Below, in pieces: positions 1 through 64,000 of a stretch of 64,000 nt of DNA (within the stretch, counting starts at the first letter, position 1; the number at the start of each line of letters is the position of its first letter). The DNA is taken from NCBI RefSeq assembly GCF_000422765.1, contig NZ_AUGR01000021.1, positions 1-64,000 of the forward strand, written 5' to 3'. The DNA is from Neptunomonas japonica DSM 18939 (lineage in GTDB: Bacteria > Pseudomonadota > Gammaproteobacteria > Pseudomonadales > Balneatricaceae). Below the pieces are notes generated by a model. The model searched no databases. It was not told the origin of the DNA and saw only the letters and a program-made list of their open reading frames with translations. Position numbers and translations under genes: made by a program.

Positions 1-301
1 AGTCTATCAGAAGGCATTGGAGGATAACGGTATGGTGCCGTCGATGACAGATGGTTATGATTGCTATCAGAATGCACTGGCAGAGAGAGTTAACGGGATA
101 CTCAAGCAGGAGTTTCTACTGTATCGATGTAAAACGTTTATTGAATTGAAAGTGTTGGTGGCTGAGTCAATCGCTATCTATAACCAAATGAGGCCGCACT
201 TGAGCCTTGGCATGAAAACGCCAGAAGAGGTGCATAAAAAAAGCGGCTGCCTAGGGCAACCGCTTCTATCAAAAACCGTCAACGTATTTTAGGACGGGAC
301 A
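1..301 (+). mobile_element. IS3-family insertion sequence, right end only
   Basis: The window opens inside an IS3-type transposase reading frame, which closes at 292. The element probably ends at about 301, where the sequence reads TTTTAGGACGGGACA; IS3-family ends typically finish in CA. The left end and any target duplication lie outside the window, so the boundary is inferred from one side only. Confidence 0.75.
2..292 (+). CDS. IS3-family transposase OrfB, C-terminal fragment
   Basis: This is the C-terminal part of a DDE integrase-core transposase; its start is cut off by the window edge. The fragment contains NALAERVNGILKQEF, the stretch around the third catalytic acidic residue (Glu) of IS3-family transposases, and then the usual tail YNQMRPHLSLGMKTPEEV. 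It ends about 9 bases before the presumed end of the element, as is normal for OrfB. No frameshift is visible in the part shown. It has no evident link to the Lrp gene that follows on the other strand. Confidence 0.85.
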   Translation, partial: VYQKALEDNGMVPSMTDGYDCYQNALAERVNGILKQEFLLYRCKTFIELKVLVAESIAIYNQMRPHLSLGMKTPEEVHKKSGCLGQPLLSKTVNVF

Positions 302-360
302 TATTTTATGCCCCAGTATTTATGATGAGATTGCTAACAAAAGCATTCTATCAGTTATGT

Positions 361-852
361 TTAACTCTCTTCTAAAATAACCGGTACTGAAAGGCCCACT
401 TTCACAGAGTCCATCACGACATTCGTTAAGAAATTACGAATGTTGCGATTATCGAAAAATACCTCGCGGGTAAAAGCCTCGTAGTCTTCCATGTCTGTTG
501 CAGTGACCACTAAAATAAAATCGGCGCTGCCTGTTACGTAATAGCATTGTTGAACTGCAGGGTTTGCCTTCATCTCTTTTTTGAAAGTATCAATTAGATC
601 TGCACGTTCGCGTTCTAGCGTTACCTGTACTAATAAGGTGACGGCACGTCCCGCTGCTTTAGGGTTCACCACGGCGATATCCGCCTGAATAATATTTTGT
701 TCGCGCATGCGTTTAATTCGACGTTGCACTGCGGCAGGGGATAAACCTACTTGCTCTGCTATCTGGTCAGAAGTGGTTCTATTTGAGTGTTGGATTATCG
801 CAAGAATCTTCCGATCAAAACCGTCAATACTTGTCGTTTGAGGATTAGTCAT
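361..852 (-). CDS. Lrp/AsnC-family transcriptional regulator
   Basis: A 163-residue regulator of normal family length. An N-terminal winged helix-turn-helix (about residues 11-60, IDGFDRKILAIIQ then LSPAAVQRRIKRMRE) is followed by a RAM ligand-binding domain (about 75-155) containing the typical VTGSADFILVV. The ATG at 852 follows an AAAGG ribosome site. The gene is transcribed away from the racemase-TRAP-hydrolase operon starting at 1097, so it probably controls that operon with an amino acid or a related pathway compound as effector. Ectoine-degradation clusters carry a comparable AsnC-type regulator (DoeX), but the neighbouring enzymes here do not match that pathway fully. The 244 bases between it and the operon show no operator I can define. 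Confidence 0.88.
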   Translation of the reverse strand: MTNPQTTSIDGFDRKILAIIQHSNRTTSDQIAEQVGLSPAAVQRRIKRMREQNIIQADIAVVNPKAAGRAVTLLVQVTLERERADLIDTFKKEMKANPAVQQCYYVTGSADFILVVTATDMEDYEAFTREVFFDNRNIRNFLTNVVMDSVKVGLSVPVILEES

Positions 853-1096
853 AATTAGCCTTTCTTTCTACCCATGCAACATGATCCTAAGGATATAAGG
901 CCTTGCTGTAAAGAAGTTAGTGCTGGTTAGAAGTTGTGGTGAATTTATGCATATTTTTGATTTTTTTGCGGTTAATCATCAACAAGTAATCGTTATTACA
1001 CGAATGTCCGCAGATCAACGCCGTAATATTAACTCATAACTTATTCACCATCTAACAATAAAAAAAGCGCATGGCTATGACCGTGAGCAAAGGAAC

Positions 1097-1888
1097 ATGA
1101 TGATGAAACTGACTACGGTTCAGCACAAACAGCCATTGGAACATCTTGCTCCAGCCGGTCGTATTGGCGTTATCTCTTTAGCGACAGATTTTAATATCGA
1201 AGCAGACCTGCATCGTATCTTTCCAGGTGATGTGCAGTTTTTCACCAGTCGCGTAAAGAATGTAAACCCACTGACCATTGAGAATTTACGCACGATGACG
1301 CCCGGTATTAGCACGACAGCAGATACCATCCTGCCAGGTGTTGAGTTGGATGCCATTATCTATGCCTGCACCTCCGGTACGATTGCTATTGGTGTTGAGC
1401 GTGTTACTCAGTTGATTAATGAAGTTCGTCCCGGTGTCCTTGTGACTAATCCGGTAACTGCTGCACTTTCTGCTTTCGAGTGCTTTGGTGCAAAACGGAT
1501 CTCCATCCTGACGCCTTATACCGAGACTGTTAATCAAGAAGTGGCACAGTTTTTCATTTCACAGGGTTACGAAGTGCTAAGTGTTGCGGGTTTTGGTTTT
1601 GAAGACGATACCGCTATGACCTACCTCACACCGCAAGATATTACTGATGCAGCCATTGCCTGTTGTGACCCTGATGCAGAGTTAATGTTTATTTCTTGCA
1701 CTGCTCTACGAGCATCTCTAGTGCTTGATGATATTGAACGGAGACTTGGAGTTCCTGTAGTCAGTAGTAACCAAGCGTTGGCATGGCACAGCCTTACATT
1801 AGTGAATTATCCCACTGCAGTTAACGGGTTTGGTGCATTGCTACGCGAGCACCTGACTGCTGATACTGCATTCGGTGAACTTGTTTAA
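1097..1888 (+). CDS. Asp/Glu racemase superfamily protein (EutA/maleate isomerase-like)
   Basis: A protein of about 263 residues (or 261, as three ATGs follow each other after AAAGGA) in the aspartate/glutamate racemase superfamily. It is closest in character to maleate cis-trans isomerase, arylmalonate decarboxylase and EutA of ectoine utilisation clusters. The two cysteines expected in the active site are present, in IIYACTSGTIAIG (about residue 91) and LMFISCTALRA (about 201). It begins an operon with an M20 amidohydrolase, a TRAP transporter and an M24 hydrolase, so racemisation or isomerisation of a small carboxylate released by these hydrolases is plausible. The exact reaction cannot be read from the sequence. 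EutB and EutC, partners in ectoine clusters, are absent. Confidence 0.75.
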   Translation: MMMKLTTVQHKQPLEHLAPAGRIGVISLATDFNIEADLHRIFPGDVQFFTSRVKNVNPLTIENLRTMTPGISTTADTILPGVELDAIIYACTSGTIAIGVERVTQLINEVRPGVLVTNPVTAALSAFECFGAKRISILTPYTETVNQEVAQFFISQGYEVLSVAGFGFEDDTAMTYLTPQDITDAAIACCDPDAELMFISCTALRASLVLDDIERRLGVPVVSSNQALAWHSLTLVNYPTAVNGFGALLREHLTADTAFGELV

Positions 1889-1911
1889 TTATTATCCTTG
1901 GAGATTGATCC

Positions 1912-3072
1912 ATGACCATAACCCCGCAATTGATTACCCAGATGACAGAATGGCGTCGCCACATGCATCGTTTCCCAGAATGCGGATTTGATTTGCCATT
2001 AACCGCTGATTTTATAGCCGAAAAACTAGAAAGCTTCGGTATAGAAGTAACGCGTAATATCGGGCAGCAAGGCATTGTTGGGGTATTACGTTGCGGAAAT
2101 GGCGATGCAAGTATTGGTTTGCGAGCAGATATGGATGCGCTGTTTATTCAGGAAGATAATAGTTTTGAACATCGCTCCCTACATGATGGAAAAATGCATG
2201 CCTGTGGACATGATGGACACTCCGCTATGTTGCTGGGCGCAGCTTGTTATTTAGCCAATACAAAAAGCTTTAATGGCACAGTGCACTTTATCTTCCAGCC
2301 AGATGAGGAGCATGGTGAGGGCGCTCAAGCGATGATTGATGATGGCTTATTTGAACGCTTTCGTATTGATTCTATATACGGGCTGCACAATATGCCGGGC
2401 TTAGCTGAAGGGCAGTTTATGGTTCGTCCGGGCTCTTTAATGGCCAGTGAAAGCAGTTTTGAAATTGTTATTAATGGCGTTGGTGGTCATGCAGCTATGC
2501 CGCATCGAGGCATAGATCCTATTGTTGTCGGCTCGCAAGTTATCTTGGGCCTGCAAACTATTGTGTCGCGCAACCTCAGTGCCATTGAAGAAACAGCAGT
2601 GGTCTCTGCAACTGAGTTTGTTACTAATGGAACCGTGAACGTTATACCTTCTCAGGTGACGATTAAAGGCGATTGTCGCTGCTTTACTGAAGACAGTTTA
2701 GCGAAAATTGAACAGTGTATGGAGCGGATTGTTGCCGGTATTTGTCAGGCAGCCGGTGCCCAATACAACTTCACGTTTACTAACACGTTTTACCCCACGG
2801 TAAATAACCCGTTACAGACAGAGCATGCTATCCGTGCGGCTATCGCCGTGTTAGGTGAAAGCAATGTCGAAACGAACTGTTTACCTCTCACTATATCAGA
2901 AGATTTTTCCAGCATGTTACGCGTCAAACCTGGCTGTTATGCCCTTATGGGTAATGGCGTGGAATCTGTTGGTGGCTGTGCTTTGCATAACCCTGAATAC
3001 GATTTTAACGACCGTATTCTTGGGCATGGAGCGCACTATTGGGTGCAGCTAGTCTGCGATCAATTGATATAA
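1912..3072 (+). CDS. M20-family amidohydrolase (aminoacylase/hippurate hydrolase type)
   Basis: A 386-residue cytoplasmic M20D-type metallohydrolase; the family removes acyl groups from N-acyl amino acids or cleaves related amides. Metal and catalytic residues are all visible: HACGHDGH (residues 96-103), the Glu pair in QPDEEHGEG (about 132-133), His193 in GGHAAMPH, and a late EDFSSML motif. The ATG follows GGAG at a good distance and lies 23 bases after the racemase-like gene. The next gene is a TRAP binding protein, which suggests that the imported compound is hydrolysed by this enzyme. DoeB, the deacetylase of ectoine degradation, belongs to a different family, so this is not that enzyme. 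Substrate unknown. Confidence 0.85.
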   Translation: MTITPQLITQMTEWRRHMHRFPECGFDLPLTADFIAEKLESFGIEVTRNIGQQGIVGVLRCGNGDASIGLRADMDALFIQEDNSFEHRSLHDGKMHACGHDGHSAMLLGAACYLANTKSFNGTVHFIFQPDEEHGEGAQAMIDDGLFERFRIDSIYGLHNMPGLAEGQFMVRPGSLMASESSFEIVINGVGGHAAMPHRGIDPIVVGSQVILGLQTIVSRNLSAIEETAVVSATEFVTNGTVNVIPSQVTIKGDCRCFTEDSLAKIEQCMERIVAGICQAAGAQYNFTFTNTFYPTVNNPLQTEHAIRAAIAVLGESNVETNCLPLTISEDFSSMLRVKPGCYALMGNGVESVGGCALHNPEYDFNDRILGHGAHYWVQLVCDQLI

Positions 3073-3138
3073 CCTTTAAACCAAAACAACAACCTAAAAA
3101 ATAACCTTAATTCTAAAAATAAAATTTGAGGAAGACCC

Positions 3139-4173
3139 ATGAAAAAACTATTAACCACTGTATTAGCTCTAGGTATCAGCTTTGGCGTAAGCGCCGAAAC
3201 ATGGAAGTTTGCCTCTGAAGAAGATAAAAAGGATGTACAGGATATTTTTGCGCAGTCTTTTGCTGACACTATCAAAAAAGAATCCGACGGTGATATTCGC
3301 GTTAAAGTGTATTACTACGGCCAGTTAGGTACTGAGAACGATATTGTTGAGCTAACGGCTAAAGGAACGGTTCAGTTTGTATCGGTGGGTACCGGCCATT
3401 TGGGCTCGTACGTACCGGAAGTTCAAGCACTTAGCGTACCTTACGTATTAGGCACCGAGACTGATGTCGTGCGTAAAGTGCTGACAGGTAGCAAAACTAT
3501 TTATAATGATCTGGCTGACCGATTTGAGAGTGTAAACCTTAAGCTACTTACTATGATTTCTGAGGGAGAAATGGCATGGGGAGCAAACAAAGCTATCCGT
3601 ACACCTGAAGATTTTGCAGGGCAGAAAATTAGAACATTTACATCAACTATCCCTGTAGAAACTTACAAAGCTTTTGGTGCAACACCAACGCCTTTGTCTT
3701 GGGGTGAAGTCTATGGCGCGCTTCAGTTGAAAACGGTTGATGGCATGGTTAACCCAATCTACTTTGTGTACAACGCTAAGTGGCATGAAGTGCAGGACTA
3801 CCTGATGTTTCCTGGACAGCAGCCTTATGTAGGTACTGTATCTACTAACAGCAAATGGTTTAATGGGTTGTCGCCTGAGAAGCAAGCGATGGTGCATAAA
3901 GCAATTACTGTTGCTGAGCAAGCGGCCCATGATTATCAGTTACGCATTAACTCAGAAAACATGGATAAAATCATGTCTGAGCGCCCTAATATGCAGATCG
4001 TGACCTTGAATGCAGAGGAACGTGCACGCTTTAAAGAGTTAAGTAAGTCTTTGCATGAAACTTACTATGACGTAGTAGAAAATGCTTACGATAGCGCTGA
4101 AAAATCCGCTGCACGTAAGGGAGCACAAAAAATTCTTGGTAACTTGATCCAAGAAGTTAAGGACGCATCTTAA
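3139..4173 (+). CDS. dctP: TRAP transporter periplasmic substrate-binding protein, DctP family
   Basis: A 344-residue secreted binding protein that captures an organic acid for a TRAP transporter. A signal peptide is clear (residues 1-19, cleavage after FGVSA). The conserved DctP region is present: Arg165 in GQKIRTFTS, which in this family usually binds the ligand carboxylate, then LSWGEVYGALQLKTVDGMVNP. The start follows a GAGGAAG ribosome site. It precedes the small and large membrane subunits. The Arg suggests a carboxylate ligand, but its identity is open. C4-dicarboxylates, ectoine-like compounds and N-acyl amino acids are all transported by relatives. Confidence 0.9.
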   Translation: MKKLLTTVLALGISFGVSAETWKFASEEDKKDVQDIFAQSFADTIKKESDGDIRVKVYYYGQLGTENDIVELTAKGTVQFVSVGTGHLGSYVPEVQALSVPYVLGTETDVVRKVLTGSKTIYNDLADRFESVNLKLLTMISEGEMAWGANKAIRTPEDFAGQKIRTFTSTIPVETYKAFGATPTPLSWGEVYGALQLKTVDGMVNPIYFVYNAKWHEVQDYLMFPGQQPYVGTVSTNSKWFNGLSPEKQAMVHKAITVAEQAAHDYQLRINSENMDKIMSERPNMQIVTLNAEERARFKELSKSLHETYYDVVENAYDSAEKSAARKGAQKILGNLIQEVKDAS

Positions 4174-4291
4174 TCCTGGATGATTATCAGGTAGCGTGGG
4201 GCTTATCAGTTAGATAAGTCTTTACGCTAATTGATTCATTAATGTGTCAATTAGCCACAAGCGCGTAGTGCGGCTTGTAAGGTGTGTTCTT

Positions 4292-4807
4292 ATGAAAAAG
4301 ATATTCCTCCACATTAGCAACGTTACTGAGCTGATAGAAAAGTTTGTCGTTATCTCTTCGATTCTACTCATGATGGCTAATTCAACTGCCAATGCCATCG
4401 GGCGATATGTTTTCGGTAAGAGCCTATTTTTCTCAGAAGAGTTGAATCAGTTTTTGATCGTAGCAATTACCTTTATTGGCTTCGCCTATGCTGTACGTAA
4501 AGGCCGTAATATCCGAATGACTGCTGTGTATGATTCTTTGGGGTATACCGCCAAGAAAACAGTATCGATCTTGATAGCGATTATTAGCGGTGTATTAATG
4601 CTTTATCTCTCTTATAAAGCGGTTTTTTATGTCATTGAATTAAAAGACCTTAATCGCTTGAGCCCCGCTTTGCAGCTTCCGGTTTATATCATTTACGCCA
4701 TTATCCCTGTGGGGTTATTTGTGGCGGGTATCCAGTACCTGATTACTTTCTTTATGAACATTACCCATAAAGAGATCTACTTATCATTTGAAGTAATTGA
4801 TAGATAA
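4292..4807 (+). CDS. dctQ: TRAP transporter small membrane subunit, DctQ family
   Basis: A small inner-membrane subunit of 171 residues with four predicted transmembrane segments. It contains the family core NAIGRYVFGKSLFFSEEL followed by FIGFAYAVRKGRNIRM. I prefer the ATG at 4292 (preceded by TAAGGTG) over an in-frame GTG at 4244, because the extra 16 residues would be atypical. It sits between the DctP and DctM genes, 118 bases after dctP and 25 bases before dctM, and should form the membrane complex with DctM. Confidence 0.88.
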   Translation: MKKIFLHISNVTELIEKFVVISSILLMMANSTANAIGRYVFGKSLFFSEELNQFLIVAITFIGFAYAVRKGRNIRMTAVYDSLGYTAKKTVSILIAIISGVLMLYLSYKAVFYVIELKDLNRLSPALQLPVYIIYAIIPVGLFVAGIQYLITFFMNITHKEIYLSFEVIDR

Positions 4808-4832
4808 TCGATAGTGTTATGGGTGACATATT

Positions 4833-6179
4833 ATGAGTTCGATTTTTGAGTTTTTATCAGATGTTGTAGCGGGTGAGCTCGATACTTACGTTATTACCTT
4901 CGCGCTTATCGTAACGATGGTTGTTTTGTTGTTTCTTAGCTTTCCTATGGTTGTGCCTTTAGCCGTTGGAGCATTGTTAGGGTTAGTGCATTTTTCAGGC
5001 ATAGATACCGGTGTGATTATCCAACAGATGGTCACAGGGATTTCGCCAAATGCACTGATCGCCGTCCCGATGTTTATTCTGGCCGCCGACATTATGACCC
5101 GTGGTCATACAGCGCATAATTTGTTGGGCTTGATTGAAGCATTTGTTGGGCACCTTCGTGGTGGTTTACCCATTACAGCGTGTATTAGCTGTACATTGTT
5201 TGGTTCTGTATCTGGCTCAACGCAAGCCACGGTAGTCTCTGTTGGCCAAATCATGCGGCCTAAATTATTACAGGCAGGCTATAAAGACAGCTTTGTCATG
5301 GCGCTCATCATTAACGCCAGTGATATAGCTTTCTTGATCCCCCCAAGCATTGGTTTGATCCTCTACGGAACATTGGCAAACACCAGTGTGGGCGAGTTAT
5401 TTATTGCAGGTATTGGTCCTGGAATACTACTGGCTATTATGTTCTCTGTGTATTGCTATGTGTATAGCGTCTACCAAGGAGACAGCATTGCGTTGGTCGA
5501 AAAAACATCCAACAAGCAGAAGCTACTGGCCATTAAAAAAGCGCTGCTGCCTTTGGGTTTTCCTGCATTAATCGTAGGTGGGATCTATTCAGGAGCCGTT
5601 ACGCCGACAGAAGCAGCATCATTCTCAGTGCTCTACGCCATTATTGTTGAGTGCTTCATTTACAGAGAGTTGAAATACAAAGATATCGTGGATGCTGCAT
5701 TAAGCACGGGGTTAATTACCGCCGTGGTATTTATTCTTGTCGGAATGGGGCAGGCATTTTCTTGGTATATCTCGTTTGAACAGATTCCACAGGACTTATT
5801 AGCACCGTTGAATCTTGAAGGCGCATCTCAAGAGTACATTCTATTTGTTATTGCTTTGAGCTTCTTTGTGGGTTGTATGTTTGTTGATTCACTGGTGGTT
5901 TTGGTTATTTTAACGCCAATCTTTGTACCCATTGTTGCGGCTGTTGGACTGGACCCAGTACTCGTCGGCGTGATGATTACACTACAGATGGCTATTGGTT
6001 CGGCAACGCCACCGTTTGGTTGTGACATCTTCACTGCGATTGCCATTTTTAATAAACCGTATCTGGAAGTGATAAGCGGCACCTTGCCCTTTATTCTGAT
6101 TCTATTTTTGATGTCTGGTTTGTTGATCTTTTTCCCGAGTATATCTTTGCTCTTGCGTGACCTGGCATTTGGGAATTAA
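4833..6179 (+). CDS. dctM: TRAP transporter large permease subunit, DctM family
   Basis: A 448-residue polytopic membrane protein, the ion-coupled transport subunit of the TRAP system. Typical features are VPMFILAADIMTRG near residue 80, the LFGSVSGSTQATVVSVG stretch near 130, SDIAFLIPPSIGLILYG near 170 and the late SATPPFGCDIF. About 12 or more hydrophobic segments span the chain. It is full length and follows dctQ directly. Together with the binding protein it forms a complete, probably sodium-driven importer dedicated to the substrate of the flanking M20 and M24 hydrolases. Confidence 0.92.
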   Translation: MSSIFEFLSDVVAGELDTYVITFALIVTMVVLLFLSFPMVVPLAVGALLGLVHFSGIDTGVIIQQMVTGISPNALIAVPMFILAADIMTRGHTAHNLLGLIEAFVGHLRGGLPITACISCTLFGSVSGSTQATVVSVGQIMRPKLLQAGYKDSFVMALIINASDIAFLIPPSIGLILYGTLANTSVGELFIAGIGPGILLAIMFSVYCYVYSVYQGDSIALVEKTSNKQKLLAIKKALLPLGFPALIVGGIYSGAVTPTEAASFSVLYAIIVECFIYRELKYKDIVDAALSTGLITAVVFILVGMGQAFSWYISFEQIPQDLLAPLNLEGASQEYILFVIALSFFVGCMFVDSLVVLVILTPIFVPIVAAVGLDPVLVGVMITLQMAIGSATPPFGCDIFTAIAIFNKPYLEVISGTLPFILILFLMSGLLIFFPSISLLLRDLAFGN

Positions 6180-6225
6180 ACAAGCTGCATGACAGTGCAA
6201 ATAAAAATAAAAGTTGAGTAACTCT

Positions 6226-7407
6226 ATGACAAATATACTGACTGCTCCATCGCGTGGTTTTGAACATAGCGAGTTTGAGATACGTACTGAGAAGCTACAA
6301 AGCCGTATGGCCGCGCAACAAATAGATGCTGTTTTTTTTACAACTGAGCCTGAATTTCGCTATTTCAGTGGCTTTAAGTCGCAGTTCTGGGAAAGCCCTA
6401 CGCGACCTTGGTTTTTGGTCGTCCCTGTTAAAGGTAAGCCTATAGCTGTCGTACCGGAGATTGGTGTAGCGGGCTTTGAACAAACCTGGATCGAAGATGT
6501 TCGTAGCTGGCCATCTCCAAGGCCGATGGATGATGGTGTAAGTCTGCTTGCTGATACGTTGAAAAGTATTGCTAACGGATCACATCACATTGGTGCGATG
6601 CTTGGCCCTGAAACGCATTTACGTATGCCGGCAGCTAACTACCAGGCTTTGCTAGAGCATTTGAGTTCGCACCAAATGGTGGATGTGAGTGAGATAATAC
6701 GTAACCTGCGTAGTATTAAGTCTGCGGCTGAAGTGGCAAAGCTACGTTTTGCATGTGATGTAACGGCAGCGGGTTTTGATTACCTGCTAAATAACTTAAA
6801 AGCAGGTATGACTGAACGCGAAGCCTGCAAAGCCATGAATTTAGAAATGTTGCGCTTAGGTGCTGATTCATGTCCGTATCTGATCTCAGCATCGGGGCAG
6901 GGAGGCTACGACAACATCATTATGGGGCCAACAGACCGTAAGCTCACTCAAGGTGATGTATTGATTATTGATACGGGGGCAAACTTTGACGGTTACTTCA
7001 GTGATTATGATCGTAACTTTGCTTTTGGTGACGTTGACCGGGCAACCCATGATGCTTATGAGGCTGTTTATGCTTCGACTGAAGCGGGTTTAAGTATTGC
7101 GGCTCCAGGGCGCACTACAGGGGATGTATGGCAAGCCATGTGGTCGGTTTTGGAAGATGCCGGAGCATTAGGCAATGATGTAGGCCGCATGGGACATGGG
7201 CTAGGTATGCAGTTAACAGAATGGCCATCGAATGTGGAGGGCGGCGATGTGATTTTACAAGCGGGGATGATCTTGACCCTAGAGCCTGGGATGACATTTG
7301 CCTCTGGAAAAATGATGGTTCACGAAGAAAATATCCTGATCACGGATAATGGCTGTGAAATGCTACATAAACGTGCATGGTCGACGCTTCCTGTCATAAC
7401 ACGCTAA
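6226..7407 (+). CDS. M24-family metallohydrolase (Xaa-Pro peptidase-like)
   Basis: A protein of about 393 residues with an N-terminal creatinase-like domain and a C-terminal pita-bread fold. The five metal ligands of active M24 peptidases are all there: Asp249 (DTGANFDGY), Asp260 (SDYDR), His324 (GHGLG), Glu353 (LEPGM) and Glu367 or Glu368 (HEENI). Keeping the metal site argues against the ectoine hydrolase DoeA, which as I recall it lacks these ligands. Other M24 members that are not peptidases, such as creatinase or the DMSP lyase DddP, remain possible. The ATG at 6226 is preferred to the in-frame TTG at 6214. It is the last gene of the operon and is followed by a long hairpin. Confidence 0.8.
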   Translation: MTNILTAPSRGFEHSEFEIRTEKLQSRMAAQQIDAVFFTTEPEFRYFSGFKSQFWESPTRPWFLVVPVKGKPIAVVPEIGVAGFEQTWIEDVRSWPSPRPMDDGVSLLADTLKSIANGSHHIGAMLGPETHLRMPAANYQALLEHLSSHQMVDVSEIIRNLRSIKSAAEVAKLRFACDVTAAGFDYLLNNLKAGMTEREACKAMNLEMLRLGADSCPYLISASGQGGYDNIIMGPTDRKLTQGDVLIIDTGANFDGYFSDYDRNFAFGDVDRATHDAYEAVYASTEAGLSIAAPGRTTGDVWQAMWSVLEDAGALGNDVGRMGHGLGMQLTEWPSNVEGGDVILQAGMILTLEPGMTFASGKMMVHEENILITDNGCEMLHKRAWSTLPVITR

Positions 7408-7422
7408 CAATACTGTCTACAC

Positions 7423-7458
7423 CTAACAATGGCTTTGTATAAACAGAGCCATTGTTAG
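7423..7458 (+). terminator. Long hairpin after the TRAP/hydrolase operon
   Basis: CTAACAATGGCT pairs with AGCCATTGTTAG, and the stem continues through a G-U pair to about 16 pairs with a four-base loop. Only a weak T run follows, so termination efficiency is uncertain. Its place after the last operon gene supports a terminator role. Confidence 0.6.
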
Positions 7459-7522
7459 TCATTTCGAATGTAGGCTTTTTGTACACATCAACCGCTTAAA
7501 CTCTCTTCTGCACAGGTTTCCT

Positions 7523-8404
7523 ATGAGTACTCATCAAGAGGGGGCATGGACCCGCTCAACAGGCATGTTGTACAGCTTAGTCGGAGCGCTTCTGTTAACG
7601 CCCGATGCTGTGGTTCTACGTTGGATCAATATCGAACATGCCGAAGTGTTATTATGGCGTGGTGTGTTTTTTACGTTAGGTTTTACACTAATAGTGTTAA
7701 TGCGTCATCGCTCAAGGGCGTTCTCAGCTATTAAATTAGCGGGTTTGCCAGGAGTGTTTTGTGGTTTGTTTTTTGCGCTTAATACGTATTTTTATACGCA
7801 GGCATTACTGCAAACAAGTGCGGCTGCCGCCATGATGATTATCAGTACTGCGCCCATATTTGCTGCGCTGATAGGATGGTTTTGGTTGCGAGAACGGTTA
7901 AGTCTTAGTGTCGGTTTAACGATTGTCGTAACCATGATTGGTATGGGAATCATCGTCAGTGATGAAAGTGGAGAAAACAGTTTGTTCGGCAATTTTATGG
8001 CCATCGGATGTGCTGCTTTTATGGCCATTAATTTTAATTGGGCACGCCGCTATGCGCCTCGCGATATATCGCCTGGGCTTATCTTTGGCGGGATGTTCGT
8101 TTTTATTTTTGGTTGGTTAGAAACAGGAACTATACAGGCGCGTCCTGATGAGTTGGGGGCTATGTTTCTGTCAGCAGCGATTGCTATGCCCATTGGTTTT
8201 GTACTACTACAAATTGCGCCGCGTTATATCAGTGCAACAGAAGTGAGCTTGTTTTTACTATTAGAATCAATCGTAGCGCCTATTTGGGTGTGGTTAGTAC
8301 TAGATGAAGCACCTAGCGTCACTACACTGGTTGGCAGTGCTGTTGTTGTTTTTGCTCTGCTGCTTTATAGCTATCAGATGCTGAAGAGGTCAAGGCGTAT
8401 TTAA
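7523..8404 (+). CDS. EamA/DMT-family permease
   Basis: A 293-residue inner-membrane protein with ten hydrophobic segments arranged as two EamA repeats. The first repeat ends near LIGWFWLRERLS (about residue 122), and the second near ESIVAPIWVWLVLDEAPS (about 262). Members of this drug/metabolite transporter family usually export amino acids, metabolites or other small molecules. It lies 115 bases after the M24 gene, beyond a hairpin, so it may be a separate unit. No substrate can be assigned. Confidence 0.85.
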   Translation: MSTHQEGAWTRSTGMLYSLVGALLLTPDAVVLRWINIEHAEVLLWRGVFFTLGFTLIVLMRHRSRAFSAIKLAGLPGVFCGLFFALNTYFYTQALLQTSAAAAMMIISTAPIFAALIGWFWLRERLSLSVGLTIVVTMIGMGIIVSDESGENSLFGNFMAIGCAAFMAINFNWARRYAPRDISPGLIFGGMFVFIFGWLETGTIQARPDELGAMFLSAAIAMPIGFVLLQIAPRYISATEVSLFLLLESIVAPIWVWLVLDEAPSVTTLVGSAVVVFALLLYSYQMLKRSRRI

Positions 8405-8534
8405 GCCTTAGGTAATTGTTTTTTAGGTTTAATTATCAATATAACTTTTAAACTATTTGTAACTCTAGGGCGTATATATCCTTTTATAGAAGACTTATTA
8501 TCAGCTTAACTGACAATATTAATGAGCTTTCAAA

Positions 8535-9131
8535 ATGACTAAAACAATACAGTATTACTTCGTTTTAAATTCGCCTTGGAGTTATTTTTCGGGCTCTCGT
8601 TTAGCCTATATAGCTAAAGATAAGAACGCCACAATAGATCTAAAGCCAGTAGTGCTTAGTGAGCTATTTCCACGTACCGGTGGGCAGCCTTTAAAGCAAC
8701 GTTCTGAGCAGCGCCAAGCTTATCGAATAATAGAGTTACAGCGTTGGAGCCGCCAGCTAGGCTTGCCTATTCATCTTGAACCAACTTTTTTCCCTGTTGA
8801 TGAAAGCCTTGCCGTACGTACGGTGCTTGCTGCTATTGAAGGTGATCATGACGCCCTTCAGCTCGTTATTGCATTAGGCGCTTCACTTTGGAGAGATAAT
8901 CTTAATTTAGCCGACGAGCAGGTTATAGCGGATGTATTAGTTGATTTACAGTTACCAGTAACGCTTATTCAGGCTGCAAAAAATCAACAAAGCTACTCTC
9001 AACTGTTAAGCGACAATACGAGTGAGGCTATCTCTCAAGGTGTGTTTGGAGTGCCATCGTTTATTGTTGAGTCAGAACTTTTTTGGGGACAAGACCGATT
9101 AGATTTTCTTGAGCAAGCGCTTACTGATTAA
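8535..9131 (+). CDS. 2-hydroxychromene-2-carboxylate isomerase / DsbA-family (kappa GST-like) protein
   Basis: A 198-residue cytoplasmic thioredoxin-fold protein of the HCCA isomerase/kappa-class GST group. The N-terminal NSPWSYFSG contains the conserved Ser used for glutathione activation in this group (about residue 13), and the cis-Pro motif is seen in GVFGVPSFIV. The segment ELFWGQDRLDFLEQAL closes the chain as in the family. No naphthalene or aromatic catabolic genes surround it, so a general glutathione-dependent isomerase or oxidoreductase role is more likely than true HCCA isomerisation. Its Shine-Dalgarno sequence is weak. Confidence 0.8.
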   Translation: MTKTIQYYFVLNSPWSYFSGSRLAYIAKDKNATIDLKPVVLSELFPRTGGQPLKQRSEQRQAYRIIELQRWSRQLGLPIHLEPTFFPVDESLAVRTVLAAIEGDHDALQLVIALGASLWRDNLNLADEQVIADVLVDLQLPVTLIQAAKNQQSYSQLLSDNTSEAISQGVFGVPSFIVESELFWGQDRLDFLEQALTD

Positions 9132-9277
9132 GGACCAGTTAAAGGGCTGATAAAAACAACCAGCGAGTAAATTGCTTTAAAGAGAAACCAGTACTAAAGT
9201 TTACGAGTGTTTTTTTGTAAATTGGTATTACCAATTTATATGTAGTATTAAAACTAAATAATAAAAATGAGTACGCT

Positions 9278-11161
9278 ATGCCCAAACTGTCCTTTAAGCA
9301 AAAACTGATCGCTTTAATTATTATTACTCTTGTTGGGATTATATGTATTAGTGCAGTCGCATTTAATACGCTGTATACGTTAAATAGCGCTGCATCACGA
9401 GTGTCTCAGTTGACCTCTGTTAGCGACACGTTATCCAGCATACAACTGGATATGATCACCACAGAGAATAATTTAGCTCAACTAAACGATAAAAACTCAT
9501 CAACATTTACAGCGAATGTCACAAAACTGGTAAGCAAGTACCAGCCATTGCTCAAACAATATGTTGCAAATACGGACTCTTTGCCATTAAAAGAAGCACT
9601 AAGGGACACAGAGAGTGCTTTTCTTAAATATCATGCATCTATTCTTTCTCAAATAGGGTCACTTAAAAATTTAGGGTTTGATGATAGCTCTGGTGTGCTG
9701 TTATCACTGCAAAAAAGTGCAGTCCAGCTTGATAGCCAGCTTTCATCATTTAGCTCGTTTTATAAATTATTTGTAATTGCTCGCCAATTAGAAAAAGAGT
9801 ATCTCATAAGCCCAAGCAACATGACCGCGGATAAGCTTACAACACAAGTGGAACTTGTCGTTAAAAGCTTAAAAGATGCTGAGTTTTACGACGCTTTTGA
9901 TAAAGATGTTGAAGCTTATCAAGCGTCGCTTAAGCAAGTTATTGTGGCTGCCTCTGCTAAGAATAAGACTCAGCAGCAGATGTTAAATACAAGAACTGCA
10001 TTTAGTAATAATAGCCAGCAAACACAAAAACTAGTAAAAACAGATCTATTGATCAGCGCGCAAGCAAAAGCGGAAAAAGCGACCAGTAACGCTGAGTGGA
10101 CCTTAGGGGGCGTCAGTATTGCGGTTGGTATTATTGTTACCTTTGTTTTGATTATGATTAGTCTGAAAACAACCGCAACACTTAAACGAATTATCCGCCA
10201 CCTACGTGCTATTGCCCAAGGCGAGCTAAACCAAAATATCGCTGTGGATACCAATCACCCCGATGAGTTTGACCAAGTGTCCTCTGCGGTAAATACGACG
10301 GCCAACGATTTAAGAACATTGATCGGGCAGGTTATTAGTAGCCAAAAAATGCTCAATCAACAAGCCGCAGAGTTAAGTACGTCTGTACAAACTATCGCAG
10401 AAAACAACAATATAGTGTCTGACCAATCTAATACGTTAGCCAGCGCCACAGAGCAGATTAGTGTTACGGCAAACCATGTTGCAGACAGTATAAAAAGTCT
10501 TAATAGTGAAACAGATAGTGCGCATAGTGCTGCTATCAACGGTGGTAATACGATACAGTTAGCCATGCAAGCACTGACCAGTACTTCTGATATTGTTGAG
10601 CAATCATCTCAGCAGTTAGTGCAGTTGCAGAAAGATTCTCAGAAAATCGACAGCGTGCTTGAAATCATTAATGGCTTAGCCGACCAAACTAACTTGCTTG
10701 CACTTAATGCGGCCATTGAAGCGGCACGAGCAGGTGATGCCGGAAGAGGCTTTTCTGTGGTTGCTGATGAGGTACGTTCTCTTGCTGAAAGAACCGTATC
10801 GGCTACCGGCGAAATAACGCAAACCGTTAGAGCAATCCAGAAACAAACGGATTGTGTCATTACCACTATGGAGCAAAGCCAGAGCAGCATCGACAATGTG
10901 AAAAAGCAAAGTGATGATGCTCAAAGTGCGGTTAAGCAAATAGAGGAACAAACGCGACAAGCCTCACTGACTAGCAATGACATTTATGATTCGATTGCAG
11001 AAGTCGCAAGAACAACCAGCGAGATGGCTACTAGCATGGATAGCATTGCGCACGTAATTGAAGACAACAAAGACGCCTCACAAGCTATTGTCGTGTCTAG
11101 TGATAGCTTGTTAAGCAGCGCTGCGAAAATGGGTCAGATGACCAGCAAATTCACATTATAA
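9278..11161 (+). CDS. Methyl-accepting chemotaxis protein
   Basis: A 627-residue transmembrane chemoreceptor. The first membrane helix is at about residues 12-33, a helical periplasmic sensor with no obvious Cache motif covers about 35-280, the second helix about 275-298, then HAMP (about 300-352) and the cytoplasmic signalling domain. The hairpin tip [18 protein letters not shown] lies near residue 468 and is canonical. No CheR-docking pentapeptide is present at the C terminus (it ends SKFTL), so adaptation would depend on other receptors. Ligand unknown. Confidence 0.93.
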
Positions 11162-11189
11162 ACTGATAAAGGCGCAGAGTAGTCAGCAG

Positions 11190-11272
11190 GCTTTGCAGTG
11201 ATTTTGGGTTCGATCAATAGCAGATATTGATCGAATCTGGAATAACTGAGAAGTCGTTCTATACTGCAAAGC
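11190..11272. repeat. Nested inverted repeats between chemoreceptor and HD-GYP gene
   Basis: An outer pair, GCTTTGCAGT (11190-11199) and ACTGCAAAGC (11263-11272), encloses a perfect 11-bp inverted pair, TTCGATCAATA (11209-11219) and TATTGATCGAA (11225-11235). The inner hairpin has a five-base loop and no T run. This may be a terminator-like structure for the receptor gene, a structured leader of the HD-GYP gene, or a repeat element. Confidence 0.6.
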
Positions 11273-11320
11273 AAGCGTTTGGATTATGTATTTTTTTGCT
11301 TTCATTTTTCAGGGTTATAT

Positions 11321-12223
11321 ATGAGCTTATTCAATGATATAAGTCGCTTTCTTGGTAACGGTACAGCGCAAAAACAGAACCTTCAGGAAGATCTATTACG
11401 CAGTCTTTTAGTGATGGCGTGGATGGTCGAAGCACGTGACCCTTATACTGGAGGGCACCTATGGCGTGTGTCGCGTTTCTCGTACTTATTGGCAAGTGCA
11501 TCAGGGTTACCAGAAGCCGATGTTGCTCGCATTGCTTTAGGCGGTTTTTTACATGACCTTGGTAAAATTGGTGTACCAGACCATATCTTGAATAAGACCG
11601 ACAGACTTAGTGAAGAAGAATACGCTGTTATTAAAACTCACCCTGAAGTTGGCTGGCGTACATTGGCTGGTCATCCTCTGGCCTGGTTAGCTGAGGCCGC
11701 TATCCGCTCTCATCATGAGATGCCTAATGGCAAAGGTTACCCTAATGGTTTGTCGGGAGATGATATCCCAATCGATGCGCGCATTGTGGGTATCTGTGAT
11801 GCTTTTGATGCAATGACCAGCACACGGCCATATCGGCGAGAAATGCCGATTAAAAAAGCACTCTCCATTATTGAAGAAAACCTCGGTAGTCAGTTTGATC
11901 GTACTTTCGGGGAGCGTTTTCTAGCGTTGGGAGCCGCCGGTAAACTTGACCATATTGTGGGTCATAGTGACCAAGGTATTCCACTGCATGAGTGTGTAAT
12001 GTGTGGGCCAACATTGGTGCTACGTAAAGATCAAGTCGCTGGTGAGCATGTGTATTGTCGAAATTGTACGGGTGAATATCTAGTTGAAGAACAAGACGGT
12101 GCTTTGGTAACAACACCAACACAAAGAGCGGGAAGTGCGAAGGATCTCGAGCCGGATGTTGATAACGCTTTAATTGCACGGCTTATTCATGAATCGGCAA
12201 GTGCGCTGTTGCTGAAGAACTAA
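11321..12223 (+). CDS. HD-GYP domain protein with C-terminal Cys motifs, probable c-di-GMP phosphodiesterase
   Basis: A soluble protein of about 300 residues. The HD-GYP domain (about 28-205) keeps its metal and signature residues: the HD in LHDLGKIGVPDHIL (about 77), HH at about 131 and the GYP-containing loop GKGYPNGLSGDDIP. HD-GYP enzymes hydrolyse c-di-GMP. The C-terminal part holds two Cys-x2-Cys pairs (CVMC and CRNC, about 226-250), like a small zinc ribbon, which is unusual for the family. The ATG at 11321 follows AGGG; an in-frame TTG at 11279 is less likely. No sensory domain is present at the N terminus. Confidence 0.88.
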   Translation: MSLFNDISRFLGNGTAQKQNLQEDLLRSLLVMAWMVEARDPYTGGHLWRVSRFSYLLASASGLPEADVARIALGGFLHDLGKIGVPDHILNKTDRLSEEEYAVIKTHPEVGWRTLAGHPLAWLAEAAIRSHHEMPNGKGYPNGLSGDDIPIDARIVGICDAFDAMTSTRPYRREMPIKKALSIIEENLGSQFDRTFGERFLALGAAGKLDHIVGHSDQGIPLHECVMCGPTLVLRKDQVAGEHVYCRNCTGEYLVEEQDGALVTTPTQRAGSAKDLEPDVDNALIARLIHESASALLLKN

Positions 12224-12242
12224 TACCACTGCCCTGATACTT

Positions 12243-12290
12243 GCCCATCTATTACTTAGATAACGAATAATAGATGGGCGATCTGTTTTT
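12243..12290 (+). terminator. Rho-independent terminator after the HD-GYP gene
   Basis: GCCCATCTATTA (12243-12254) pairs perfectly with TAATAGATGGGC (12268-12279), and TTTTTTT follows within seven bases. It lies between convergent genes and ends at the stop region of nirD. Confidence 0.85.
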
Positions 12291-12629
12291 TTACGCTGTA
12301 TTAATCATCACTCTCTCGTTGATAATCTGGGTTTTCCAAACGGGCAGGCTGATAGCTGCATCTTCTAAGCAGCTACCATCTTCCAGCAGAAAGTGTTGCT
12401 TATAAAGAGGAGAGGCGACAAACAGTTGCCCCTGTTTAGAGCCGATAATACCGCGCGACATCACATTGGCATTACCAAAGGGGTCGTATTGGCCAACGGC
12501 AAATACCTTTTGTTCGTTTGGTAGGTAGAAAAGGGCAACTTGCTCCTCTTTTAATAGTGCACATACACCACTGTTTGCGACTAGGTCGTTGATGCTGCAC
12601 AGGTCAAGCCATTCGTTTGTAGTTGTCAT
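12291..12629 (-). CDS. nirD: Nitrite reductase (NADH) small subunit NirD
   Basis: A 112-residue small subunit of assimilatory NADH-nitrite reductase, which works with NirB to reduce nitrite to ammonium in the cytoplasm. It has the Rieske-like fold of NirD (VFAVGQYDPFGNANVMSRG) without the cysteine and histidine pairs of true Rieske proteins, as usual for NirD. An in-frame GTG at 12644 overlaps the nirB stop, but the ATG at 12629 has a GGAGAG site just upstream and is the better start. It is the last gene of the FAD-oxidoreductase/nirB/nirD operon. Confidence 0.93.
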   Translation of the reverse strand: MTTTNEWLDLCSINDLVANSGVCALLKEEQVALFYLPNEQKVFAVGQYDPFGNANVMSRGIIGSKQGQLFVASPLYKQHFLLEDGSCLEDAAISLPVWKTQIINERVMINTA

Positions 12630-12640
12630 TTTTTCTCTCC

Positions 12641-15184
12641 TCACACCATCATCTTGATGGGTTCAGCAACTGATTTTTCGACTTCATTGGCTGGACGAAT
12701 TTGGCCGCGTTCTTGGATAAAGACAATGTTATTGTCGGTTTTTTCGCTGTTAACGAAGGTGCGGAAGCGTTTTAATGCGTCTTCATCGTTGAGGGTGCGT
12801 TTCCATTCGCACTCGTAAGCATCAATTACATGAGCCATTTGGCTTTCGAGTGTTTCATTCAATGCTAGATGATCGTCGATGATCACTTTTCTGAGGTAGT
12901 CTAAACCACCTTCGAGGTTCTCCATCCAGACGGATGTACGCTGTAAGCGTTTACCGGTTTTGATATAAAACATCAGAAAGCGATCGATATATTTAATCAG
13001 GGTTTCTTTATCTAAATCGGTAACAAATAGATCACCGTGGCGAGGTTTCATGCCGCCGTTACCACACAGATAAAGGTTCCAGCCTTTTTCCGTGGCTATT
13101 ATTCCAACATCTTTGCTCTGTGCTTCAGCACATTCGCGTGTGCAGCCTGATACACCAAATTTGATTTTATGCGGTGCTCGCAAGCCTTTGTAACGGTTCT
13201 CAAGCTCAATAGCGAGGCCAGCACTATCATCTACACCATAGCGGCACCAGGTACTACCAACGCAAGATTTAACTGTACGTAGAGACTTACCGTAAGCGTG
13301 GCCGGTTTCCATTCCGGCATCAATTAGCTCTTTCCAGATAGTCGGTAGTTGCTCAAGGCGTGCACCAAACAGGTCGATACGTTGCCCACCAGTAACCTTG
13401 GTATAGAGGTTATATTTTTTACCTACCTGCCCGATGGCAATAAGTTGGTCGGGTGTAATCTCACCACCAGGTACACGAGGCACCACCGAGTAGGTGCCGT
13501 CTTTTTGCATGTTGGCCATAAAGGTGTCGTTGGTATCTTGTAAACCAACATGTGGCGTATCAAGAATGTACTCATTCCAACAGGATGCCAGTAATGAGCC
13601 AACTAACGGTTTACAGATCTCACAACCATGACCTTGGCCATGTGCGCTGAGTAAGCTCTCAAATGTTTTGATCTCTTCTATGCGGATAATGTTGTATAGA
13701 TCTTCGCGGGTATAGGCAAAGTGCTCGCAGATGTCTGTACACACTTCAACACCGCGCTGCTCTAACTCATAATTGACAAGATCGGTTAGCAACTGATTAC
13801 AACCACCGCAACCAGAAGCTGCTTTCGTGTCAGCTTTAACGTCGCACACGGTTTGTGCACCTGCTTCAATTGAGCAGAAAATGGCACCTTTGGTTACATC
13901 ATGGCATGAGCAGATATGTGCCGTATCTGGGAGCGCGCTAACACCTAAACCGGTTTCTGCATCGTCCCCACCAAAGTTAGGTACGATTAATGTTTCGGGG
14001 TTAGCAGGTAATTTTATTCCGTTGAGCGCGTACTGCAGTAAGGTACCATAGTCATTGGCCTCGCCTACCAAAATAGCACCGAGTAATTCATTGCCGGTTT
14101 CTGATACGACAATCTTTTTATAGATACCGTTTACTTGGTCATTATAGGTATAGTTGAGCGCCCCTTTGGTATGGCCGTGTGCATCGCCGATACTCGCAAC
14201 ATCAATGCCCATCAGTTTAAGTTTGGTGCTCATGTCGGCACCAAGGAACTGTTTTTCTCCACCAATAAGCTGCTCGACTACCACTTTTGCCATGGTATAG
14301 CCGGGTGCAACCAGTCCGTATATGCGGCCATTCCATAGAGCACATTCGCCAATAGAGTAAATTTTCTCATCGGATGTTTGGCAGTTATTATTGATCACGA
14401 TACCGCCACGCTCACCGACCTCAAGGCCACACTCGCGTGCCAAGTTGTCGCGTGGGCGTATGCCCGCAGAGAAGAGAATCAGGTCTGTTTCTAATACTTC
14501 ACCATCAGCAAATTCCATTCGGTGGAAAGCATCGTCACCATCGACAATTTGTTGGGTGTTTTTACCGGTATGTACTTGTACACCGAGATCTTCAATTTTT
14601 CTGCGTAGAAGGTCACCACCGCCCTCATCTAGCTGTACAGCCATTAAGCGGGGTGCAAATTCAACGACGTGTGTTTCTAGCCCTAAGTCTTTGATCGCTT
14701 TAGCCGCTTCTAAACCCAGTAGACCACCGCCTACAACAACTCCGGTTTTAGCACCGCTTGCTGATGCTTTAATCGCCTCAAGATCTTCAATTGTGCGATA
14801 AACCAAGCAATGTTCACGGTCATGCCCGGGAACAGGGGGAACAAAAGGAAAAGAACCTGTAGCAAGCACCAGCTTGTCGTAGAAGAGGGTCGTGCCTTTG
14901 TTCGTATGCACACGTTGTGTGTCTCGATCGATAGAGATAACCGCTTCACCAATCAGAACGTTTAAACCCCAGCTTTGGTACTCTTCAATATGCCCCATCG
15001 CTAGATCATCTGCGGTGGCACCACTAAAGTAGCTGCTAAGATAAACACGGTCATAAGCTAAGCGAGGCTCTTCACAGAAGACGGTTACATTGAACTGCTC
15101 CATTTGGCCGCTATCGGCAAGGCTTTGAAGGAATTGGTGTCCTACCATTCCGTTACCAACAACAACGAGGTTTTGCTTGTTCAT
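12641..15184 (-). CDS. nirB: Nitrite reductase (NADH) large subunit NirB
   Basis: An 847-residue flavo-sirohaem-iron-sulfur enzyme of normal NirB length. Order of parts: FAD/NAD oxidoreductase (residues 1-320, VVGNGMVGHQF and GVVVGGGLLGLEAA), BFD-like [2Fe-2S] region (CSCHDVTKGA and CGGC, about 425-465), then the nitrite/sulfite reductase half. The cluster and sirohaem ligands are seen as Cys-x5-Cys (CVGSTWC, about 640) and Cys-x3-Cys (CTREC, about 683). It transfers six electrons from NADH to nitrite, giving ammonium. Its ATG overlaps the stop of the upstream FAD oxidoreductase by four bases (ATGA), so the two are translationally coupled. Confidence 0.96.
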   Translation of the reverse strand: MNKQNLVVVGNGMVGHQFLQSLADSGQMEQFNVTVFCEEPRLAYDRVYLSSYFSGATADDLAMGHIEEYQSWGLNVLIGEAVISIDRDTQRVHTNKGTTLFYDKLVLATGSFPFVPPVPGHDREHCLVYRTIEDLEAIKASASGAKTGVVVGGGLLGLEAAKAIKDLGLETHVVEFAPRLMAVQLDEGGGDLLRRKIEDLGVQVHTGKNTQQIVDGDDAFHRMEFADGEVLETDLILFSAGIRPRDNLARECGLEVGERGGIVINNNCQTSDEKIYSIGECALWNGRIYGLVAPGYTMAKVVVEQLIGGEKQFLGADMSTKLKLMGIDVASIGDAHGHTKGALNYTYNDQVNGIYKKIVVSETGNELLGAILVGEANDYGTLLQYALNGIKLPANPETLIVPNFGGDDAETGLGVSALPDTAHICSCHDVTKGAIFCSIEAGAQTVCDVKADTKAASGCGGCNQLLTDLVNYELEQRGVEVCTDICEHFAYTREDLYNIIRIEEIKTFESLLSAHGQGHGCEICKPLVGSLLASCWNEYILDTPHVGLQDTNDTFMANMQKDGTYSVVPRVPGGEITPDQLIAIGQVGKKYNLYTKVTGGQRIDLFGARLEQLPTIWKELIDAGMETGHAYGKSLRTVKSCVGSTWCRYGVDDSAGLAIELENRYKGLRAPHKIKFGVSGCTRECAEAQSKDVGIIATEKGWNLYLCGNGGMKPRHGDLFVTDLDKETLIKYIDRFLMFYIKTGKRLQRTSVWMENLEGGLDYLRKVIIDDHLALNETLESQMAHVIDAYECEWKRTLNDEDALKRFRTFVNSEKTDNNIVFIQERGQIRPANEVEKSVAEPIKMMV

Positions 15185-16506
15185 AGGGTGGCTCCTGTCA
15201 GCGCACTATGTGGCTGATTTTCTGTATCTGAAAAGAAATGATCTGCCGATTCACAAGATGGTGTATCGGTTGTCTGTTGAAGGCTTGAACAAAACGCTTG
15301 TCCAAACAGTAAGGTTGGTAGTAGGTGGTTTACATTTATCTGTTGCTCTAATAGTTCGAAGTACCAGTTGCCGTCTTGTACATCGCCGAATAACACGATG
15401 CCAACAATGTGTTGGTTTCTGATAATAAGTTTGCGATAGACGCGGCGTGTTTCATCTTGAAGGACGAAAACACGGTCTTGCTGTAAGCCATCAACTTCCC
15501 CTGCTGAGAACAGATCGATACCGGATATTTTTAGTTTGGTGGGTGTGGCGGTTGTGCTGTAATCGGACTGCACATTAAAGACTAAACGGTCCGCCAGGAT
15601 ACGTGCCTGGTCCCATATAGGAGCGACTAAGCCGAATGTTTCGCCACGATGCTCTATACACTCGCCTAATGCGCTAATCTGCTTATCTGATGTGACCAAC
15701 TGATCGTTTACAACGATACCGCGTGCGACCTCTAAAGAGGCTGCTTTTGCCAAAAGAGTATTGGGTGTGATGCCTATGGCAACAATGGCTAAGTCTGCAT
15801 CGAGTGTTTTGCCACTCTTTAATGTGATGCTGCTAAGCGCTTCACTTTGAACACAAGCGATGCCATGAAAAGCCTCTACTTCGGTATTAAGTAAAGTTTC
15901 TATACCGCGCTCTTGTAACGAAAGGCGTAACATCTCGGCAGAGCGGGCATCCAGTTGTCGATTCAGAAGATGCTCAGCGCGATGAATAACGGTCGTTTTA
16001 ATGCCTTTTACAGCTAAGCCGTAAGCGGCTTCAAGGCCAAGTAAACCGCCACCAATGACAACAGCATGCTTGGATGATTGTGCGCTTGCTATAATGGAAT
16101 CAACATCTTCGAGTGTTCTGAAATCAAAAATGTTGTTGAGGTGCTGGCCATTGGCAGAAATGCTTGTTGGGCGGGAGCCTGTAGCAAAGACCAGTTGATC
16201 GTAAGTGATCTCAGTACCTGCACTGCTCAATAAACGTTGCTTGCTACGGTCGATAGAAACAATTCGTTCGCCCGAATAAAGGGTGATGTTGTGCTCTGCA
16301 TACCACTCGTGTGAGTTAAGCACTATCTCATCTTTTGATACCTCACCTGCTAATAGTGGCGATAGCATAATGCGGTTGTAATTGGGATGAGGCTCTTCGC
16401 CAAACACAGAGATTTTGAAACGTTCTGGCTGGCGACGAATGATTTCATCAAGAAGTCTGCTTCCTGCCATACCGCTACCGATAATCACTAAATGTGGCTG
16501 TGTCAT
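15181..16506 (-). CDS. FAD/NAD-dependent oxidoreductase of the nitrite assimilation operon
   Basis: A 441-residue pyridine nucleotide-disulfide oxidoreductase-like flavoprotein that resembles the N-terminal half of NirB. The FAD site is IIGSGMAGSRLL (about residue 8), and the NAD site is AVVIGGGLLGLEAAYGL (about 150). A C-terminal BFD-type cysteine cluster is not evident; only scattered Cys occur near the end. It is the first gene after a sigma-54-like promoter and a terminator hairpin and is coupled to nirB. A role as electron-transfer partner for nitrate or nitrite reductase (NasB-like) is plausible, but the partner reductase is not encoded in this window. Confidence 0.8.
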   Translation of the reverse strand: MTQPHLVIIGSGMAGSRLLDEIIRRQPERFKISVFGEEPHPNYNRIMLSPLLAGEVSKDEIVLNSHEWYAEHNITLYSGERIVSIDRSKQRLLSSAGTEITYDQLVFATGSRPTSISANGQHLNNIFDFRTLEDVDSIIASAQSSKHAVVIGGGLLGLEAAYGLAVKGIKTTVIHRAEHLLNRQLDARSAEMLRLSLQERGIETLLNTEVEAFHGIACVQSEALSSITLKSGKTLDADLAIVAIGITPNTLLAKAASLEVARGIVVNDQLVTSDKQISALGECIEHRGETFGLVAPIWDQARILADRLVFNVQSDYSTTATPTKLKISGIDLFSAGEVDGLQQDRVFVLQDETRRVYRKLIIRNQHIVGIVLFGDVQDGNWYFELLEQQINVNHLLPTLLFGQAFCSSLQQTTDTPSCESADHFFSDTENQPHSALTGATL

Positions 16507-16522
16507 CGCTAATCTCCAGAAT

Positions 16523-16573
16523 AAAAAAAGGCGCTCAACTCAATACATCAATGTGATGATTGAGAAGAACGCC
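16523..16573 (-). terminator. Leader terminator (attenuator) ahead of the FAD oxidoreductase-nirBD operon
   Basis: On the minus strand a stem (GGCG/CGCC at the base, CTCAAT/ATTGAG and CATCA/TGATG above, with internal mismatches) occupies 16530-16573. It is followed at once by a run of seven T and then the ribosome site of the gene starting at 16506. A terminator between promoter and first gene fits attenuation controlled by an ANTAR antiterminator; nasT is about 4 kb upstream. Confidence 0.75.
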
Positions 16574-16639
16574 ATTGTTCAGAGCACAAGGCTCAAAGTT
16601 AAATTGTGGTTAACGCTTTTTATACTTGTCTAGATATAA

Positions 16640-16655
16640 GCGAATAGTGTGCCAA
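16640..16655 (-). promoter_or_regulatory. Sigma-54-like promoter of the nirBD operon
   Basis: On the minus strand TTGGCACACTATTCGC places GG and GC exactly ten bases apart, the -24/-12 arrangement of RpoN promoters (consensus TGGCAC-N5-TTGC), with one mismatch. Transcription would start near 16628, giving a leader of about 120 bases. Confidence 0.75.
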
Positions 16656-16722
16656 TCTAATTATTTTTAATAAAATCATATAGTTAATATTTTTTATGCA
16701 CATGTAGGCACTATTGTTTTAT

Positions 16723-16775
16723 GTGCGGTGCACCAAAAGAATATTGATTCGATGCAGTAAGATCGCTTTTGGTGC
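16723..16775. promoter_or_regulatory. Candidate NtrC enhancer half-sites upstream of the nirBD promoter
   Basis: GCACCAAAAG (16730-16739) and CTTTTGGTGC (16766-16775) form a perfect inverted pair. They lie about 75-120 bases upstream of the -24 element and resemble NtrC half-sites. GTGCGGTGCAC (16723-16733) is shared with the enhancer before the nitrate transporter. The 26-base gap differs from a standard NtrC dyad, so this call is tentative. Confidence 0.4.
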
Positions 16776-16818
16776 GTGGCAGGCTTGGCGTAGCACTAGA
16801 TTGGCCTGTTAGTAAGCA

Positions 16819-18534
16819 CTAGTTGAGAGAGAGTTGTAGTAGGTTGATTATGAAGAGCAGTGCAGCAATACCTTGCCAAAAGCGAATAGGATGCTTTTCG
16901 AGCAGTGGCTGTTTTAATATCCCGGCCTCTAGGTGGCGGTTCGGTATGGTGAGGTCCTGCATAAATTCTGAAAAGGCGTTATAACGGTGCACTGGGTTAG
17001 GCTGTAGTGCTTTTTTTAAACAGGCTTCAATCCAGACAGGAAGCTGTTTGCGATGATGAGTACTGGGGATGTAGTCGAGATCGCAGTAGTTGGCTAGTAC
17101 CGCTTGTTTTGCATCGGCTTCTTTGTAGGGCAAAGTCCCTGTCAGCATCTCATATACAATCACCGCTAATGAGTAAAGATCTGATTTAAAGCTACCAGAC
17201 TCACCCACTAAATACTCGGGAGCAATATAGTTAACGCTGCCTTGAGGAACCGATTTATCTAAGGGGGAGTTGATCTCTTCTGAGCCTGCAACAAGGACGG
17301 TGCCAAAATCTAGAATCTTTATTTGGCCGTCATTGTTGATCATGATGTTTTCTGGCTTAAGATCTTGATGGATCATATCCTTACGCTGGAAGGCACGTAA
17401 GCCACTGATTATTTGGCGTGTCCATTGGCGGACTTGATCAATAGACGGTGCGGGGTTGTCGTGCATCCATTGGCGCAAGTTAGTCCCTTCAATATATTCG
17501 CCTAAGTAATACATAAAACGTTTAGGGCGCTTAGGGCGATATGTTTTCATCACATGAGCATGATCTAGTGTTAGTCCAACCCATTCTTCACGAATAAACC
17601 CATCCAGATAAACAAGATCTTCTGAAAAGTTTTCAGAGGGAGCTTTTAAAATAAATAGCTCAGCTGACTCTACGTCTTTCACCAAGTACATATGGCTGCG
17701 CGTGCCACTAAAAATAACGCTTAATACTTCGTAGCCATCAATATTGTTTTCAGGCTTAAGAACCGGTGGAATAGGCAATTGTGTTAGGCGTTTGTGCGAT
17801 TCATCTAACGTCTCTAATGGTAATTGAGCCACCTCTACAATTAATGCAGTGAGGTTATCATCACTGCCATTCTCGTAGGCTTCATCGACAACCTGTTGTG
17901 CGATATCTTCGACGCTTTTTGAGCGGTTGCCCAATAGCTGTTTGATTCTGGCTAAAGGTAAGTGGCCATGTACGCCGTCGGTCGTCAGTAATAAACGGTC
18001 ATGCTGATTTAAGACACGTTTAAAGAAATCGACCTCTAAGTGCGAGTCAGCACCTAAAGCGCGAGATAAGTATTCATCGTTTTTAGTGGTTAAGACATGG
18101 TCAGAGGTTAGCTGCTCTAGCTCGCCATCACATAGATGGTAAATGCGCGAGTCACCCACATGAAAGCAAAACACGGTAGATGATTTAACCACAACAGCAG
18201 AAAAGGTAGTGAGCATGCTTTCGCGGTGCTCCATTCGGCTTTGGTTTTCATGATAGAGCCATCGGTTTAGGCCGGTGAGTACGCGTGAGGCAGAATGCCC
18301 AACACTCCAGCTAGGAGGCGTGCTTAAGTAATCCTCAATAAAGCCTGTGACGGCTGTTTGGCTAGCAATATGGGAGTCTTCGCAACTGCTAACGCCGTCA
18401 GCAATGGCTGCAGCGGCGCCTTTATATTGGCGTTCGGTACCCGAAGGATGAGAGGCCGCAAATGCGTCTTGATTTAGCGCTTTTTTTCCTTTGGTTGAAT
18501 ACCCACCAAAGCGAACTTCTAGCTGCTTACTCAT
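16819..18534 (-). CDS. PP2C phosphatase-Ser/Thr kinase fusion in the nitrate cluster
   Basis: A 571-residue bifunctional signalling protein. The N-terminal PP2C-type phosphatase domain (about 1-245) has its metal-binding Asp motifs (AIADGVSSCEDS, FHVGDSRIYHL, LLTTDGVHGH, GSDDNLTALIVEV). A Hanks-type kinase domain (about 265-535) has HQDLKPENI in the catalytic loop, DFG and an APE motif. One membrane helix (about 548-568) anchors the C terminus. A kinase-phosphatase of this type lies beside nirBD and the nitrate transporter in Pseudomonas too, so a role in nitrate assimilation is likely; its target is unknown to me. It follows the transporter gene by 60 bases and is probably co-transcribed. 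Confidence 0.9.
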   Translation of the reverse strand: MSKQLEVRFGGYSTKGKKALNQDAFAASHPSGTERQYKGAAAAIADGVSSCEDSHIASQTAVTGFIEDYLSTPPSWSVGHSASRVLTGLNRWLYHENQSRMEHRESMLTTFSAVVVKSSTVFCFHVGDSRIYHLCDGELEQLTSDHVLTTKNDEYLSRALGADSHLEVDFFKRVLNQHDRLLLTTDGVHGHLPLARIKQLLGNRSKSVEDIAQQVVDEAYENGSDDNLTALIVEVAQLPLETLDESHKRLTQLPIPPVLKPENNIDGYEVLSVIFSGTRSHMYLVKDVESAELFILKAPSENFSEDLVYLDGFIREEWVGLTLDHAHVMKTYRPKRPKRFMYYLGEYIEGTNLRQWMHDNPAPSIDQVRQWTRQIISGLRAFQRKDMIHQDLKPENIMINNDGQIKILDFGTVLVAGSEEINSPLDKSVPQGSVNYIAPEYLVGESGSFKSDLYSLAVIVYEMLTGTLPYKEADAKQAVLANYCDLDYIPSTHHRKQLPVWIEACLKKALQPNPVHRYNAFSEFMQDLTIPNRHLEAGILKQPLLEKHPIRFWQGIAALLFIINLLQLSLN

Positions 18535-18594
18535 TTACGGCTCCCATCTATTACTGCTTTCTTAAACCATCGAAGTTAAATACACGAGTATTAA

Positions 18595-20070
18595 TCAGTT
18601 CACTTGAATAAGTTCAACGCTGCCATCTTCATTTACTTCAGCCATATGGCCTTTAGGCTCTTTGAGAAACAGCAAGGTCACAAAGCCTAGTACGGCAGTA
18701 GCAGCAATCACAGAGAAGAAGGTTGAGTAATCAACCATCGACAAGACGGTTAGATAAAACACTGCACCAACGTTTCCGTAAGCACCGGTCATACCCGCAA
18801 TCTGGCCTGTTAAACGGCGTTTGATTAAGGGCACTACGGCAAATACTGCGCCTTCGCCTGCCTGTACAAAGAAAGAGCAGGCCATGGCTGCAATAACTGC
18901 CAGTGCTAAAGGCCAGCTGCTATCAATAGTAGACATAACGGCATAGCCAGCAGCTAAACCTGCTGTGAGAATTAACAAGGTCTTTTTTCGACCAAATCGG
19001 TCGCTGATCCAACCGCCACCAGGGCGAGACATCAGGTTCATAAATGCATATGCAGAGGCAAGTAATCCGGCATAGACCATGTCGAGTGCAAAAACATCAG
19101 AGAAAAACAGCGGCAGCATTGATACCACGGCAAGTTCAGAGCCAAATGTCGCAAAGTAAAGTACGTTTAATACCGCCACTTGTTTAAAGGCATAGCGCTG
19201 TACTTCGGGTACAGGTGTATGGAAAATCTCTTTATTAACGTCATATGCGCTGTAGCAATCGTAAATGAAGATAGCGGCCAATATAAGGTAGATGCTTAGT
19301 GCCGCTGTATCTGAAAGAATCGACACGCCCGCAGGAGATAGTTTCCATGTTAATAGTGAAAGCGCCGCATACAATGGGATTTTCATAATCAGCAAAAATA
19401 CAAAGTCAGCTTTACTTGTGACTTCTAACCCACCAATACGTTTTGGTTTGAAGTAGGTAGAGCCTTTAGGGGTATCAGTAACATTTTTATACCAAATAAA
19501 GCTGAATATCAGACTAAACAAGCCAGAGAGACCTACGGCATAACGCCAGCCATCGTCACCACCAAAGATAAGCGCCAGTGTAGGTAGGCTCATTGCAGCA
19601 GCGGCAGAACCGAAGTTACCCCAACCACCGTAAACACCTTCCGCTGTACCTAGTTCATTGGCAGGGAACCACTCACTTACCATTCGAATACCGACAACAA
19701 AGCCTGCACCAATAAACCCTAAGAAAAAGCGGGAAATCGCTGCTTCAGCGAAGTTTGTGGACAATGCAAATGCAAAGCAAGGAATGCTGGCAAGAAACAG
19801 CAAGGCCGCATAGGTAATACGCGGACCATATTTGTCGGTCAACATACCGATGATAATACGTGCCGGAATAGTGAGCGCGACATTGAGAATCAGCAAGGTT
19901 TTGATCTCAGACTTAGTCAACCCGAGGGATTCAGCAATCATGCCGAGTAGGGGCGCGTGGTTAAACCACACAAAGAAGGTGATAAAAAAGGCGATCCAGC
20001 TGAAATGCAGGATCTTCATCTTTCCGCCGAAAGATAGCAGGTTAAACGATTTTTCCTGAGTCATAGTCAT
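18595..20070 (-). CDS. nasA: Nitrate/nitrite MFS transporter, NarK/NasA type
   Basis: A 12-helix major facilitator of the nitrate-nitrite porter family that imports nitrate for assimilation. Both nitrate signature motifs are present, in the forms [15 protein letters not shown] and [16 protein letters not shown] longer frame reaching 20154 would run through the leader hairpin; the real start is the ATG at 20070 or 20064, just after CAGGCGG. That gives about 491 residues, the usual length. A sigma-54-like promoter, an NtrC site and a terminator hairpin precede it, and nasT lies upstream on the same strand. Confidence 0.9.
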
Positions 20071-20082
20071 TTTCCGCCTGTT

Positions 20083-20140
20083 AAAAAAAGAAAAGGCGCC
20101 AACAAACCGAAAGGGTGAGATCCCGGTTGTTGGCGCCTTT
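20083..20140 (-). terminator. Leader terminator (attenuator) ahead of the nitrate transporter
   Basis: On the minus strand AAAGGCGCCAACAACCG pairs with a near-perfect complement (one bulged base) over 20092-20140. A T-rich tract (TTTTCTTTTTTT) and then the ribosome site CAGGCGG follow directly. A strong terminator between promoter and start codon implies regulated readthrough, most likely by the neighbouring ANTAR protein NasT. Confidence 0.85.
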
Positions 20141-20200
20141 GCCTGAAAAAACATTGTTTTAAAATGGTTTATAAATATGTATTAGCTTCTTTGGAATACA

Positions 20201-20218
20201 ATGCAGTGAGTGTGCCAA
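20201..20218 (-). promoter_or_regulatory. Sigma-54-like promoter of the nitrate transporter
   Basis: On the minus strand TTGGCACACTCACTGCAT has GG-N10-GC spacing and matches the RpoN consensus closely. It shares TTGGCACACT with the promoter before the nirBD operon. Transcription would begin near 20191, leaving a leader of about 120 bases. Confidence 0.82.
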
Positions 20219-20311
20219 CTTAATAAAGGATCTGTTTTATAGGGGCTAGCGTGAGATTATAAAGATAAAGAGGACGTGAAATTTACTAAAAACATGCCCT
20301 CTTTGGTGCGG

Positions 20312-20328
20312 TGCACAAATGTGGTGCC
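20312..20328. promoter_or_regulatory. NtrC-type enhancer site
   Basis: TGCACAAATGTGGTGCC fits the NtrC dyad TGCAC-N5-TGGTGCA with a single end mismatch. It lies about 96 bases upstream of the -24 element of the nitrate transporter promoter, a normal enhancer distance. An extra half-site-like GGTGC lies just before it (20305-20309). Confidence 0.7.
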
Positions 20329-20334
20329 GTATGT

Positions 20335-20985
20335 TTAAGAGTGGCCTCTAGTTATGCTATTACTTTGCTTGCCCAATACAGCAATAATGCTTTTAGCAAC
20401 CTCACTGAGTGGTTTTTGTTGATCCATCGCCATTTTCTGTAAGGCTTTAAATGCTTGGCTTTCTGCGCAATGGTTGTGCTTCATGATAAGCCCTTTAGCT
20501 TTTTCGATAAGCTTACGCTCTGCTAATTCCGCCCGTGCTTGATCAAGTTCATTATGCGCGTGCCTGAGCGCATCGTGCATTGCTTGTAATTCTTCAAAGC
20601 GAGCCACTGCCACATCAACAATGTGCTTAATCCTATGTGGCTCAAGCCCATCCACTACGCAGGCGCTCACGCCCGTGCGAATGGCTTGTTCGGTCATTTG
20701 TTGGTTACCTTGTTCTGCAAAGATAACGATAGGGCGTGAGCAGTGCTCGGCCATCAATGCGATATTTTCTAGATCAGCTTTATCGAGGGAAGTAAGACTG
20801 ATGATGACAAGGTTGGGTTGTAACGCATTGGCCTTATCTGCCAAATATTGAGTTGACGTAAGCTCTTCTACAATGTCGTACCCTTGCTCACGTAAAGGGC
20901 GCAGTAGAGTGTTCTCTAGCTCGCTCTCACGCGCAATGTTTTCATTAATGACAAGCACGGTTAATCTGCTTTTCAAATGGATCAC
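20335..20985 (-). CDS. nasT: ANTAR-domain antiterminator NasT
   Basis: A 216-residue RNA-binding response-regulator-like protein. The N-terminal receiver-like domain (about 8-125) lacks the usual phosphoacceptor: the fourth-strand position reads VIISLTSLD, as in NasT pseudo-receivers. The C-terminal ANTAR domain (about 150-205) carries the hallmark AERKLIEKAKGLIM. NasT proteins release transcription past leader terminators when nitrate or nitrite is present and are normally restrained by NasS. Two terminator leaders occur downstream, at the transporter and at the nirBD operon. No nasS lies next to it: the divergent neighbour is gltX. Confidence 0.9.
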   Translation of the reverse strand: MIHLKSRLTVLVINENIARESELENTLLRPLREQGYDIVEELTSTQYLADKANALQPNLVIISLTSLDKADLENIALMAEHCSRPIVIFAEQGNQQMTEQAIRTGVSACVVDGLEPHRIKHIVDVAVARFEELQAMHDALRHAHNELDQARAELAERKLIEKAKGLIMKHNHCAESQAFKALQKMAMDQQKPLSEVAKSIIAVLGKQSNSITRGHS

Positions 20986-21156
20986 CTGCTTTAGTAATGA
21001 ATATTTCTTAGATATTTAGCAAGTTACGGGCCAGTCTTTGTTTTAAATGTAAGGAACTCTCATGGACTTGGCATGGCAAGGGTTGGCAGGCAGCTGTATA
21101 ATGCCGCTTTATTTTCGTATTCTTTTGGCAACCACGTTAGCTTTGGCAGGAACATA

Positions 21157-22653
21157 ATGACCGTACGTACTCGCGTTGCGCCTTCTCCAACAGGCGATCC
21201 GCATGTAGGCACAGCCTATATTGCACTTTTTAATCTGGCGTTTGCTCGCCAGCACGGTGGGCAGTTTATCTTACGTATAGAAGACACCGACCAAACGCGC
21301 AGTACGGGCGAATCGGAACAGAAGATCTTAGATTCACTTCGCTGGTTAGGTCTTGAGTGGGATGAAGGCCCAGATGTAGGTGGCCCACATGGCCCTTACC
21401 GCCAGAGTGAGCGTAAAGGTATGTATGCCCAGTATGCACACGACCTAGTAGAAAAAGGCCATGCATTTCATTGCTACCGTACCTCAGAAGAGCTGGACGA
21501 ACTACGTACTGCTCGCCGTGCTGCTGGTGGACACACCGCACTAAAACAAAGTGACTTAGCGTTACCTGCTGATGAAGTAGAAAAGCGCAGAGCTGCGGGT
21601 GCACCGTTTGTTATTCGTATGGTTGTGCCTGAAGGCGAGGGTGTTTGTGTCGTTGATGATTTGCTGCGTGGCACTATCGAATTGGAGTGGGGCATGGTCG
21701 ATGCACAGATCCTGCTTAAATCTGATGGTATGCCGACTTACCATTTAGCTAACGTCGTTGATGATCATCTCATGGAGATCACACATGTGATCCGTGGTGA
21801 AGAGTGGATTAACTCGGCTCCTAAGCACAAATTGCTGTATCAGTACTTTGGCTGGGAAATGCCGGTTCTGTGCCACATGCCATTATTGCGTAACCCAGAT
21901 AAGTCCAAGCTATCTAAGCGTAAAAATCCAACCAGTATCTTGTATTACCAGCGTATGGGTTATATGGCAGAAGCACTGCTGAATTACCTCGGCCGTATGG
22001 GGTGGTCGATGCCGGATGAGAGCGAAAAATTCAGCCGTGAAGAGATGTTCTCCAATTTTGATATTACGCGTGTCTCTTTAGGCGGCCCGGTTTTTGATCA
22101 AGAAAAACTTAGCTGGCTTAACGGTGTATGGCTACGTGAAGACCTTAACCCAGAGCAGTTTGCTGCTAAATATCAGGAGTGGGCACTTAATCCACAGTAC
22201 TTGATGCAGATTTTGCCACTGATCCAGCAACGTGTAGAAAAGTTCTCTGATGTAGCACCGCTAGCGGGCTTCTTCCTATCGGGTATGTTACCGATTAAAG
22301 AATCAGACTTTGAACACAAAAGCGTAACGCTAGATGATGCTAAGCGCATTTTGCAATTTAGTGTTTGGTTCTTGGATACAGAAAGCAACTGGGATAAAGA
22401 CCACCTGTTCGCACAGCTCAAACAGCTAGCAGAGCAGATGGGCTACAAGCTACGTGACTTCTTGTTCCCGTTGTTTATCGCCATTGCGGGTACTAACCAA
22501 ACGGTTTCTGTCATGGACTCTATGTCGATTCTTGGCCCAGATATGAGCCGTGCGCGTTTGCGCCACGCGGTTAATCTATTGGGCGGCCCATCGAAGAAAG
22601 AAGCAAAACGATGGGAAAAAGAGTTTAGAGAGGTTGTTGCTGGTATCGAGTAG
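21157..22653 (+). CDS. gltX: Glutamyl-tRNA synthetase
   Basis: A class I aminoacyl-tRNA synthetase of about 498 residues that charges tRNA-Glu. The HIGH-type motif is [13 protein letters not shown] (about residues 9-21), and the KMSKS-type loop is SKLSKRKNP (about 250). An in-frame start at 21073 would add 28 unlikely residues; the ATG at 21157 is preceded by GGCAGGA. The length and intact C-terminal anticodon-binding region suggest a normal housekeeping enzyme. A terminator follows. Confidence 0.97.
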
Positions 22654-22686
22654 CTAGCAATAGATAAAGTAAACGATAGATAAATC

Positions 22687-22713
22687 AAAGGCCTGCCATT
22701 GCAGGCCTTTTTT
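22687..22713 (+). terminator. Terminator after gltX
   Basis: AAAGGCCTGC, a four-base loop, GCAGGCCTTT and further T residues form a textbook rho-independent terminator. The A-rich left flank could let it act for the VIT gene on the minus strand as well. Confidence 0.92.
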
Positions 22714-22797
22714 ATATCTGCTTGGTTGAACTCTGCGCTCAAGTAGTTGACGTATTTCAGCTGCGGTTTGATTACAAAAAATCTTAGCTGCGTATGG

Positions 22798-23382
22798 CTA
22801 GTAACCTGTGAATAAGAAGATGAGAACAGATGTCGTTATAGCAATAAACAAGGTTTGCACACCACTGCGTAACCAAGATGTACCAGCGATTCGACCCAGA
22901 AAAACACCCAGCAGGAAAACAATAATCAAGGCTAAAATAATGGCTAGAAAAAGAGGTGAAATCGGTAATACAACTCCTGCATGAGTCAATAGCAGAGGGC
23001 TAAGGATCACTAACGAAATGAATAGCGGTGCTGATCCATTCACCAGTGCAATCATGATAGGCACCCAGCGGGCTGCTTCAGAATGTGCAGATTCCTGTAA
23101 ATCCTCCAGCATAGCTTCTTCCAGCTTAAGAAGAGCACGCCGTCTTTCGGCCAGCTCACTAATGTAAGCGCTGCTCACGCCGCTCACACCTAAAGCAATG
23201 GAGGCACCTAAACACGCGTTAATGGTAATGCTTAGTTGGGTAGAAGCGCTGAACTGGAAACCAAGAATCATTCCGAGCATAGTTAACGCACCGTCAAAAC
23301 CATTCACAACAAAATATCGCCGTGCAATCCCTTGAGAGCGTGTGATGTTTAACAGAAATTCAGCTCTTGTGAAAATATTCAT
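22798..23382 (-). CDS. VIT-family (Ccc1-like) membrane transporter
   Basis: A 194-residue membrane protein of the VIT1/CCC1 family, whose characterised members move Fe(II) or Mn(II). The typical first segment RRYFVVNGFDGALTMLGMIL is followed by the cytoplasmic metal-binding-type loop with SAYISELAERRRALLKLEEA and AMLEDLQESAHSEAA, and three more membrane helices. It is shorter than many VIT proteins. It begins six bases after a DUF211 gene, so the two should be translated together. A role in iron or manganese export or detoxification is inferred from the family. Confidence 0.82.
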   Translation of the reverse strand: MNIFTRAEFLLNITRSQGIARRYFVVNGFDGALTMLGMILGFQFSASTQLSITINACLGASIALGVSGVSSAYISELAERRRALLKLEEAMLEDLQESAHSEAARWVPIMIALVNGSAPLFISLVILSPLLLTHAGVVLPISPLFLAIILALIIVFLLGVFLGRIAGTSWLRSGVQTLFIAITTSVLIFLFTGY

Positions 23383-23387
23383 AAGCG

Positions 23388-23654
23388 TCAGCTGTTTGGC
23401 TCGTTTTTAACTTCGACCTCATCGATGCTGTGCAAGGCGCCACCCATTTTATTAATCACATCTTGCAGAAGATCAAAATCAATCAGCGCTGCTTCAACCG
23501 ATACTTCCAGTGACTCAGTTTTTTCATCGACAGCGATCACTGTTACGTTAACGGTACTGCCTTCAATAACAGCGCTTAATGCTTGGCAAAACTCAAGCGC
23601 GTTAGGGTGATGAGGCTTTAAAACATCAAGTACTACTCTTTTAACAGCGATCAT
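23388..23654 (-). CDS. DUF211-family small protein
   Basis: An 88-residue soluble protein that matches the DUF211 pattern: KRVVLDVLKPHHPNALEFCQ at the start, the middle VTVIAVDEKTESLEVSVEA, and the closing GGALHSIDEVEV. As I know the family, it is best represented in archaea, has a small ferredoxin-like fold and has no firm function. It starts after GAGGGCC and is the first gene of a two-gene operon with a VIT-family metal transporter. A regulatory or metal-sensing partnership is possible but unproven. Confidence 0.78.
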   Translation of the reverse strand: MIAVKRVVLDVLKPHHPNALEFCQALSAVIEGSTVNVTVIAVDEKTESLEVSVEAALIDFDLLQDVINKMGGALHSIDEVEVKNEPNS

Positions 23655-23874
23655 AAAGAGGCCCTCTGTCTGTTCTTTTTATTGGTTCCTTAACTCATCT
23701 TGCCTAAAAGTGGCGCATAGGTCACTGCCTTACATCATAAGTTAGTGATATAGAGGCCGCAGCAGAAAGGATAAAACGATAGGTTCTAGGTGAGTATCTA
23801 CATTCGTTGATGTCATGTTTTGATGGTAGGCGCCCCAATAGATTGAATCGCTTAGATAAAGCCTAAAAATGTGT

Positions 23875-23903
23875 TTGACATTAATGTGAAATATGGGATG
23901 ATA
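23875..23903 (+). promoter_or_regulatory. Sigma-70 promoter of tRNA-Ala
   Basis: TTGACA at 23875-23880 is followed after 17 bases by ATGATA and a GC-rich discriminator (CGCGTCG), typical of stable RNA promoters. The tRNA begins about 50 bases downstream. Confidence 0.7.
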
Positions 23904-23954
23904 CGCGTCGTTTCAAAGCGCACTTATTTTACTCCCCCAAGTGTGTTTAAAGAT

Positions 23955-24030
23955 GGGGCCTTAGCTCAGCTGGGAGAGCGGTTCGCTGGCAGCGAACAGG
24001 TCAGCGGTTCGATCCCGCTAGGCTCCACCA
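23955..24030 (+). tRNA. tRNA-Ala (GGC anticodon)
   Basis: A complete 76-base cloverleaf. The acceptor stem GGGGCCT pairs with AGGCTCC, the D arm reads AGCTCAGCTGGGAGAGC, and the anticodon stem GTTCG/CGAAC holds the loop CTGGCAG with anticodon GGC. The T arm is GCGGTTCGATCCCGC, and the CCA end is encoded. About 300 bases downstream, before selO, contain no gene that I recognise. Confidence 0.97.
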
Positions 24031-24273
24031 TCTAAAGCAGTTTTCTCGTTACTCTCAGAGTCTTTACATATGTCTTCTTTCGTTTTGTGCTGCACCTGTT
24101 ATATCTAGGTTGTAATGAACGAAAAATTCCGAACTATGTATTGTCTTAAAAATGGCACTGATTAAGTCTTTCTCAAGTTGTCTACTGCGCTCTACCTGGT
24201 TATCGCATTAGAGGGACATAAGTAGCCGCAGATCGTATAATCCAATAAACCTGTCCTCTTTATTATCAGAATG

Positions 24274-24294
24274 TAATGATGTTGCAATAGCGGG
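24274..24294 (+). repeat. 21-bp direct repeat, copy 1 (upstream of selO)
   Basis: A 21-base segment beginning TAATGATGTT and ending AATAGCGGG is identical to 26401-26421 inside the homocysteine S-methyltransferase gene. This copy lies in noncoding DNA 37 bases before selO. The two copies bracket selO and the first 284 bases of the methyltransferase gene. Confidence 0.9.
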
Positions 24295-24330
24295 AACACA
24301 GTGACTTTACCCGCGTTATGAGATGCCCTT

Positions 24331-26064
24331 ATGAAAAAGCCATTGACCCAAGAAACCTCACCAACTGTCGAGACGCTTGATGATCTAGCAACGCTGGCAA
24401 ACTACTCGCTCATGGATACTCTCAACCCCGATCCTGATGCGAAAGCAAACGGTGTCGATCATGCGCCGCGGCAGGTCTTTTCGGGGCATTATGTTCCCGT
24501 CAAGCCTACGCCAATAAAAGACCCTGAGTACGTTACGCATAGCAAGGACTTCTTTAGCGAACTAGGCTTTACAGACAGTCTGGCGCAGTCAGATGATTTT
24601 GTTCGAATGTTCTCTGGTGATATCTCACAGGTGCCTGCACCGATGCGTAAGGTCGGTTGGGCTTGTGGTTACGCGCTTTCTATCTTTGGAACCGAATACT
24701 ACCAGCAGTGCCCGTTCCAAACGGGTAACGGATACGGTGACGGACGTGCCGTTTCCGTGCTTGAGGCCGTTATCAAGGGTAAACGTTGGGAGATGCAGCT
24801 CAAAGGAGGCGGCCGTACACCATATTGTCGCGGAGGGGATGGCCGTGCTGTCCTGCGATCAAGTATCCGGGAGTTTCTGGCACAGGAATATATGCACGCA
24901 CTTGGGGTGCCAACGTCACGGTCTTTGAGTTTGTTCGTGTCTAAAACAGAGAAGGTTCAGCGGCCGTGGTACTCACCGGGTTCGCGCTTGCAAGACCCAG
25001 ACAGAATGATATCGGAGCCTGTTGCTATCTCGACGCGTGTCGCGCCGTCGTTCATTAGGGTCGGGCAACTCGAACTTTTTGGTCGCCGTGCCCGTAAGCA
25101 AGAGCATCCAAAAGCGATGGAGGAGCTCGAAAAGATTGTTTTGCACTTGGTCGATCGTGAGTACGCTAACGTTATCGATAATAAGCTACCCACCGCCGAA
25201 AAAGTGGTGTTGCTTGCGCGTGAGTTTCGTAGCCGCCTTGCTTCGCTTGTTGCTAACTGGATTCGTGTTGGTTATTGCCAGGGCAACTTTAACGGTGATA
25301 ATTGCGCCGCAGGAGGTTTTACTCTCGACTACGGCCCGTTCGGGTTTTGTGAAGAGTTCGACCCGCAATTTCAACCTTGGACGGGTGGCGGGCAGCACTT
25401 CTCGTTTCTTAACCAGCCTATAGCTGCGGAACGTAACTTCCACATGTTTTGGGCAACACTACGGCCGTTGCTGGCATCGCAGCCGGACTCTTTGCAACAG
25501 CTCGACGAGATACGCAGTGGTTTTGCAGATGAGATGCAAATGAGAATGGAAGCAATGTGGGCTGCCAAGCTTGGGCTTGGCGCTTTTCATGCAAATTTGT
25601 TCAGCGAACTCGAAACACTTATGGTGCAAACGCCTGTTGATTACACCGTCTTCTTTCGTGAGCTATCGAATGTGCCTAACGACATTAGCACACTGCAAAA
25701 AAGCTTCTATATAGGAGCAGCGTATGAGTCCGACCCCGAAGGGATGGGTAAACGCTGGTCAGAATGGCTGACACAATGGAAGTCGCTCATCACCAGTGGG
25801 CATTATGCTCAGTCCTGTTCCCGTGAAGAGCTCTCTAAACAGATGAAACTCGTTAACCCAAAATACAGTTTGCGAGAGTGGTTCGTTGTGCCCGCGTATC
25901 AGCAAGCAGCCGCAGGGAACTACTCCCTAGTGAGAGAACTGCAAGAAGTTATGACGCAGCCATATGCTGAGCAATCGAAAGAGGTTGAAGATAAATATTA
26001 TAGACTGAAGCCGCCGGAGTTCTGTGAACTCGGTGGCGTGTCACACTATAGCTGTTCATCGTGA
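24331..26064 (+). CDS. selO: SelO/YdiU-family protein AMPylator
   Basis: A 577-residue protein of the SelO (UPF0061) pseudokinase family, which transfers AMP from ATP to Ser, Thr or Tyr of target proteins. The family core is seen in [18 protein letters not shown] and [20 protein letters not shown] (about residues 155-195), and in [20 protein letters not shown], which includes the metal-binding region (about 320-340). The chain ends in HYSCSS, corresponding to the C-terminal redox-type motif where some eukaryotic SelO proteins carry selenocysteine. It looks more G+C-rich than its neighbours and is flanked by a direct repeat, which could reflect transfer. No clear Shine-Dalgarno sequence precedes the ATG. 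Confidence 0.9.
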
Positions 26065-26116
26065 GTTATCAGGTCTTTAGATAATACGGTGATAAACATA
26101 GACTGGAGTAAAAAGA

Positions 26117-27007
26117 TTGAATCACATCACATTGCTTGATGGGGGCATGGGGCAAGAGCTATTACGCAGAAGCTCTCGTGCAACTACACCTCTTTGGTCT
26201 GCCGATATTATGTTGCATGAGCCAACGCTGGTTCGAGATTTACACCTTGATTTTATTAAGAGTGGAGCCCGAGTCATCACGCTCAATACCTATACGGCAA
26301 CACCGCAGCGCCTTGCCCGTGAAAATGAGCTTGCTCAATTAAAGAACCTTCATCGGTCTGCTATGGATGCAGCCTTAGGTGCAGTACAGCTAGCCGAGTC
26401 TAATGATGTTGCAATAGCGGGGTGTTTGCCGCCGTTAGTCGCAAGTTATCGCCCAGATGTATCGCTATCGTATGAGGATTCACTTGATGCTTATCGTCGT
26501 CTTGTTGAGTTGCAAGCACCTGCCAGTGACCTTTTCTTGTGTGAAACTATGGCTTCAATAAATGAGGCGCGCGCAGCTTGTACAGCGGCAATGGAAAGTG
26601 GCAAGCCCGCATGGGTAGCACTAACAGTCAGTGATTTTCATCCGGGGCAGCTACGTAGTGGCGAGTCACTAAATGAAGCGCTGCAAGTACTCGAATCTTT
26701 GGGGGCCGATGCGATCCTATTAAATTGCAGCCACCCCGAGGCTATTAATGGTTGTTGGCCTCAGTTGCGTAGCGTAGATAAGAAGATTGGTGCTTATGCC
26801 AATGGCTTTGTTTCGGTAGGACCGCTGCTGCCGGGTGGCACTGTTGAGCAGCTAGAAGTGCGCCAAGACTTGAGCCCACAACAGTACGCTGAATATGCTA
26901 TGGGTTGGGCAAGAGGTGGAGCATCGATTATTGGTGGCTGCTGCGAGATTGGCCCAGCACACATAAAAGCGCTGCATGAAAGTTTGTGCAGTGAAGGATT
27001 TCTCTAA
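26117..27007 (+). CDS. Homocysteine S-methyltransferase family protein
   Basis: A 296-residue zinc methyltransferase of the betaine/homocysteine S-methyltransferase family, which moves a methyl group from S-methylmethionine, SAM or a betaine-like donor to homocysteine. The start motif LLDGGMGQELL is complete only if translation begins at the TTG at 26117, which has GGAG nine bases upstream, so a TTG start is called. The zinc cysteines are in LNCSHPEA (about residue 213) and GGCCEIGP (about 280). The 21-bp repeat shared with the region before selO lies at residues 95-102. A link to betaine metabolism further downstream is possible but speculative. Confidence 0.85.
   Translation: MNHITLLDGGMGQELLRRSSRATTPLWSADIMLHEPTLVRDLHLDFIKSGARVITLNTYTATPQRLARENELAQLKNLHRSAMDAALGAVQLAESNDVAIAGCLPPLVASYRPDVSLSYEDSLDAYRRLVELQAPASDLFLCETMASINEARAACTAAMESGKPAWVALTVSDFHPGQLRSGESLNEALQVLESLGADAILLNCSHPEAINGCWPQLRSVDKKIGAYANGFVSVGPLLPGGTVEQLEVRQDLSPQQYAEYAMGWARGGASIIGGCCEIGPAHIKALHESLCSEGFL
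26401..26421 (+). repeat. 21-bp direct repeat, copy 2 (inside the methyltransferase gene)
   Basis: Identical to 24274-24294. Here it codes for NDVAIAG in the homocysteine S-methyltransferase, so this is probably the original copy. Confidence 0.9.
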
Positions 27008-27520
27008 ACTAGAACCCATAGCCAGTTAGGCTTACATAGCCTCAAGCCATTTAGTCTTGTCTCAGAAGCCCGCTTATTGCGGGCTTTGTTGTTTTCTGTG
27101 TTCAATGTTGTCTGTTTAGTGGCTCCCAAAGAATGTAGTGGAGGCACATAGCGCTTACAAATCTAAAAATTAAGCATGCATGAAGGGCGTTTTTTAAGAG
27201 TACTGCTATACTTTGAATTATGTATTTCACCTACATATAGTGAGGTGTTTTTGATCGGTTAACTCACAAAGTAATTTAGTCGATGTACGTTATGTTGGGG
27301 CAATCTCTTAAGTAGGTGTGTGGAGTTAATTAGTCAGCTTAATAGTATAAGTTGACGGCATATTGGGTTAGGTGTTTTACGAATAGTGTTCAATACAGCT
27401 AATACTGGTGGGCAATTTTCATCGCTAAATTAAGTATTAAATATAACCATATTTATAGCATGCTCTAAAAAATCATTATAAAAATAAATAAAGTCTATCC
27501 TCTGCGATTGAGATATCTGA
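27008..27520. other. 513-base intergenic region
   Basis: Apart from a terminator hairpin at 27066-27090, this AT-rich stretch holds no reading frame or RNA that I recognise. It presumably contains the promoter of the chemoreceptor gene that starts at 27521. Confidence 0.5.
27066..27096 (+). terminator. Terminator after the methyltransferase gene
   Basis: AAGCCCGC, the loop TTATT and GCGGGCTT are followed by a T-rich run (TGTTGTTTT). A standard rho-independent terminator. Confidence 0.88.
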
Positions 27521-29614
27521 ATGAAAATTAAAAATAGAATTGCCTTAGCTACCGGTGCATGTCTTACGCTTTCTTCCGTTATTTTATTAAGCGTTGTTGC
27601 TTGGAAAAATAATGAAGTAGAAGCCCAAACAGTAGCTCTGGTTAGCCAAGAACTAACAGATAAAGCTCGTGAACAACTATCTACCTTGTCTGATGCTCAA
27701 GCAGGAAAAACTGCAGCCGAGCTGAATAAAGCGCTATATGTTGCTAAGAGCATGGCAGACACTATGGGTAGTTTCATCAGCCAAAATGGACGAGATACTC
27801 AGCGGCAACCTTTTTATGAATATACCAAAGACGTCCTTGAGCAAAACACGAACGTCATGGGAACCTATATTGCGTGGAAAAAGAATGCGGTAGATGGTAA
27901 AGATCAAGATTTTATCGGTAACAAGCATACTTTTGAAAACGGGCAATTTGCACCCTATTGGTTTCGTAATGGTGATGGCAGTTTAGGTTATCGACCGTTA
28001 AACCTTACAAAAGTTTATGCAGATATAGAAAAAGGAAGTACCGATTCTGCATGGTATACCTGCCCTTTGGAGACAACTAAAACTTGCTTAGCCGAGCCTT
28101 ATTCGTGGGAAGCGGGGGGGCGTACCATTGTCGGCACATCGATTACCTTGCCAGTGTTAGTTGATGGCAAAGTTAAAGGTATTACAGGCATTGATATGGA
28201 GCTTAGTTTTTTAAGCAAGCTGGTAAACGAAGCAGATCAATCACTTTACTCTGGCCAAGGGCAAGTTCTATTGATCAGTAATACAGGGCTTGTCGCAGCC
28301 GATTCAGATGGACAGCACGCTCTTGCTAAAGTCTATCAAGGTGAGCTGAAAGAGCAGTTATTAACGTTAGTTGCCAATGGTGAGAAACAAATACTGCAAG
28401 CTGATGGGCACTTATGGGCAGTTCAACCTATTCGCCTTGATAGTGTTAATACTCCTTGGGCTGTTGTTATTAACTTGGATGAATCAGTCGTATTAGCGGG
28501 TGCGATCAAGACCCAGCAATCCATGTCTAAACAATTTAATGAAAGCCTAGTAACATCTATTATCATAGGTTTAATCATCACGGGCTTAGGTATCATCTTA
28601 CTCACCATTATTGCTCAGAGTATCGCTGCTCCTATTCGTCGTGCAGCAGATATGATTAACCAACTCGTCTCCCACGATGGTGATCTTACACAACGACTGA
28701 CATTGCAAAGAGATGATGAGGTAGGTGACTTAGCCAATGGTATTGATGCCTTTATCGAAAAGACCCATGTCATTGTCAAAGATATAGCCGCTGAGATGGT
28801 AAATGTTGAACGCTCAACCTGTCGAGCTTCTGATATATCTAGTAATAGTGCTCTAGGTATTGAGAAGCAACGGGCTGAAGTGGATCAGATTGCTGCAGCC
28901 ATTACCCAGTTGGCTGCATCTGCTAGTGAAGTTGCGCAAATTGCGATAACCACTGCCGATTCATCCAGTGAAGCTAAAGGCTCTGTCGATAGTAGCGCCA
29001 TGAATCTTGACGAGAGTACCAGCTCTATTCGTGAGCTTTCTGAACAGATTAGTAACACAACAGAGCTGATGGATCTGCTTGCTCAAGACAGTAACAATAT
29101 CAGCCAAATCGTAGATGCTATTCAAGGTATTTCCGAACAAACTAACCTTTTGGCGCTAAACGCTGCGATTGAAGCGGCCCGTGCAGGTGAGTCTGGTCGA
29201 GGCTTTTCCGTTGTTGCCGATGAAGTGCGTAACCTGGCATCAAAAACACAACAGTCGACAGGAGAAATCCAGACACTGATCGATAAACTGCAGGGACGTG
29301 CTAAAAGTGCAGTGCATGCGATGCAAAAAGGGAATGAGCAATCAGGTAACTGCTTAGTATTGTCAGAAGAAGCCTCTCAACATTTGCAACATGTTGTTAC
29401 AGCGATTTCTGAAATAGATAACATGACTACTCAAATGGCGAGTGTGGTTGAAGAGCAAAGAGCGGTTACAGAAGATATCACTCGTAACATTGTTAATATA
29501 AGTGATGAGACCAATTTAGTATCAGACGGTGTTGCTGAGGCTAACCAGGAAAGCCAATCACTGCTCAGTCTGGTGAAAAAACTGGAAAACCAACTGGGTC
29601 GCTTCCGCTACTAA
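27521..29614 (+). CDS. Methyl-accepting chemotaxis protein with Cache sensor
   Basis: A 697-residue chemoreceptor. The first membrane helix is at about residues 8-28. A long periplasmic double-Cache-type domain (about 35-340) contains YIAWKKNAVDGKDQ, the WY-rich segment with SAWYTCPLE, and VKGITGIDMELSFL. The second helix is at about 345-366, followed by HAMP and the signalling domain with its tip [18 protein letters not shown] near residue 538. Receptors of this build often bind amino acids or other small organic compounds directly. No C-terminal CheR-docking motif is seen (it ends LGRFRY). Confidence 0.93.
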   Translation: MKIKNRIALATGACLTLSSVILLSVVAWKNNEVEAQTVALVSQELTDKAREQLSTLSDAQAGKTAAELNKALYVAKSMADTMGSFISQNGRDTQRQPFYEYTKDVLEQNTNVMGTYIAWKKNAVDGKDQDFIGNKHTFENGQFAPYWFRNGDGSLGYRPLNLTKVYADIEKGSTDSAWYTCPLETTKTCLAEPYSWEAGGRTIVGTSITLPVLVDGKVKGITGIDMELSFLSKLVNEADQSLYSGQGQVLLISNTGLVAADSDGQHALAKVYQGELKEQLLTLVANGEKQILQADGHLWAVQPIRLDSVNTPWAVVINLDESVVLAGAIKTQQSMSKQFNESLVTSIIIGLIITGLGIILLTIIAQSIAAPIRRAADMINQLVSHDGDLTQRLTLQRDDEVGDLANGIDAFIEKTHVIVKDIAAEMVNVERSTCRASDISSNSALGIEKQRAEVDQIAAAITQLAASASEVAQIAITTADSSSEAKGSVDSSAMNLDESTSSIRELSEQISNTTELMDLLAQDSNNISQIVDAIQGISEQTNLLALNAAIEAARAGESGRGFSVVADEVRNLASKTQQSTGEIQTLIDKLQGRAKSAVHAMQKGNEQSGNCLVLSEEASQHLQHVVTAISEIDNMTTQMASVVEEQRAVTEDITRNIVNISDETNLVSDGVAEANQESQSLLSLVKKLENQLGRFRY

Positions 29615-29674
29615 TGGTGTTAGTTGAGTAGATGATTTAGTAGTTGTAGCGTTTGCTCAACACACACGTTAAGC

Positions 29675-29699
29675 ATTTTCCGCCCATCGGGCGGAAAAT
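29675..29699. terminator. Bidirectional terminator between convergent genes
   Basis: ATTTTCCGCCC, the loop ATC and GGGCGGAAAAT form a perfect 11-bp stem. The A/T ends of the arms provide a short T run in both directions. It separates the chemoreceptor from the EAL gene. Confidence 0.85.
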
Positions 29700-29709
29700 T
29701 CCTGAATGA

Positions 29710-31473
29710 TTAATGTTTGTTAAAGTAGTCTATGCAGTCTTTTTCTGAAAGGGCTTTGCTGTGGTAGTAACCTTGAAAAATAGTGCAGCCTAGATCAACG
29801 AGCCTTTCTCGTTGTTCAATTGTTTCTACATATTCGGCAACAATGTCAATTTGTTGCGATCGACCAAGTTCGGCTATTGTATGGATAATATTTGAGTTGG
29901 CCTCATTTACAAGAACGTCAACAGTGAGTGATCCATCAATTTTAAGCGTGTGTACTTTAAATCTGCGCATATATAACAGTGACGAGTGACCCATTCCAAA
30001 ATCATCCATCGCTAAACGTATTCCCATGTTAGATAATTTCGAAAGTGTTTCATTCACTGTGGGCGTATCGTAGATTGTATGAGATTCAGTGATTTCAAGT
30101 TCGATATCTTGCGGAGCTAAAGAATATTTTTGTAATGTATTTGAAATTAGGGTCGGCAGTTCTTTATCCAGTAGCTGTAATGGCGATATATTAATTGCCA
30201 TGTTTATGTTGTAACCCAGAGTTTTCCAACGAGCCGTGCAGGCGCAAGCGTTTTCTATCACCCAGGCGCCTAGTCTGTTAATTTCGTTATTCTCTTCTGC
30301 TAAGTTTACAGCTAGTAATGGTGGTAAGTTGCCATGCCTTTCATGTTTCCATCGGAGCAGTGCTTCGACTCCGACAATTTGTCCTTTAATGTTGTGCTTT
30401 GGCTGGTAAGCTAAAGATAGCTTGTCATTTTCTAAATCAGACTTCAGTTCTGTTAATAGCCCTCTTGCAATCAGCCCTATATGGTCCTGTCGAACTGACA
30501 CCGTTATTTTTTGCTCATTTGTCTGAATTACTTTTGCGGCCTTAGCAAAGGATACCTTTTGAAGTTGCAGGCGTTTTTTTTCAGCCTTTTTAACAAACGG
30601 AATGTATAGCAGGGTACCGATAACAATTTCTGTAAATTGAAACAAGGCGCCATGCCATGAACCGGTTATTATCCATCCTGAAATAATAGGAGGGGTGGTC
30701 CAAGGAATTGATATGGGTAGAAAAACTAAAAATCCCAGTTGAACCGACAGTACCGTTATCACACTGAACAGTACTGGTATTCCTATGAACGGGATTAAAT
30801 AGGAAGGGTTAAGTACTAGTGGTAATCCATATAAAACGGGTTCGTTAATATTGAAGATCGAAGGTAGTATGGATATTTGAGCAATTTTTCTTTGTTGCCC
30901 TTCTTTCACAACTAGTGCTATCGCTATCAATAAACTCATAGTTGCACCGGCGCCACCGAGTAGCACAAAATTGTTTAGTAAAGGGCGTGATGCAAAGTTC
31001 TCGTTATAGGCTAATTGAGTTAAATCAAAAAAATCTCTGGCGTACGTATCTAATATGTAACCGCCATGAACGCCTAAGTACCAAAAAATTTGGTTAATTA
31101 ATGTCACTAAGCTATTTAAAACTAGCGCAGAGTACTCACTATCTTGAAGTAGATTAATAACAGGGAGAAAAAGGTGTTCATCCAGTGGAGGGGTTTTAGA
31201 GAGTAATATAGAAATAACTAATATTAATAGGCCAGTAAATATAATAGGTACGCTCATTTTAATCGAATTATATACTGTTAAATCGGTATCGTATGGCATA
31301 TCAAACCAATCTAGTGATCGACTTTTAATGACTGTAAATAATACCTCAGTGGTGACAATTCCAATAATAATGGCAGGTAATACGGAGCTCTGTCCCATAG
31401 CGTCATAGGTTAGTGAACCGGTGCCCTCTAAAAACAATATAAAGTTCATGAAAGCTGATATTCCAACCATCAA
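29710..31473 (-). CDS. PTS EIIC-like membrane domain fused to EAL phosphodiesterase (5' part interrupted)
   Basis: A 587-residue open frame. The N-terminal membrane half (about 1-310) resembles EIIC of the lactose/cellobiose PTS family, seen in FNINEPVLYGLPLVLNPSYL. The C-terminal half (about 340-585) is an EAL c-di-GMP phosphodiesterase whose key residues are present: GVEALLRW, NIS, LEITES, MDDFG, LKIDG, VET and QGYY. No other PTS components are nearby, so the membrane part is probably a sensor rather than a transporter. The frame continues upstream without a shift to an ATG at 31761 but is cut by TAA at 31588-31590. The annotated start, a TTG-ATG in mid-domain, is therefore probably not the original one. 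Confidence 0.8.
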   Translation of the reverse strand: MMVGISAFMNFILFLEGTGSLTYDAMGQSSVLPAIIIGIVTTEVLFTVIKSRSLDWFDMPYDTDLTVYNSIKMSVPIIFTGLLILVISILLSKTPPLDEHLFLPVINLLQDSEYSALVLNSLVTLINQIFWYLGVHGGYILDTYARDFFDLTQLAYNENFASRPLLNNFVLLGGAGATMSLLIAIALVVKEGQQRKIAQISILPSIFNINEPVLYGLPLVLNPSYLIPFIGIPVLFSVITVLSVQLGFLVFLPISIPWTTPPIISGWIITGSWHGALFQFTEIVIGTLLYIPFVKKAEKKRLQLQKVSFAKAAKVIQTNEQKITVSVRQDHIGLIARGLLTELKSDLENDKLSLAYQPKHNIKGQIVGVEALLRWKHERHGNLPPLLAVNLAEENNEINRLGAWVIENACACTARWKTLGYNINMAINISPLQLLDKELPTLISNTLQKYSLAPQDIELEITESHTIYDTPTVNETLSKLSNMGIRLAMDDFGMGHSSLLYMRRFKVHTLKIDGSLTVDVLVNEANSNIIHTIAELGRSQQIDIVAEYVETIEQRERLVDLGCTIFQGYYHSKALSEKDCIDYFNKH

Positions 31474-31587
31474 AGGTGAAATTTTACTGGCGCTAGGAAG
31501 GCTTGAGTTTAAACGTAAGGTAAGGTGAACAGAAACCGCAATCGCTAGAGCACAACTTAAAATGCCATGAGAAGAGTTGATGGCTAT

Positions 31588-31761
31588 TTATAAGTGTTCA
31601 ACCCAGGTGCTTCCAAATAAACCTATCATCAAGTCTTGATAGCCCTGATAAGGGAAGTGAAGCAGCAGGATTGAAATGACGCCAAAAAATGTTAGCGGTA
31701 ATAGGGTGATGAAACCATCTCGGATGGAGTATAGCCATACAGAACCCCTGTTATTCGTCAT
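31588..31761 (-). pseudogene. 5' fragment of the EIIC-EAL gene ending at an in-frame TAA
   Basis: From the ATG at 31761 (AAGGA ribosome site) 57 codons can be read, starting MTNNRGSVWLYSIRDG and including a hydrophobic helix with FFGVISILLL. They end at TAA (31590-31588). Past the stop the same frame goes on with INSSHGILSCALAIAV and reaches the called EIIC-EAL frame with no frameshift. The complete gene would encode 683 residues. One base change explains the break. A sequencing error is also possible. Confidence 0.8.
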
Positions 31762-32062
31762 ACGATCCTTTTATGAAAACTAAATAAGAAAGGCTGTTTG
31801 AAATACATTTTTATCAGGAAAAAAGTTATGCTGCAAATATCCACAATTTTTATATAGAGTTTTCTTGATGGTTTTTTTATTTAGTGGTCATAAAATTGTA
31901 AGCCAATAGCTAGCATCTCTTGAGTTTTCATTGTGGCTCTACTAGAGAAGGTGTGACTTTTTAAAGCAAGATTCGGGTCGATTCTTTTCTGCTAGGTTCT
32001 TATTATCTACTCTATATTCCATTGATAAATTCGTAGCATGTTAGCTGGAGACGCGATGCATC
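31762..32062. other. 301-base intergenic region
   Basis: AT-rich DNA between the divergent EIIC-EAL and ada-like genes. I see no RNA gene, repeat or further frame. Promoters for both directions must lie here, but I cannot point to good -35/-10 pairs. Confidence 0.4.
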
Positions 32063-32908
32063 ATGATTGATCAAGACAGTATGAATTACACTCGCATTGC
32101 TGAGGCAATCGCATATATAAAAGATAACTTTAAAGAGCAGCCTTCTTTGAATGAAGTTGCAGCGGCAATTAGCCTTAGTCCGTTTCATTTTCAACGGCTG
32201 TTTTCTGATTGGGCTGGTGTGAGCCCTAAAAAATTCATGCAATATATCAGCATTGAACATGCAAAAGGGCTACTTAAAGATCAGCACTTGAGCTTGCTTG
32301 ATACAGCTTATGAAACAGGGCTTTCAGGTACCAGTCGTTTGCATGATTTGTTCATCAATATAGAAGGGATGACACCAGGAGAATTCAAAAAAGGAGGCGA
32401 CGCCCTGCAGATAAACTACAGTTTTTCGCAGACTCCTTTTGGCCAAGTTATTGTTGCATCCACGGGAAAAGGTGTTTGCCATATAGCCTTTGAAGAAAAT
32501 GCAGAGCAAGCTTTAACAACGCTTAAGCAGCGCTTCCCTTATGCCTTGTATCAACAAAGCACTGATAAATTACAACAGGATGCCTTGTTAATTTTTCAAA
32601 AGGATTGGCAGCAATTAGATAAAATTAAGCTCCATCTTCATGGCACTGCATTCCAATTAAAAGTGTGGGATAGCTTACTTAAAATACCCAAAGGACGCCT
32701 TGCTAGCTACGGAGAGATTGCAACTGCCATTGGTAACCCTAAAGCCTCTCGTGCTGTTGGTACGGCTATTGGTAGTAACCCAGTGGCTTTTCTTATCCCT
32801 TGTCATCGCGTTATTCAAGCCAGTGGTAGTGTTGGTGGTTATATGTGGGGATCTACCCGAAAATCTGCCATTATCGGTTGGGAAGCATCCCAAAAAGCGA
32901 CTTTATAG
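32063..32908 (+). CDS. Ada-like regulator/O6-alkylguanine-DNA methyltransferase without the N-terminal Cys domain
   Basis: A 281-residue two-domain protein. An AraC-type helix-turn-helix (about 10-110, LSPFHFQRLFSDWAGVSPKKF) is followed by an O6-methylguanine-DNA methyltransferase domain (about 115-275) with the suicide cysteine in IPCHRVIQASG and the upstream LASYGEIATAIG. The zinc/phosphotriester-repair domain that opens E. coli Ada is missing, so activation by methylphosphotriester transfer is not expected. Such short Ada-type proteins are common. It is followed after 34 bases by an AlkB-like dioxygenase gene, which makes an alkylation-repair operon. Confidence 0.92.
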   Translation: MIDQDSMNYTRIAEAIAYIKDNFKEQPSLNEVAAAISLSPFHFQRLFSDWAGVSPKKFMQYISIEHAKGLLKDQHLSLLDTAYETGLSGTSRLHDLFINIEGMTPGEFKKGGDALQINYSFSQTPFGQVIVASTGKGVCHIAFEENAEQALTTLKQRFPYALYQQSTDKLQQDALLIFQKDWQQLDKIKLHLHGTAFQLKVWDSLLKIPKGRLASYGEIATAIGNPKASRAVGTAIGSNPVAFLIPCHRVIQASGSVGGYMWGSTRKSAIIGWEASQKATL

Positions 32909-32942
32909 TTATCTTTAATCGTATGAGAAGTAAATACTAAAC

Positions 32943-33554
32943 ATGGACCTTTTCGAGCAAATGGAGGGTGCGCCACGTAATCTGCTCCCTTATGATGGCA
33001 TCGTGCAATATTATGGTACTGTCATGTCGTTATCTGAGGCAGACAATTACTATGAGACTTTGCTCAGCGCTATTGAATGGAAAAATGACGAGGCAGTGAT
33101 CTTTGGTAAAAAAATTGTCACCAAGCGTAAAGTTGCTTGGTATGGCGATATCCCTTTTCCCTATACCTATTCCAACACCACTAAAACGGCATTACCGTGG
33201 ACAAAAGCGCTGTTGGCGCTTAAAGCGCTAGTCGAAAAAGAAAGTGGCGAAACTTATAATTCTTGTTTGCTCAACCTTTATCATGAGGGCAGCGAAGGTA
33301 TGGCTTGGCACAGTGATGCCGAACTCGACTTAAAGAAAAACGGTGCTATTGGTTCTTTGAGTTTGGGGGCGGTAAGAAAATTTTCTTTCAAGCACAAAAG
33401 ATCAAAAGAGAGCATTTCACACGTGTTACAACATGGCAGCTTGCTCGTTATGAAAGGGGAAACTCAAACGCATTGGTTACATCGTCTCCCGCCCACAAAA
33501 GTGGTTTTTACGCCACGTATTAACCTGACTTTCCGTACCATTGAAGCGAGCTAA
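32943..33554 (+). CDS. alkB: AlkB-like 2-oxoglutarate/Fe(II) dioxygenase
   Basis: A 203-residue oxidative demethylase of the AlkB family, which removes methyl groups from alkylated DNA bases such as 1-methyladenine and 3-methylcytosine. The iron ligands are visible as HSD in GMAWHSDAEL (about residue 121) and His in QTHWLHRLP (about 180). The 2-oxoglutarate-binding arginines lie in PRINLTFR at the end. Its sequence type (PFPYTYSNT, NSCLLNLYHEGSEGM) is closer to the ALKBH2/3-like bacterial group than to E. coli AlkB. It is co-directional with the ada-like gene just upstream. Confidence 0.9.
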   Translation: MDLFEQMEGAPRNLLPYDGIVQYYGTVMSLSEADNYYETLLSAIEWKNDEAVIFGKKIVTKRKVAWYGDIPFPYTYSNTTKTALPWTKALLALKALVEKESGETYNSCLLNLYHEGSEGMAWHSDAELDLKKNGAIGSLSLGAVRKFSFKHKRSKESISHVLQHGSLLVMKGETQTHWLHRLPPTKVVFTPRINLTFRTIEAS

Positions 33555-33591
33555 GTTGTGCTCGATATTCATCGGTTAATATAAAAGGCAT

Positions 33592-34335
33592 TTACGCGCT
33601 ATAAACAAGATTAATGCCGATGGTGATTAGTAAAGAAAAGGCAATTCTACGCATGTTCTTGTTGCTTAAAGGAGGAGGGTAATACTTCCCTAATAAGGTA
33701 AATGCTGCGACAACGGGTAAGCAGAGTAAGCTTGTCCAAAGCATTTCAAAGCTGAGCTGACCCTGAATACCTAAAACACATAATCGTAAAATGTTCATGA
33801 CCAGGAATGCGGTAATTAAGCATAAGCGAATCGTTTGTAATGGTAATGGCTGGCGATAGAATTGATAAACCAACGGTGGGCCAGCGATACTGAATAAGCC
33901 TCCAAATAAGCCAGCGGCAAAGCCCGCAGCGGTGAAAGATAAGTGACAGCTACGTTCTTTTTTAGGTTCGGGCTTAAGTAAAATAAAAAGTCCTCCTCCG
34001 ATGATAGTAATGCCTAAAATCCACTGTAATACCTGTGTAAATTCGTTGCTTAAATAGCTTAATAACATTACGCCAAGCACTAATGCAGGGAATAGCCCTA
34101 AAAGGGAATACAGCAAAGCAGGTTTATCAAGCGATTTTAGGTTTCCGTATAAGGCAATAGGGCCGTTGGCAAGCATCAAAAAACTGATGATTACAGATGA
34201 AAAAGTGACTGATGCTAGCTCAAACTGTACAACGAAACCCAATATGATCATGCCTAAAGCAAAGCCGGTAACGGTCTGCACATAGGTACCCAAAGCAACT
34301 GTCAGCAAAAAAGGCAGTAACTGTTCAAGCTGCAT
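33592..34335 (-). CDS. TauE/SafE (TSUP) family permease
   Basis: A 247-residue membrane protein with about eight hydrophobic helices. It shows the TSUP opening GTYVQTVTGFALGMIILGF and the mid-protein repeat AAGFAAGLFGGLFSIAGPPL. Family members export sulfite, sulfoacetate or other organosulfur anions. No sulfur metabolism genes lie nearby, so the substrate is undefined. It is transcribed alone, convergent with alkB. Confidence 0.86.
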   Translation of the reverse strand: MQLEQLLPFLLTVALGTYVQTVTGFALGMIILGFVVQFELASVTFSSVIISFLMLANGPIALYGNLKSLDKPALLYSLLGLFPALVLGVMLLSYLSNEFTQVLQWILGITIIGGGLFILLKPEPKKERSCHLSFTAAGFAAGLFGGLFSIAGPPLVYQFYRQPLPLQTIRLCLITAFLVMNILRLCVLGIQGQLSFEMLWTSLLCLPVVAAFTLLGKYYPPPLSNKNMRRIAFSLLITIGINLVYSA

Positions 34336-34560
34336 AAAAGTAGTCGCTCTAGTGAAAGTAAAGAGGTAGAAGATGATACGTGAGGTATTTTCTTCATAAT
34401 CTCAATTGGTTGACATAGCAGCATAAGTAAGTGATGGATAGAGTGCTAGAGCCAGTTTTAGAATAAAAAAAGACCTCTGTACGCACATAGCTATTAACTT
34501 ATAAGGTTGTTTTTTTGTATGTGAAGAGAAGGAGATTAGTCGTTATCACAATGGTGCGCT

Positions 34561-34595
34561 AAACCTGACCTAACATGGGATGAGAGATCAGGTTT
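34561..34595. terminator. Hairpin downstream of gbcA
   Basis: AAACCTGA (34561-34568) and TCAGGTTT (34588-34595) form an inverted repeat, extended by flanking CGC/GCG, 30 bases after the gbcA stop on the minus strand. No good T run follows, so terminator function is only probable. Confidence 0.45.
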
Positions 34596-34624
34596 GCGTT
34601 TATCAACTGATGTTATATCAGGGA

Positions 34625-35902
34625 TTATTTCTCTTTGTTTAGGTTGGCTCTAACGGTCTCGCTATACCATTGCATAAAGTTGATCACCGCGAACTCGTAT
34701 GTTTCAGAGTAAGGACCGGGCTGGTAACCAATCGAGTTAATACCTCGTTGGTTTTCTTCACCCAAGATGCGGTCTTGATCATTGGTTGCATCCCATACTT
34801 GACGTAGTCTTTCTACATCATAATCAACACCTTCAACGGCATCTTTATGTACAAACCATTTAGTGGTTACCAATGATTCTTGTGCAGAAATAGGTAAAAC
34901 GCGGAATACAACAAAGTGGTCACTTTGCATGTGGTTCCACGAGTTTGGTAGGTGCAAAATACGCATAGAACCAAGCTGTGGATTCTTGATGCGCCCGAGT
35001 AGTTTTTTGCTACCTTCCATGCCATCTATGGTCATAGCCTGCGTGCCTTTTTTCAATGGCATACGGACGATACGGTTACGCTTACCAGGGCCAAAGCTGC
35101 GATGCTCGTGTGGAATACCTTCTGCATCCCATTCAGCGGCTTGTGCGTTGTAATGTTCTACAAAATCTTTGGGTGCGCGAGGATCATTAGTGTCGTCCCA
35201 TTCTAGCAAGCTGTTAAGTAATTCTGGATGGTTAGCAGCACAATGATAGCATTCTCGGTTGTTCTCGATAACGAGCTTCCAGTTAGCTTTTTCATACATG
35301 TTGGACTCCACCGCAAGCTTGGTGTTTTCCACATCGTACGGTTCCATGTATTCATTAAGTGTTGCTAGAAACTCATCAAAGTCGCCCTGAGGTTCTTCTT
35401 TTGCAAGGCTAATAAAAATGAATCCGCCAGCGTTTTTACAAAAGGCTTTCTTTAAGCCGTTCTGTTTCATGTCGAAGCTTTCGCCCATTTCGGAGCCAGC
35501 AAAAAGTAAGTTGCCTTTTAAGTCGTAAGTCCATGTATGGTAAGGACAAACTAGATTAGCAACCTTGCCTCGGTGCTTAGTACAAATACGTGAGCCACGG
35601 TGGCGGCAGGTATTGTGGAATGCGTTAATATTGCCTTCTGCATCACGTACAATCAGAACAGGGTTTTGGCCGATTTCGACAGTGAAGTAGTCACCTTTAG
35701 TAGGGATTTCGCTGGTCATGCCAACAAATAACCACTCCTTCTGGAAAACCTCTTCCATATCTACGCGGAACATCTGTGGGTCGTTGTACAAGGGCTGTGG
35801 AAGTGAGTAGTCAGGCTCACGTGTTTCTAACAGCTGCTCCATCTCCTTTCGTGCATCAGCATAGGAGGCGCTGGTGACGTTTAGCAGATCGTTCTGGTTC
35901 AT
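34625..35902 (-). CDS. gbcA: Glycine betaine monooxygenase, oxygenase subunit (GbcA-like)
   Basis: A 425-residue Rieske non-haem iron oxygenase. The Rieske cluster is CRHRGSRIC (about residues 98-106) with CPYHTWTYD (about 118-126). The mononuclear iron site lies in ENNRECYHCAANHPE (about 215-228). With GbcB it removes one methyl of glycine betaine as formaldehyde, giving dimethylglycine. The assignment rests on close resemblance to GbcA and on the neighbours: divergent gbcB, a glutathione-independent formaldehyde dehydrogenase and a GbdR-like regulator. Related stachydrine or carnitine-type oxygenases are the alternative. The ATG follows GAGGA. Confidence 0.9.
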   Translation of the reverse strand: MNQNDLLNVTSASYADARKEMEQLLETREPDYSLPQPLYNDPQMFRVDMEEVFQKEWLFVGMTSEIPTKGDYFTVEIGQNPVLIVRDAEGNINAFHNTCRHRGSRICTKHRGKVANLVCPYHTWTYDLKGNLLFAGSEMGESFDMKQNGLKKAFCKNAGGFIFISLAKEEPQGDFDEFLATLNEYMEPYDVENTKLAVESNMYEKANWKLVIENNRECYHCAANHPELLNSLLEWDDTNDPRAPKDFVEHYNAQAAEWDAEGIPHEHRSFGPGKRNRIVRMPLKKGTQAMTIDGMEGSKKLLGRIKNPQLGSMRILHLPNSWNHMQSDHFVVFRVLPISAQESLVTTKWFVHKDAVEGVDYDVERLRQVWDATNDQDRILGEENQRGINSIGYQPGPYSETYEFAVINFMQWYSETVRANLNKEK

Positions 35903-36087
35903 TTGTTCTTATCCTCGTTAGCACCAGAGTGTGCGTAAATTTTTTCTTGTTTCGGCGTAAAACCCCTACGTTATGTAGCAGCATTGACCTTGTGCTAATC
36001 CTCTTATAATAGGGCGCAGGCAGTTTGACCATTTACGACACGAAAGCATCTCTAAATCGACCTACTGGTGCAGTGAAATTGGATAAG

Positions 36088-36116
36088 TGTCGCTATGAGC
36101 AAGTTTTTGTCGCTAT
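36088..36116 (+). promoter_or_regulatory. 9-bp direct repeat, candidate GbdR operator
   Basis: TGTCGCTAT occurs at 36088-36096 and again at 36108-36116, 20 bases start to start, in the gap between divergent gbcA and gbcB. Direct repeats about two helical turns apart suit AraC-family activators. The link to GbdR is inferred from gene context only. Confidence 0.5.
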
Positions 36117-36197
36117 TGGCTAAATGAGTAATGAGTACAGGGCTGAGAATGCACGCATAAAGTTCCATTCATGCGAAGAATAATAGAGAGAAGAGCG

Positions 36198-37325
36198 ATG
36201 GCAAATCCAGCAGCGGTAGCGGTGAATACCGATGCATTCATACCGGTTAATACACAAACATGGGTGAATGGTCGTCATAATGTACGTTGTGTAAAAGTTA
36301 TTGATGAAACCTGGGATGTAAAAACGTTTTGTTTTATGGCAGAACAGCCGGTTATGTTCTTTTTTAAACCGGGGCAATTTGTCACGCTGGAGCTAGAGAT
36401 TGAAGGCCAGCAGGTGATGCGTTCTTATACGATATCGAGTTCTCCTTCGGTACCTTATAGCTTTTCCATTAGTGTTAAGCGTGCGCCGGGCGGGCATGTG
36501 TCTAATTGGTTGCATGACAACTTAGAAGAAGGGCATGAATTAGCAGTACATGGCCCGGTAGGTCAGTTTAACTGTATCGATTACCCAGCAACCAAAGTCT
36601 TGATGTTATCAGGTGGTGTTGGCATTACGCCTGTGATGTCGATGGCACGTTGGTTTTTTGATACCAATGCCGATGTAGATATGGCGTTTGTCCATAGCGC
36701 GCGTACATCAAAAGATATTGTGTATCAGCGTGAACTTGAGCATATGTCCTCGCGAATCACTAACTTCACCTTACATGTGATTTGTGAAAAAGTTGAGCGT
36801 GGTCAGTCTTGGTCGGGTTATCGTGGTTATCTTGATCAGGCGAAGTTGTTAATGATGGCGCCAGACTTTATGGAGCGTGAAGTCTTTTGCTGCGGGCCAA
36901 CACCTTATATGAAAGCGGTTAAAGCGTTGCTAGAAAGCAATGGTTTTGATATGGACCGTTACCATGAGGAGTCGTTTGGTGCGACACCAGTTGATGTTGA
37001 GGAAGATGCAATAGAGCAGGCTGAGATCGCTCAGGAAGAAACTGACGCACTTGTTCCAGCGGACATGGTACGAGTTGAGTTCTTCTCTGCTGGTAAAAGC
37101 ATACAAATCTCTCCGGGTGAAACGGTGCATGCCGCGGCTTCTAAGTTGGATCTACAGATTCCAAAAGCATGTGGTATGGGGATTTGCGGTACCTGTAAAG
37201 TGTTAGTGACAGCGGGTGAGGTAACAATGGAGCATAATGGTGGTATTACAGATGAAGACGTTGCTGCCGGTTATGTCTTATCATGTTGTAGTGTGCCTAA
37301 CGGTGATGTGGTCGTTGATTTTTAA
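36198..37325 (+). CDS. gbcB: Glycine betaine monooxygenase, reductase subunit (GbcB-like)
   Basis: An electron-transfer protein of about 375 residues that feeds GbcA. An FAD domain comes first (RSYTISSSP, about 83), then an NAD domain (LMLSGGVGITPVMSMARWFF, about 134, and VFCCGPTPYM), then a C-terminal plant-type [2Fe-2S] domain with CGMGICGTCKVLV and a later C in SCCSVP (about 325-368). An acidic linker separates the reductase and ferredoxin parts. The ATG at 36198 has a GAGAGAAGAG site; an in-frame ATG at 36171 adds nine residues and is less likely. The gene is divergent from gbcA across 295 bases. Confidence 0.9.
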   Translation: MANPAAVAVNTDAFIPVNTQTWVNGRHNVRCVKVIDETWDVKTFCFMAEQPVMFFFKPGQFVTLELEIEGQQVMRSYTISSSPSVPYSFSISVKRAPGGHVSNWLHDNLEEGHELAVHGPVGQFNCIDYPATKVLMLSGGVGITPVMSMARWFFDTNADVDMAFVHSARTSKDIVYQRELEHMSSRITNFTLHVICEKVERGQSWSGYRGYLDQAKLLMMAPDFMEREVFCCGPTPYMKAVKALLESNGFDMDRYHEESFGATPVDVEEDAIEQAEIAQEETDALVPADMVRVEFFSAGKSIQISPGETVHAAASKLDLQIPKACGMGICGTCKVLVTAGEVTMEHNGGITDEDVAAGYVLSCCSVPNGDVVVDF

Positions 37326-37383
37326 TAACGGCTATGTACGGTTTAGCTGTTGTACTTACCTTGATGCGTAAATAGAGAGTCTG

Positions 37384-39270
37384 ATGGAAGCAGAACATAT
37401 AGAGATTGCGGGGTTTCTAAAACAGTTTCAGCCTTTTAGTGGCTTGCCTGATGAAACCATCAATACGGTTGCTCAACAGATAGAAATTGCTTATTACCGA
37501 GCTGATAGCGATATTTATCAATTTGGGGATGAAATACACGACTTGTGTGTGATCCGTAGCGGTTCTGTTGAAATCTATCGCCGTAATGGTGATCTCTATA
37601 ATCGCTTAAGCCCTGGTGGGCTGTTTGGGCAGATGGGGTTGTTGATGAATAATCGCGTTCGCCTGCCCGTTCGTGCGTTAGAAGACACGCTGATCTACTT
37701 TATTCCTGAGTCAGTTTTTGTTTTATTGTGTGAGCAGTTTGAAGCATTCGCCTATTTTGTCGAAATGGATGACCACTCAAACTTACAGCATGCGGTATCA
37801 GGTAAGGAGAGTAATAATTTAATGGTCTCTAAGGCGACCATGATGATTTCTCGCCAGCCTGTGATTGTTGAAAGCAGCGCTACTATTCGTGAAGCAGCAA
37901 TAAAGATGACCGAAGAGGGAGTGTCATCTCTACTCATTGTTGATACGTTATCATCTGATGACAATGAGTCTGAAAACCAAGAGCAAAGTGGTGAACCCCA
38001 AGTTGTGGGTATTATTACTGATCGAGATATGCGTACCCGAGTGGTATCGACAGGAATTTCATCGGATGTTGCGATAGAGCAGGTGATGACGACCGATCTT
38101 CTTACTCTCGATAGTGATGCATATGCGTTTGAAGCGATGCTTTGTATGCTTCGCTATAACCTGCATCACCTTCCTATCTTGGATAAAGGCAGGCCGGTGG
38201 GTGTCATCGCTGTGTCAGATATTGTCCGCTATGAGTCACAAAGCAGCTTATATATGGTGAGTACTGTATTTCGTCAGAACAGTGTGGAAGAACTTAAACT
38301 GTTGTCTGAAGAGGTATCTCCCTGTTTTGTACGTTTAGTGAATGAAGATGCTAACTCTCATATGATTGGTAGTGCTATGTCTGTTATAGGACGTAGCTTT
38401 AAGCAGCGCTTACTAGAATTAGCCGAAGAGCACTTAGGCGCACCTCCTATACCTTATTGCTTTTTGGCGCTTGGTTCGATGGCGCGAGATGAGCAGCTGA
38501 TTATTACCGATCAGGATAACGCCCTAATTTTAGACAATAGCTACAACCCAAAACTACACGCTGAGTATTTTGAGGCACTGGCTAAATTTGTGAGTGATGG
38601 CTTGGCCGCTTGTGGGTATACCTATTGTACCGGCGGTATTATGGCAACCAATCCGCAGTGGCGAAAAACCAGGAAGGAGTGGGAGGCGTGCTTTGCCGAC
38701 TGGATTGATAACCCTGTGCCTGAAGCATTACTTAATTGCTCGATATTTTTTGACCTTGAAGGTGTTTGGGGAAAGGTGAAATGGGCTGAACAGCTTAACT
38801 TTTTTGTGGCAAAAAAAGCATCTCGTGAACCACGGTTCTTGTCTAACTTGGCGCGTAATGCTTTGAGTCGAACGCCTCCATTGGGTTTCTTTAAAAGTTT
38901 TGTTATGGAAAAAGATGGTGAGCATCGCAACTCAATCAATTTGAAGCGTCGAGGGACAGCACCCATCGCTGATTTAATTCGAGTGCATGCACTGGCTGTA
39001 GGTTCCCAAGCAAGAAATTCTTTTGAAAGGCTAGAGGATATTATTAAGGCGGGGATTGTTCCTGAAGGGCGTATTTCGGACTTAAGAGATGCGCTTGAGT
39101 TTATATCGATGGTAAGAATCCGCCATCAAGCTTTAGATATTGCCGCACAACGTCCAGCAGATAATAATATTGAGCCTGAGCACTTATCTGAGTTTGAGCG
39201 GCGCAATCTGAAAGATGCTTTTCAGGTACTTAGTAACAGCCAGCGCTTCCTTAAATTTCGTTACCCCTAA
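37384..39270 (+). CDS. Cyclic-nucleotide-binding/CBS/DUF294 nucleotidyltransferase-like protein
   Basis: A 628-residue cytoplasmic signalling protein. In order: a cyclic-nucleotide-binding-like domain (about 10-135), a pair of CBS domains (about 148-300, VGIITDRDMRTRV and VGVIAVSDIVRYE), a DUF294 nucleotidyltransferase-like domain (about 330-470) with GSMARDEQLIITDQDNAL, and a C-terminal DUF294-associated helical domain. The GS...D.D pattern needed for nucleotidyl transfer is retained. It lies 58 bases after gbcB and 14 bases before an exonuclease gene. In many bacteria this pair is found together near acetate uptake genes; here it sits inside the betaine block. Confidence 0.88.
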   Translation: MEAEHIEIAGFLKQFQPFSGLPDETINTVAQQIEIAYYRADSDIYQFGDEIHDLCVIRSGSVEIYRRNGDLYNRLSPGGLFGQMGLLMNNRVRLPVRALEDTLIYFIPESVFVLLCEQFEAFAYFVEMDDHSNLQHAVSGKESNNLMVSKATMMISRQPVIVESSATIREAAIKMTEEGVSSLLIVDTLSSDDNESENQEQSGEPQVVGIITDRDMRTRVVSTGISSDVAIEQVMTTDLLTLDSDAYAFEAMLCMLRYNLHHLPILDKGRPVGVIAVSDIVRYESQSSLYMVSTVFRQNSVEELKLLSEEVSPCFVRLVNEDANSHMIGSAMSVIGRSFKQRLLELAEEHLGAPPIPYCFLALGSMARDEQLIITDQDNALILDNSYNPKLHAEYFEALAKFVSDGLAACGYTYCTGGIMATNPQWRKTRKEWEACFADWIDNPVPEALLNCSIFFDLEGVWGKVKWAEQLNFFVAKKASREPRFLSNLARNALSRTPPLGFFKSFVMEKDGEHRNSINLKRRGTAPIADLIRVHALAVGSQARNSFERLEDIIKAGIVPEGRISDLRDALEFISMVRIRHQALDIAAQRPADNNIEPEHLSEFERRNLKDAFQVLSNSQRFLKFRYP

Positions 39271-39284
39271 ATCTGGAATTCAGA

Positions 39285-40007
39285 ATGTCGGGCTTTAACA
39301 ATAAACATCAAGACAGCATTGATTGGTCGCTTAGAATGAGCGAACAAGCCGCTGCTGCACGTGATTCACGCTTACGTACATTCTATGAAAGCGGCAGTTT
39401 TTCTAAAGAGACGCCATTGAAAGAGGTATCTTTTGTTGCGCTGGATTTTGAAACTACTGGTTTAAATGCAAAAAAAGACGACATTGTCAGTATTGGATTG
39501 GTACCTTTTACACTGCAGCGTATCTACTGCAAAGAAGCAAAGCAGTGGATATTAAACCCTCGTCAGCACCTAGCGGAGGAATCGGTGGTGATTCATGGGA
39601 TCACGCATTCTGATATCGATAATGCGCCAGATTTAATGGGTGTCCTTGAGCCTTTATTAAAAGCGCTGGCCGGACGAGTAGTGGTTGTTCATTATCGTTA
39701 TATGGAGCGGGAGTTTCTTAATGAAGTGCTAATAAAGCGCTTGGGTGAAGGCGTCTATTTTCCGGTAGTGGATACCATGGATTTGGAAGCACGTGTATAT
39801 CGTAATGGTTTTACGGCGCTGTGCTTACGCTTGATTGGCCGTAAACGAGCGTCAATTCGTCTTTCTGATAGTCGTACGCGTTATAGCCTGCCTTTCTATA
39901 GACAGCATGAAGCACTCACTGATGCGATTGCTACGGCGGAGCTGTTGCAAGCACAAATAGCTCACCGTTACTCTCCTGATACCCCTATTTCAGATCTATG
40001 GCTTTAA
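39285..40007 (+). CDS. DEDDh 3'-5' exonuclease (DNA polymerase III epsilon-like)
   Basis: A 240-residue exonuclease of the DnaQ superfamily. ExoI is ALDFETTGLNAKKDDIVSIG (about residues 50-70), and the closing motif HEALTDAIATAELL provides the general-base His and the last Asp. ExoII contains HYRYMEREFL. It follows the CBS/DUF294 gene closely and is probably co-expressed. It lacks polymerase-binding features of true replicative epsilon subunits, so a role in nucleotide or signal turnover rather than replication proofreading is more likely. Confidence 0.88.
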   Translation: MSGFNNKHQDSIDWSLRMSEQAAAARDSRLRTFYESGSFSKETPLKEVSFVALDFETTGLNAKKDDIVSIGLVPFTLQRIYCKEAKQWILNPRQHLAEESVVIHGITHSDIDNAPDLMGVLEPLLKALAGRVVVVHYRYMEREFLNEVLIKRLGEGVYFPVVDTMDLEARVYRNGFTALCLRLIGRKRASIRLSDSRTRYSLPFYRQHEALTDAIATAELLQAQIAHRYSPDTPISDLWL

Positions 40008-40125
40008 GCTATTCAACTGTATCTACAGTTTCTGATTTTCTCTTTGAGCACAAAAAACGCACCTATTGTAAGCAGAACATTTAATCAATAATGGCAGCTT
40101 AACAATGATACGTTTTTCGTGCTGT

Positions 40126-40158
40126 GTTAGTAGCGCTATAATTTATAGCGCTACTAAC
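40126..40158. terminator. Perfect 15-bp hairpin between convergent genes
   Basis: GTTAGTAGCGCTATA (40126-40140), a three-base loop and the exact complement (40144-40158) lie between the exonuclease and formaldehyde dehydrogenase genes. No clear T run flanks it. It may stop transcription in both directions. Confidence 0.65.
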
Positions 40159-40193
40159 GTCCTAGCCTTGTTGTAATACTAGAGGCTGTAACG

Positions 40194-41393
40194 TTAAGAT
40201 TTAACGCTATTATGTGGATCAATAACGTATTTCTTCGCCGCACCACCATCAAAGTCAGCATAGCCTTCAGGCGCTTGATCCAAAGAGATCATTTGAACAT
40301 TAACTGCGTCAGCAATTTTCACTTTATCAAAAAGAATCGCCTGCATTAATGGGCGGTGGTATTTCATGACTGGACATTGGCCAGTATGGAATGAGTGGGA
40401 CTTAGCCCAGCCTAAACCAAAGCGCATGCTAAGAGCACCTACTTTTGCTGCATCATCCATAGCACCAGGGTCTTCAGTTACATATAGACCCGGAATACCG
40501 ATTTGTCCGCCTGCGCGGGTAATCTGCATCGCTGAGTTCAACACTGTTGCCGGAGCTTCTTGGCCGTGGTTGCAGCCACATGCATGCGCTTCAAAGCCAA
40601 CGCAGTCTACAAAGGCATCAACTTCACGCTCACCCAGAATAACTTCTAGCTTATCGGCCATATCGCCATCTTCGCGAAGGTCGATCGTTTCGCAGCCAAA
40701 GCTTTCTGCTTGCTTGAGACGGTCTGTCACCATGTCTCCAACAATAACGCATGCAGCACCTAATAAATGTGCGGCAGCTGCCGCAGCTAGGCCTACAGGG
40801 CCAGCACCGGCGATGTATACGGTTGAACCTGGACCAACACCGGCAGTAACACAGCCGTGAAATCCAGTTGGGAAGATGTCAGACAGTAATGTTAAGTCTT
40901 TAATCTTTTCCATTGCTTGTTCAGGGTCTGGGAACTTAAGTAAGTTAAAGTCAGCGTAAGGCACCATGACGTATTCTGCCTGGCCTCCAACCCAACCACC
41001 CATATCGACATAACCATACGCAGCACCTGGGCGCGCAGGGTTAACGTTAAGACAAATACCTGTGTTGCCTTCTTTACAGTTACGACAACGCCCGCAAGCG
41101 ATATTGAAGGGAACTGATACAACGTCACCAGGATGAAGGAATTCGACATCTGAGCCGCATTCAATTATTTGTCCGGTAATCTCATGGCCTAATACTAAAC
41201 CGGCTTCTGCCGTTGTTCTTCCGCGCACCATGTGTTGGTCAGAACCACAGATATTGGTTGTTAACACACGTAAAATAACACCGTGGTTGCACTTTCTTTT
41301 ACCAATGGAGAGTTCTGGAAATGCGATCGATTCAACGGCAACTTCGCCGGGGCCTTTATAAACAACCCCACGGTTATCAAAGTGACTAGTCAT
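40194..41393 (-). CDS. fdhA: Glutathione-independent formaldehyde dehydrogenase
   Basis: A 399-residue zinc-dependent medium-chain dehydrogenase that oxidises formaldehyde with bound NAD. The catalytic zinc region is TTNICGSDQHMVRGRT (about 45-60) and GHEITG; the structural zinc loop is CGRCRNCKEGNTGIC (about 97-111); the NAD site is GAGPVGLAAAA (about 180). The very similar enzyme of Pseudomonas is known as FdhA. It should remove the formaldehyde set free by GbcAB. The ATG follows AGGAG. It is divergent from the gbdR-like regulator across 500 bases. Confidence 0.93.
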   Translation of the reverse strand: MTSHFDNRGVVYKGPGEVAVESIAFPELSIGKRKCNHGVILRVLTTNICGSDQHMVRGRTTAEAGLVLGHEITGQIIECGSDVEFLHPGDVVSVPFNIACGRCRNCKEGNTGICLNVNPARPGAAYGYVDMGGWVGGQAEYVMVPYADFNLLKFPDPEQAMEKIKDLTLLSDIFPTGFHGCVTAGVGPGSTVYIAGAGPVGLAAAAAAHLLGAACVIVGDMVTDRLKQAESFGCETIDLREDGDMADKLEVILGEREVDAFVDCVGFEAHACGCNHGQEAPATVLNSAMQITRAGGQIGIPGLYVTEDPGAMDDAAKVGALSMRFGLGWAKSHSFHTGQCPVMKYHRPLMQAILFDKVKIADAVNVQMISLDQAPEGYADFDGGAAKKYVIDPHNSVKS

Positions 41394-41893
41394 GTATACA
41401 CTCCTGTTATTTTTATGGTTGGATCTATTTTAAAAACCACTCTATGCTGAGCGGCGTTTTACGACATGACTGTAACGACCAGATACGTGTCTATTTCAGA
41501 CATTTTAGAAATTTATAATACTTTTATGCTGCTGGGGGCTAAGCAAAAAGATTGCTGGCATACAGCAACATTTGATATTTATCAGGTAATAAATATTCAT
41601 GTGTCGTTTTTGAGTAGGATTTGCTGTTTAATCGTCGTTTTTTGATGTGTTTGATTTTATTTGAGGGATATTATTGGTGATAATTCCACGATAAATTTTG
41701 TGCGAAAATAGCAGGGTTACAACAGTTGAATTTTAGCTGCCATTAATGCCATTCAAGCTTAAAAAATTGACGTTCTGGAAGGTATGAACTGACAATGAAA
41801 CCGAAATTTGAACTAATAGTTCTTAGATAATAATTATAAATAAGTATCCACCTCTTACTGTGAAAAACAGAGGAGTTTGGTGAGGACTCTACA
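41394..41893. other. 500-base divergent intergenic region
   Basis: This region must contain promoters of fdhA (leftward) and the gbdR-like gene (rightward). Two GTCGTTTT copies (starting at 41603 and 41634) recall the TGTCG half of the repeat before gbcB, but their spacing differs and I do not call an operator. No gene or RNA is apparent. Confidence 0.4.
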
Positions 41894-43018
41894 ATGACTT
41901 CAATTGATACGCTTAGCCCTGCGCTCAAAAACAAAAAACTAACTCGTGTTGGCTTCTTACTGCTAGATAACTTTACTATGATTGCTTTATCGTCGGCGAT
42001 AGAGACGCTAAGGATGGCTAATCAATTGTCGGGTGAAGAGCTTTTTAGTTGGCAATTAATTTCAGAAGATGGCTGTTTGGTTAAAGCCAGTGATGGACTC
42101 TCGTTCACACCTGATTTTTCTATACAAAATGCTCCCGCATTAGATATTGTGATTGTAGCGGGTGGTGTTGATATAACCCGCAGTTTTACGCACAAGCAGG
42201 TAAGTTGGTTGCGTATGTTGGGCCGCAAGAACTATACATTAGGTGGTATCTGTACAGGCGCTTATGCACTAGCGCATGCCGGCTTGTTAGATGACCATGA
42301 GAGCAGCATTCATTGGGAATGTTTGGCTTCTTTGCAAGAGCATTACCCTAAAGTGCGCTGCAATAACCGCTTGTACAGTATAGATAGAAACCGCATGACA
42401 TCATCTGGGGGCACGACGCCTATGGATATGTTTTTGAATTATATTGCGCTTCAGTATGGTGGTAAGTTATCCAGTGCCGTATCGGATATGTTTATCTGCG
42501 ATCGAGTACGTGGTGAGTTTGATCAGCAGCGCGTGTCATTACGCCAGCTGCATACCAATGGCCAGCCGATGCCGAAGTTAGTTGATATTATAGAATTGAT
42601 GGAAGCTAATCTTGAAGAGCCCATTGAGTTGGATGAGCTAGCCAGCTTTGTGTCGGTATCTCGCCGCCAGCTAGAAAGAATGTTTTTAAAACATCTGGAC
42701 TGCTCGCCTTCCCGTTACTATTTGAAACTGCGTTTAGATCGTGCAAGGCAATTACTGAAGCAATCTAGCTTGTCTATTGTTGAGATTTCAGCCGCGTGTG
42801 GATTTGTGTCCACGCCGCACTTTAGCCGCTGCTATCGCAAGCATATAGGTATTTCTCCACGTGACGAGCGTAAAGGTATCTGGTCAGATACGGCACGCTC
42901 TAACGTGTTACGTGAGCCTCTAATAGATCAAGAGATCACTATTGCAGCAGGAATCAGATCAGCAACGGCTCTATTGCATGCGCAAACAGAGCCGAGTTAC
43001 GGTTCGGTTGCTATTTAA
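41894..43018 (+). CDS. gbdR: GlxA-family AraC regulator, GbdR-like
   Basis: A 374-residue transcription factor. The N-terminal DJ-1/PfpI-like domain (about 15-200) includes GGICTGAYALAHAGLL, where an amidotransferase would have its nucleophile. The C-terminal AraC helix-turn-helix domain (about 225-325) has LASFVSVSRRQLERMF and a second helix in FVSTPHFSRCYRKHIG. GbdR of Pseudomonas responds to glycine betaine and dimethylglycine and activates gbcA, gbcB and related genes. The surrounding genes make the same role likely here. A terminator follows. Confidence 0.87.
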   Translation: MTSIDTLSPALKNKKLTRVGFLLLDNFTMIALSSAIETLRMANQLSGEELFSWQLISEDGCLVKASDGLSFTPDFSIQNAPALDIVIVAGGVDITRSFTHKQVSWLRMLGRKNYTLGGICTGAYALAHAGLLDDHESSIHWECLASLQEHYPKVRCNNRLYSIDRNRMTSSGGTTPMDMFLNYIALQYGGKLSSAVSDMFICDRVRGEFDQQRVSLRQLHTNGQPMPKLVDIIELMEANLEEPIELDELASFVSVSRRQLERMFLKHLDCSPSRYYLKLRLDRARQLLKQSSLSIVEISAACGFVSTPHFSRCYRKHIGISPRDERKGIWSDTARSNVLREPLIDQEITIAAGIRSATALLHAQTEPSYGSVAI

Positions 43019-43050
43019 CAATTGGTTAACTAACTTTTAGCCTCGCAGTT

Positions 43051-43087
43051 AAATAAGCATCGACCTGTAAAGTGGTTGATGCTTATT
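43051..43087. terminator. Terminator between gbdR and the aminotransferase
   Basis: AAATAAGCATCGACC (43051-43065) pairs with GGTTGATGCTTATTT (43073-43087) with one wobble pair. T-rich sequence follows on the plus strand, and the A-rich left end gives Us on the minus strand, so it can serve both convergent genes. Confidence 0.85.
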
Positions 43088-43104
43088 TGTTTCATTAAAA
43101 GCTT

Positions 43105-44301
43105 TTAGTCTTTTAATACACTGCTTAACGACTGTGCCACATAGCTTAGGTTGTGCGCCGAAAGCCCTGCGATATTGATACGGCTTGAGTCCACCATATA
43201 GATCGAGTACTCATCACGTAATCGAGCCACTTGCTGTTTGTTAATACCCAAGAAAGAAAACATGCCTTTCTGTTGCGGTATAAAGCTAAAGTCCTGTGTG
43301 CATCCTGTTGCTGCAATTTCGTTTGCCAGCTGGTGGCGAAGTTGTAGAATACGGTTGCGCATAAGTGTTAGTTCGTCGTCCCAGCTTTTTGTCAGTTCTG
43401 CATTGCCTAATATGGTTTCGACAATAGCAGCGCCATGTGCTGGTGGCATTGAGTAGTGACCACGGATAATGCTGAAGAGGTTACTCGCTGTAATAGCTGC
43501 TTGTTTCTGGTTAGGTGCAATAACCATAACTGAGCCGGTGCGTTCGCGGTACAGGCCAAAGTTTTTTGAGCATGAACTAGCGATCAACATTTCAGGTGCT
43601 TTATCTGCCAATAAGCGAACACCATAAGCATCTTCAGCTAAGCCGTCACCTAAACCCTGATATGCAATATCTACAAAAGGAATCAAGTTTTTGCGAATCA
43701 GTAGTTCTGCAATCGTATCCCACTGTGCTGTGGAAAGGTCAGCCCCGCTTGGGTTATGGCAGCAGCCGTGTAGTAGGACAAGATCACCTGCTTTAGCCGT
43801 TTCTAATGCACTACACATAGCATCAAACCGAATACCTTTTGTCTCGCCATCATAATACGGGTATTCAGTGATGTTTAATCCGGCACCTTTTAGCAATGGA
43901 ATGTGATTTGCCCATGTGGGGTCGCTGACCCAGACCGTTGTTCCTGACGCACATTTTGCCGTAAATTCAGCAGCCATCCGTAGTGCACCACACCCTCCTG
44001 GTGTTTGTGCAACGGTGATGCGCTGATCTTTTATAGCGCTATGATCATCACCCAGCAGTAAGCGGCTAATGTGGTAATTAAAACCTTCAGCACCGGTAGG
44101 GCCGATGTAAGTTTTGGTGGTTTCTGTTGCGAGCAAGTGTGTTTCAGCCGCCGTGACGGCTTGCATAATAGCTGTATGGCCTTGCTCGTCTTTATAAACC
44201 CCCACGCCTAGGTCTACTTTGCGTGGGTTGTTATCCTGACGGTGCTGCACCATCAGGTTTAAAATAGGGTCTGCGGGTAGCGCTTGCAGATGTTCGAACA
44301 T
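43105..44301 (-). CDS. Aromatic amino acid aminotransferase (TyrB/AspC family)
   Basis: A 398-residue class I PLP aminotransferase of the aspartate/aromatic type. The PLP lysine lies in ASSCSKNFGLYRERTG (about residue 245), and DLGVGVYKDEQG near the N terminus is typical. Its start codon is two bases from the stop of the fused indolepyruvate oxidoreductase gene, and its ribosome site AGGAG lies inside that gene, so the two are coupled. This pairing suggests that it converts Phe, Tyr or Trp to arylpyruvates, which the next enzyme oxidises. Confidence 0.92.
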   Translation of the reverse strand: MFEHLQALPADPILNLMVQHRQDNNPRKVDLGVGVYKDEQGHTAIMQAVTAAETHLLATETTKTYIGPTGAEGFNYHISRLLLGDDHSAIKDQRITVAQTPGGCGALRMAAEFTAKCASGTTVWVSDPTWANHIPLLKGAGLNITEYPYYDGETKGIRFDAMCSALETAKAGDLVLLHGCCHNPSGADLSTAQWDTIAELLIRKNLIPFVDIAYQGLGDGLAEDAYGVRLLADKAPEMLIASSCSKNFGLYRERTGSVMVIAPNQKQAAITASNLFSIIRGHYSMPPAHGAAIVETILGNAELTKSWDDELTLMRNRILQLRHQLANEIAATGCTQDFSFIPQQKGMFSFLGINKQQVARLRDEYSIYMVDSSRINIAGLSAHNLSYVAQSLSSVLKD

Positions 44302-44303
44302 GG

Positions 44304-47300
44304 CTATTCTCCTGCGCCTTCTGTGGCTTGTTGGTACTGTGCCATCAATGTATTTAACTGTTTTTCAGCTTTTTCAGCTGCTGTTTCTCGAACCGGGCCG
44401 TAACCGCGAACCTCTTTTGGAAGGTTGGCAAGTCGTAGTGCGATATCGTAATTATGCAGTGTAGTTCCGCTTTGTAGCGTTGCTATCACTTGTTTGTAGC
44501 TGGCTAACAGCTGCCTGTCCAGCTTTCGGTCAGCAGAAAAGCGAAACGGATCGAGTATCGAGTGGCGTATGCCGCGCATTTTGGCGAGCATTCGTAAGGA
44601 TTTCAACACCCAAGGGCCAAATTTTCGTTTAACAGGTCGTCCATTGAGAACTTTGCCACCTAAAATGGGCGGAGCGAAGTTGAAATTGATTTTATAGTCG
44701 CCTTCAAAAGTATCAGCTACTTCTTTAAGGAAGTCGGTATCGGTATATAAACGAGCCACTTCGTATTCGTCTTTGGTTGCCATTAAGCGGTATAGCTGTG
44801 TGGCGACAATATTAGTAAGCTGCTCTTTGTTGGTGTCTTGTTGGTCGCAAAGTTGGTTGTCGAGTGTACGAATACTGTTTACGTATTGTAAGTACTCATC
44901 CGCAAGCGCTTTGTTTTGGTAGCCTATCAGTGTGTTTTTTAAACGTTCGATTTTCTGATCAAGCGTTTCATCTGCTAGGTTGGGTTTCGGGTTTGCTGCT
45001 TGAGTTACATAGTCAGGCATTGTGGCAGCTAAACGTCCCCAGTTGAAGGCGGTTTTGTTCTTCTCAACAGCCACGGCGTTGAGCTCAATTGCACGAATGA
45101 GTGCTGTTTGAGAGATAGGAATAAGGCCTTTTTGCCATGCGTAACCAAGCATCATTACATTTGAAAAAACCGTATCGCCTAATAAATGCAGTGCTAAGTT
45201 ATTGGCATCTAATGTGGAGAACTGAGCGTCACCTACGGCATCAGCGAGTAAATTTACACGTTTACTACTTTCAATATCGGCATCGCGATAAAGTACGTGA
45301 TCAGCCGTAGCCATTTCTGCAAGGTTAACAACCGCTTTGGTATGGCTGTGACGTAATACGTCCAGTGCTTTGGCTGAAGACGCTACCACCATGTCGCAGG
45401 CGATAAGCGCATCAGCACGGCCGTGATCGGTTCGCACTTGATGAATATTCTCAGGTGAAGGCGCTAGGCGTACATAACTGAGTACGGCCCCTCCTTTTTG
45501 AGCGAAACCCATAAAGTCGAGTACGCTTGAGCCTTTGCCTTCAAGGTGCGCTGCCATAGTGATTAGCGCACCTACCGTCACAACACCTGTACCACCTACG
45601 CCACTGACGAGTAAGTCATAGGTTCCACTCAGCGGTGGAATGAGTGGCGCGGATATTTTGCTGAGCTGCTCGGTGACAGCATCAACACTGAGGCCTGTGG
45701 GTTTACGCAGCAGGCCGCCTTCAATAGTAACAAAGCTTGGACAGAAGCCATTAACGCAGCTGAAATCTTTATTACATGAAGACTGGTCTATCTGGCGTTT
45801 AATCCCCATCTTGGTGCTACGGGGAACGATGGATAAGCAATTTGATTGCACAGAGCAGTCGCCACAGCTTTCACAGACATGGTGATTAATCATGATGCGT
45901 TTAGCGGGGTCAGGGAACTGGCCACGCTTACGACGACGTCGCTTTTCGGCCGCACAGGTTTGGTCATAAATAAGAACAGTCACGCCTTTTATTTCGCGCA
46001 ACTCACGCTGGACGGTATCCAGCTCATCGCGGTGAAAAAAGCGGGTCGATTTTGGAAACTCACCTTCATGGCCGTTATATTTCTCGGGTTCATCGCTGAG
46101 TACTACAACACGTTTAGCGCCTTCTGAATGAACTTGTTGTGCAATGGCTGGAACGGTGATTTGTCCATCGACCGGCTGTCCGCCCGTCATGGCAACAGCA
46201 TCATTGAATAGAATTTTGTAAGTGATATTGGAGCCGGCAGCAATTGACTGGCGAATAGCCATAGAGCCTGAGTGAAAGTAAGTACCCTCACCTAGGTTCT
46301 GAAAAATATGGCCATTACCGGTAAAGCGAGATTTGCTTGCCCAGTTAACACCTTCACCACCCATTTGGATGAGGGACTCTGTATCGCGGCCCATCCACGA
46401 AGCCATAAAATGACAACCAATACCGGCGAGTGCTTTGCTCCCTTCAGGTACTTTTGTTGAACGGTTGTGTGGGCATCCAGAGCAGAAGTAGGGCATACGC
46501 CGTACACCACCGGGGTCTTTTACGGTGACGCCTGATTCTTTAATCTGCTCAAGTTCATCGGCAAAGGTAAATCCAAATAAACGTTGTAAACGTGCTGCCA
46601 GAAAAGAGGCAAGCATAGAGGGACTAAGTTCACCAACGTAAGGAATCAATGGCTGGCCGTTTTCATCTTGTTTGCCGGTAACTAATACTTCCCCAGGGTG
46701 GTCAGGTTCAGACATTGCTTCTTTGATTTGGCTTTCAATAATGCCACGTTTTTCTTCGATAACAAGGATCTCTTGCTTGCCATGAACAAAGTTCAACATG
46801 CCATTTTTTTCGAGTGGCCATACTAGCCCGACTTTAAAAATTTCAATGCCCACATCAGACAATGCTTGTTCAGATAGGCTTAGTAACTCAAGCGCTTCCA
46901 TTAAATCTAGATGTGCTTTGCCGGTACTAACAATGCCAAATTTAGGGTTGGCAGAGGTAATGATTTTTTTATCAATGGGGTTGGCTCTAGCAAATGCTTG
47001 AACGGCTGCAAGCTTGTGTTCAATGCGTGTTTCTAGCTGTGGGCCAGGAAGGTCAGGCCAGCGATAATGTAAGCCTTGAGTGGGTGGCGTGAAATCGTCT
47101 GGGATTTTAAATGTAGGGAGGGCTTTTAACTCAACACTACAAGCGCTTTCTACGGTTTCTGAGATAGCTTTAAAGCCCACCCACATGCCTGAAAAGCGCG
47201 ATAGTGCGTATCCCCATAAACCAAACTCTTCATATTCGGCAATGCTAGCAGGGTTAATAGTTGGCATAAACCACGCCATAAAAGCAACGTCGGACTGGTG

Positions 47301-47849
47301 TGGCATAGAAGATGAGACACAACCGTGATCATCACCAGCAATGACTAAAACACCACCATGAGGGGAGCTTCCATAAGTATTACCGTGTTTTAGCGCATCG
47401 CCAGCTCTATCAACACCGGGACCTTTTCCGTACCAAATGGAAAATACACCATCGACATTTTTGTCTGGGTCTGTTTCAACTTGTTGGGTGCCTAGAACAA
47501 GCGTCGCGGCTAGATCCTCATTGATAGCAGGAATGAACTCAACCTTGTGTTGTTTCAATAATGGCTTAGCAGCCCATAGCGCCTGATCGTAACCACCTAA
47601 AGGTGAGCCTCTATAGCCACTGATAAAGCCACCGGTATTTAAACCATTTTTTTTATCCAACTGAGCTTGTACTAATGGAATGCGAACGAGTGCTTGAGTG
47701 CCGGTTAGAAACACTCGCCCCTGAGTACGTGTATAGCGGTCATTAAGAGCGTAGTTATCTAGCTGATCAGGTATTGCTGTAGCTGTGCTGGAATCTGTAC
47801 TTGATGCTATAGATACAGGTGCGACAGATGTGGGTGTTGGACTTGTCAT
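44304..47849 (-). CDS. Indolepyruvate ferredoxin oxidoreductase family protein, fused IorA-IorB
   Basis: A 1181-residue single-chain 2-oxoacid oxidoreductase. The N-terminal part holds pyrimidine- and TPP-binding domains (GPGVDRAGDALKHGN near 150; CSGCPHNRS and GIGCHFMASWMGRD near 460-495). A cysteine-rich ferredoxin-like segment, including HHVCESCGDCSVQSNC, lies near 655-715. The gamma-type domain begins with LLVSGVGGTGVVTVGAL (about 745). It oxidatively decarboxylates arylpyruvates to aryl-acyl-CoA with TPP. In archaea the activity needs two subunits, IorA and IorB; the fused form is common in proteobacteria. It is divergent from an Lrp regulator and coupled to an aminotransferase. Confidence 0.9.
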   Translation of the reverse strand: MTSPTPTSVAPVSIASSTDSSTATAIPDQLDNYALNDRYTRTQGRVFLTGTQALVRIPLVQAQLDKKNGLNTGGFISGYRGSPLGGYDQALWAAKPLLKQHKVEFIPAINEDLAATLVLGTQQVETDPDKNVDGVFSIWYGKGPGVDRAGDALKHGNTYGSSPHGGVLVIAGDDHGCVSSSMPHQSDVAFMAWFMPTINPASIAEYEEFGLWGYALSRFSGMWVGFKAISETVESACSVELKALPTFKIPDDFTPPTQGLHYRWPDLPGPQLETRIEHKLAAVQAFARANPIDKKIITSANPKFGIVSTGKAHLDLMEALELLSLSEQALSDVGIEIFKVGLVWPLEKNGMLNFVHGKQEILVIEEKRGIIESQIKEAMSEPDHPGEVLVTGKQDENGQPLIPYVGELSPSMLASFLAARLQRLFGFTFADELEQIKESGVTVKDPGGVRRMPYFCSGCPHNRSTKVPEGSKALAGIGCHFMASWMGRDTESLIQMGGEGVNWASKSRFTGNGHIFQNLGEGTYFHSGSMAIRQSIAAGSNITYKILFNDAVAMTGGQPVDGQITVPAIAQQVHSEGAKRVVVLSDEPEKYNGHEGEFPKSTRFFHRDELDTVQRELREIKGVTVLIYDQTCAAEKRRRRKRGQFPDPAKRIMINHHVCESCGDCSVQSNCLSIVPRSTKMGIKRQIDQSSCNKDFSCVNGFCPSFVTIEGGLLRKPTGLSVDAVTEQLSKISAPLIPPLSGTYDLLVSGVGGTGVVTVGALITMAAHLEGKGSSVLDFMGFAQKGGAVLSYVRLAPSPENIHQVRTDHGRADALIACDMVVASSAKALDVLRHSHTKAVVNLAEMATADHVLYRDADIESSKRVNLLADAVGDAQFSTLDANNLALHLLGDTVFSNVMMLGYAWQKGLIPISQTALIRAIELNAVAVEKNKTAFNWGRLAATMPDYVTQAANPKPNLADETLDQKIERLKNTLIGYQNKALADEYLQYVNSIRTLDNQLCDQQDTNKEQLTNIVATQLYRLMATKDEYEVARLYTDTDFLKEVADTFEGDYKINFNFAPPILGGKVLNGRPVKRKFGPWVLKSLRMLAKMRGIRHSILDPFRFSADRKLDRQLLASYKQVIATLQSGTTLHNYDIALRLANLPKEVRGYGPVRETAAEKAEKQLNTLMAQYQQATEGAGE

Positions 47850-48008
47850 AGTAATGGCTGCTTTTATTGTTGATTATTTAACCAGTTTAGGTGGTTTTTT
47901 TAGAAAGGTGCTTTCTTATTAATCTGTAAAATTGCAATAATATGAAATATTCTTTCTATTTTATTGTTAAAGTAGATTGATTATTTCTTATTTTGTGAGT
48001 TTTATTAT

Positions 48009-48461
48009 ATGGATTCTTTTGATAGGCATATTTTGAGGGTTCTTCAGCAGGACGGACGAATCAGTAATCAGCATCTAGCAGGCGAGGTCGGTTTGTCTGC
48101 TGCTGCCTGTTGGCGCCGGGTCAAGGCATTAGAAGAATCAAAAGCTATTCGTAAGTATGCGGCGCTGGTAGATGCTGACATAGTGCAACAAGGGTTATGT
48201 GTGTTGGTGATGGTGTCACTGTTACGCCACTCAGTTATTCATACAAAAGCGTTTGAAGAGGCGATGACGGTTTGTGAAGAAGTACTGCAGTGCTATGCGG
48301 TTGCTGGCAATGCGGATTTTGTATTGCGTGTTATGGTTTCGGATATCAAAGCATACGATCAATTTTTAAACGATAAAGTATTCCCATTAGAAGGCATATC
48401 GCAAGTGAATTCAAACTTTGCATTGCGTGAAATCAAGTGTGAAACTGCGCTAAAGGTGTGA
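48009..48461 (+). CDS. Lrp/AsnC-family transcriptional regulator
   Basis: A 150-residue feast/famine regulator with an N-terminal helix-turn-helix (about 3-55, LAGEVGLSAAACWRRVKALEE) and a RAM domain (about 65-145) containing VAGNADFVLRVMV. It is transcribed away from the indolepyruvate oxidoreductase-aminotransferase operon across 159 bases, so control of that operon by an aromatic amino acid is the natural inference. It is not closely similar to the Lrp-type protein at the left end of the window. Confidence 0.9.
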   Translation: MDSFDRHILRVLQQDGRISNQHLAGEVGLSAAACWRRVKALEESKAIRKYAALVDADIVQQGLCVLVMVSLLRHSVIHTKAFEEAMTVCEEVLQCYAVAGNADFVLRVMVSDIKAYDQFLNDKVFPLEGISQVNSNFALREIKCETALKV

Positions 48462-48582
48462 GCTAGGGGTATTAGTGATTGATATGACTTTTCTATTGTT
48501 GTTAGGTCGCTGAATCAATTATTTGTGACTATATTTAATCTAGATAGTTTTTTAGCGATCGGTATATTTCAGGGATCATTGA

Positions 48583-49317
48583 TTGAATAAGCAGATGACT
48601 AGCGCAGTGTTAATGACATGCTTAATGCTTCCCGTTCATGCAGTGGCGGTGGAGGGCATTCGTAAAATTGTGCGTGCTGATGGTGTTATTGAATATACTA
48701 ATATCTCTAGCGGGCAGTCGAGAAGTACGGGGAGCATAAGTAAAAGTCGCTCTCGTAAAAAGAATACTTATGAATCTATATACAAGTACCGTGAGTCGAA
48801 CGGAGTTCTGACATTTTCGGATAAAAAGCCTAAAAAGGGAACGCAGTTTGCGACGCTCAAGTTTGCATGCTTTGCCTGTAATCCAAGTTCTAGTGTTAAT
48901 TGGCACAACACGCCATTGAACCTTACTTCGTATACTGTTGATGTTAGTCAAAGTGCAAAAAAATATGCGGTTGATCCTGCACTAGTACGTGCGGTTATGC
49001 ATGCAGAGTCCTTTTTTAATTCTCTGGCGGTCTCAAGCCAGGGAGCGCAGGGGCTAATGCAATTGATGCCTGCTACCGCTAAGGAATTAGGTGTAAGTAA
49101 CGCTTTGGATGCAGCGCAGAATATCCAAGGAGGAGTTAAGTACTTAGGGGTATTGCTTGCTATGTACCAAGGAGATGTTTCTCGTGCTACGGCAGCTTAC
49201 AATGCAGGACCTGGAGCGGTTAGAAAATACAGTGGCATTCCACCTTACGCCGAAACACAAGCGTATGTTAAGCGCGTCGGTATTTTGCATAAGCGTTACC
49301 AGCGCGCCATTCCGTGA
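48583..49317 (+). CDS. Lytic transglycosylase (SLT domain) with DUF4124-like N terminus
   Basis: A 244-residue periplasmic murein-cleaving enzyme. A signal peptide (about 1-24) is followed by two short DUF4124-like motifs, IRKIVRADGVIEYTNIS and YKYRESNGVLTFSDKKP, then a soluble lytic transglycosylase domain (about 118-240). The catalytic Glu142 lies in MHAESFFN, and the GLMQLMPATAKELGV and TAAYNAGPGAV motifs are intact. I chose the TTG at 48583 as start because AGGG lies at the right distance; the ATG at 48595 is too far from it. It acts alone here. Confidence 0.9.
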   Translation: MNKQMTSAVLMTCLMLPVHAVAVEGIRKIVRADGVIEYTNISSGQSRSTGSISKSRSRKKNTYESIYKYRESNGVLTFSDKKPKKGTQFATLKFACFACNPSSSVNWHNTPLNLTSYTVDVSQSAKKYAVDPALVRAVMHAESFFNSLAVSSQGAQGLMQLMPATAKELGVSNALDAAQNIQGGVKYLGVLLAMYQGDVSRATAAYNAGPGAVRKYSGIPPYAETQAYVKRVGILHKRYQRAIP

Positions 49318-49357
49318 GTTATTAATACCTGAGATGAGCAAACAGTAGAGTTGGTAG

Positions 49358-51580
49358 CTATTTGTTCATCAAAACCAGCAGTTCTTTAAATTCAGTTTTT
49401 GATACAGGTTTTGAGTATAAATACCCTTGGGCTTCGCAGCAGCCAAGTTTTATCAGCTCTTCTTGCTGCTCGTAGGTTTCAACACCTTCTGCAATAACTT
49501 TAAGATTAAGCAACTCTCCGATACTAATCATGAGTGCAGTTATGGCACTATCTTGGCTACTTTGAGTTATTTTACTAATAAATGATTGATCAATTTTAAG
49601 GCGATCGATTGGTAGCTGTTGAAGGTAACTAAGAGATGAATAGCCAGTACCGAAATCGTCTAATGCTACTTGAATACCACGCTTTCTGATGTCGTTAAGC
49701 ACAGCGTGTAATGCGTTGCTATCTTCCATCATCATCGATTCGGTAATTTCGAGTTCTAATGAGTTTGGATTGATACCAGTCTTTGCTAAAATTTGATCAG
49801 TACGGTTTAAGAATTGCGGGTCTTTTAGCTGCCTTATAGAAACATTCACGGCAATAGCACTTTCATAGTTTAATTCTGTTTTCCACTGTACTTGTTGTCG
49901 GCAGGCTTCTTCAAGAATCCAGTAGCCCATCTTTACGATATAACCTGAAGACTCTGCTGTTGAAATAAAGTCATTAGGAGGAATGGTAATTCCTTGGTGC
50001 GTCCAGCGAACGAGCGCTTCTGCACCAAGTATTTTCTTTGTTTTAAGGCAAATTTGTGCCTGATACATTAGATGCAGTTCATTACGTTCTACGCAATGTC
50101 TAAGTTCGGCAGCCATATGTAAGCGTTGTTGGAGCTCCTGTTCAAATTCATGCCCAAACTCTGAGTATCCCGCACGGTGTTTCTTTTTAGCATATTTAAG
50201 TGCAATACTGGCATTTTGTAATAGAGTGGCTGCATTTTTTCCATGTTGTGGGAAGGTTGCTATGCCAATGGTAAGACTTAAAGGGATTTCGTAACCTTGG
50301 ATAGAGAAGCTATGCTCAAGAGAGGCTTCTAACTCTTCTAGTTTCTCAGCTATGAGTTTTTTATCAGTGGAGGGTATATCTATACAAAAGGTATCAGCTG
50401 ATATTCTACCTAATAAACACGTCGGCCCAAATAACGTTTTTAAGTGTTGAGCCATTGCAGTGAGTGTTAGGTCGCCAATTTGGTAACCTAATCCATCGTT
50501 GACAGTCTGAAACGTATCTATATCAGCGAGCAGCAAAGTGAAACTAGACTGCGTCTGAATCTGTTTTTCTAGCTGGAAAATTAGACCCGTCCTGTTAGGT
50601 AATTTTGTTAGTGTGTCTATATAAGCTAACTCTTCCATTTTTTCAAAAAGACGGGCGTTATCAAAGCCAACGGAAATACTCACAGAAAATAATTCGAGTA
50701 GATGTAAGTCTATTTCAGTCAGTAAGCGTGTGGTTTCAACACGTACTATGAGTGTATCTGAGTGGGGAGACTGCATATACAGCATGACATGATGGTCACT
50801 AAACAGGTGTTGTTTAGTGTTGAGTACATGCATTATTTCTTTATTTAATTCAGTATGCTCATATGCATTGATCGTTTCCCCGTGTAATAACGAGTAGCTC
50901 CCGAAAGCAGCAAGGACTTTAATGGTGTGCGTGTCGGTATCTTCATGACAACATAAAAAGCCATTGTTTTCTATCTGCAATAAACTGCACAGCTGTAGCA
51001 ATACTCCTTTTGCAAATGAACCAACAGCTCTTTCACGAAAAAGGTTAGGTGCTCCATCAATGATCATTGCAAGACCTGTTTTATTGGCTTTAATGGTCTT
51101 TATTTGTTGAAAGGAGCGAATAGAGGAGGTAAGCGCTGTAATTAGGTGATTGCGGGTTAATTCATCTTTAGATTTGTAATCATTAATGTCATATTTTTCA
51201 ATAACGGCAATTTCAGGTGCGTAACCTGGTTGCCCAGTTCTAAGAATAATACGTGTTGTATCTTCTTTAAGAGTATTTCGAATAAACCCGACCAGTAGTA
51301 GCCCTGCATCTGGGGTTTCCATGACAACATCGAGCAAAATACAGGCGAATTTCTCGTTCTGTTCTAAGCATGCTCTAGCTTCTTCAGCTGTATATGCGCT
51401 GGTGATATCAAGCGGTTTGCCTAGAATTAGTAGATCTTTCAGCGCAAAGCGCGTTGCGTCATGAACTTCGGGTTCGTCATCCACAATGAGAATACGCCAA
51501 TGATCGTGTCTTGAAGTAGAATCAGCTGAAACTGCTTCATTAGCAAATGCTATCAGATCGTTATTTTCCGGAGTCCGCAT
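49358..51580 (-). CDS. Response regulator with degenerate GGDEF and intact EAL domain
   Basis: A 740-residue output protein. The receiver domain (about 28-160) has Asp34-Asp35, phosphoacceptor Asp84 (ILLDVVMETP) and the Lys of YKSKDE. A GAF-like or DUF3369-type region (about 165-310) follows, then a GGDEF-like domain (about 318-475) in which the catalytic signature reads SADTF, so cyclase activity is unlikely. The EAL domain (about 485-735) keeps AEALVRW, VNVS, LEITES, DDFGTG, LKID, EGVET and EAQGY and should hydrolyse c-di-GMP. The gene starts two bases after the histidine kinase gene ends. Confidence 0.92.
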   Translation of the reverse strand: MRTPENNDLIAFANEAVSADSTSRHDHWRILIVDDEPEVHDATRFALKDLLILGKPLDITSAYTAEEARACLEQNEKFACILLDVVMETPDAGLLLVGFIRNTLKEDTTRIILRTGQPGYAPEIAVIEKYDINDYKSKDELTRNHLITALTSSIRSFQQIKTIKANKTGLAMIIDGAPNLFRERAVGSFAKGVLLQLCSLLQIENNGFLCCHEDTDTHTIKVLAAFGSYSLLHGETINAYEHTELNKEIMHVLNTKQHLFSDHHVMLYMQSPHSDTLIVRVETTRLLTEIDLHLLELFSVSISVGFDNARLFEKMEELAYIDTLTKLPNRTGLIFQLEKQIQTQSSFTLLLADIDTFQTVNDGLGYQIGDLTLTAMAQHLKTLFGPTCLLGRISADTFCIDIPSTDKKLIAEKLEELEASLEHSFSIQGYEIPLSLTIGIATFPQHGKNAATLLQNASIALKYAKKKHRAGYSEFGHEFEQELQQRLHMAAELRHCVERNELHLMYQAQICLKTKKILGAEALVRWTHQGITIPPNDFISTAESSGYIVKMGYWILEEACRQQVQWKTELNYESAIAVNVSIRQLKDPQFLNRTDQILAKTGINPNSLELEITESMMMEDSNALHAVLNDIRKRGIQVALDDFGTGYSSLSYLQQLPIDRLKIDQSFISKITQSSQDSAITALMISIGELLNLKVIAEGVETYEQQEELIKLGCCEAQGYLYSKPVSKTEFKELLVLMNK

Positions 51581-51582
51581 AC

Positions 51583-53106
51583 CTATACATAGCCTTGAGT
51601 TCTGTGTGCACCAGGTGCGCTAATGGGAAGCTTGAAATTCAGTGTTACACCCATATTTATTTTACTATTAATATCAACAGTTCCACCGAGAATGGTTGTT
51701 GTTAAATTATAGACTAGATTTAGCCCTAAGCCGGAACCTCCATATCCTAACTTCGTTGTAAAAAACGGGTCGAAGGCTTTCTCGCACTCTGCTGGAGACA
51801 TTCCATTGCCATTATCGGAAATGATAAGTGATAAGTACTTCTCATTAATAAGGTTTGCTTCTATACGGATTAAGCCGCTACTTTTTCCTTCGAAGCCATG
51901 CAATAACGTATTGTTAAAACAGTTGGTAATGATCTGCCCTAGTGGTCCTGGGTAGCTATCTAGACTGATATCAGGTGGTACAGATACTTCTATGTCAAAG
52001 GGAGTGTGCTTAATTAGAGGGTTTAGTGTGTAGATTATCTCGTCGATGACCTGCTTCAGATCAAATTTACGACGTTTTTCGCTAGTCTGATCAACCGCCA
52101 CGTTTTTAAAGTTTCGTATTTGTTTGGCCGCTGTTTCTAAGTTTCGTTCCAAGATGGTGGATGCTTCAGTAATGGACTCGATAAAGCTATCCAGTGCGCT
52201 CTTTGTTAGGGCGCCTGATTCAATATCTTTGCTGATGTTACGAGTGATGTCTGAAACAGTGGTGGCTACTGTGAGGCTATTGCCTAGTGGGGTATTAATT
52301 TCATGCGCTATACCAGCGACTAAGCTACCAAGCGAAGCCATTTTTTCAGAATGAATCAGGTTGGTTTGTGCCTCCTTAAGGCTGGATAAAGCATTTTCTG
52401 TTTTCAAATGTGCTTCTTTTAAATCGGCTTCTATCTCGGTTTGCCTGGCTAAGTTACGGTTATAATTACTAATTAACTGACCAAGTTCGTCGGTCGAGTC
52501 CCAGTTAACTGGGACTCGTTGACCTGTTTGTCGATAATACTTCAACGATTTAGAAACACGTGATAAAGGAGTAATGATTGTGCTGCGAAAGGCAACAGAG
52601 GTAATAATGATTAGTGTGATGAAGAGTGTTAGGGATAGCGCTGTTAATGTTATTAGCTGTTTGGTTATGCTGCTCCATTGCGTAGCATTTTTTGTATAAA
52701 GATACACTATCCCTAGACTTCTACTCGTATTACGCAAATCAAGATAAATAATGGGGCTGTTAAATTCTAATACTTCTTCTGAAGATAGGTCGTTGCATTC
52801 TCCTTCCATAATTAATGGTGTTATATCTGAGTCTTGCTCAAGTTTGATACAAATAATATCAGAAGCATCTAATGTCGTTTTTAGAATATTTACAGATAAT
52901 TTAGTGGAAAGTTGCCATACGGGCTCAGTTAGTAATCGAGCTAGGTTATCAGTTTTTTCTTGGACTAGCTGATTGTGGGATTTTTTTGCATTGTTGAGTT
53001 CAAAATAAGACAGTGTAACCAAAAAAAATAATGATACTAAAAAGAAAGCAGGTAGTATTTTTAATAAAAATCGAGAGTTTACCGTGTCATTTGGCTTTAA
53101 TCTCAT
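51583..53106 (-). CDS. Sensor histidine kinase
   Basis: A 507-residue membrane kinase. Two membrane helices (about 11-34 and 146-170) flank a periplasmic domain of about 110 residues. A HAMP-like stretch and a coiled coil lead to a phosphorylation site around His268 in [13 protein letters not shown]. The ATPase domain (about 380-500) has [20 protein letters not shown] and the [13 protein letters not shown] lid. It lies between the periplasmic binding protein and the REC-GGDEF-EAL regulator and is probably the input for the latter. The kinase class resembles those that act on c-di-GMP output proteins. Confidence 0.92.
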
Positions 53107-53127
53107 ACATATTCCAATAAGTGGGAA

Positions 53128-53955
53128 TTATGGCGTTTGTTGCTTATTGGCCCAGAGTGCATGAGCACGCTTTAATAAAACCTCAGCTCTATTTTCTTGT
53201 ATAAATTTATTTAAAGTCTTTGATATTTTAGCTCTCAGGCTAGGTGAGTTGCATGGAGATTTTTTGGACATTGTTAGATAAAGCTTTTGGCGGGTGATCT
53301 CTATGGGCATGGTTTGTAGGTTGTTAACACTCAGTTTCTGTGCGTAAGCTTTTCCTGGGTTTTCTTCATAAATAAGGTAATCGACTCGGTTGGCACTAAG
53401 CATACGAAGTCCTTGGTCAAGGCTTGCTACTTCTTCAATATTGAGCTGTTGCTTAGCGTATTCATCAAATTCTTGACCAAAACTGTTATTGATAACAGTG
53501 ACCCCATGGTAGCTTTTTAGATCTTTCCATTGTGTGTATGGGAATGGGTTTTTGGTGTTCATCCAGACAGCAGTTTTAGTGAGCATCATATCTGGGTAGA
53601 TGTAATCCATGTAATGGGTTCGCGGCAGTGTAAAAAAAGCTCCAGCTATCATATCAATTCGACCTGCTGCAACATCTTCTTGTACGCGTCCCCAAGGGCC
53701 GCTGTAAACTAGTTCAATCTCTGTATTTATCTCTTGTGATAACTCTTTCAAAAGCATAGCAATAGCGCCATGTAAATAAACTGACTTATCCGAGTGCCAT
53801 AGGTAAGGTGGGTATTCAGCATTACCACTGGCTCGGATTAGCTTACAAGAGGCAGTTTCATTAGAAGAAGTGTTTAAAACGGAATCGGCTTCGCTAGCAA
53901 ACGCCGATAGTGTTAAAACACTAGAAAGCATTATGATTAGTGGAAGTAGTTTCAA
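53128..53955 (-). CDS. Periplasmic solute-binding protein of the amino-acid type (SBP_bac_3)
   Basis: A 275-residue secreted protein with a signal peptide (about 1-20, ending LTLSAFA) and a bilobal binding fold (ASGNAEYPPYLW near the N terminus, then AGRIDMIAGAFFTLPR). No ABC permease or ATPase is adjacent. Instead it is the first gene of a unit with a histidine kinase (21 bases downstream) and a c-di-GMP regulator. It may therefore present a ligand to the sensor kinase rather than serve transport. Ligand unknown; amino acids or small polar compounds are typical for the family. Confidence 0.85.
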   Translation of the reverse strand: MKLLPLIIMLSSVLTLSAFASEADSVLNTSSNETASCKLIRASGNAEYPPYLWHSDKSVYLHGAIAMLLKELSQEINTEIELVYSGPWGRVQEDVAAGRIDMIAGAFFTLPRTHYMDYIYPDMMLTKTAVWMNTKNPFPYTQWKDLKSYHGVTVINNSFGQEFDEYAKQQLNIEEVASLDQGLRMLSANRVDYLIYEENPGKAYAQKLSVNNLQTMPIEITRQKLYLTMSKKSPCNSPSLRAKISKTLNKFIQENRAEVLLKRAHALWANKQQTP

Positions 53956-54072
53956 AATAATTGTCCCCGTGCCTAATCCAAACCTATTGATTTAAGTCTA
54001 GTTTAAATGTGCAAAGGAGCAAGTTTAAGCTTCACGAGTTATTTTGTATCAGTCTGTCAAAGACTTTAGATC

Positions 54073-55176
54073 TCATCCAGATTCTAGTATTGCGATTCCC
54101 TGACGATAGCCTAGGCCTCCATTACCATGTACTAAGCCGTATTGATTTTTTCCCGAAGGGGAAGCAGCGTTTGAATTTAACAAGTGATACATCTCAATTA
54201 ACCCGTTAAGTGCAGGGTTGTTCCAAGGCGCTCGTGCTAAGTTCATACCACCGGTAATAGTCATTAAATGTTGGCTTATAAACTCAGGAGCTTCATTCAG
54301 CGATTTTATCAATCCACTGCTCACAAGAAATGCCAGAGGTACTATTGGGTAACAGGTATAAATTTCCATGAGCACTTTGTCTTCAGCAATGAGCGTATTA
54401 AGATCAATATCTGCTTGTAGACACGCTTGCTGATAGGCGTGAGATAAATGTTCATATCGAGCAATGAGGGGAAGTTGTTGTGCTTCGTCAATATCAAGTA
54501 GGCCCAAACCAACTCCCGCAACGCGAACACGCAGATCCTGGTCAACATTGAGTTGTTGGGTTAGTGATTCGCTACACAGTAATAAACGGCCGGAGAAATC
54601 CACCAAAGGATTAGCGCAATCAACACCGCGAAATAGCTTAGTGACATGGTTAAACCATTTAATATCCGGGGTAGGGAAATGAGCACGATGTTCTTGTTTA
54701 GCAATGTAATGGCTGCGACTGTGGTTAGTAAATAATGCCTCAGCAAGCTCAAGAAATTTTGTATCACTAATCTTGTGGTATTTTATGAACTCATCAGCAA
54801 GGTCGTTATATAACTGGGCAATGGAGTAGTCATCAGCATAAACAGACATCAGCTGGTGACGTTCTTCACGCTGGTAGCCGCTTTTTACTGCATCATCACC
54901 ACCAATGATGACGGCCTGATGTCCTTGTCCTATTAACTGTTGCGCATGTTCCAGTGCCATGATCGGAGCACAACCGCTACGAAAGTGATTAGGCTGCAGT
55001 TCACTGTGCCAATCAGTCGATAGAGGCTCAATGATGAGTTGTGTTGGCGTTATGCCTAGTGCTGCAATGGCGTCTACAGAAGATTGATAGCGCGCAATTT
55101 CTTGTTGAAGTTGCTCACTATTATCTTGATCAATTTTCGCATAAGCCGCGATTATGTTTACTGTTGTAGCCGTCAT
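54073..55176 (-). CDS. Thiolase-like protein
   Basis: A 367-residue member of the thiolase superfamily. Resemblance is clearest toward the C terminus, in TITGGMNLARAPWNNPAL and YGLVHGNGGLGYRQG, which follow the pattern of the acetyl-CoA acetyltransferase/SCP-x group. The nucleophile region is altered: FRSGCAPIMALEHAQQ stands where a longer Gly/Ser-rich motif is usual, so the condensing or cleaving activity is uncertain. It is about 20-130 residues shorter than common relatives. It lies 75 bases downstream of an MFS permease gene and is probably co-transcribed with it. Confidence 0.72.
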   Translation of the reverse strand: MTATTVNIIAAYAKIDQDNSEQLQQEIARYQSSVDAIAALGITPTQLIIEPLSTDWHSELQPNHFRSGCAPIMALEHAQQLIGQGHQAVIIGGDDAVKSGYQREERHQLMSVYADDYSIAQLYNDLADEFIKYHKISDTKFLELAEALFTNHSRSHYIAKQEHRAHFPTPDIKWFNHVTKLFRGVDCANPLVDFSGRLLLCSESLTQQLNVDQDLRVRVAGVGLGLLDIDEAQQLPLIARYEHLSHAYQQACLQADIDLNTLIAEDKVLMEIYTCYPIVPLAFLVSSGLIKSLNEAPEFISQHLMTITGGMNLARAPWNNPALNGLIEMYHLLNSNAASPSGKNQYGLVHGNGGLGYRQGIAILESG

Positions 55177-55251
55177 ACAAAGATAATCCTATTGAATGAA
55201 TAGGGTTCGATAGTATCAGAGAACGCTATCCATTTTTCAGTGAAAATTTGT

Positions 55252-56517
55252 TTAAGATGCTGCAAATTGAGGCTGCCGTTCAGCCCAAGGGCGCTCTTGG
55301 ATTGGTAAGTGGACTAATGCTGAAAGAGCACCGACGCCAATGCCAACCCACCAAACTAGAGTGTAATTACCGTATAAGTCAAACATTGCTCCACCAAGCC
55401 ATACGCCAATGAAACCGCCTAGTTGATGTGAGAAAAATACCAAGCCGTATAGTGTGCCCATGTAACGTACCCCGTAAATCTGAGCAACAAGACCTGATGT
55501 AAGTGGAACTGTTGCTAGCCATAGGGCGCCCATTAAGATAGAAAAAAGTACTACCGATTCTGGAGTGACGGGGTTGAGAATGAAGACAGCAGCAACGATG
55601 GTGCGCATCAAATAGATGCCTGATAATAAATACTTGCGTGAGTATTTACTGCCGAGCCAACCTGCCAGTATGGTCCCTACAATATTTGATACACCTATCA
55701 GGGCTATAGCAATAGCGCCGAGGGTTGATGTAGAAGAAACCCCTAATGATTGAAGGACGCTGTCGGGGGTAACGACACTACACATCTCCGTAATAAATGC
55801 TGGGAAATGTGCTGTAATAAAAGCCAATTGGTAGCCGCAGGAAAAGAAACCAATAAAAATAAATGCAAAGGAGGGATCTTTAACCGCCTGCATAATTACC
55901 CTGCTCATTTTTTCATCGCTTTGCTGCTTGGTAGGCGGTGCAGGAATACGCATAAAAAATAGAGCAACTAGAGACACGAGAACAAAACCTGCAAGGGCTA
56001 TGAAAACTGATTGCCAAGGCATTTGCTGTAATAAATACTGCGTTATAGGCGGGCCGACAATTTGCCCTGCAGAACCTGCTGCGGTAGTAATGCCTAACGC
56101 TAAAGAGCGGTGTTTATCAGATACTGCTCGACCAACAATAGCGAGAATAACGCCAAACCCCGTTCCGGCAATACCAAATCCGACAAGTGCTTCAAGTAAT
56201 TGGTGTTGGCCAGGTGTAATCGCAAATGCTGATAATACCAACCCGGTTACATAGCATGCTACACCAGCCACAATAGCTTTCTTGTCACCATACTTTTCAG
56301 CAAAAGCGCTAAATAATGGTTGCCCAATTCCCCAAAACAAATTCTGTATTGCAATAGCAAAAGAGAAGTCTGCTCTAAGCCAATTGAACTCTGTTGCAAT
56401 AGGTATCTGAAATAGGCCAAACGAGGCGCGAATAGAGAAGCTAACGAGTAGTATGATGCAGCCAGCAATGAGTATCGGATTGAATAGTGAGCTTTCTTTG
56501 TTGGTTGTTACTGTCAT
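55252..56517 (-). CDS. MFS transporter (monocarboxylate/oxalate-formate type)
   Basis: A 421-residue major facilitator with 12 predicted helices. Features include IRASFGLFQIPIATEF in the first helix, FWGIGQPLFSAFAEKYGDKKA (the loop 2-3 motif region) and AGTGFGVILAIVGRAVSDKHR. These resemble permeases annotated as monocarboxylate or oxalate/formate antiporters. An 8-bp palindrome lies just upstream and may bind a regulator. A thiolase-like gene follows. Substrate not determinable; a short-chain acid is a reasonable guess. Confidence 0.85.
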   Translation of the reverse strand: MTVTTNKESSLFNPILIAGCIILLVSFSIRASFGLFQIPIATEFNWLRADFSFAIAIQNLFWGIGQPLFSAFAEKYGDKKAIVAGVACYVTGLVLSAFAITPGQHQLLEALVGFGIAGTGFGVILAIVGRAVSDKHRSLALGITTAAGSAGQIVGPPITQYLLQQMPWQSVFIALAGFVLVSLVALFFMRIPAPPTKQQSDEKMSRVIMQAVKDPSFAFIFIGFFSCGYQLAFITAHFPAFITEMCSVVTPDSVLQSLGVSSTSTLGAIAIALIGVSNIVGTILAGWLGSKYSRKYLLSGIYLMRTIVAAVFILNPVTPESVVLFSILMGALWLATVPLTSGLVAQIYGVRYMGTLYGLVFFSHQLGGFIGVWLGGAMFDLYGNYTLVWWVGIGVGALSALVHLPIQERPWAERQPQFAAS

Positions 56518-56533
56518 TTTAAGTACATGCTCG

Positions 56534-56553
56534 ATTGATCGAGTCCGATCAAT
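56534..56553. promoter_or_regulatory. Palindrome upstream of the MFS gene, candidate operator
   Basis: On the minus strand ATTGATCGGACTCGATCAAT is an 8-bp perfect inverted repeat with a four-base centre. It lies 17 bases before the MFS start codon, a place where repressors of the GntR, TetR or IclR type often bind. No matching regulator gene is adjacent. Confidence 0.5.
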
Positions 56554-56710
56554 TTATAGGGGCCGATAAACATTGAGAAAATTTATACTTTTTATTGTAC
56601 GAAATAACGTAGGCTTTAAGAGGTGCTTTAGCAGAATAGAAAGAATTAGGTTTCTTATAAATCAGTCATTAATTGATAGATAATCTAATCCTTTCTATTT
56701 ATTTCAGAGT

Positions 56711-57913
56711 TTACAGCCCCAGCATCTCCGCGACGTAGTCGGCATCTTTATCGCCACGACCTGAAAGATTCACTAAAATTGTCTGTTCAGGTGTCAGTGT
56801 GGCAGCTTTGCGAATAGCCCAAGCAACAGCATGCGCGCTCTCTAATGCCGGGATAATGCCTTCAACCCGCGATAGCATCATAAAAGCATCAAGGCATTCT
56901 TCATCACTTGCTACATCGTATTGAACGCGCTCAAGATCTTTCAGATGGCAGTGCTGCGGTCCAACACCTGGATAATCTAGGCCTGAAGCAATTGAGTGAA
57001 CAGGCAGAGGCTGGCCGTTGTTGTCTTGCAATACATAACATTTAAAGCCATGAATCTCACCGGGAGAGCCTTTAGTCATGGTAGCTGAATGATGCGGTGT
57101 ATCTAAGCCTTTACCTGACGGTTCTACGCCGACAATGTTTACGCTTTCATCATTCAAAAATTCTGTAAATAATCCCATAGCGTTAGAGCCACCACCGACA
57201 CAAGCAGTGATGAAGTTTGGCAGTTGCTTTTCTTTTGCTAAAAACTGCTCGCGCGCTTCACGACCAATGACGCTCTGAAAATCACGTACCATTTTAGGGA
57301 AAGGGTGAGGGCCAACGACTGAGCCAATGGCATATATGAAGTTAACCGGATCTTTAAGGTACTCTTCAAAGGCGCTATCAACAGCATCTTTTAGTGTTGC
57401 TGTGCCACGTGTTACAGGGATAAGTGTGCAACCCAAGATTTTCATTTTGGTGACATTTGGGTGTTCTTTTTCAATATCAACCTGACCCATATGGATTTCA
57501 CAGGGAATACCGACTAATGCACAGGCTGTTGCTAAGGCAACTCCATGCTGACCTGCCCCTGTTTCTGCAATGACTTTGGTTTTACCCATATACTTTGCGA
57601 GTAGTGCTTCGCCAAGGCAGTGGTTAATTTTGTGCGCACCCGTATGGTTTAAGTCTTCGCGTTTGAGAAAGATTCTGGCGCCGCCAATCTTGTCTGAAAG
57701 ACGGCGAGCAAAATACAAAGGGCTTGGTCGGCCTACGTAGTCGGTAAGTAGCATTTCAAGTTCTTGCTGGAACTCTGGGAGCTTCCTGATTTCTTCGTAT
57801 GCTTGGTCTATTTCGTCCATAATGGATTTGAGCTCAGGAGGAATTATCTGGCCACCGTATTGTCCAAAAAAACCATCTTTATCAGGCATAGGGCCAAAAT
57901 CAATATTGCTCAT
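56711..57913 (-). CDS. trpB: Tryptophan synthase beta chain
   Basis: A PLP enzyme of about 400 residues that joins indole and serine to form tryptophan. The PLP lysine is in [20 protein letters not shown] (about residue 90). The phosphate loop is [10 protein letters not shown] (about 235). An in-frame start at 57952 would add 13 residues; the ATG at 57913 follows AGAGAGA and gives the standard opening [20 protein letters not shown]. No trpA is adjacent, which is unusual because trpB and trpA are normally neighbours in gammaproteobacteria. It may be a second, indole-salvaging copy. Confidence 0.93.
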
Positions 57914-58050
57914 ATTACATCTCTCTTGAAAAGTGCCGAATATTTGTATCACTATGAAGAGACTATAAAAGAGAGTGAAGCAGGAATCTACGAATAAGGG
58001 TAAATAATTACTGTATTAATGGTAATGCGGAGTGTGTTTTAGGTAGGTGT

Positions 58051-58413
58051 TTAATCGAACTGAAAACCTAGCTGCTTTTCAGTAATTCCCATTGTTTTAT
58101 AGCCTAGCTTACGCTGTTGTTTATTAAGCGTAAGCACAAGCGAGCGTGCTTCAGAGTATGAAGTAAGAATAGAGCGTATGTATTCTTGTTTGATGGTTGA
58201 TTGAAGGCGCCCGCGGCTCTGAGAAACTATCCAATCGCCGACTAGGTCTTGGTAGAGTCGTATCACGATATACTCTTGATTTTTACGCCAGTGTACGATC
58301 AAGGGGGCTGTACCATTTAATGGGTTATGTAATAAATTGTCTGAGGATTTATAATGGCGCGAATTGAGCCTTAATCTGCAGCATTTGTAAAGCGTAGGAG
58401 TGTAAGTTGTCAA
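58051..58413 (-). CDS. WGR-like domain small protein
   Basis: A protein of up to 120 residues. Most of the chain resembles a lone WGR domain: YIVIRLYQDLVGDWIVSQS, then GRLQS, then EARSLVLTLNKQQRKLGYKT. WGR domains bind nucleic acid ends in PARPs and occur as single-domain proteins in bacteria. The tryptophan of the name-giving motif is replaced (SRGR). The start is uncertain: the only long option is a TTG at 58413, which overlaps the divergent pdxB start by seven bases; a shorter product from a TTG at 58302 has no ribosome site. Function unknown. Confidence 0.6.
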   Translation of the reverse strand: MTTYTPTLYKCCRLRLNSRHYKSSDNLLHNPLNGTAPLIVHWRKNQEYIVIRLYQDLVGDWIVSQSRGRLQSTIKQEYIRSILTSYSEARSLVLTLNKQQRKLGYKTMGITEKQLGFQFD

Positions 58414-59564
58414 AGAACATTGTAAAAATAGTGGCCGATGAGAATATTCCGGCCCTTGAGTCTATGTTTGGTTCTGATACAGGTATGCAAATTGAGTTGC
58501 ACAGAGTTGCCGGAAGGGAGCTAAGAGCTGAGCAACTAGAAGGTGCTGATGTGCTTTTAGTGCGATCGATTACGCAGGTAAATGCAACACTATTAAGCTG
58601 TGCATCACAGCTTAAAATGGTGGGTACAACGACCATTGGTGTTGATCATATTGACCAAGCATATTTAAAAAGCAGAGATATTCCTTTTTTTAATGCCCCA
58701 GGCTGCAATGCTGATGCTGTTGTTGAATACGTCTTGAGCATTATTTATAACACCTTATTTGAGCGTCAGGCTGAGCTAAAGGATTTAACCGTAGGAATTA
58801 TTGGCGTTGGTAATGTTGGTGGGCGCCTTTATGAACGTTTACGTTCGCTCGGCGTTTCTTTGCTGATTAACGACCCGCCTCGTGAGCAGCGAGGTGAGAG
58901 CGGTTTTGTTGATTTAAATACCGTTATTCAAGAGGCTGATATCCTTTGTTTACACACACCATTAGTGAAGAGTGGTGAATATCCAACGCATCACTTATTG
59001 GCAGAGAAAGAGTTGCTAGCTTTAAAGCCAAATGTATTATTGATTAATGCTGGCAGAGGGCCTGTTATTGATAATTCAGCACTGCTCGCGTGTATGGAGC
59101 AGCGAGATGATTTAACACTCGTGCTAGATGTGTGGGAACACGAGCCACAACTGGACCCTTTATTGGTTGATAAAGCGATGGTCGCTACGCCTCATATAGC
59201 AGGGTACAGTTATGATGGAAAATTGCGTGGAACACATATGTTAAGGTGTCGTTTTAGTGAGGTATTTGGGGTTCCTCAGCCTCAGCCGTTGTCGCACTAT
59301 TTGCCGCAAGCTTTAATTCATAAGGTAGCAGTGAACAACGATGTGGCTATCCATGATTTGATGAATCTTGTTTATGACCCGTATCGTGATGACCGTGCTT
59401 TACGTAAAACGCTGTTCGAAAAAAGCCAGTCTAAGTTATTTGATTTGTTACGTAAAAATTACCCGATACGGCGTGAATTTTCATCATTGCATGTGCTTGG
59501 AGTGAGTGATGTAGATAAAGCTAATGTATTGAAAAACCTCGGATTTACGATTGATTTAACGTAA
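58407..59564 (+). CDS. pdxB: Erythronate-4-phosphate dehydrogenase
   Basis: A 385-residue NAD-dependent D-2-hydroxyacid dehydrogenase of the PdxB type, the second step of the deoxyxylulose-5-phosphate-dependent route to pyridoxal phosphate. NAD binding is GIIGVGNVGGRLYERL (about 118). The catalytic Arg is in INAGRGPVIDN (about 208), Glu in VWEHEPQLD (about 237) and His in TPHIAGYSYDGKLRGT (about 255). The C-terminal dimerisation domain of PdxB is present. Translation starts at a TTG at 58407, eight bases after TAGGAG. The PilZ gene follows after 27 bases. Confidence 0.93.
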   Translation: MSKNIVKIVADENIPALESMFGSDTGMQIELHRVAGRELRAEQLEGADVLLVRSITQVNATLLSCASQLKMVGTTTIGVDHIDQAYLKSRDIPFFNAPGCNADAVVEYVLSIIYNTLFERQAELKDLTVGIIGVGNVGGRLYERLRSLGVSLLINDPPREQRGESGFVDLNTVIQEADILCLHTPLVKSGEYPTHHLLAEKELLALKPNVLLINAGRGPVIDNSALLACMEQRDDLTLVLDVWEHEPQLDPLLVDKAMVATPHIAGYSYDGKLRGTHMLRCRFSEVFGVPQPQPLSHYLPQALIHKVAVNNDVAIHDLMNLVYDPYRDDRALRKTLFEKSQSKLFDLLRKNYPIRREFSSLHVLGVSDVDKANVLKNLGFTIDLT

Positions 59565-59591
59565 GCTAGGCTTATTGATACAGAGGTATAA

Positions 59592-60290
59592 ATGCTCCCG
59601 ACGACTAATATTCAACAAATAGAAAAGTCATTAAAAGATTTAATGCCTGCCATAGGTGAGACTGTTTCTATTCAGTTTCAAAGTCCGCGTAAACGTTTTG
59701 CTTTGAAGCTATTAGGTTTTAAAGAAAATGGCAGCGTGATCGTGTCTGCTCCCCAGGGCAGTGTTAACACGCTGAACCTTGAAGGTGCACGGTTAACTGC
59801 AACATTAATGGCAGGTAATAGGCGTTGTGCGTTTGTAAGTCGGTTATTAAAAGCTAATCCTTCCCCTTACCCTCATTGGCATTTAGGGTATCCAGATACA
59901 GTTGAATATCATCAAGTCCGAAAACACCAGCGAATCCCTGTTAATTTAGCTATCTCAATTGACCATCAAGATGAAGCTAAAAGTGTAAAGTTTGGTATGC
60001 CCCGAGTGCTACATAGCCAAGATATGAGCGCTCATGGTATTGCAGTTGATGCTCCTAGCGCACTTGGGCAAGTCAATGATAAGTATTTTCTTACATTACG
60101 TTTTCAAGTGGGTGGTCTTGACCAAGTTATTTTGCTACCGACGATATTACGCAGTATTCAAAATATTGAAGCAGGTGTCGTACTCCATGGTATGGAATTT
60201 GATGACTTGGAAGAAGATACCCATTTACTGGTTACGGCATTTGTCTACCAACAATTTCTAGCAGAGTTAGGCTATCTCAATGACGAATAA
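59592..60290 (+). CDS. PilZ-domain c-di-GMP-binding protein (YcgR-like)
   Basis: A 232-residue protein with an N-terminal YcgR-like beta domain (about 10-105) and a C-terminal PilZ domain (about 108-225). Both c-di-GMP-binding motifs are intact: RKHQR (residues 110-114) and DMSAHG (about 144-149). YcgR-type proteins slow the flagellar motor when c-di-GMP is high, and this is the expected role. It overlaps the next gene by 11 bases, suggesting co-translation with an ATP-NAD-kinase-like protein. Confidence 0.9.
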   Translation: MLPTTNIQQIEKSLKDLMPAIGETVSIQFQSPRKRFALKLLGFKENGSVIVSAPQGSVNTLNLEGARLTATLMAGNRRCAFVSRLLKANPSPYPHWHLGYPDTVEYHQVRKHQRIPVNLAISIDHQDEAKSVKFGMPRVLHSQDMSAHGIAVDAPSALGQVNDKYFLTLRFQVGGLDQVILLPTILRSIQNIEAGVVLHGMEFDDLEEDTHLLVTAFVYQQFLAELGYLNDE

Positions 60291-61413
60291 TAAATTACGA
60301 GTCTTCAGGTTAGGATTGATAATTAATCCTTTGGCAGGGGTCGGTGGTAGCGTTGCTTTAAAAGGAAGTGATGGTGCTGAGACGGCTCGTAAAGCATTGG
60401 AACTGGGTGCAGAACCTAAAGCTCAGCTACGCGCGCTGACGGCACTGTCGGTACTATCGGGGTTAGCCGTTGAGTTGGTTACATATCCGGGTGAGATGGG
60501 AGAAGACGCAGCCAGGTCTGCTGGGTTTGAACCTTTCGTTATTGGCAGTATTCAAGCAGGTCACACTACGGCACAAGATACCGAGAATGCCGCATTGGCA
60601 ATGTATCAAGAGGGCGTTGATCTGATTATGTTTACTGGTGGTGACGGGACTGCCCGTAATATTTGCCATGCCTTACCTGACCAGTTCCCTGTTTTGGGCA
60701 TCCCTGCTGGCGTTAAAATTCACTCTGGTGTGTATGCTGTAACCCCTAAGGCTGCAGGAGAAGTTGTTGCGATGCTGGTGAGGGGAGAGTTGGTGACCTT
60801 GGGTGATCAAGAAGTTCGGGATATTGATGAAGCACAGTTTCGCGAAGGTAGAGTGCGTGCTAAATACTATGGCGAGTTACTTGTTCCGCAGGAACACCGT
60901 TACTTACAAAATGTAAAAAGTGGCGGTAAAGAAATAGAAGAGCTTGTTTTAACAGATATAGCTGCTGATCTGATTGAGCGAATGGAGCCTGATACTCGTT
61001 ACATTATAGGGTCAGGGACGACAGTTCAGGCTGTCATGCAAGAGTTGGGGCTACCTAATACTTTATTGGGAGTAGACCTGATCGAAGATCAAAAATTGCT
61101 AGCCAGTGATTGTACGGCGCAAGAGCTGCTTGCAAATACAGCGGGCACTAGTACTAAGATAATTATTACTATTATTGGTGGCCAAGGGCATATTCTTGGG
61201 CGTGGTAATCAGCAGTTGAGTCCTGAGCTTATTAAGCGAGTAGGCAAGGATAATATGATAGTAATTGCTACTAAGACAAAACTTGCTGAGCTAGGTGGTC
61301 GCCCCTTGATTGTCGATACTGGAGACGCTGAACTAGATAAAGAGCTGGCTGGAGTTATACCTGTTATTACGGGTTATCACGATGCAGTCTTATATCGAAT
61401 TGCAGAAATTTAA
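60280..61413 (+). CDS. ATP-NAD kinase family protein
   Basis: A 377-residue protein of the ATP-NAD kinase-like group (COG3199 type), distinct from the housekeeping NadK. The nucleotide-binding motif is MFTGGDGTARNICHAL (about 111), with INPLAGVGGSVALKGSDG at the N terminus, ILGIPAGVKIHSGVYA in the form VLGIPAGVKIHSG (about 140) and IGSGTTVQAVMQELG (about 246). The family is thought to phosphorylate a NAD-like or lipid-like substrate, which has not been settled as far as I know. A terminator follows. Confidence 0.85.
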   Translation: MTNNKLRVFRLGLIINPLAGVGGSVALKGSDGAETARKALELGAEPKAQLRALTALSVLSGLAVELVTYPGEMGEDAARSAGFEPFVIGSIQAGHTTAQDTENAALAMYQEGVDLIMFTGGDGTARNICHALPDQFPVLGIPAGVKIHSGVYAVTPKAAGEVVAMLVRGELVTLGDQEVRDIDEAQFREGRVRAKYYGELLVPQEHRYLQNVKSGGKEIEELVLTDIAADLIERMEPDTRYIIGSGTTVQAVMQELGLPNTLLGVDLIEDQKLLASDCTAQELLANTAGTSTKIIITIIGGQGHILGRGNQQLSPELIKRVGKDNMIVIATKTKLAELGGRPLIVDTGDAELDKELAGVIPVITGYHDAVLYRIAEI

Positions 61414-61419
61414 ACTAAA

Positions 61420-61442
61420 AAGCGCAGATAGTTTCTGCGCTT
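61420..61442. terminator. Terminator between convergent genes
   Basis: AAGCGCAGA (61420-61428), a short loop and TCTGCGCTT (61434-61442) form a hairpin between the ATP-NAD-kinase-like gene and the diguanylate cyclase. An A-rich left flank gives a T run for the minus strand. Confidence 0.82.
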
Positions 61443-61479
61443 ATACATTCACGGCTTCTTTTAGTTAGTTCTATCTGCC

Positions 61480-62499
61480 TTATGACGCTGTTTGCACTTG
61501 GTTTCTGCCACTGGCTTTTGCATGGTAAAGGGCCTTGTCAGCTCTATCAACCATTTGTTCAGCAGTTTCTTCTGGTAGGCGCTGGCTTATACCAAAAGAA
61601 GCAGTGATTGAGCTAATAACCTTGCCTGATTTTTTCTGTTTTATTCTAATTGCTTGTATTTTCTGGCGTAAATTTTCTGCAAGCTTAGCACCATCATTCT
61701 TGTGCTTTCCAATCATGAGAATTGCAAACTCCTCACCCCCAAAACGAACTGGTAGAATCGGTTTCTGGCATTCAGTTTTGAGTAGCTTTCCAAAATACTG
61801 AAGGACTTTATCGCCCATTAAATGGCCATACTCATCATTGAATTTTTTGAAGTGATCGATATCTATCATTATCAAGGTGGCTTCAGCGTGCGTAGGTGCG
61901 CCAATGATCTGCTCTAGCTCTGAGTCAAATACGCGCCGGTTAAACAAGCCTGTTAGAGGGTCAACACGAGCGTCTTGTTTTGTTTTTTGTAGCTCTTTTT
62001 TAAGCGAGACTATTTCAGCTTGGGCTTCTGCAATTTGTTTTTGAAACAGATTTGTTGATTCACTAATAGAGGCTGTATTTTCAGCCAAACGGTTAATGAT
62101 GCTGGTTATTTCTTTGTCTTGATTTTCAGTTTCACTTAAGCCTCTAAGGCTATCCTCAAGTACTGTGCCAAAATCAGAAGTGTGTTTCGCTGCATGATCA
62201 ACTTGTGTATTAAGCGTGTTGGTTAGTGCGATTATCTGGTTTTGCGCCTCTTCTGAATCAGTGATTTCATCACTGATAACATGTTCGCGAAATAGTTGCT
62301 CTCCTAAGAGAGTTGGGCAAGTTCCATAGGTATCTAGTGTCTGGTCAATTTTATAGTTTAAATTAGGGATTTTATTAGATACATAAGTATACCAAAGGGC
62401 ATAGTTTAGAGGGTTGGGAGGAATATTGTACTTCACCATTAACGGTATGGCTTGACGCAAATACTCGGCAGATTGTGTTGAATTTTCGGCAAATTTCAT
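61480..62499 (-). CDS. Diguanylate cyclase (GGDEF)
   Basis: A soluble protein of about 339 residues. The N-terminal half is helical and coiled-coil-rich with no named sensor domain; it includes YNIPPNPLNYALWYTYVSN, a motif I have seen in stand-alone diguanylate cyclases. The GGDEF domain (about 175-337) has DPLTGLFNRR and an intact RFGGEEFAIL active site, so it should make c-di-GMP. The inhibitory RxxD site is absent (QKPI at that place). The ATG at 62499 follows AAGGGAATGT; a longer frame to 62571 is less likely. Confidence 0.92.
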   Translation of the reverse strand: MKFAENSTQSAEYLRQAIPLMVKYNIPPNPLNYALWYTYVSNKIPNLNYKIDQTLDTYGTCPTLLGEQLFREHVISDEITDSEEAQNQIIALTNTLNTQVDHAAKHTSDFGTVLEDSLRGLSETENQDKEITSIINRLAENTASISESTNLFQKQIAEAQAEIVSLKKELQKTKQDARVDPLTGLFNRRVFDSELEQIIGAPTHAEATLIMIDIDHFKKFNDEYGHLMGDKVLQYFGKLLKTECQKPILPVRFGGEEFAILMIGKHKNDGAKLAENLRQKIQAIRIKQKKSGKVISSITASFGISQRLPEETAEQMVDRADKALYHAKASGRNQVQTAS

Positions 62500-62840
62500 A
62501 CATTCCCTTCGCTTATCTAAACTATGGAAGCTCAGCATTACAAACATGATTTTTGTACAGCTTAATATCAAAAACGCTACATAATATAGCGGCTTTTAAT
62601 GGTGAGTTAAACGCTTGTTTAAGATAAAGCTGTGATTACATTTACATCAGTAAACTGTCGGCCTACTTCCACTAAACTTTATGATTTTATGAGTATAGTT
62701 CATTTTATAAATGATGGATGAACACTGCTGAATTTTTTGATTAATACTTTCTAAGTCTTTGAATGTCTACTAAAAGCTACTTGACGACAATAAATGAAGG
62801 GTACAGATTATTTTTAATACTAACGCATGGAATGATGCAT

Positions 62841-64000
62841 ATGCAGTGGTTCAACGGTCTAGATTTTAATAACCTTAAAGGGGATCTTTTTGGCGGTTTA
62901 ACGGCAGCAATTGTAGCCTTACCTTTAGCATTAGCGTTTGGTGTTTCTTCGGGGGCTGGCCCGGTTGCGGGTATGTATGGTGCAATTTTTGTAGGTTTAT
63001 TCGCTGCTCTATTTGGCGGCACTCCCTCACAAGTATCGGGCCCAACCGGACCTATGACTGTCGTTATGGCAGGAATTTTTACTCATTTTGTTGCACTTGA
63101 TCCAGTGAGCGGGCCTGCGATGGCCTTCACTGTGGTGATGTTAGGTGGAGCATTTCAAATATTATTTGGCGTTTTCCGCTTAGGGCAGTTCATTACCTTA
63201 ATGCCGTTTCCGGTTATTTCAGGCTTTATGACCGGTATCGGAACAATCATTATTTTATTGCAGTTACCTCCATTGCTAGGTGCCTCCAGCGGGGCTGATG
63301 TATTAAGCGTTGTCCTGCAGCTACCAGCGATTGTCCAGTCACTGAACCCAAATGCTCTGATATTAGGACTGCTAACATTAGGTATTGTTTTCTTTTGTCC
63401 AAAAGCTCTTGGGAAATATACACCCCCAGCATTGTTAGCAATGGTAATAGGCACCTTTTTATCTTTTGTATTTGTTGGCGTGGATGTTATCGGTGAAATT
63501 CCAACCGGTTTACCTTCTATGCATTGGCCTGAGTTTGAGTTGAACTTGGTAAAAGATATGGTTATTTCAGCTCTAATGCTCGCAACTTTAGGATCCATTG
63601 ATTCATTATTAACCTCATTAGTTGCGGATAATATGACGCGTACTCAGCATAAGTCTGACCGTGAACTGATAGGGCAAGGTATTGGTAATGTCGTTGCAGG
63701 TTTCTTTGGCGGCTTGCCAGGTGCGGGTGCAACTATGCGAACAGTTGTTAATATACGTGCAGGAGGGCGAACGCCTATATCAGGTTGTGTTCATGCTGTG
63801 ATTTTACTGATGATTGTTTTGGGTGCAGGCTCCTTTGCTGCCCACATACCATTAGCCGTCTTGGCAGGTTTATTGATTAAGGTCGGTATCGATATTATTG
63901 ATTGGCGTTTTTTGATGCGAGTACATCAGGCACCTTTGTTTGTTATTTTTTTGATGGTATCTGTGTGGGGGTTAACAGTATTCGTTGATTTGATTACGGC
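62841..64000 (+). CDS. SulP-family anion transporter, 5' part
   Basis: An open frame starting near the ATG at 62841 (in-frame ATGs at 62832 and 62835 are alternatives) and running off the window end, at least 386 residues. It begins MQWFNGLDFNNLKGDLFGG and continues with LTAAIVALPLALAFGVSSGAG, the SulP opening; GGTPSQVSGPTGPMTVVMAG and TLGSIDSLLTSLVADNMTR follow. SulP proteins carry sulfate, bicarbonate or other anions, usually with sodium or proton coupling. The C-terminal STAS domain, if present, lies outside the window. Bicarbonate uptake (BicA-like) is possible. Confidence 0.9.
   Translation, partial: MQWFNGLDFNNLKGDLFGGLTAAIVALPLALAFGVSSGAGPVAGMYGAIFVGLFAALFGGTPSQVSGPTGPMTVVMAGIFTHFVALDPVSGPAMAFTVVMLGGAFQILFGVFRLGQFITLMPFPVISGFMTGIGTIIILLQLPPLLGASSGADVLSVVLQLPAIVQSLNPNALILGLLTLGIVFFCPKALGKYTPPALLAMVIGTFLSFVFVGVDVIGEIPTGLPSMHWPEFELNLVKDMVISALMLATLGSIDSLLTSLVADNMTRTQHKSDRELIGQGIGNVVAGFFGGLPGAGATMRTVVNIRAGGRTPISGCVHAVILLMIVLGAGSFAAHIPLAVLAGLLIKVGIDIIDWRFLMRVHQAPLFVIFLMVSVWGLTVFVDLIT

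Follow-up and report, generated by a model that had tools for sequence, protein, structure and literature searches.

The gene described here lies on the minus strand of the window, by which we mean the whole 64,000-nucleotide stretch of Neptunomonas japonica DSM 18939 that was analysed. On one side it converges with a gene for a methyl-accepting chemotaxis protein (MCP; 27521-29614, plus strand), assigned by Pfam, and on the other side it diverges from a gene for an Ada-like protein (32063-32908, plus strand). The names Ada and AlkB that we give to neighbouring genes are our assumption, taken from their sequences rather than from a family search. The reading frame of interest, which encodes a PTS-type EIIC domain joined to an EAL domain, opens with an ATG at 31761 whose computed Shine-Dalgarno energy is -5.4 kcal/mol; of the window's other starts given by the ORF caller, 30 were tried and 10 of these had stronger values. 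It runs for 57 sense codons (31591-31761) and then meets an in-frame TAA at 31588-31590, which is codon 58. Past this TAA the same frame is open for 625 sense codons, up to the terminal TAA at 29710-29712, with no additional stop in between. Upstream of the start, between this gene and that of the Ada-like protein, there is an A+T-rich imperfect inverted repeat (31769-31895) with 23-nt arms that are 87% complementary and 81 nt apart.

The part after the stop (29710-31587, minus strand) comprises the remaining EIIC, a long helical linker, the EAL domain and the terminal TAA, as delineated by Pfam and by invariant catalytic columns. Here PTS_EIIC (PF02378) scored 73.1 bits against a cut-off of 30.7 and EAL (PF00563) scored 197.6 bits against a cut-off of 31.3. 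The 57 residues before the stop, which include the first hydrophobic helix, presumably a membrane helix, gave no match when this part alone was searched against Pfam, and they aligned with positions 13-60 at the N-terminus of TIGR00410 and TIGR00359 (LacE/cellobiose IIC) with an E value of 1.7e-5. These scores are under the whole-protein cut-offs of both models, which is expected because the piece is only 57 residues long, and judged by this homology the 57 codons before the stop are genuine EIIC. A tblastn comparison with the closest relative gave a single unbroken match over residues 4-680 with short in-frame gaps only and, therefore, no change of frame needs to be invoked. An open frame of 625 codons past the stop together with homology on either side of it is more than chance. 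Because of the TAA at 31588-31590 the gene lacks the one uninterrupted reading frame of an EIIC-EAL phosphodiesterase, and it has a mark of a pseudogene in the making, namely, an in-frame stop flanked on either side by sequence homologous to that of intact relatives.

All nine catalytic columns of the EAL domain (E466, N524, E556, E559, D586, D587, K607, E643 and Q663), to which roles in binding metal and substrate are assigned by analogy with RocR-type enzymes, are invariant in the six EIIC-EAL proteins compared. The initial annotation had described, on this strand, a TAA after 57 codons, a frame that continues through EIIC and EAL, the absence of other damage and the retention of all EAL active-site residues, and in each of these respects it was borne out. 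Its figure of 683 residues gives the right extent of the frame but includes the stop as one position, the number of sense codons being 682. Other places in the window look like split genes. At 51583-53955 a gene for an SBP_bac_3 protein has a histidine kinase gene behind it in frame and resembles one; the TAA at 53128 was rejected as a second broken gene because the histidine kinase has its own ATG and the two form a normal pair. The apparent split pairs at 22443 and 56252 were rejected because they are antisense to longer ORFs.

The best explanation of these features is that the gene product would be a c-di-GMP phosphodiesterase bound to the membrane, with a PTS-type EIIC of the LacE/ChbC kind joined to an EAL domain that has its full set of catalytic residues. 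A structure model built with 6 sequences had a mean pLDDT of 66.8 and is good for EAL only; pLDDT was below 60 in 25 of the first 40 ten-residue blocks, and codon 58 falls in this low-confidence region, near the beginning of a predicted helix (53-85). The EIIC part has a single match in the whole genome and is, by this measure, single-copy. The EAL search found 34 places in the genome, the window gene included, and since there are 33 others the loss of this one is probably tolerable. Searches for just two partner families, the EIIB family PF02302 and the lactose/chitobiose EIIA family PF02255, gave no match in the genome, and one HPr-like protein is present. The absence of matches to these two families and the fusion to EAL together suggest that the EIIC part is probably a receptor and not a transporter. 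From this we infer that the orphan EIIC probably detects a sugar at the membrane and controls the activity of EAL.

We examined 29 EIIC-EAL relatives (L009, L010, L030, L033, L034, L037, L049-L067, L069, L078, L103 and L104), of which 25 have one open frame of at least 674 codons from stop to stop. L065 is cut by the end of its contig and is open at the position of the stop in the window. L059 has a frameshift near codon 170 and is likewise open there, while L066 has a frameshift and stops, none of them at that position. L050 has a TAA late in EIIC and its contig begins after the position in question, which makes it uninformative there. Thus, leaving out L050, a stop at the position of codon 58 was found in none of 28 relatives, and only the window copy carries it. 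The genomes of L050, L059 and L066 are drafts of 190, 140 and 210 contigs, respectively, so errors are possible there too, and their breaks could mean either that genes of the EIIC-EAL family are perhaps lost often or that the drafts are in error. A frameshift place common to L059 and L066 was considered and rejected because the local sequences are unlike and L066 has further stops.

Matches to the EIIC part are thinly spread. The remaining 7 genomes of the genus have none and, counting the source genome, a match was present in 15 of 390 genomes of the order, 13 of 116 of the family and 2 of 369 drawn from the class; in family f38 it was present in 8 of 44 genomes. Many of the matches within the order are plain permeases of about 450 residues. 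Scanning contigs with a single EIIC protein as the query yielded no relative (36 stretches, none confirmed). With an alignment as the query, 5 of the best 80 loci were found to encode EIIC-EAL, and the other 75 had no match to the EAL of the read-through query in that frame. Among these best 80 loci the closest named relative is that of Duganella radicis (L067), with 40.6% identity over residues 4-680, and the other carriers are Clostridium viride, a Lachnospiraceae MAG, Chromatium and Thiorhodococcus. EIIC-EAL fusions are sporadic and apparently receptor-like. In Duganella radicis (L067:753-8930) the gene stands between one for a Reg_prop/Y_Y_Y/GGDEF protein and one for an MCP, which is followed by a GH26 glycoside hydrolase. 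An MCP gene adjoins the EIIC-EAL gene both there and in the window, perhaps by chance. With the Duganella protein, the window protein shows 37% identity upstream of the stop, 33% over the remaining EIIC and 50% over the linker and EAL; the corresponding values for the 12 other rows of the alignment are 19-29% upstream of the stop and 24-30% over the remaining EIIC. Since identity before the stop is comparable to that in the remaining EIIC, there has been little or no drift in the N-terminal part.

The same locus was compared in the sister genome G001 and in a second relative, G007. The MCP and Ada genes are collinear with the window in both, the Ada-like protein being 91% identical in G001 and 88% in G007. 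In G001 the flanks are 87-91% identical to the window at the DNA level, and protein identity is 96% for MCP and 92% for AlkB. Between MCP and Ada, however, G001 has a short spacer in place of the EIIC-EAL gene. This spacer holds a degenerate fossil of about 108 nt (L206:7064-7171) that corresponds to a stretch at the EAL end of the gene (29813-29929, minus strand). Its core of 54 nt is 81% identical to window positions 29813-29866 (E value 1.7e-8) and a gapped extension reaches 29929. The local score of the fossil against the gene was 37.5, whereas the maximum in 300 single-base shuffles was 21.5, and when read in the sense of the gene it retains GRSQQ..VA.YVETI with stops upstream. In G007 the site between the same two neighbours is empty and no fossil is detectable in it, the score of 17.0 being reached by 27 of 300 shuffles. 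Because the fossil in G001 lies between the same neighbours, it is most likely that the common ancestor with G001 had the gene at this place and that G001 lost it by a deletion that spared only the degenerate EAL-end stretch. Loss of the gene is, therefore, seen in the lineage, by deletion with a fossil in G001 and as an empty site with no detectable fossil in G007. The collinear block of G001 also lacks the TauE/SafE permease gene found at 33592-34335 of the window; the gap places window positions 33617 and 34560 at 8847 and 8853 of L206, respectively, and no match was found in the G007 stretch L207.

The lack of further damage bears on the age of the stop. For six flanking genes dS between the window and G001 is 0.28-0.60, and a single substitution within the 625 codons would create a stop in 4.9% (0.0489) of cases. 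If the gene had been neutral since the split from G001, 13-27 extra stops would be predicted in the 625 codons, an estimate that assumes uniform substitutions and falls to about half with transitions only, for which the stop-creating share is 2.3% (0.0235). None was observed. This implies that selection acted on the gene during most of the period after the split and that the stop is much younger. We regard the younger age as probable on this reckoning, unless selection still maintains a product that contains the part after the stop, because a restarted or read-through product under selection would show the same lack of other damage.

Taking these results together, we consider it probable that an accessory phosphodiesterase gene with an orphan EIIC has recently been inactivated by a nonsense mutation. 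Of the options raised in the initial annotation, a very recent inactivation is the one best supported, since G001 has a fossil of this gene and there are uninterrupted relatives elsewhere. According to this explanation, the ancestor shared with G001 would have carried the EIIC-EAL gene at the same place, with sugar sensing by EIIC presumably setting the activity of EAL. If the base at 31588-31590 is taken as real, one early nonsense mutation would halt translation after the first hydrophobic helix, and little or no full-length enzyme, and presumably no active product, would be expected. The window would then probably represent an early stage of the loss of an accessory gene that is already far advanced in G001. 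It looks like ordinary gene loss at an early stage.

It is unlikely, though of the alternatives this is the one to be taken most seriously, that the species has an intact gene and that the TAA reflects an error in base calling or assembly, an option also named in the initial annotation, or a variant of the one isolate sequenced. Apart from the TAA the gene shows no defect, and a base-call error or a rare variant would give the same picture in an assembled sequence from one isolate. There is precedent for this, for in one deposited genome a significant proportion of the interrupted coding sequences were sequencing errors, according to the available text of PMC1852416. Against it, the assembly appears to be of good quality (completeness 99.82%, 39 contigs), no internal stop was seen in any of the 34 EAL matches listed (that of the window gene being counted from after the TAA), and none of the six flanking genes is interrupted in either the window or G001. 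Moreover, lone substitution errors are less usual than indel errors, and the loss of the gene in G001 raises the prior for a real mutation.

Slimmer is the chance that an active EAL enzyme is still produced, by restart or by leakage through the stop, and that in its restarted form it would be deaf to sugar. If so, the phosphodiesterase would have been cut loose from sugar control, like the active nonsense-mutated diguanylate cyclases of Shigella. With restart at an internal codon, EAL would be made with only part of EIIC, and the effect of the stop would be to free the enzyme from its sensor and not to destroy it; this appears improbable. The catalytic residues of EAL are intact, as this would require, and there are 14 in-frame start candidates in codons 97-373. 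The nearest (31447-31473, minus strand) are a TTG at 31473 and an ATG at 31470, neither of which has a Shine-Dalgarno sequence, and an ATG at 31449, which is codon 105 and has a computed Shine-Dalgarno energy of -3.3 kcal/mol; a later ATG at codon 275 (30937-30939, minus strand), from which the end of EIIC and EAL would be made, has -4.9 kcal/mol. The energies at codons 105 and 275 are within the range of those of the other genes in the window. On the other hand, the closest in-frame start is 38 codons past the stop and lacks a Shine-Dalgarno sequence (+0.7), any restarted chain would be without at least the first 96 residues, which intact relatives keep, and the part before the stop is about as conserved as the remaining EIIC, so it mattered until recently. 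In Shigella flexneri, nonsense-mutated dgcM gives two products that fit separately translated halves, made without a canonical Shine-Dalgarno sequence, and nonsense-mutated dgcE, dgcQ and dgcN still raise c-di-GMP, as reported in the available text of PMC11327459. As a precedent this is imperfect because dgcQ and dgcM have a Met within 3 codons of the stop (Table 1 of PMC11327459) and because dgcM lowered c-di-GMP in E. coli and did not raise it. The suggestion of an internal restart is, therefore, helped by two ATGs with moderate Shine-Dalgarno energies and hurt by a nearest start that has none, and overall it is weak.

Useful read-through of the TAA, by a suppressor tRNA or by leaky termination, would supply a low dose of the full-length enzyme, and the frame is indeed open and conserved on both sides of the stop. 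Nevertheless, we regard it as highly improbable. ARAGORN read 53 of the 54 tRNA places found in the genome, from 150 of 251 first-look candidates that were scored, and none of the 53 has a stop-codon anticodon; this list is incomplete in that one weak place was uncalled and no tRNA-Ile was named. No stimulatory RNA structure was found in the 121 nt around the stop, which fold no better than shuffled sequences (z 0.79, with 155 of 200 shuffles folding at least as well), and the stop is not conserved in the 28 informative relatives. What keeps read-through, another proposal of the initial annotation, under consideration is again the Shigella precedent: full-length-sized products were seen with nonsense-mutated dgcQ and dgcN, for which the Discussion of PMC11327459 suggests read-through, while in its Results the bands of dgcQ are said to agree with the stop and the Met next to it. 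A switch by phase variation at this TAA, which was also proposed in the initial annotation and has nothing else in its favour, is hardly credible because slippage would shift the frame, yet both sides of the stop share one frame, because no runs of 1-3-base units are visible at the stop, and because neither a repeat family overlapping it nor inverted arms around it were found in 31400-32070.

Recent nonsense inactivation, the explanation that we prefer, would make this locus a small, clear example of the pruning of bacterial c-di-GMP networks, in which one species would carry a single nonsense mutation and a sister species a fossil between the same neighbours. PTS_EIIC is named among the rare domains of c-di-GMP proteins in the available text of PMC8846402 and, therefore, the EIIC-EAL architecture was already known. 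In the literature that our search could reach, we found no published account of the sugar or the activity of any EIIC-EAL protein, and the term 'EIIC-EAL' did not occur. The EIIC-EAL phosphodiesterases of Duganella, Thiorhodococcus, Chromatium, Clostridium viride and Lachnospiraceae have the same domain order as the window protein, a similar length and invariant catalytic columns, and differ from it in having no TAA at codon 58. By sequence, the window protein belongs to the same EIIC family as the LacE/ChbC-type PTS permeases (TIGR00410; structure 3qnq), but unlike them it has a fused EAL, and its genome has no match to the EIIB and EIIA families searched. The degenerate diguanylate cyclases of Shigella flexneri (PMC11327459), as presented in the available text, likewise carry a nonsense mutation ahead of a c-di-GMP output domain that is itself intact, whereas here the output domain is an EAL phosphodiesterase and there is no start codon beside the stop. 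The interrupted coding sequences and nonsense pseudogenes of bacteria described in PMC1852416 and PMC2277376 also show one in-frame stop and otherwise end-to-end homology. What sets the present gene apart from these, as far as the available portions of the two papers describe them, is that a sister genome has a fossil of the same gene in the same place.
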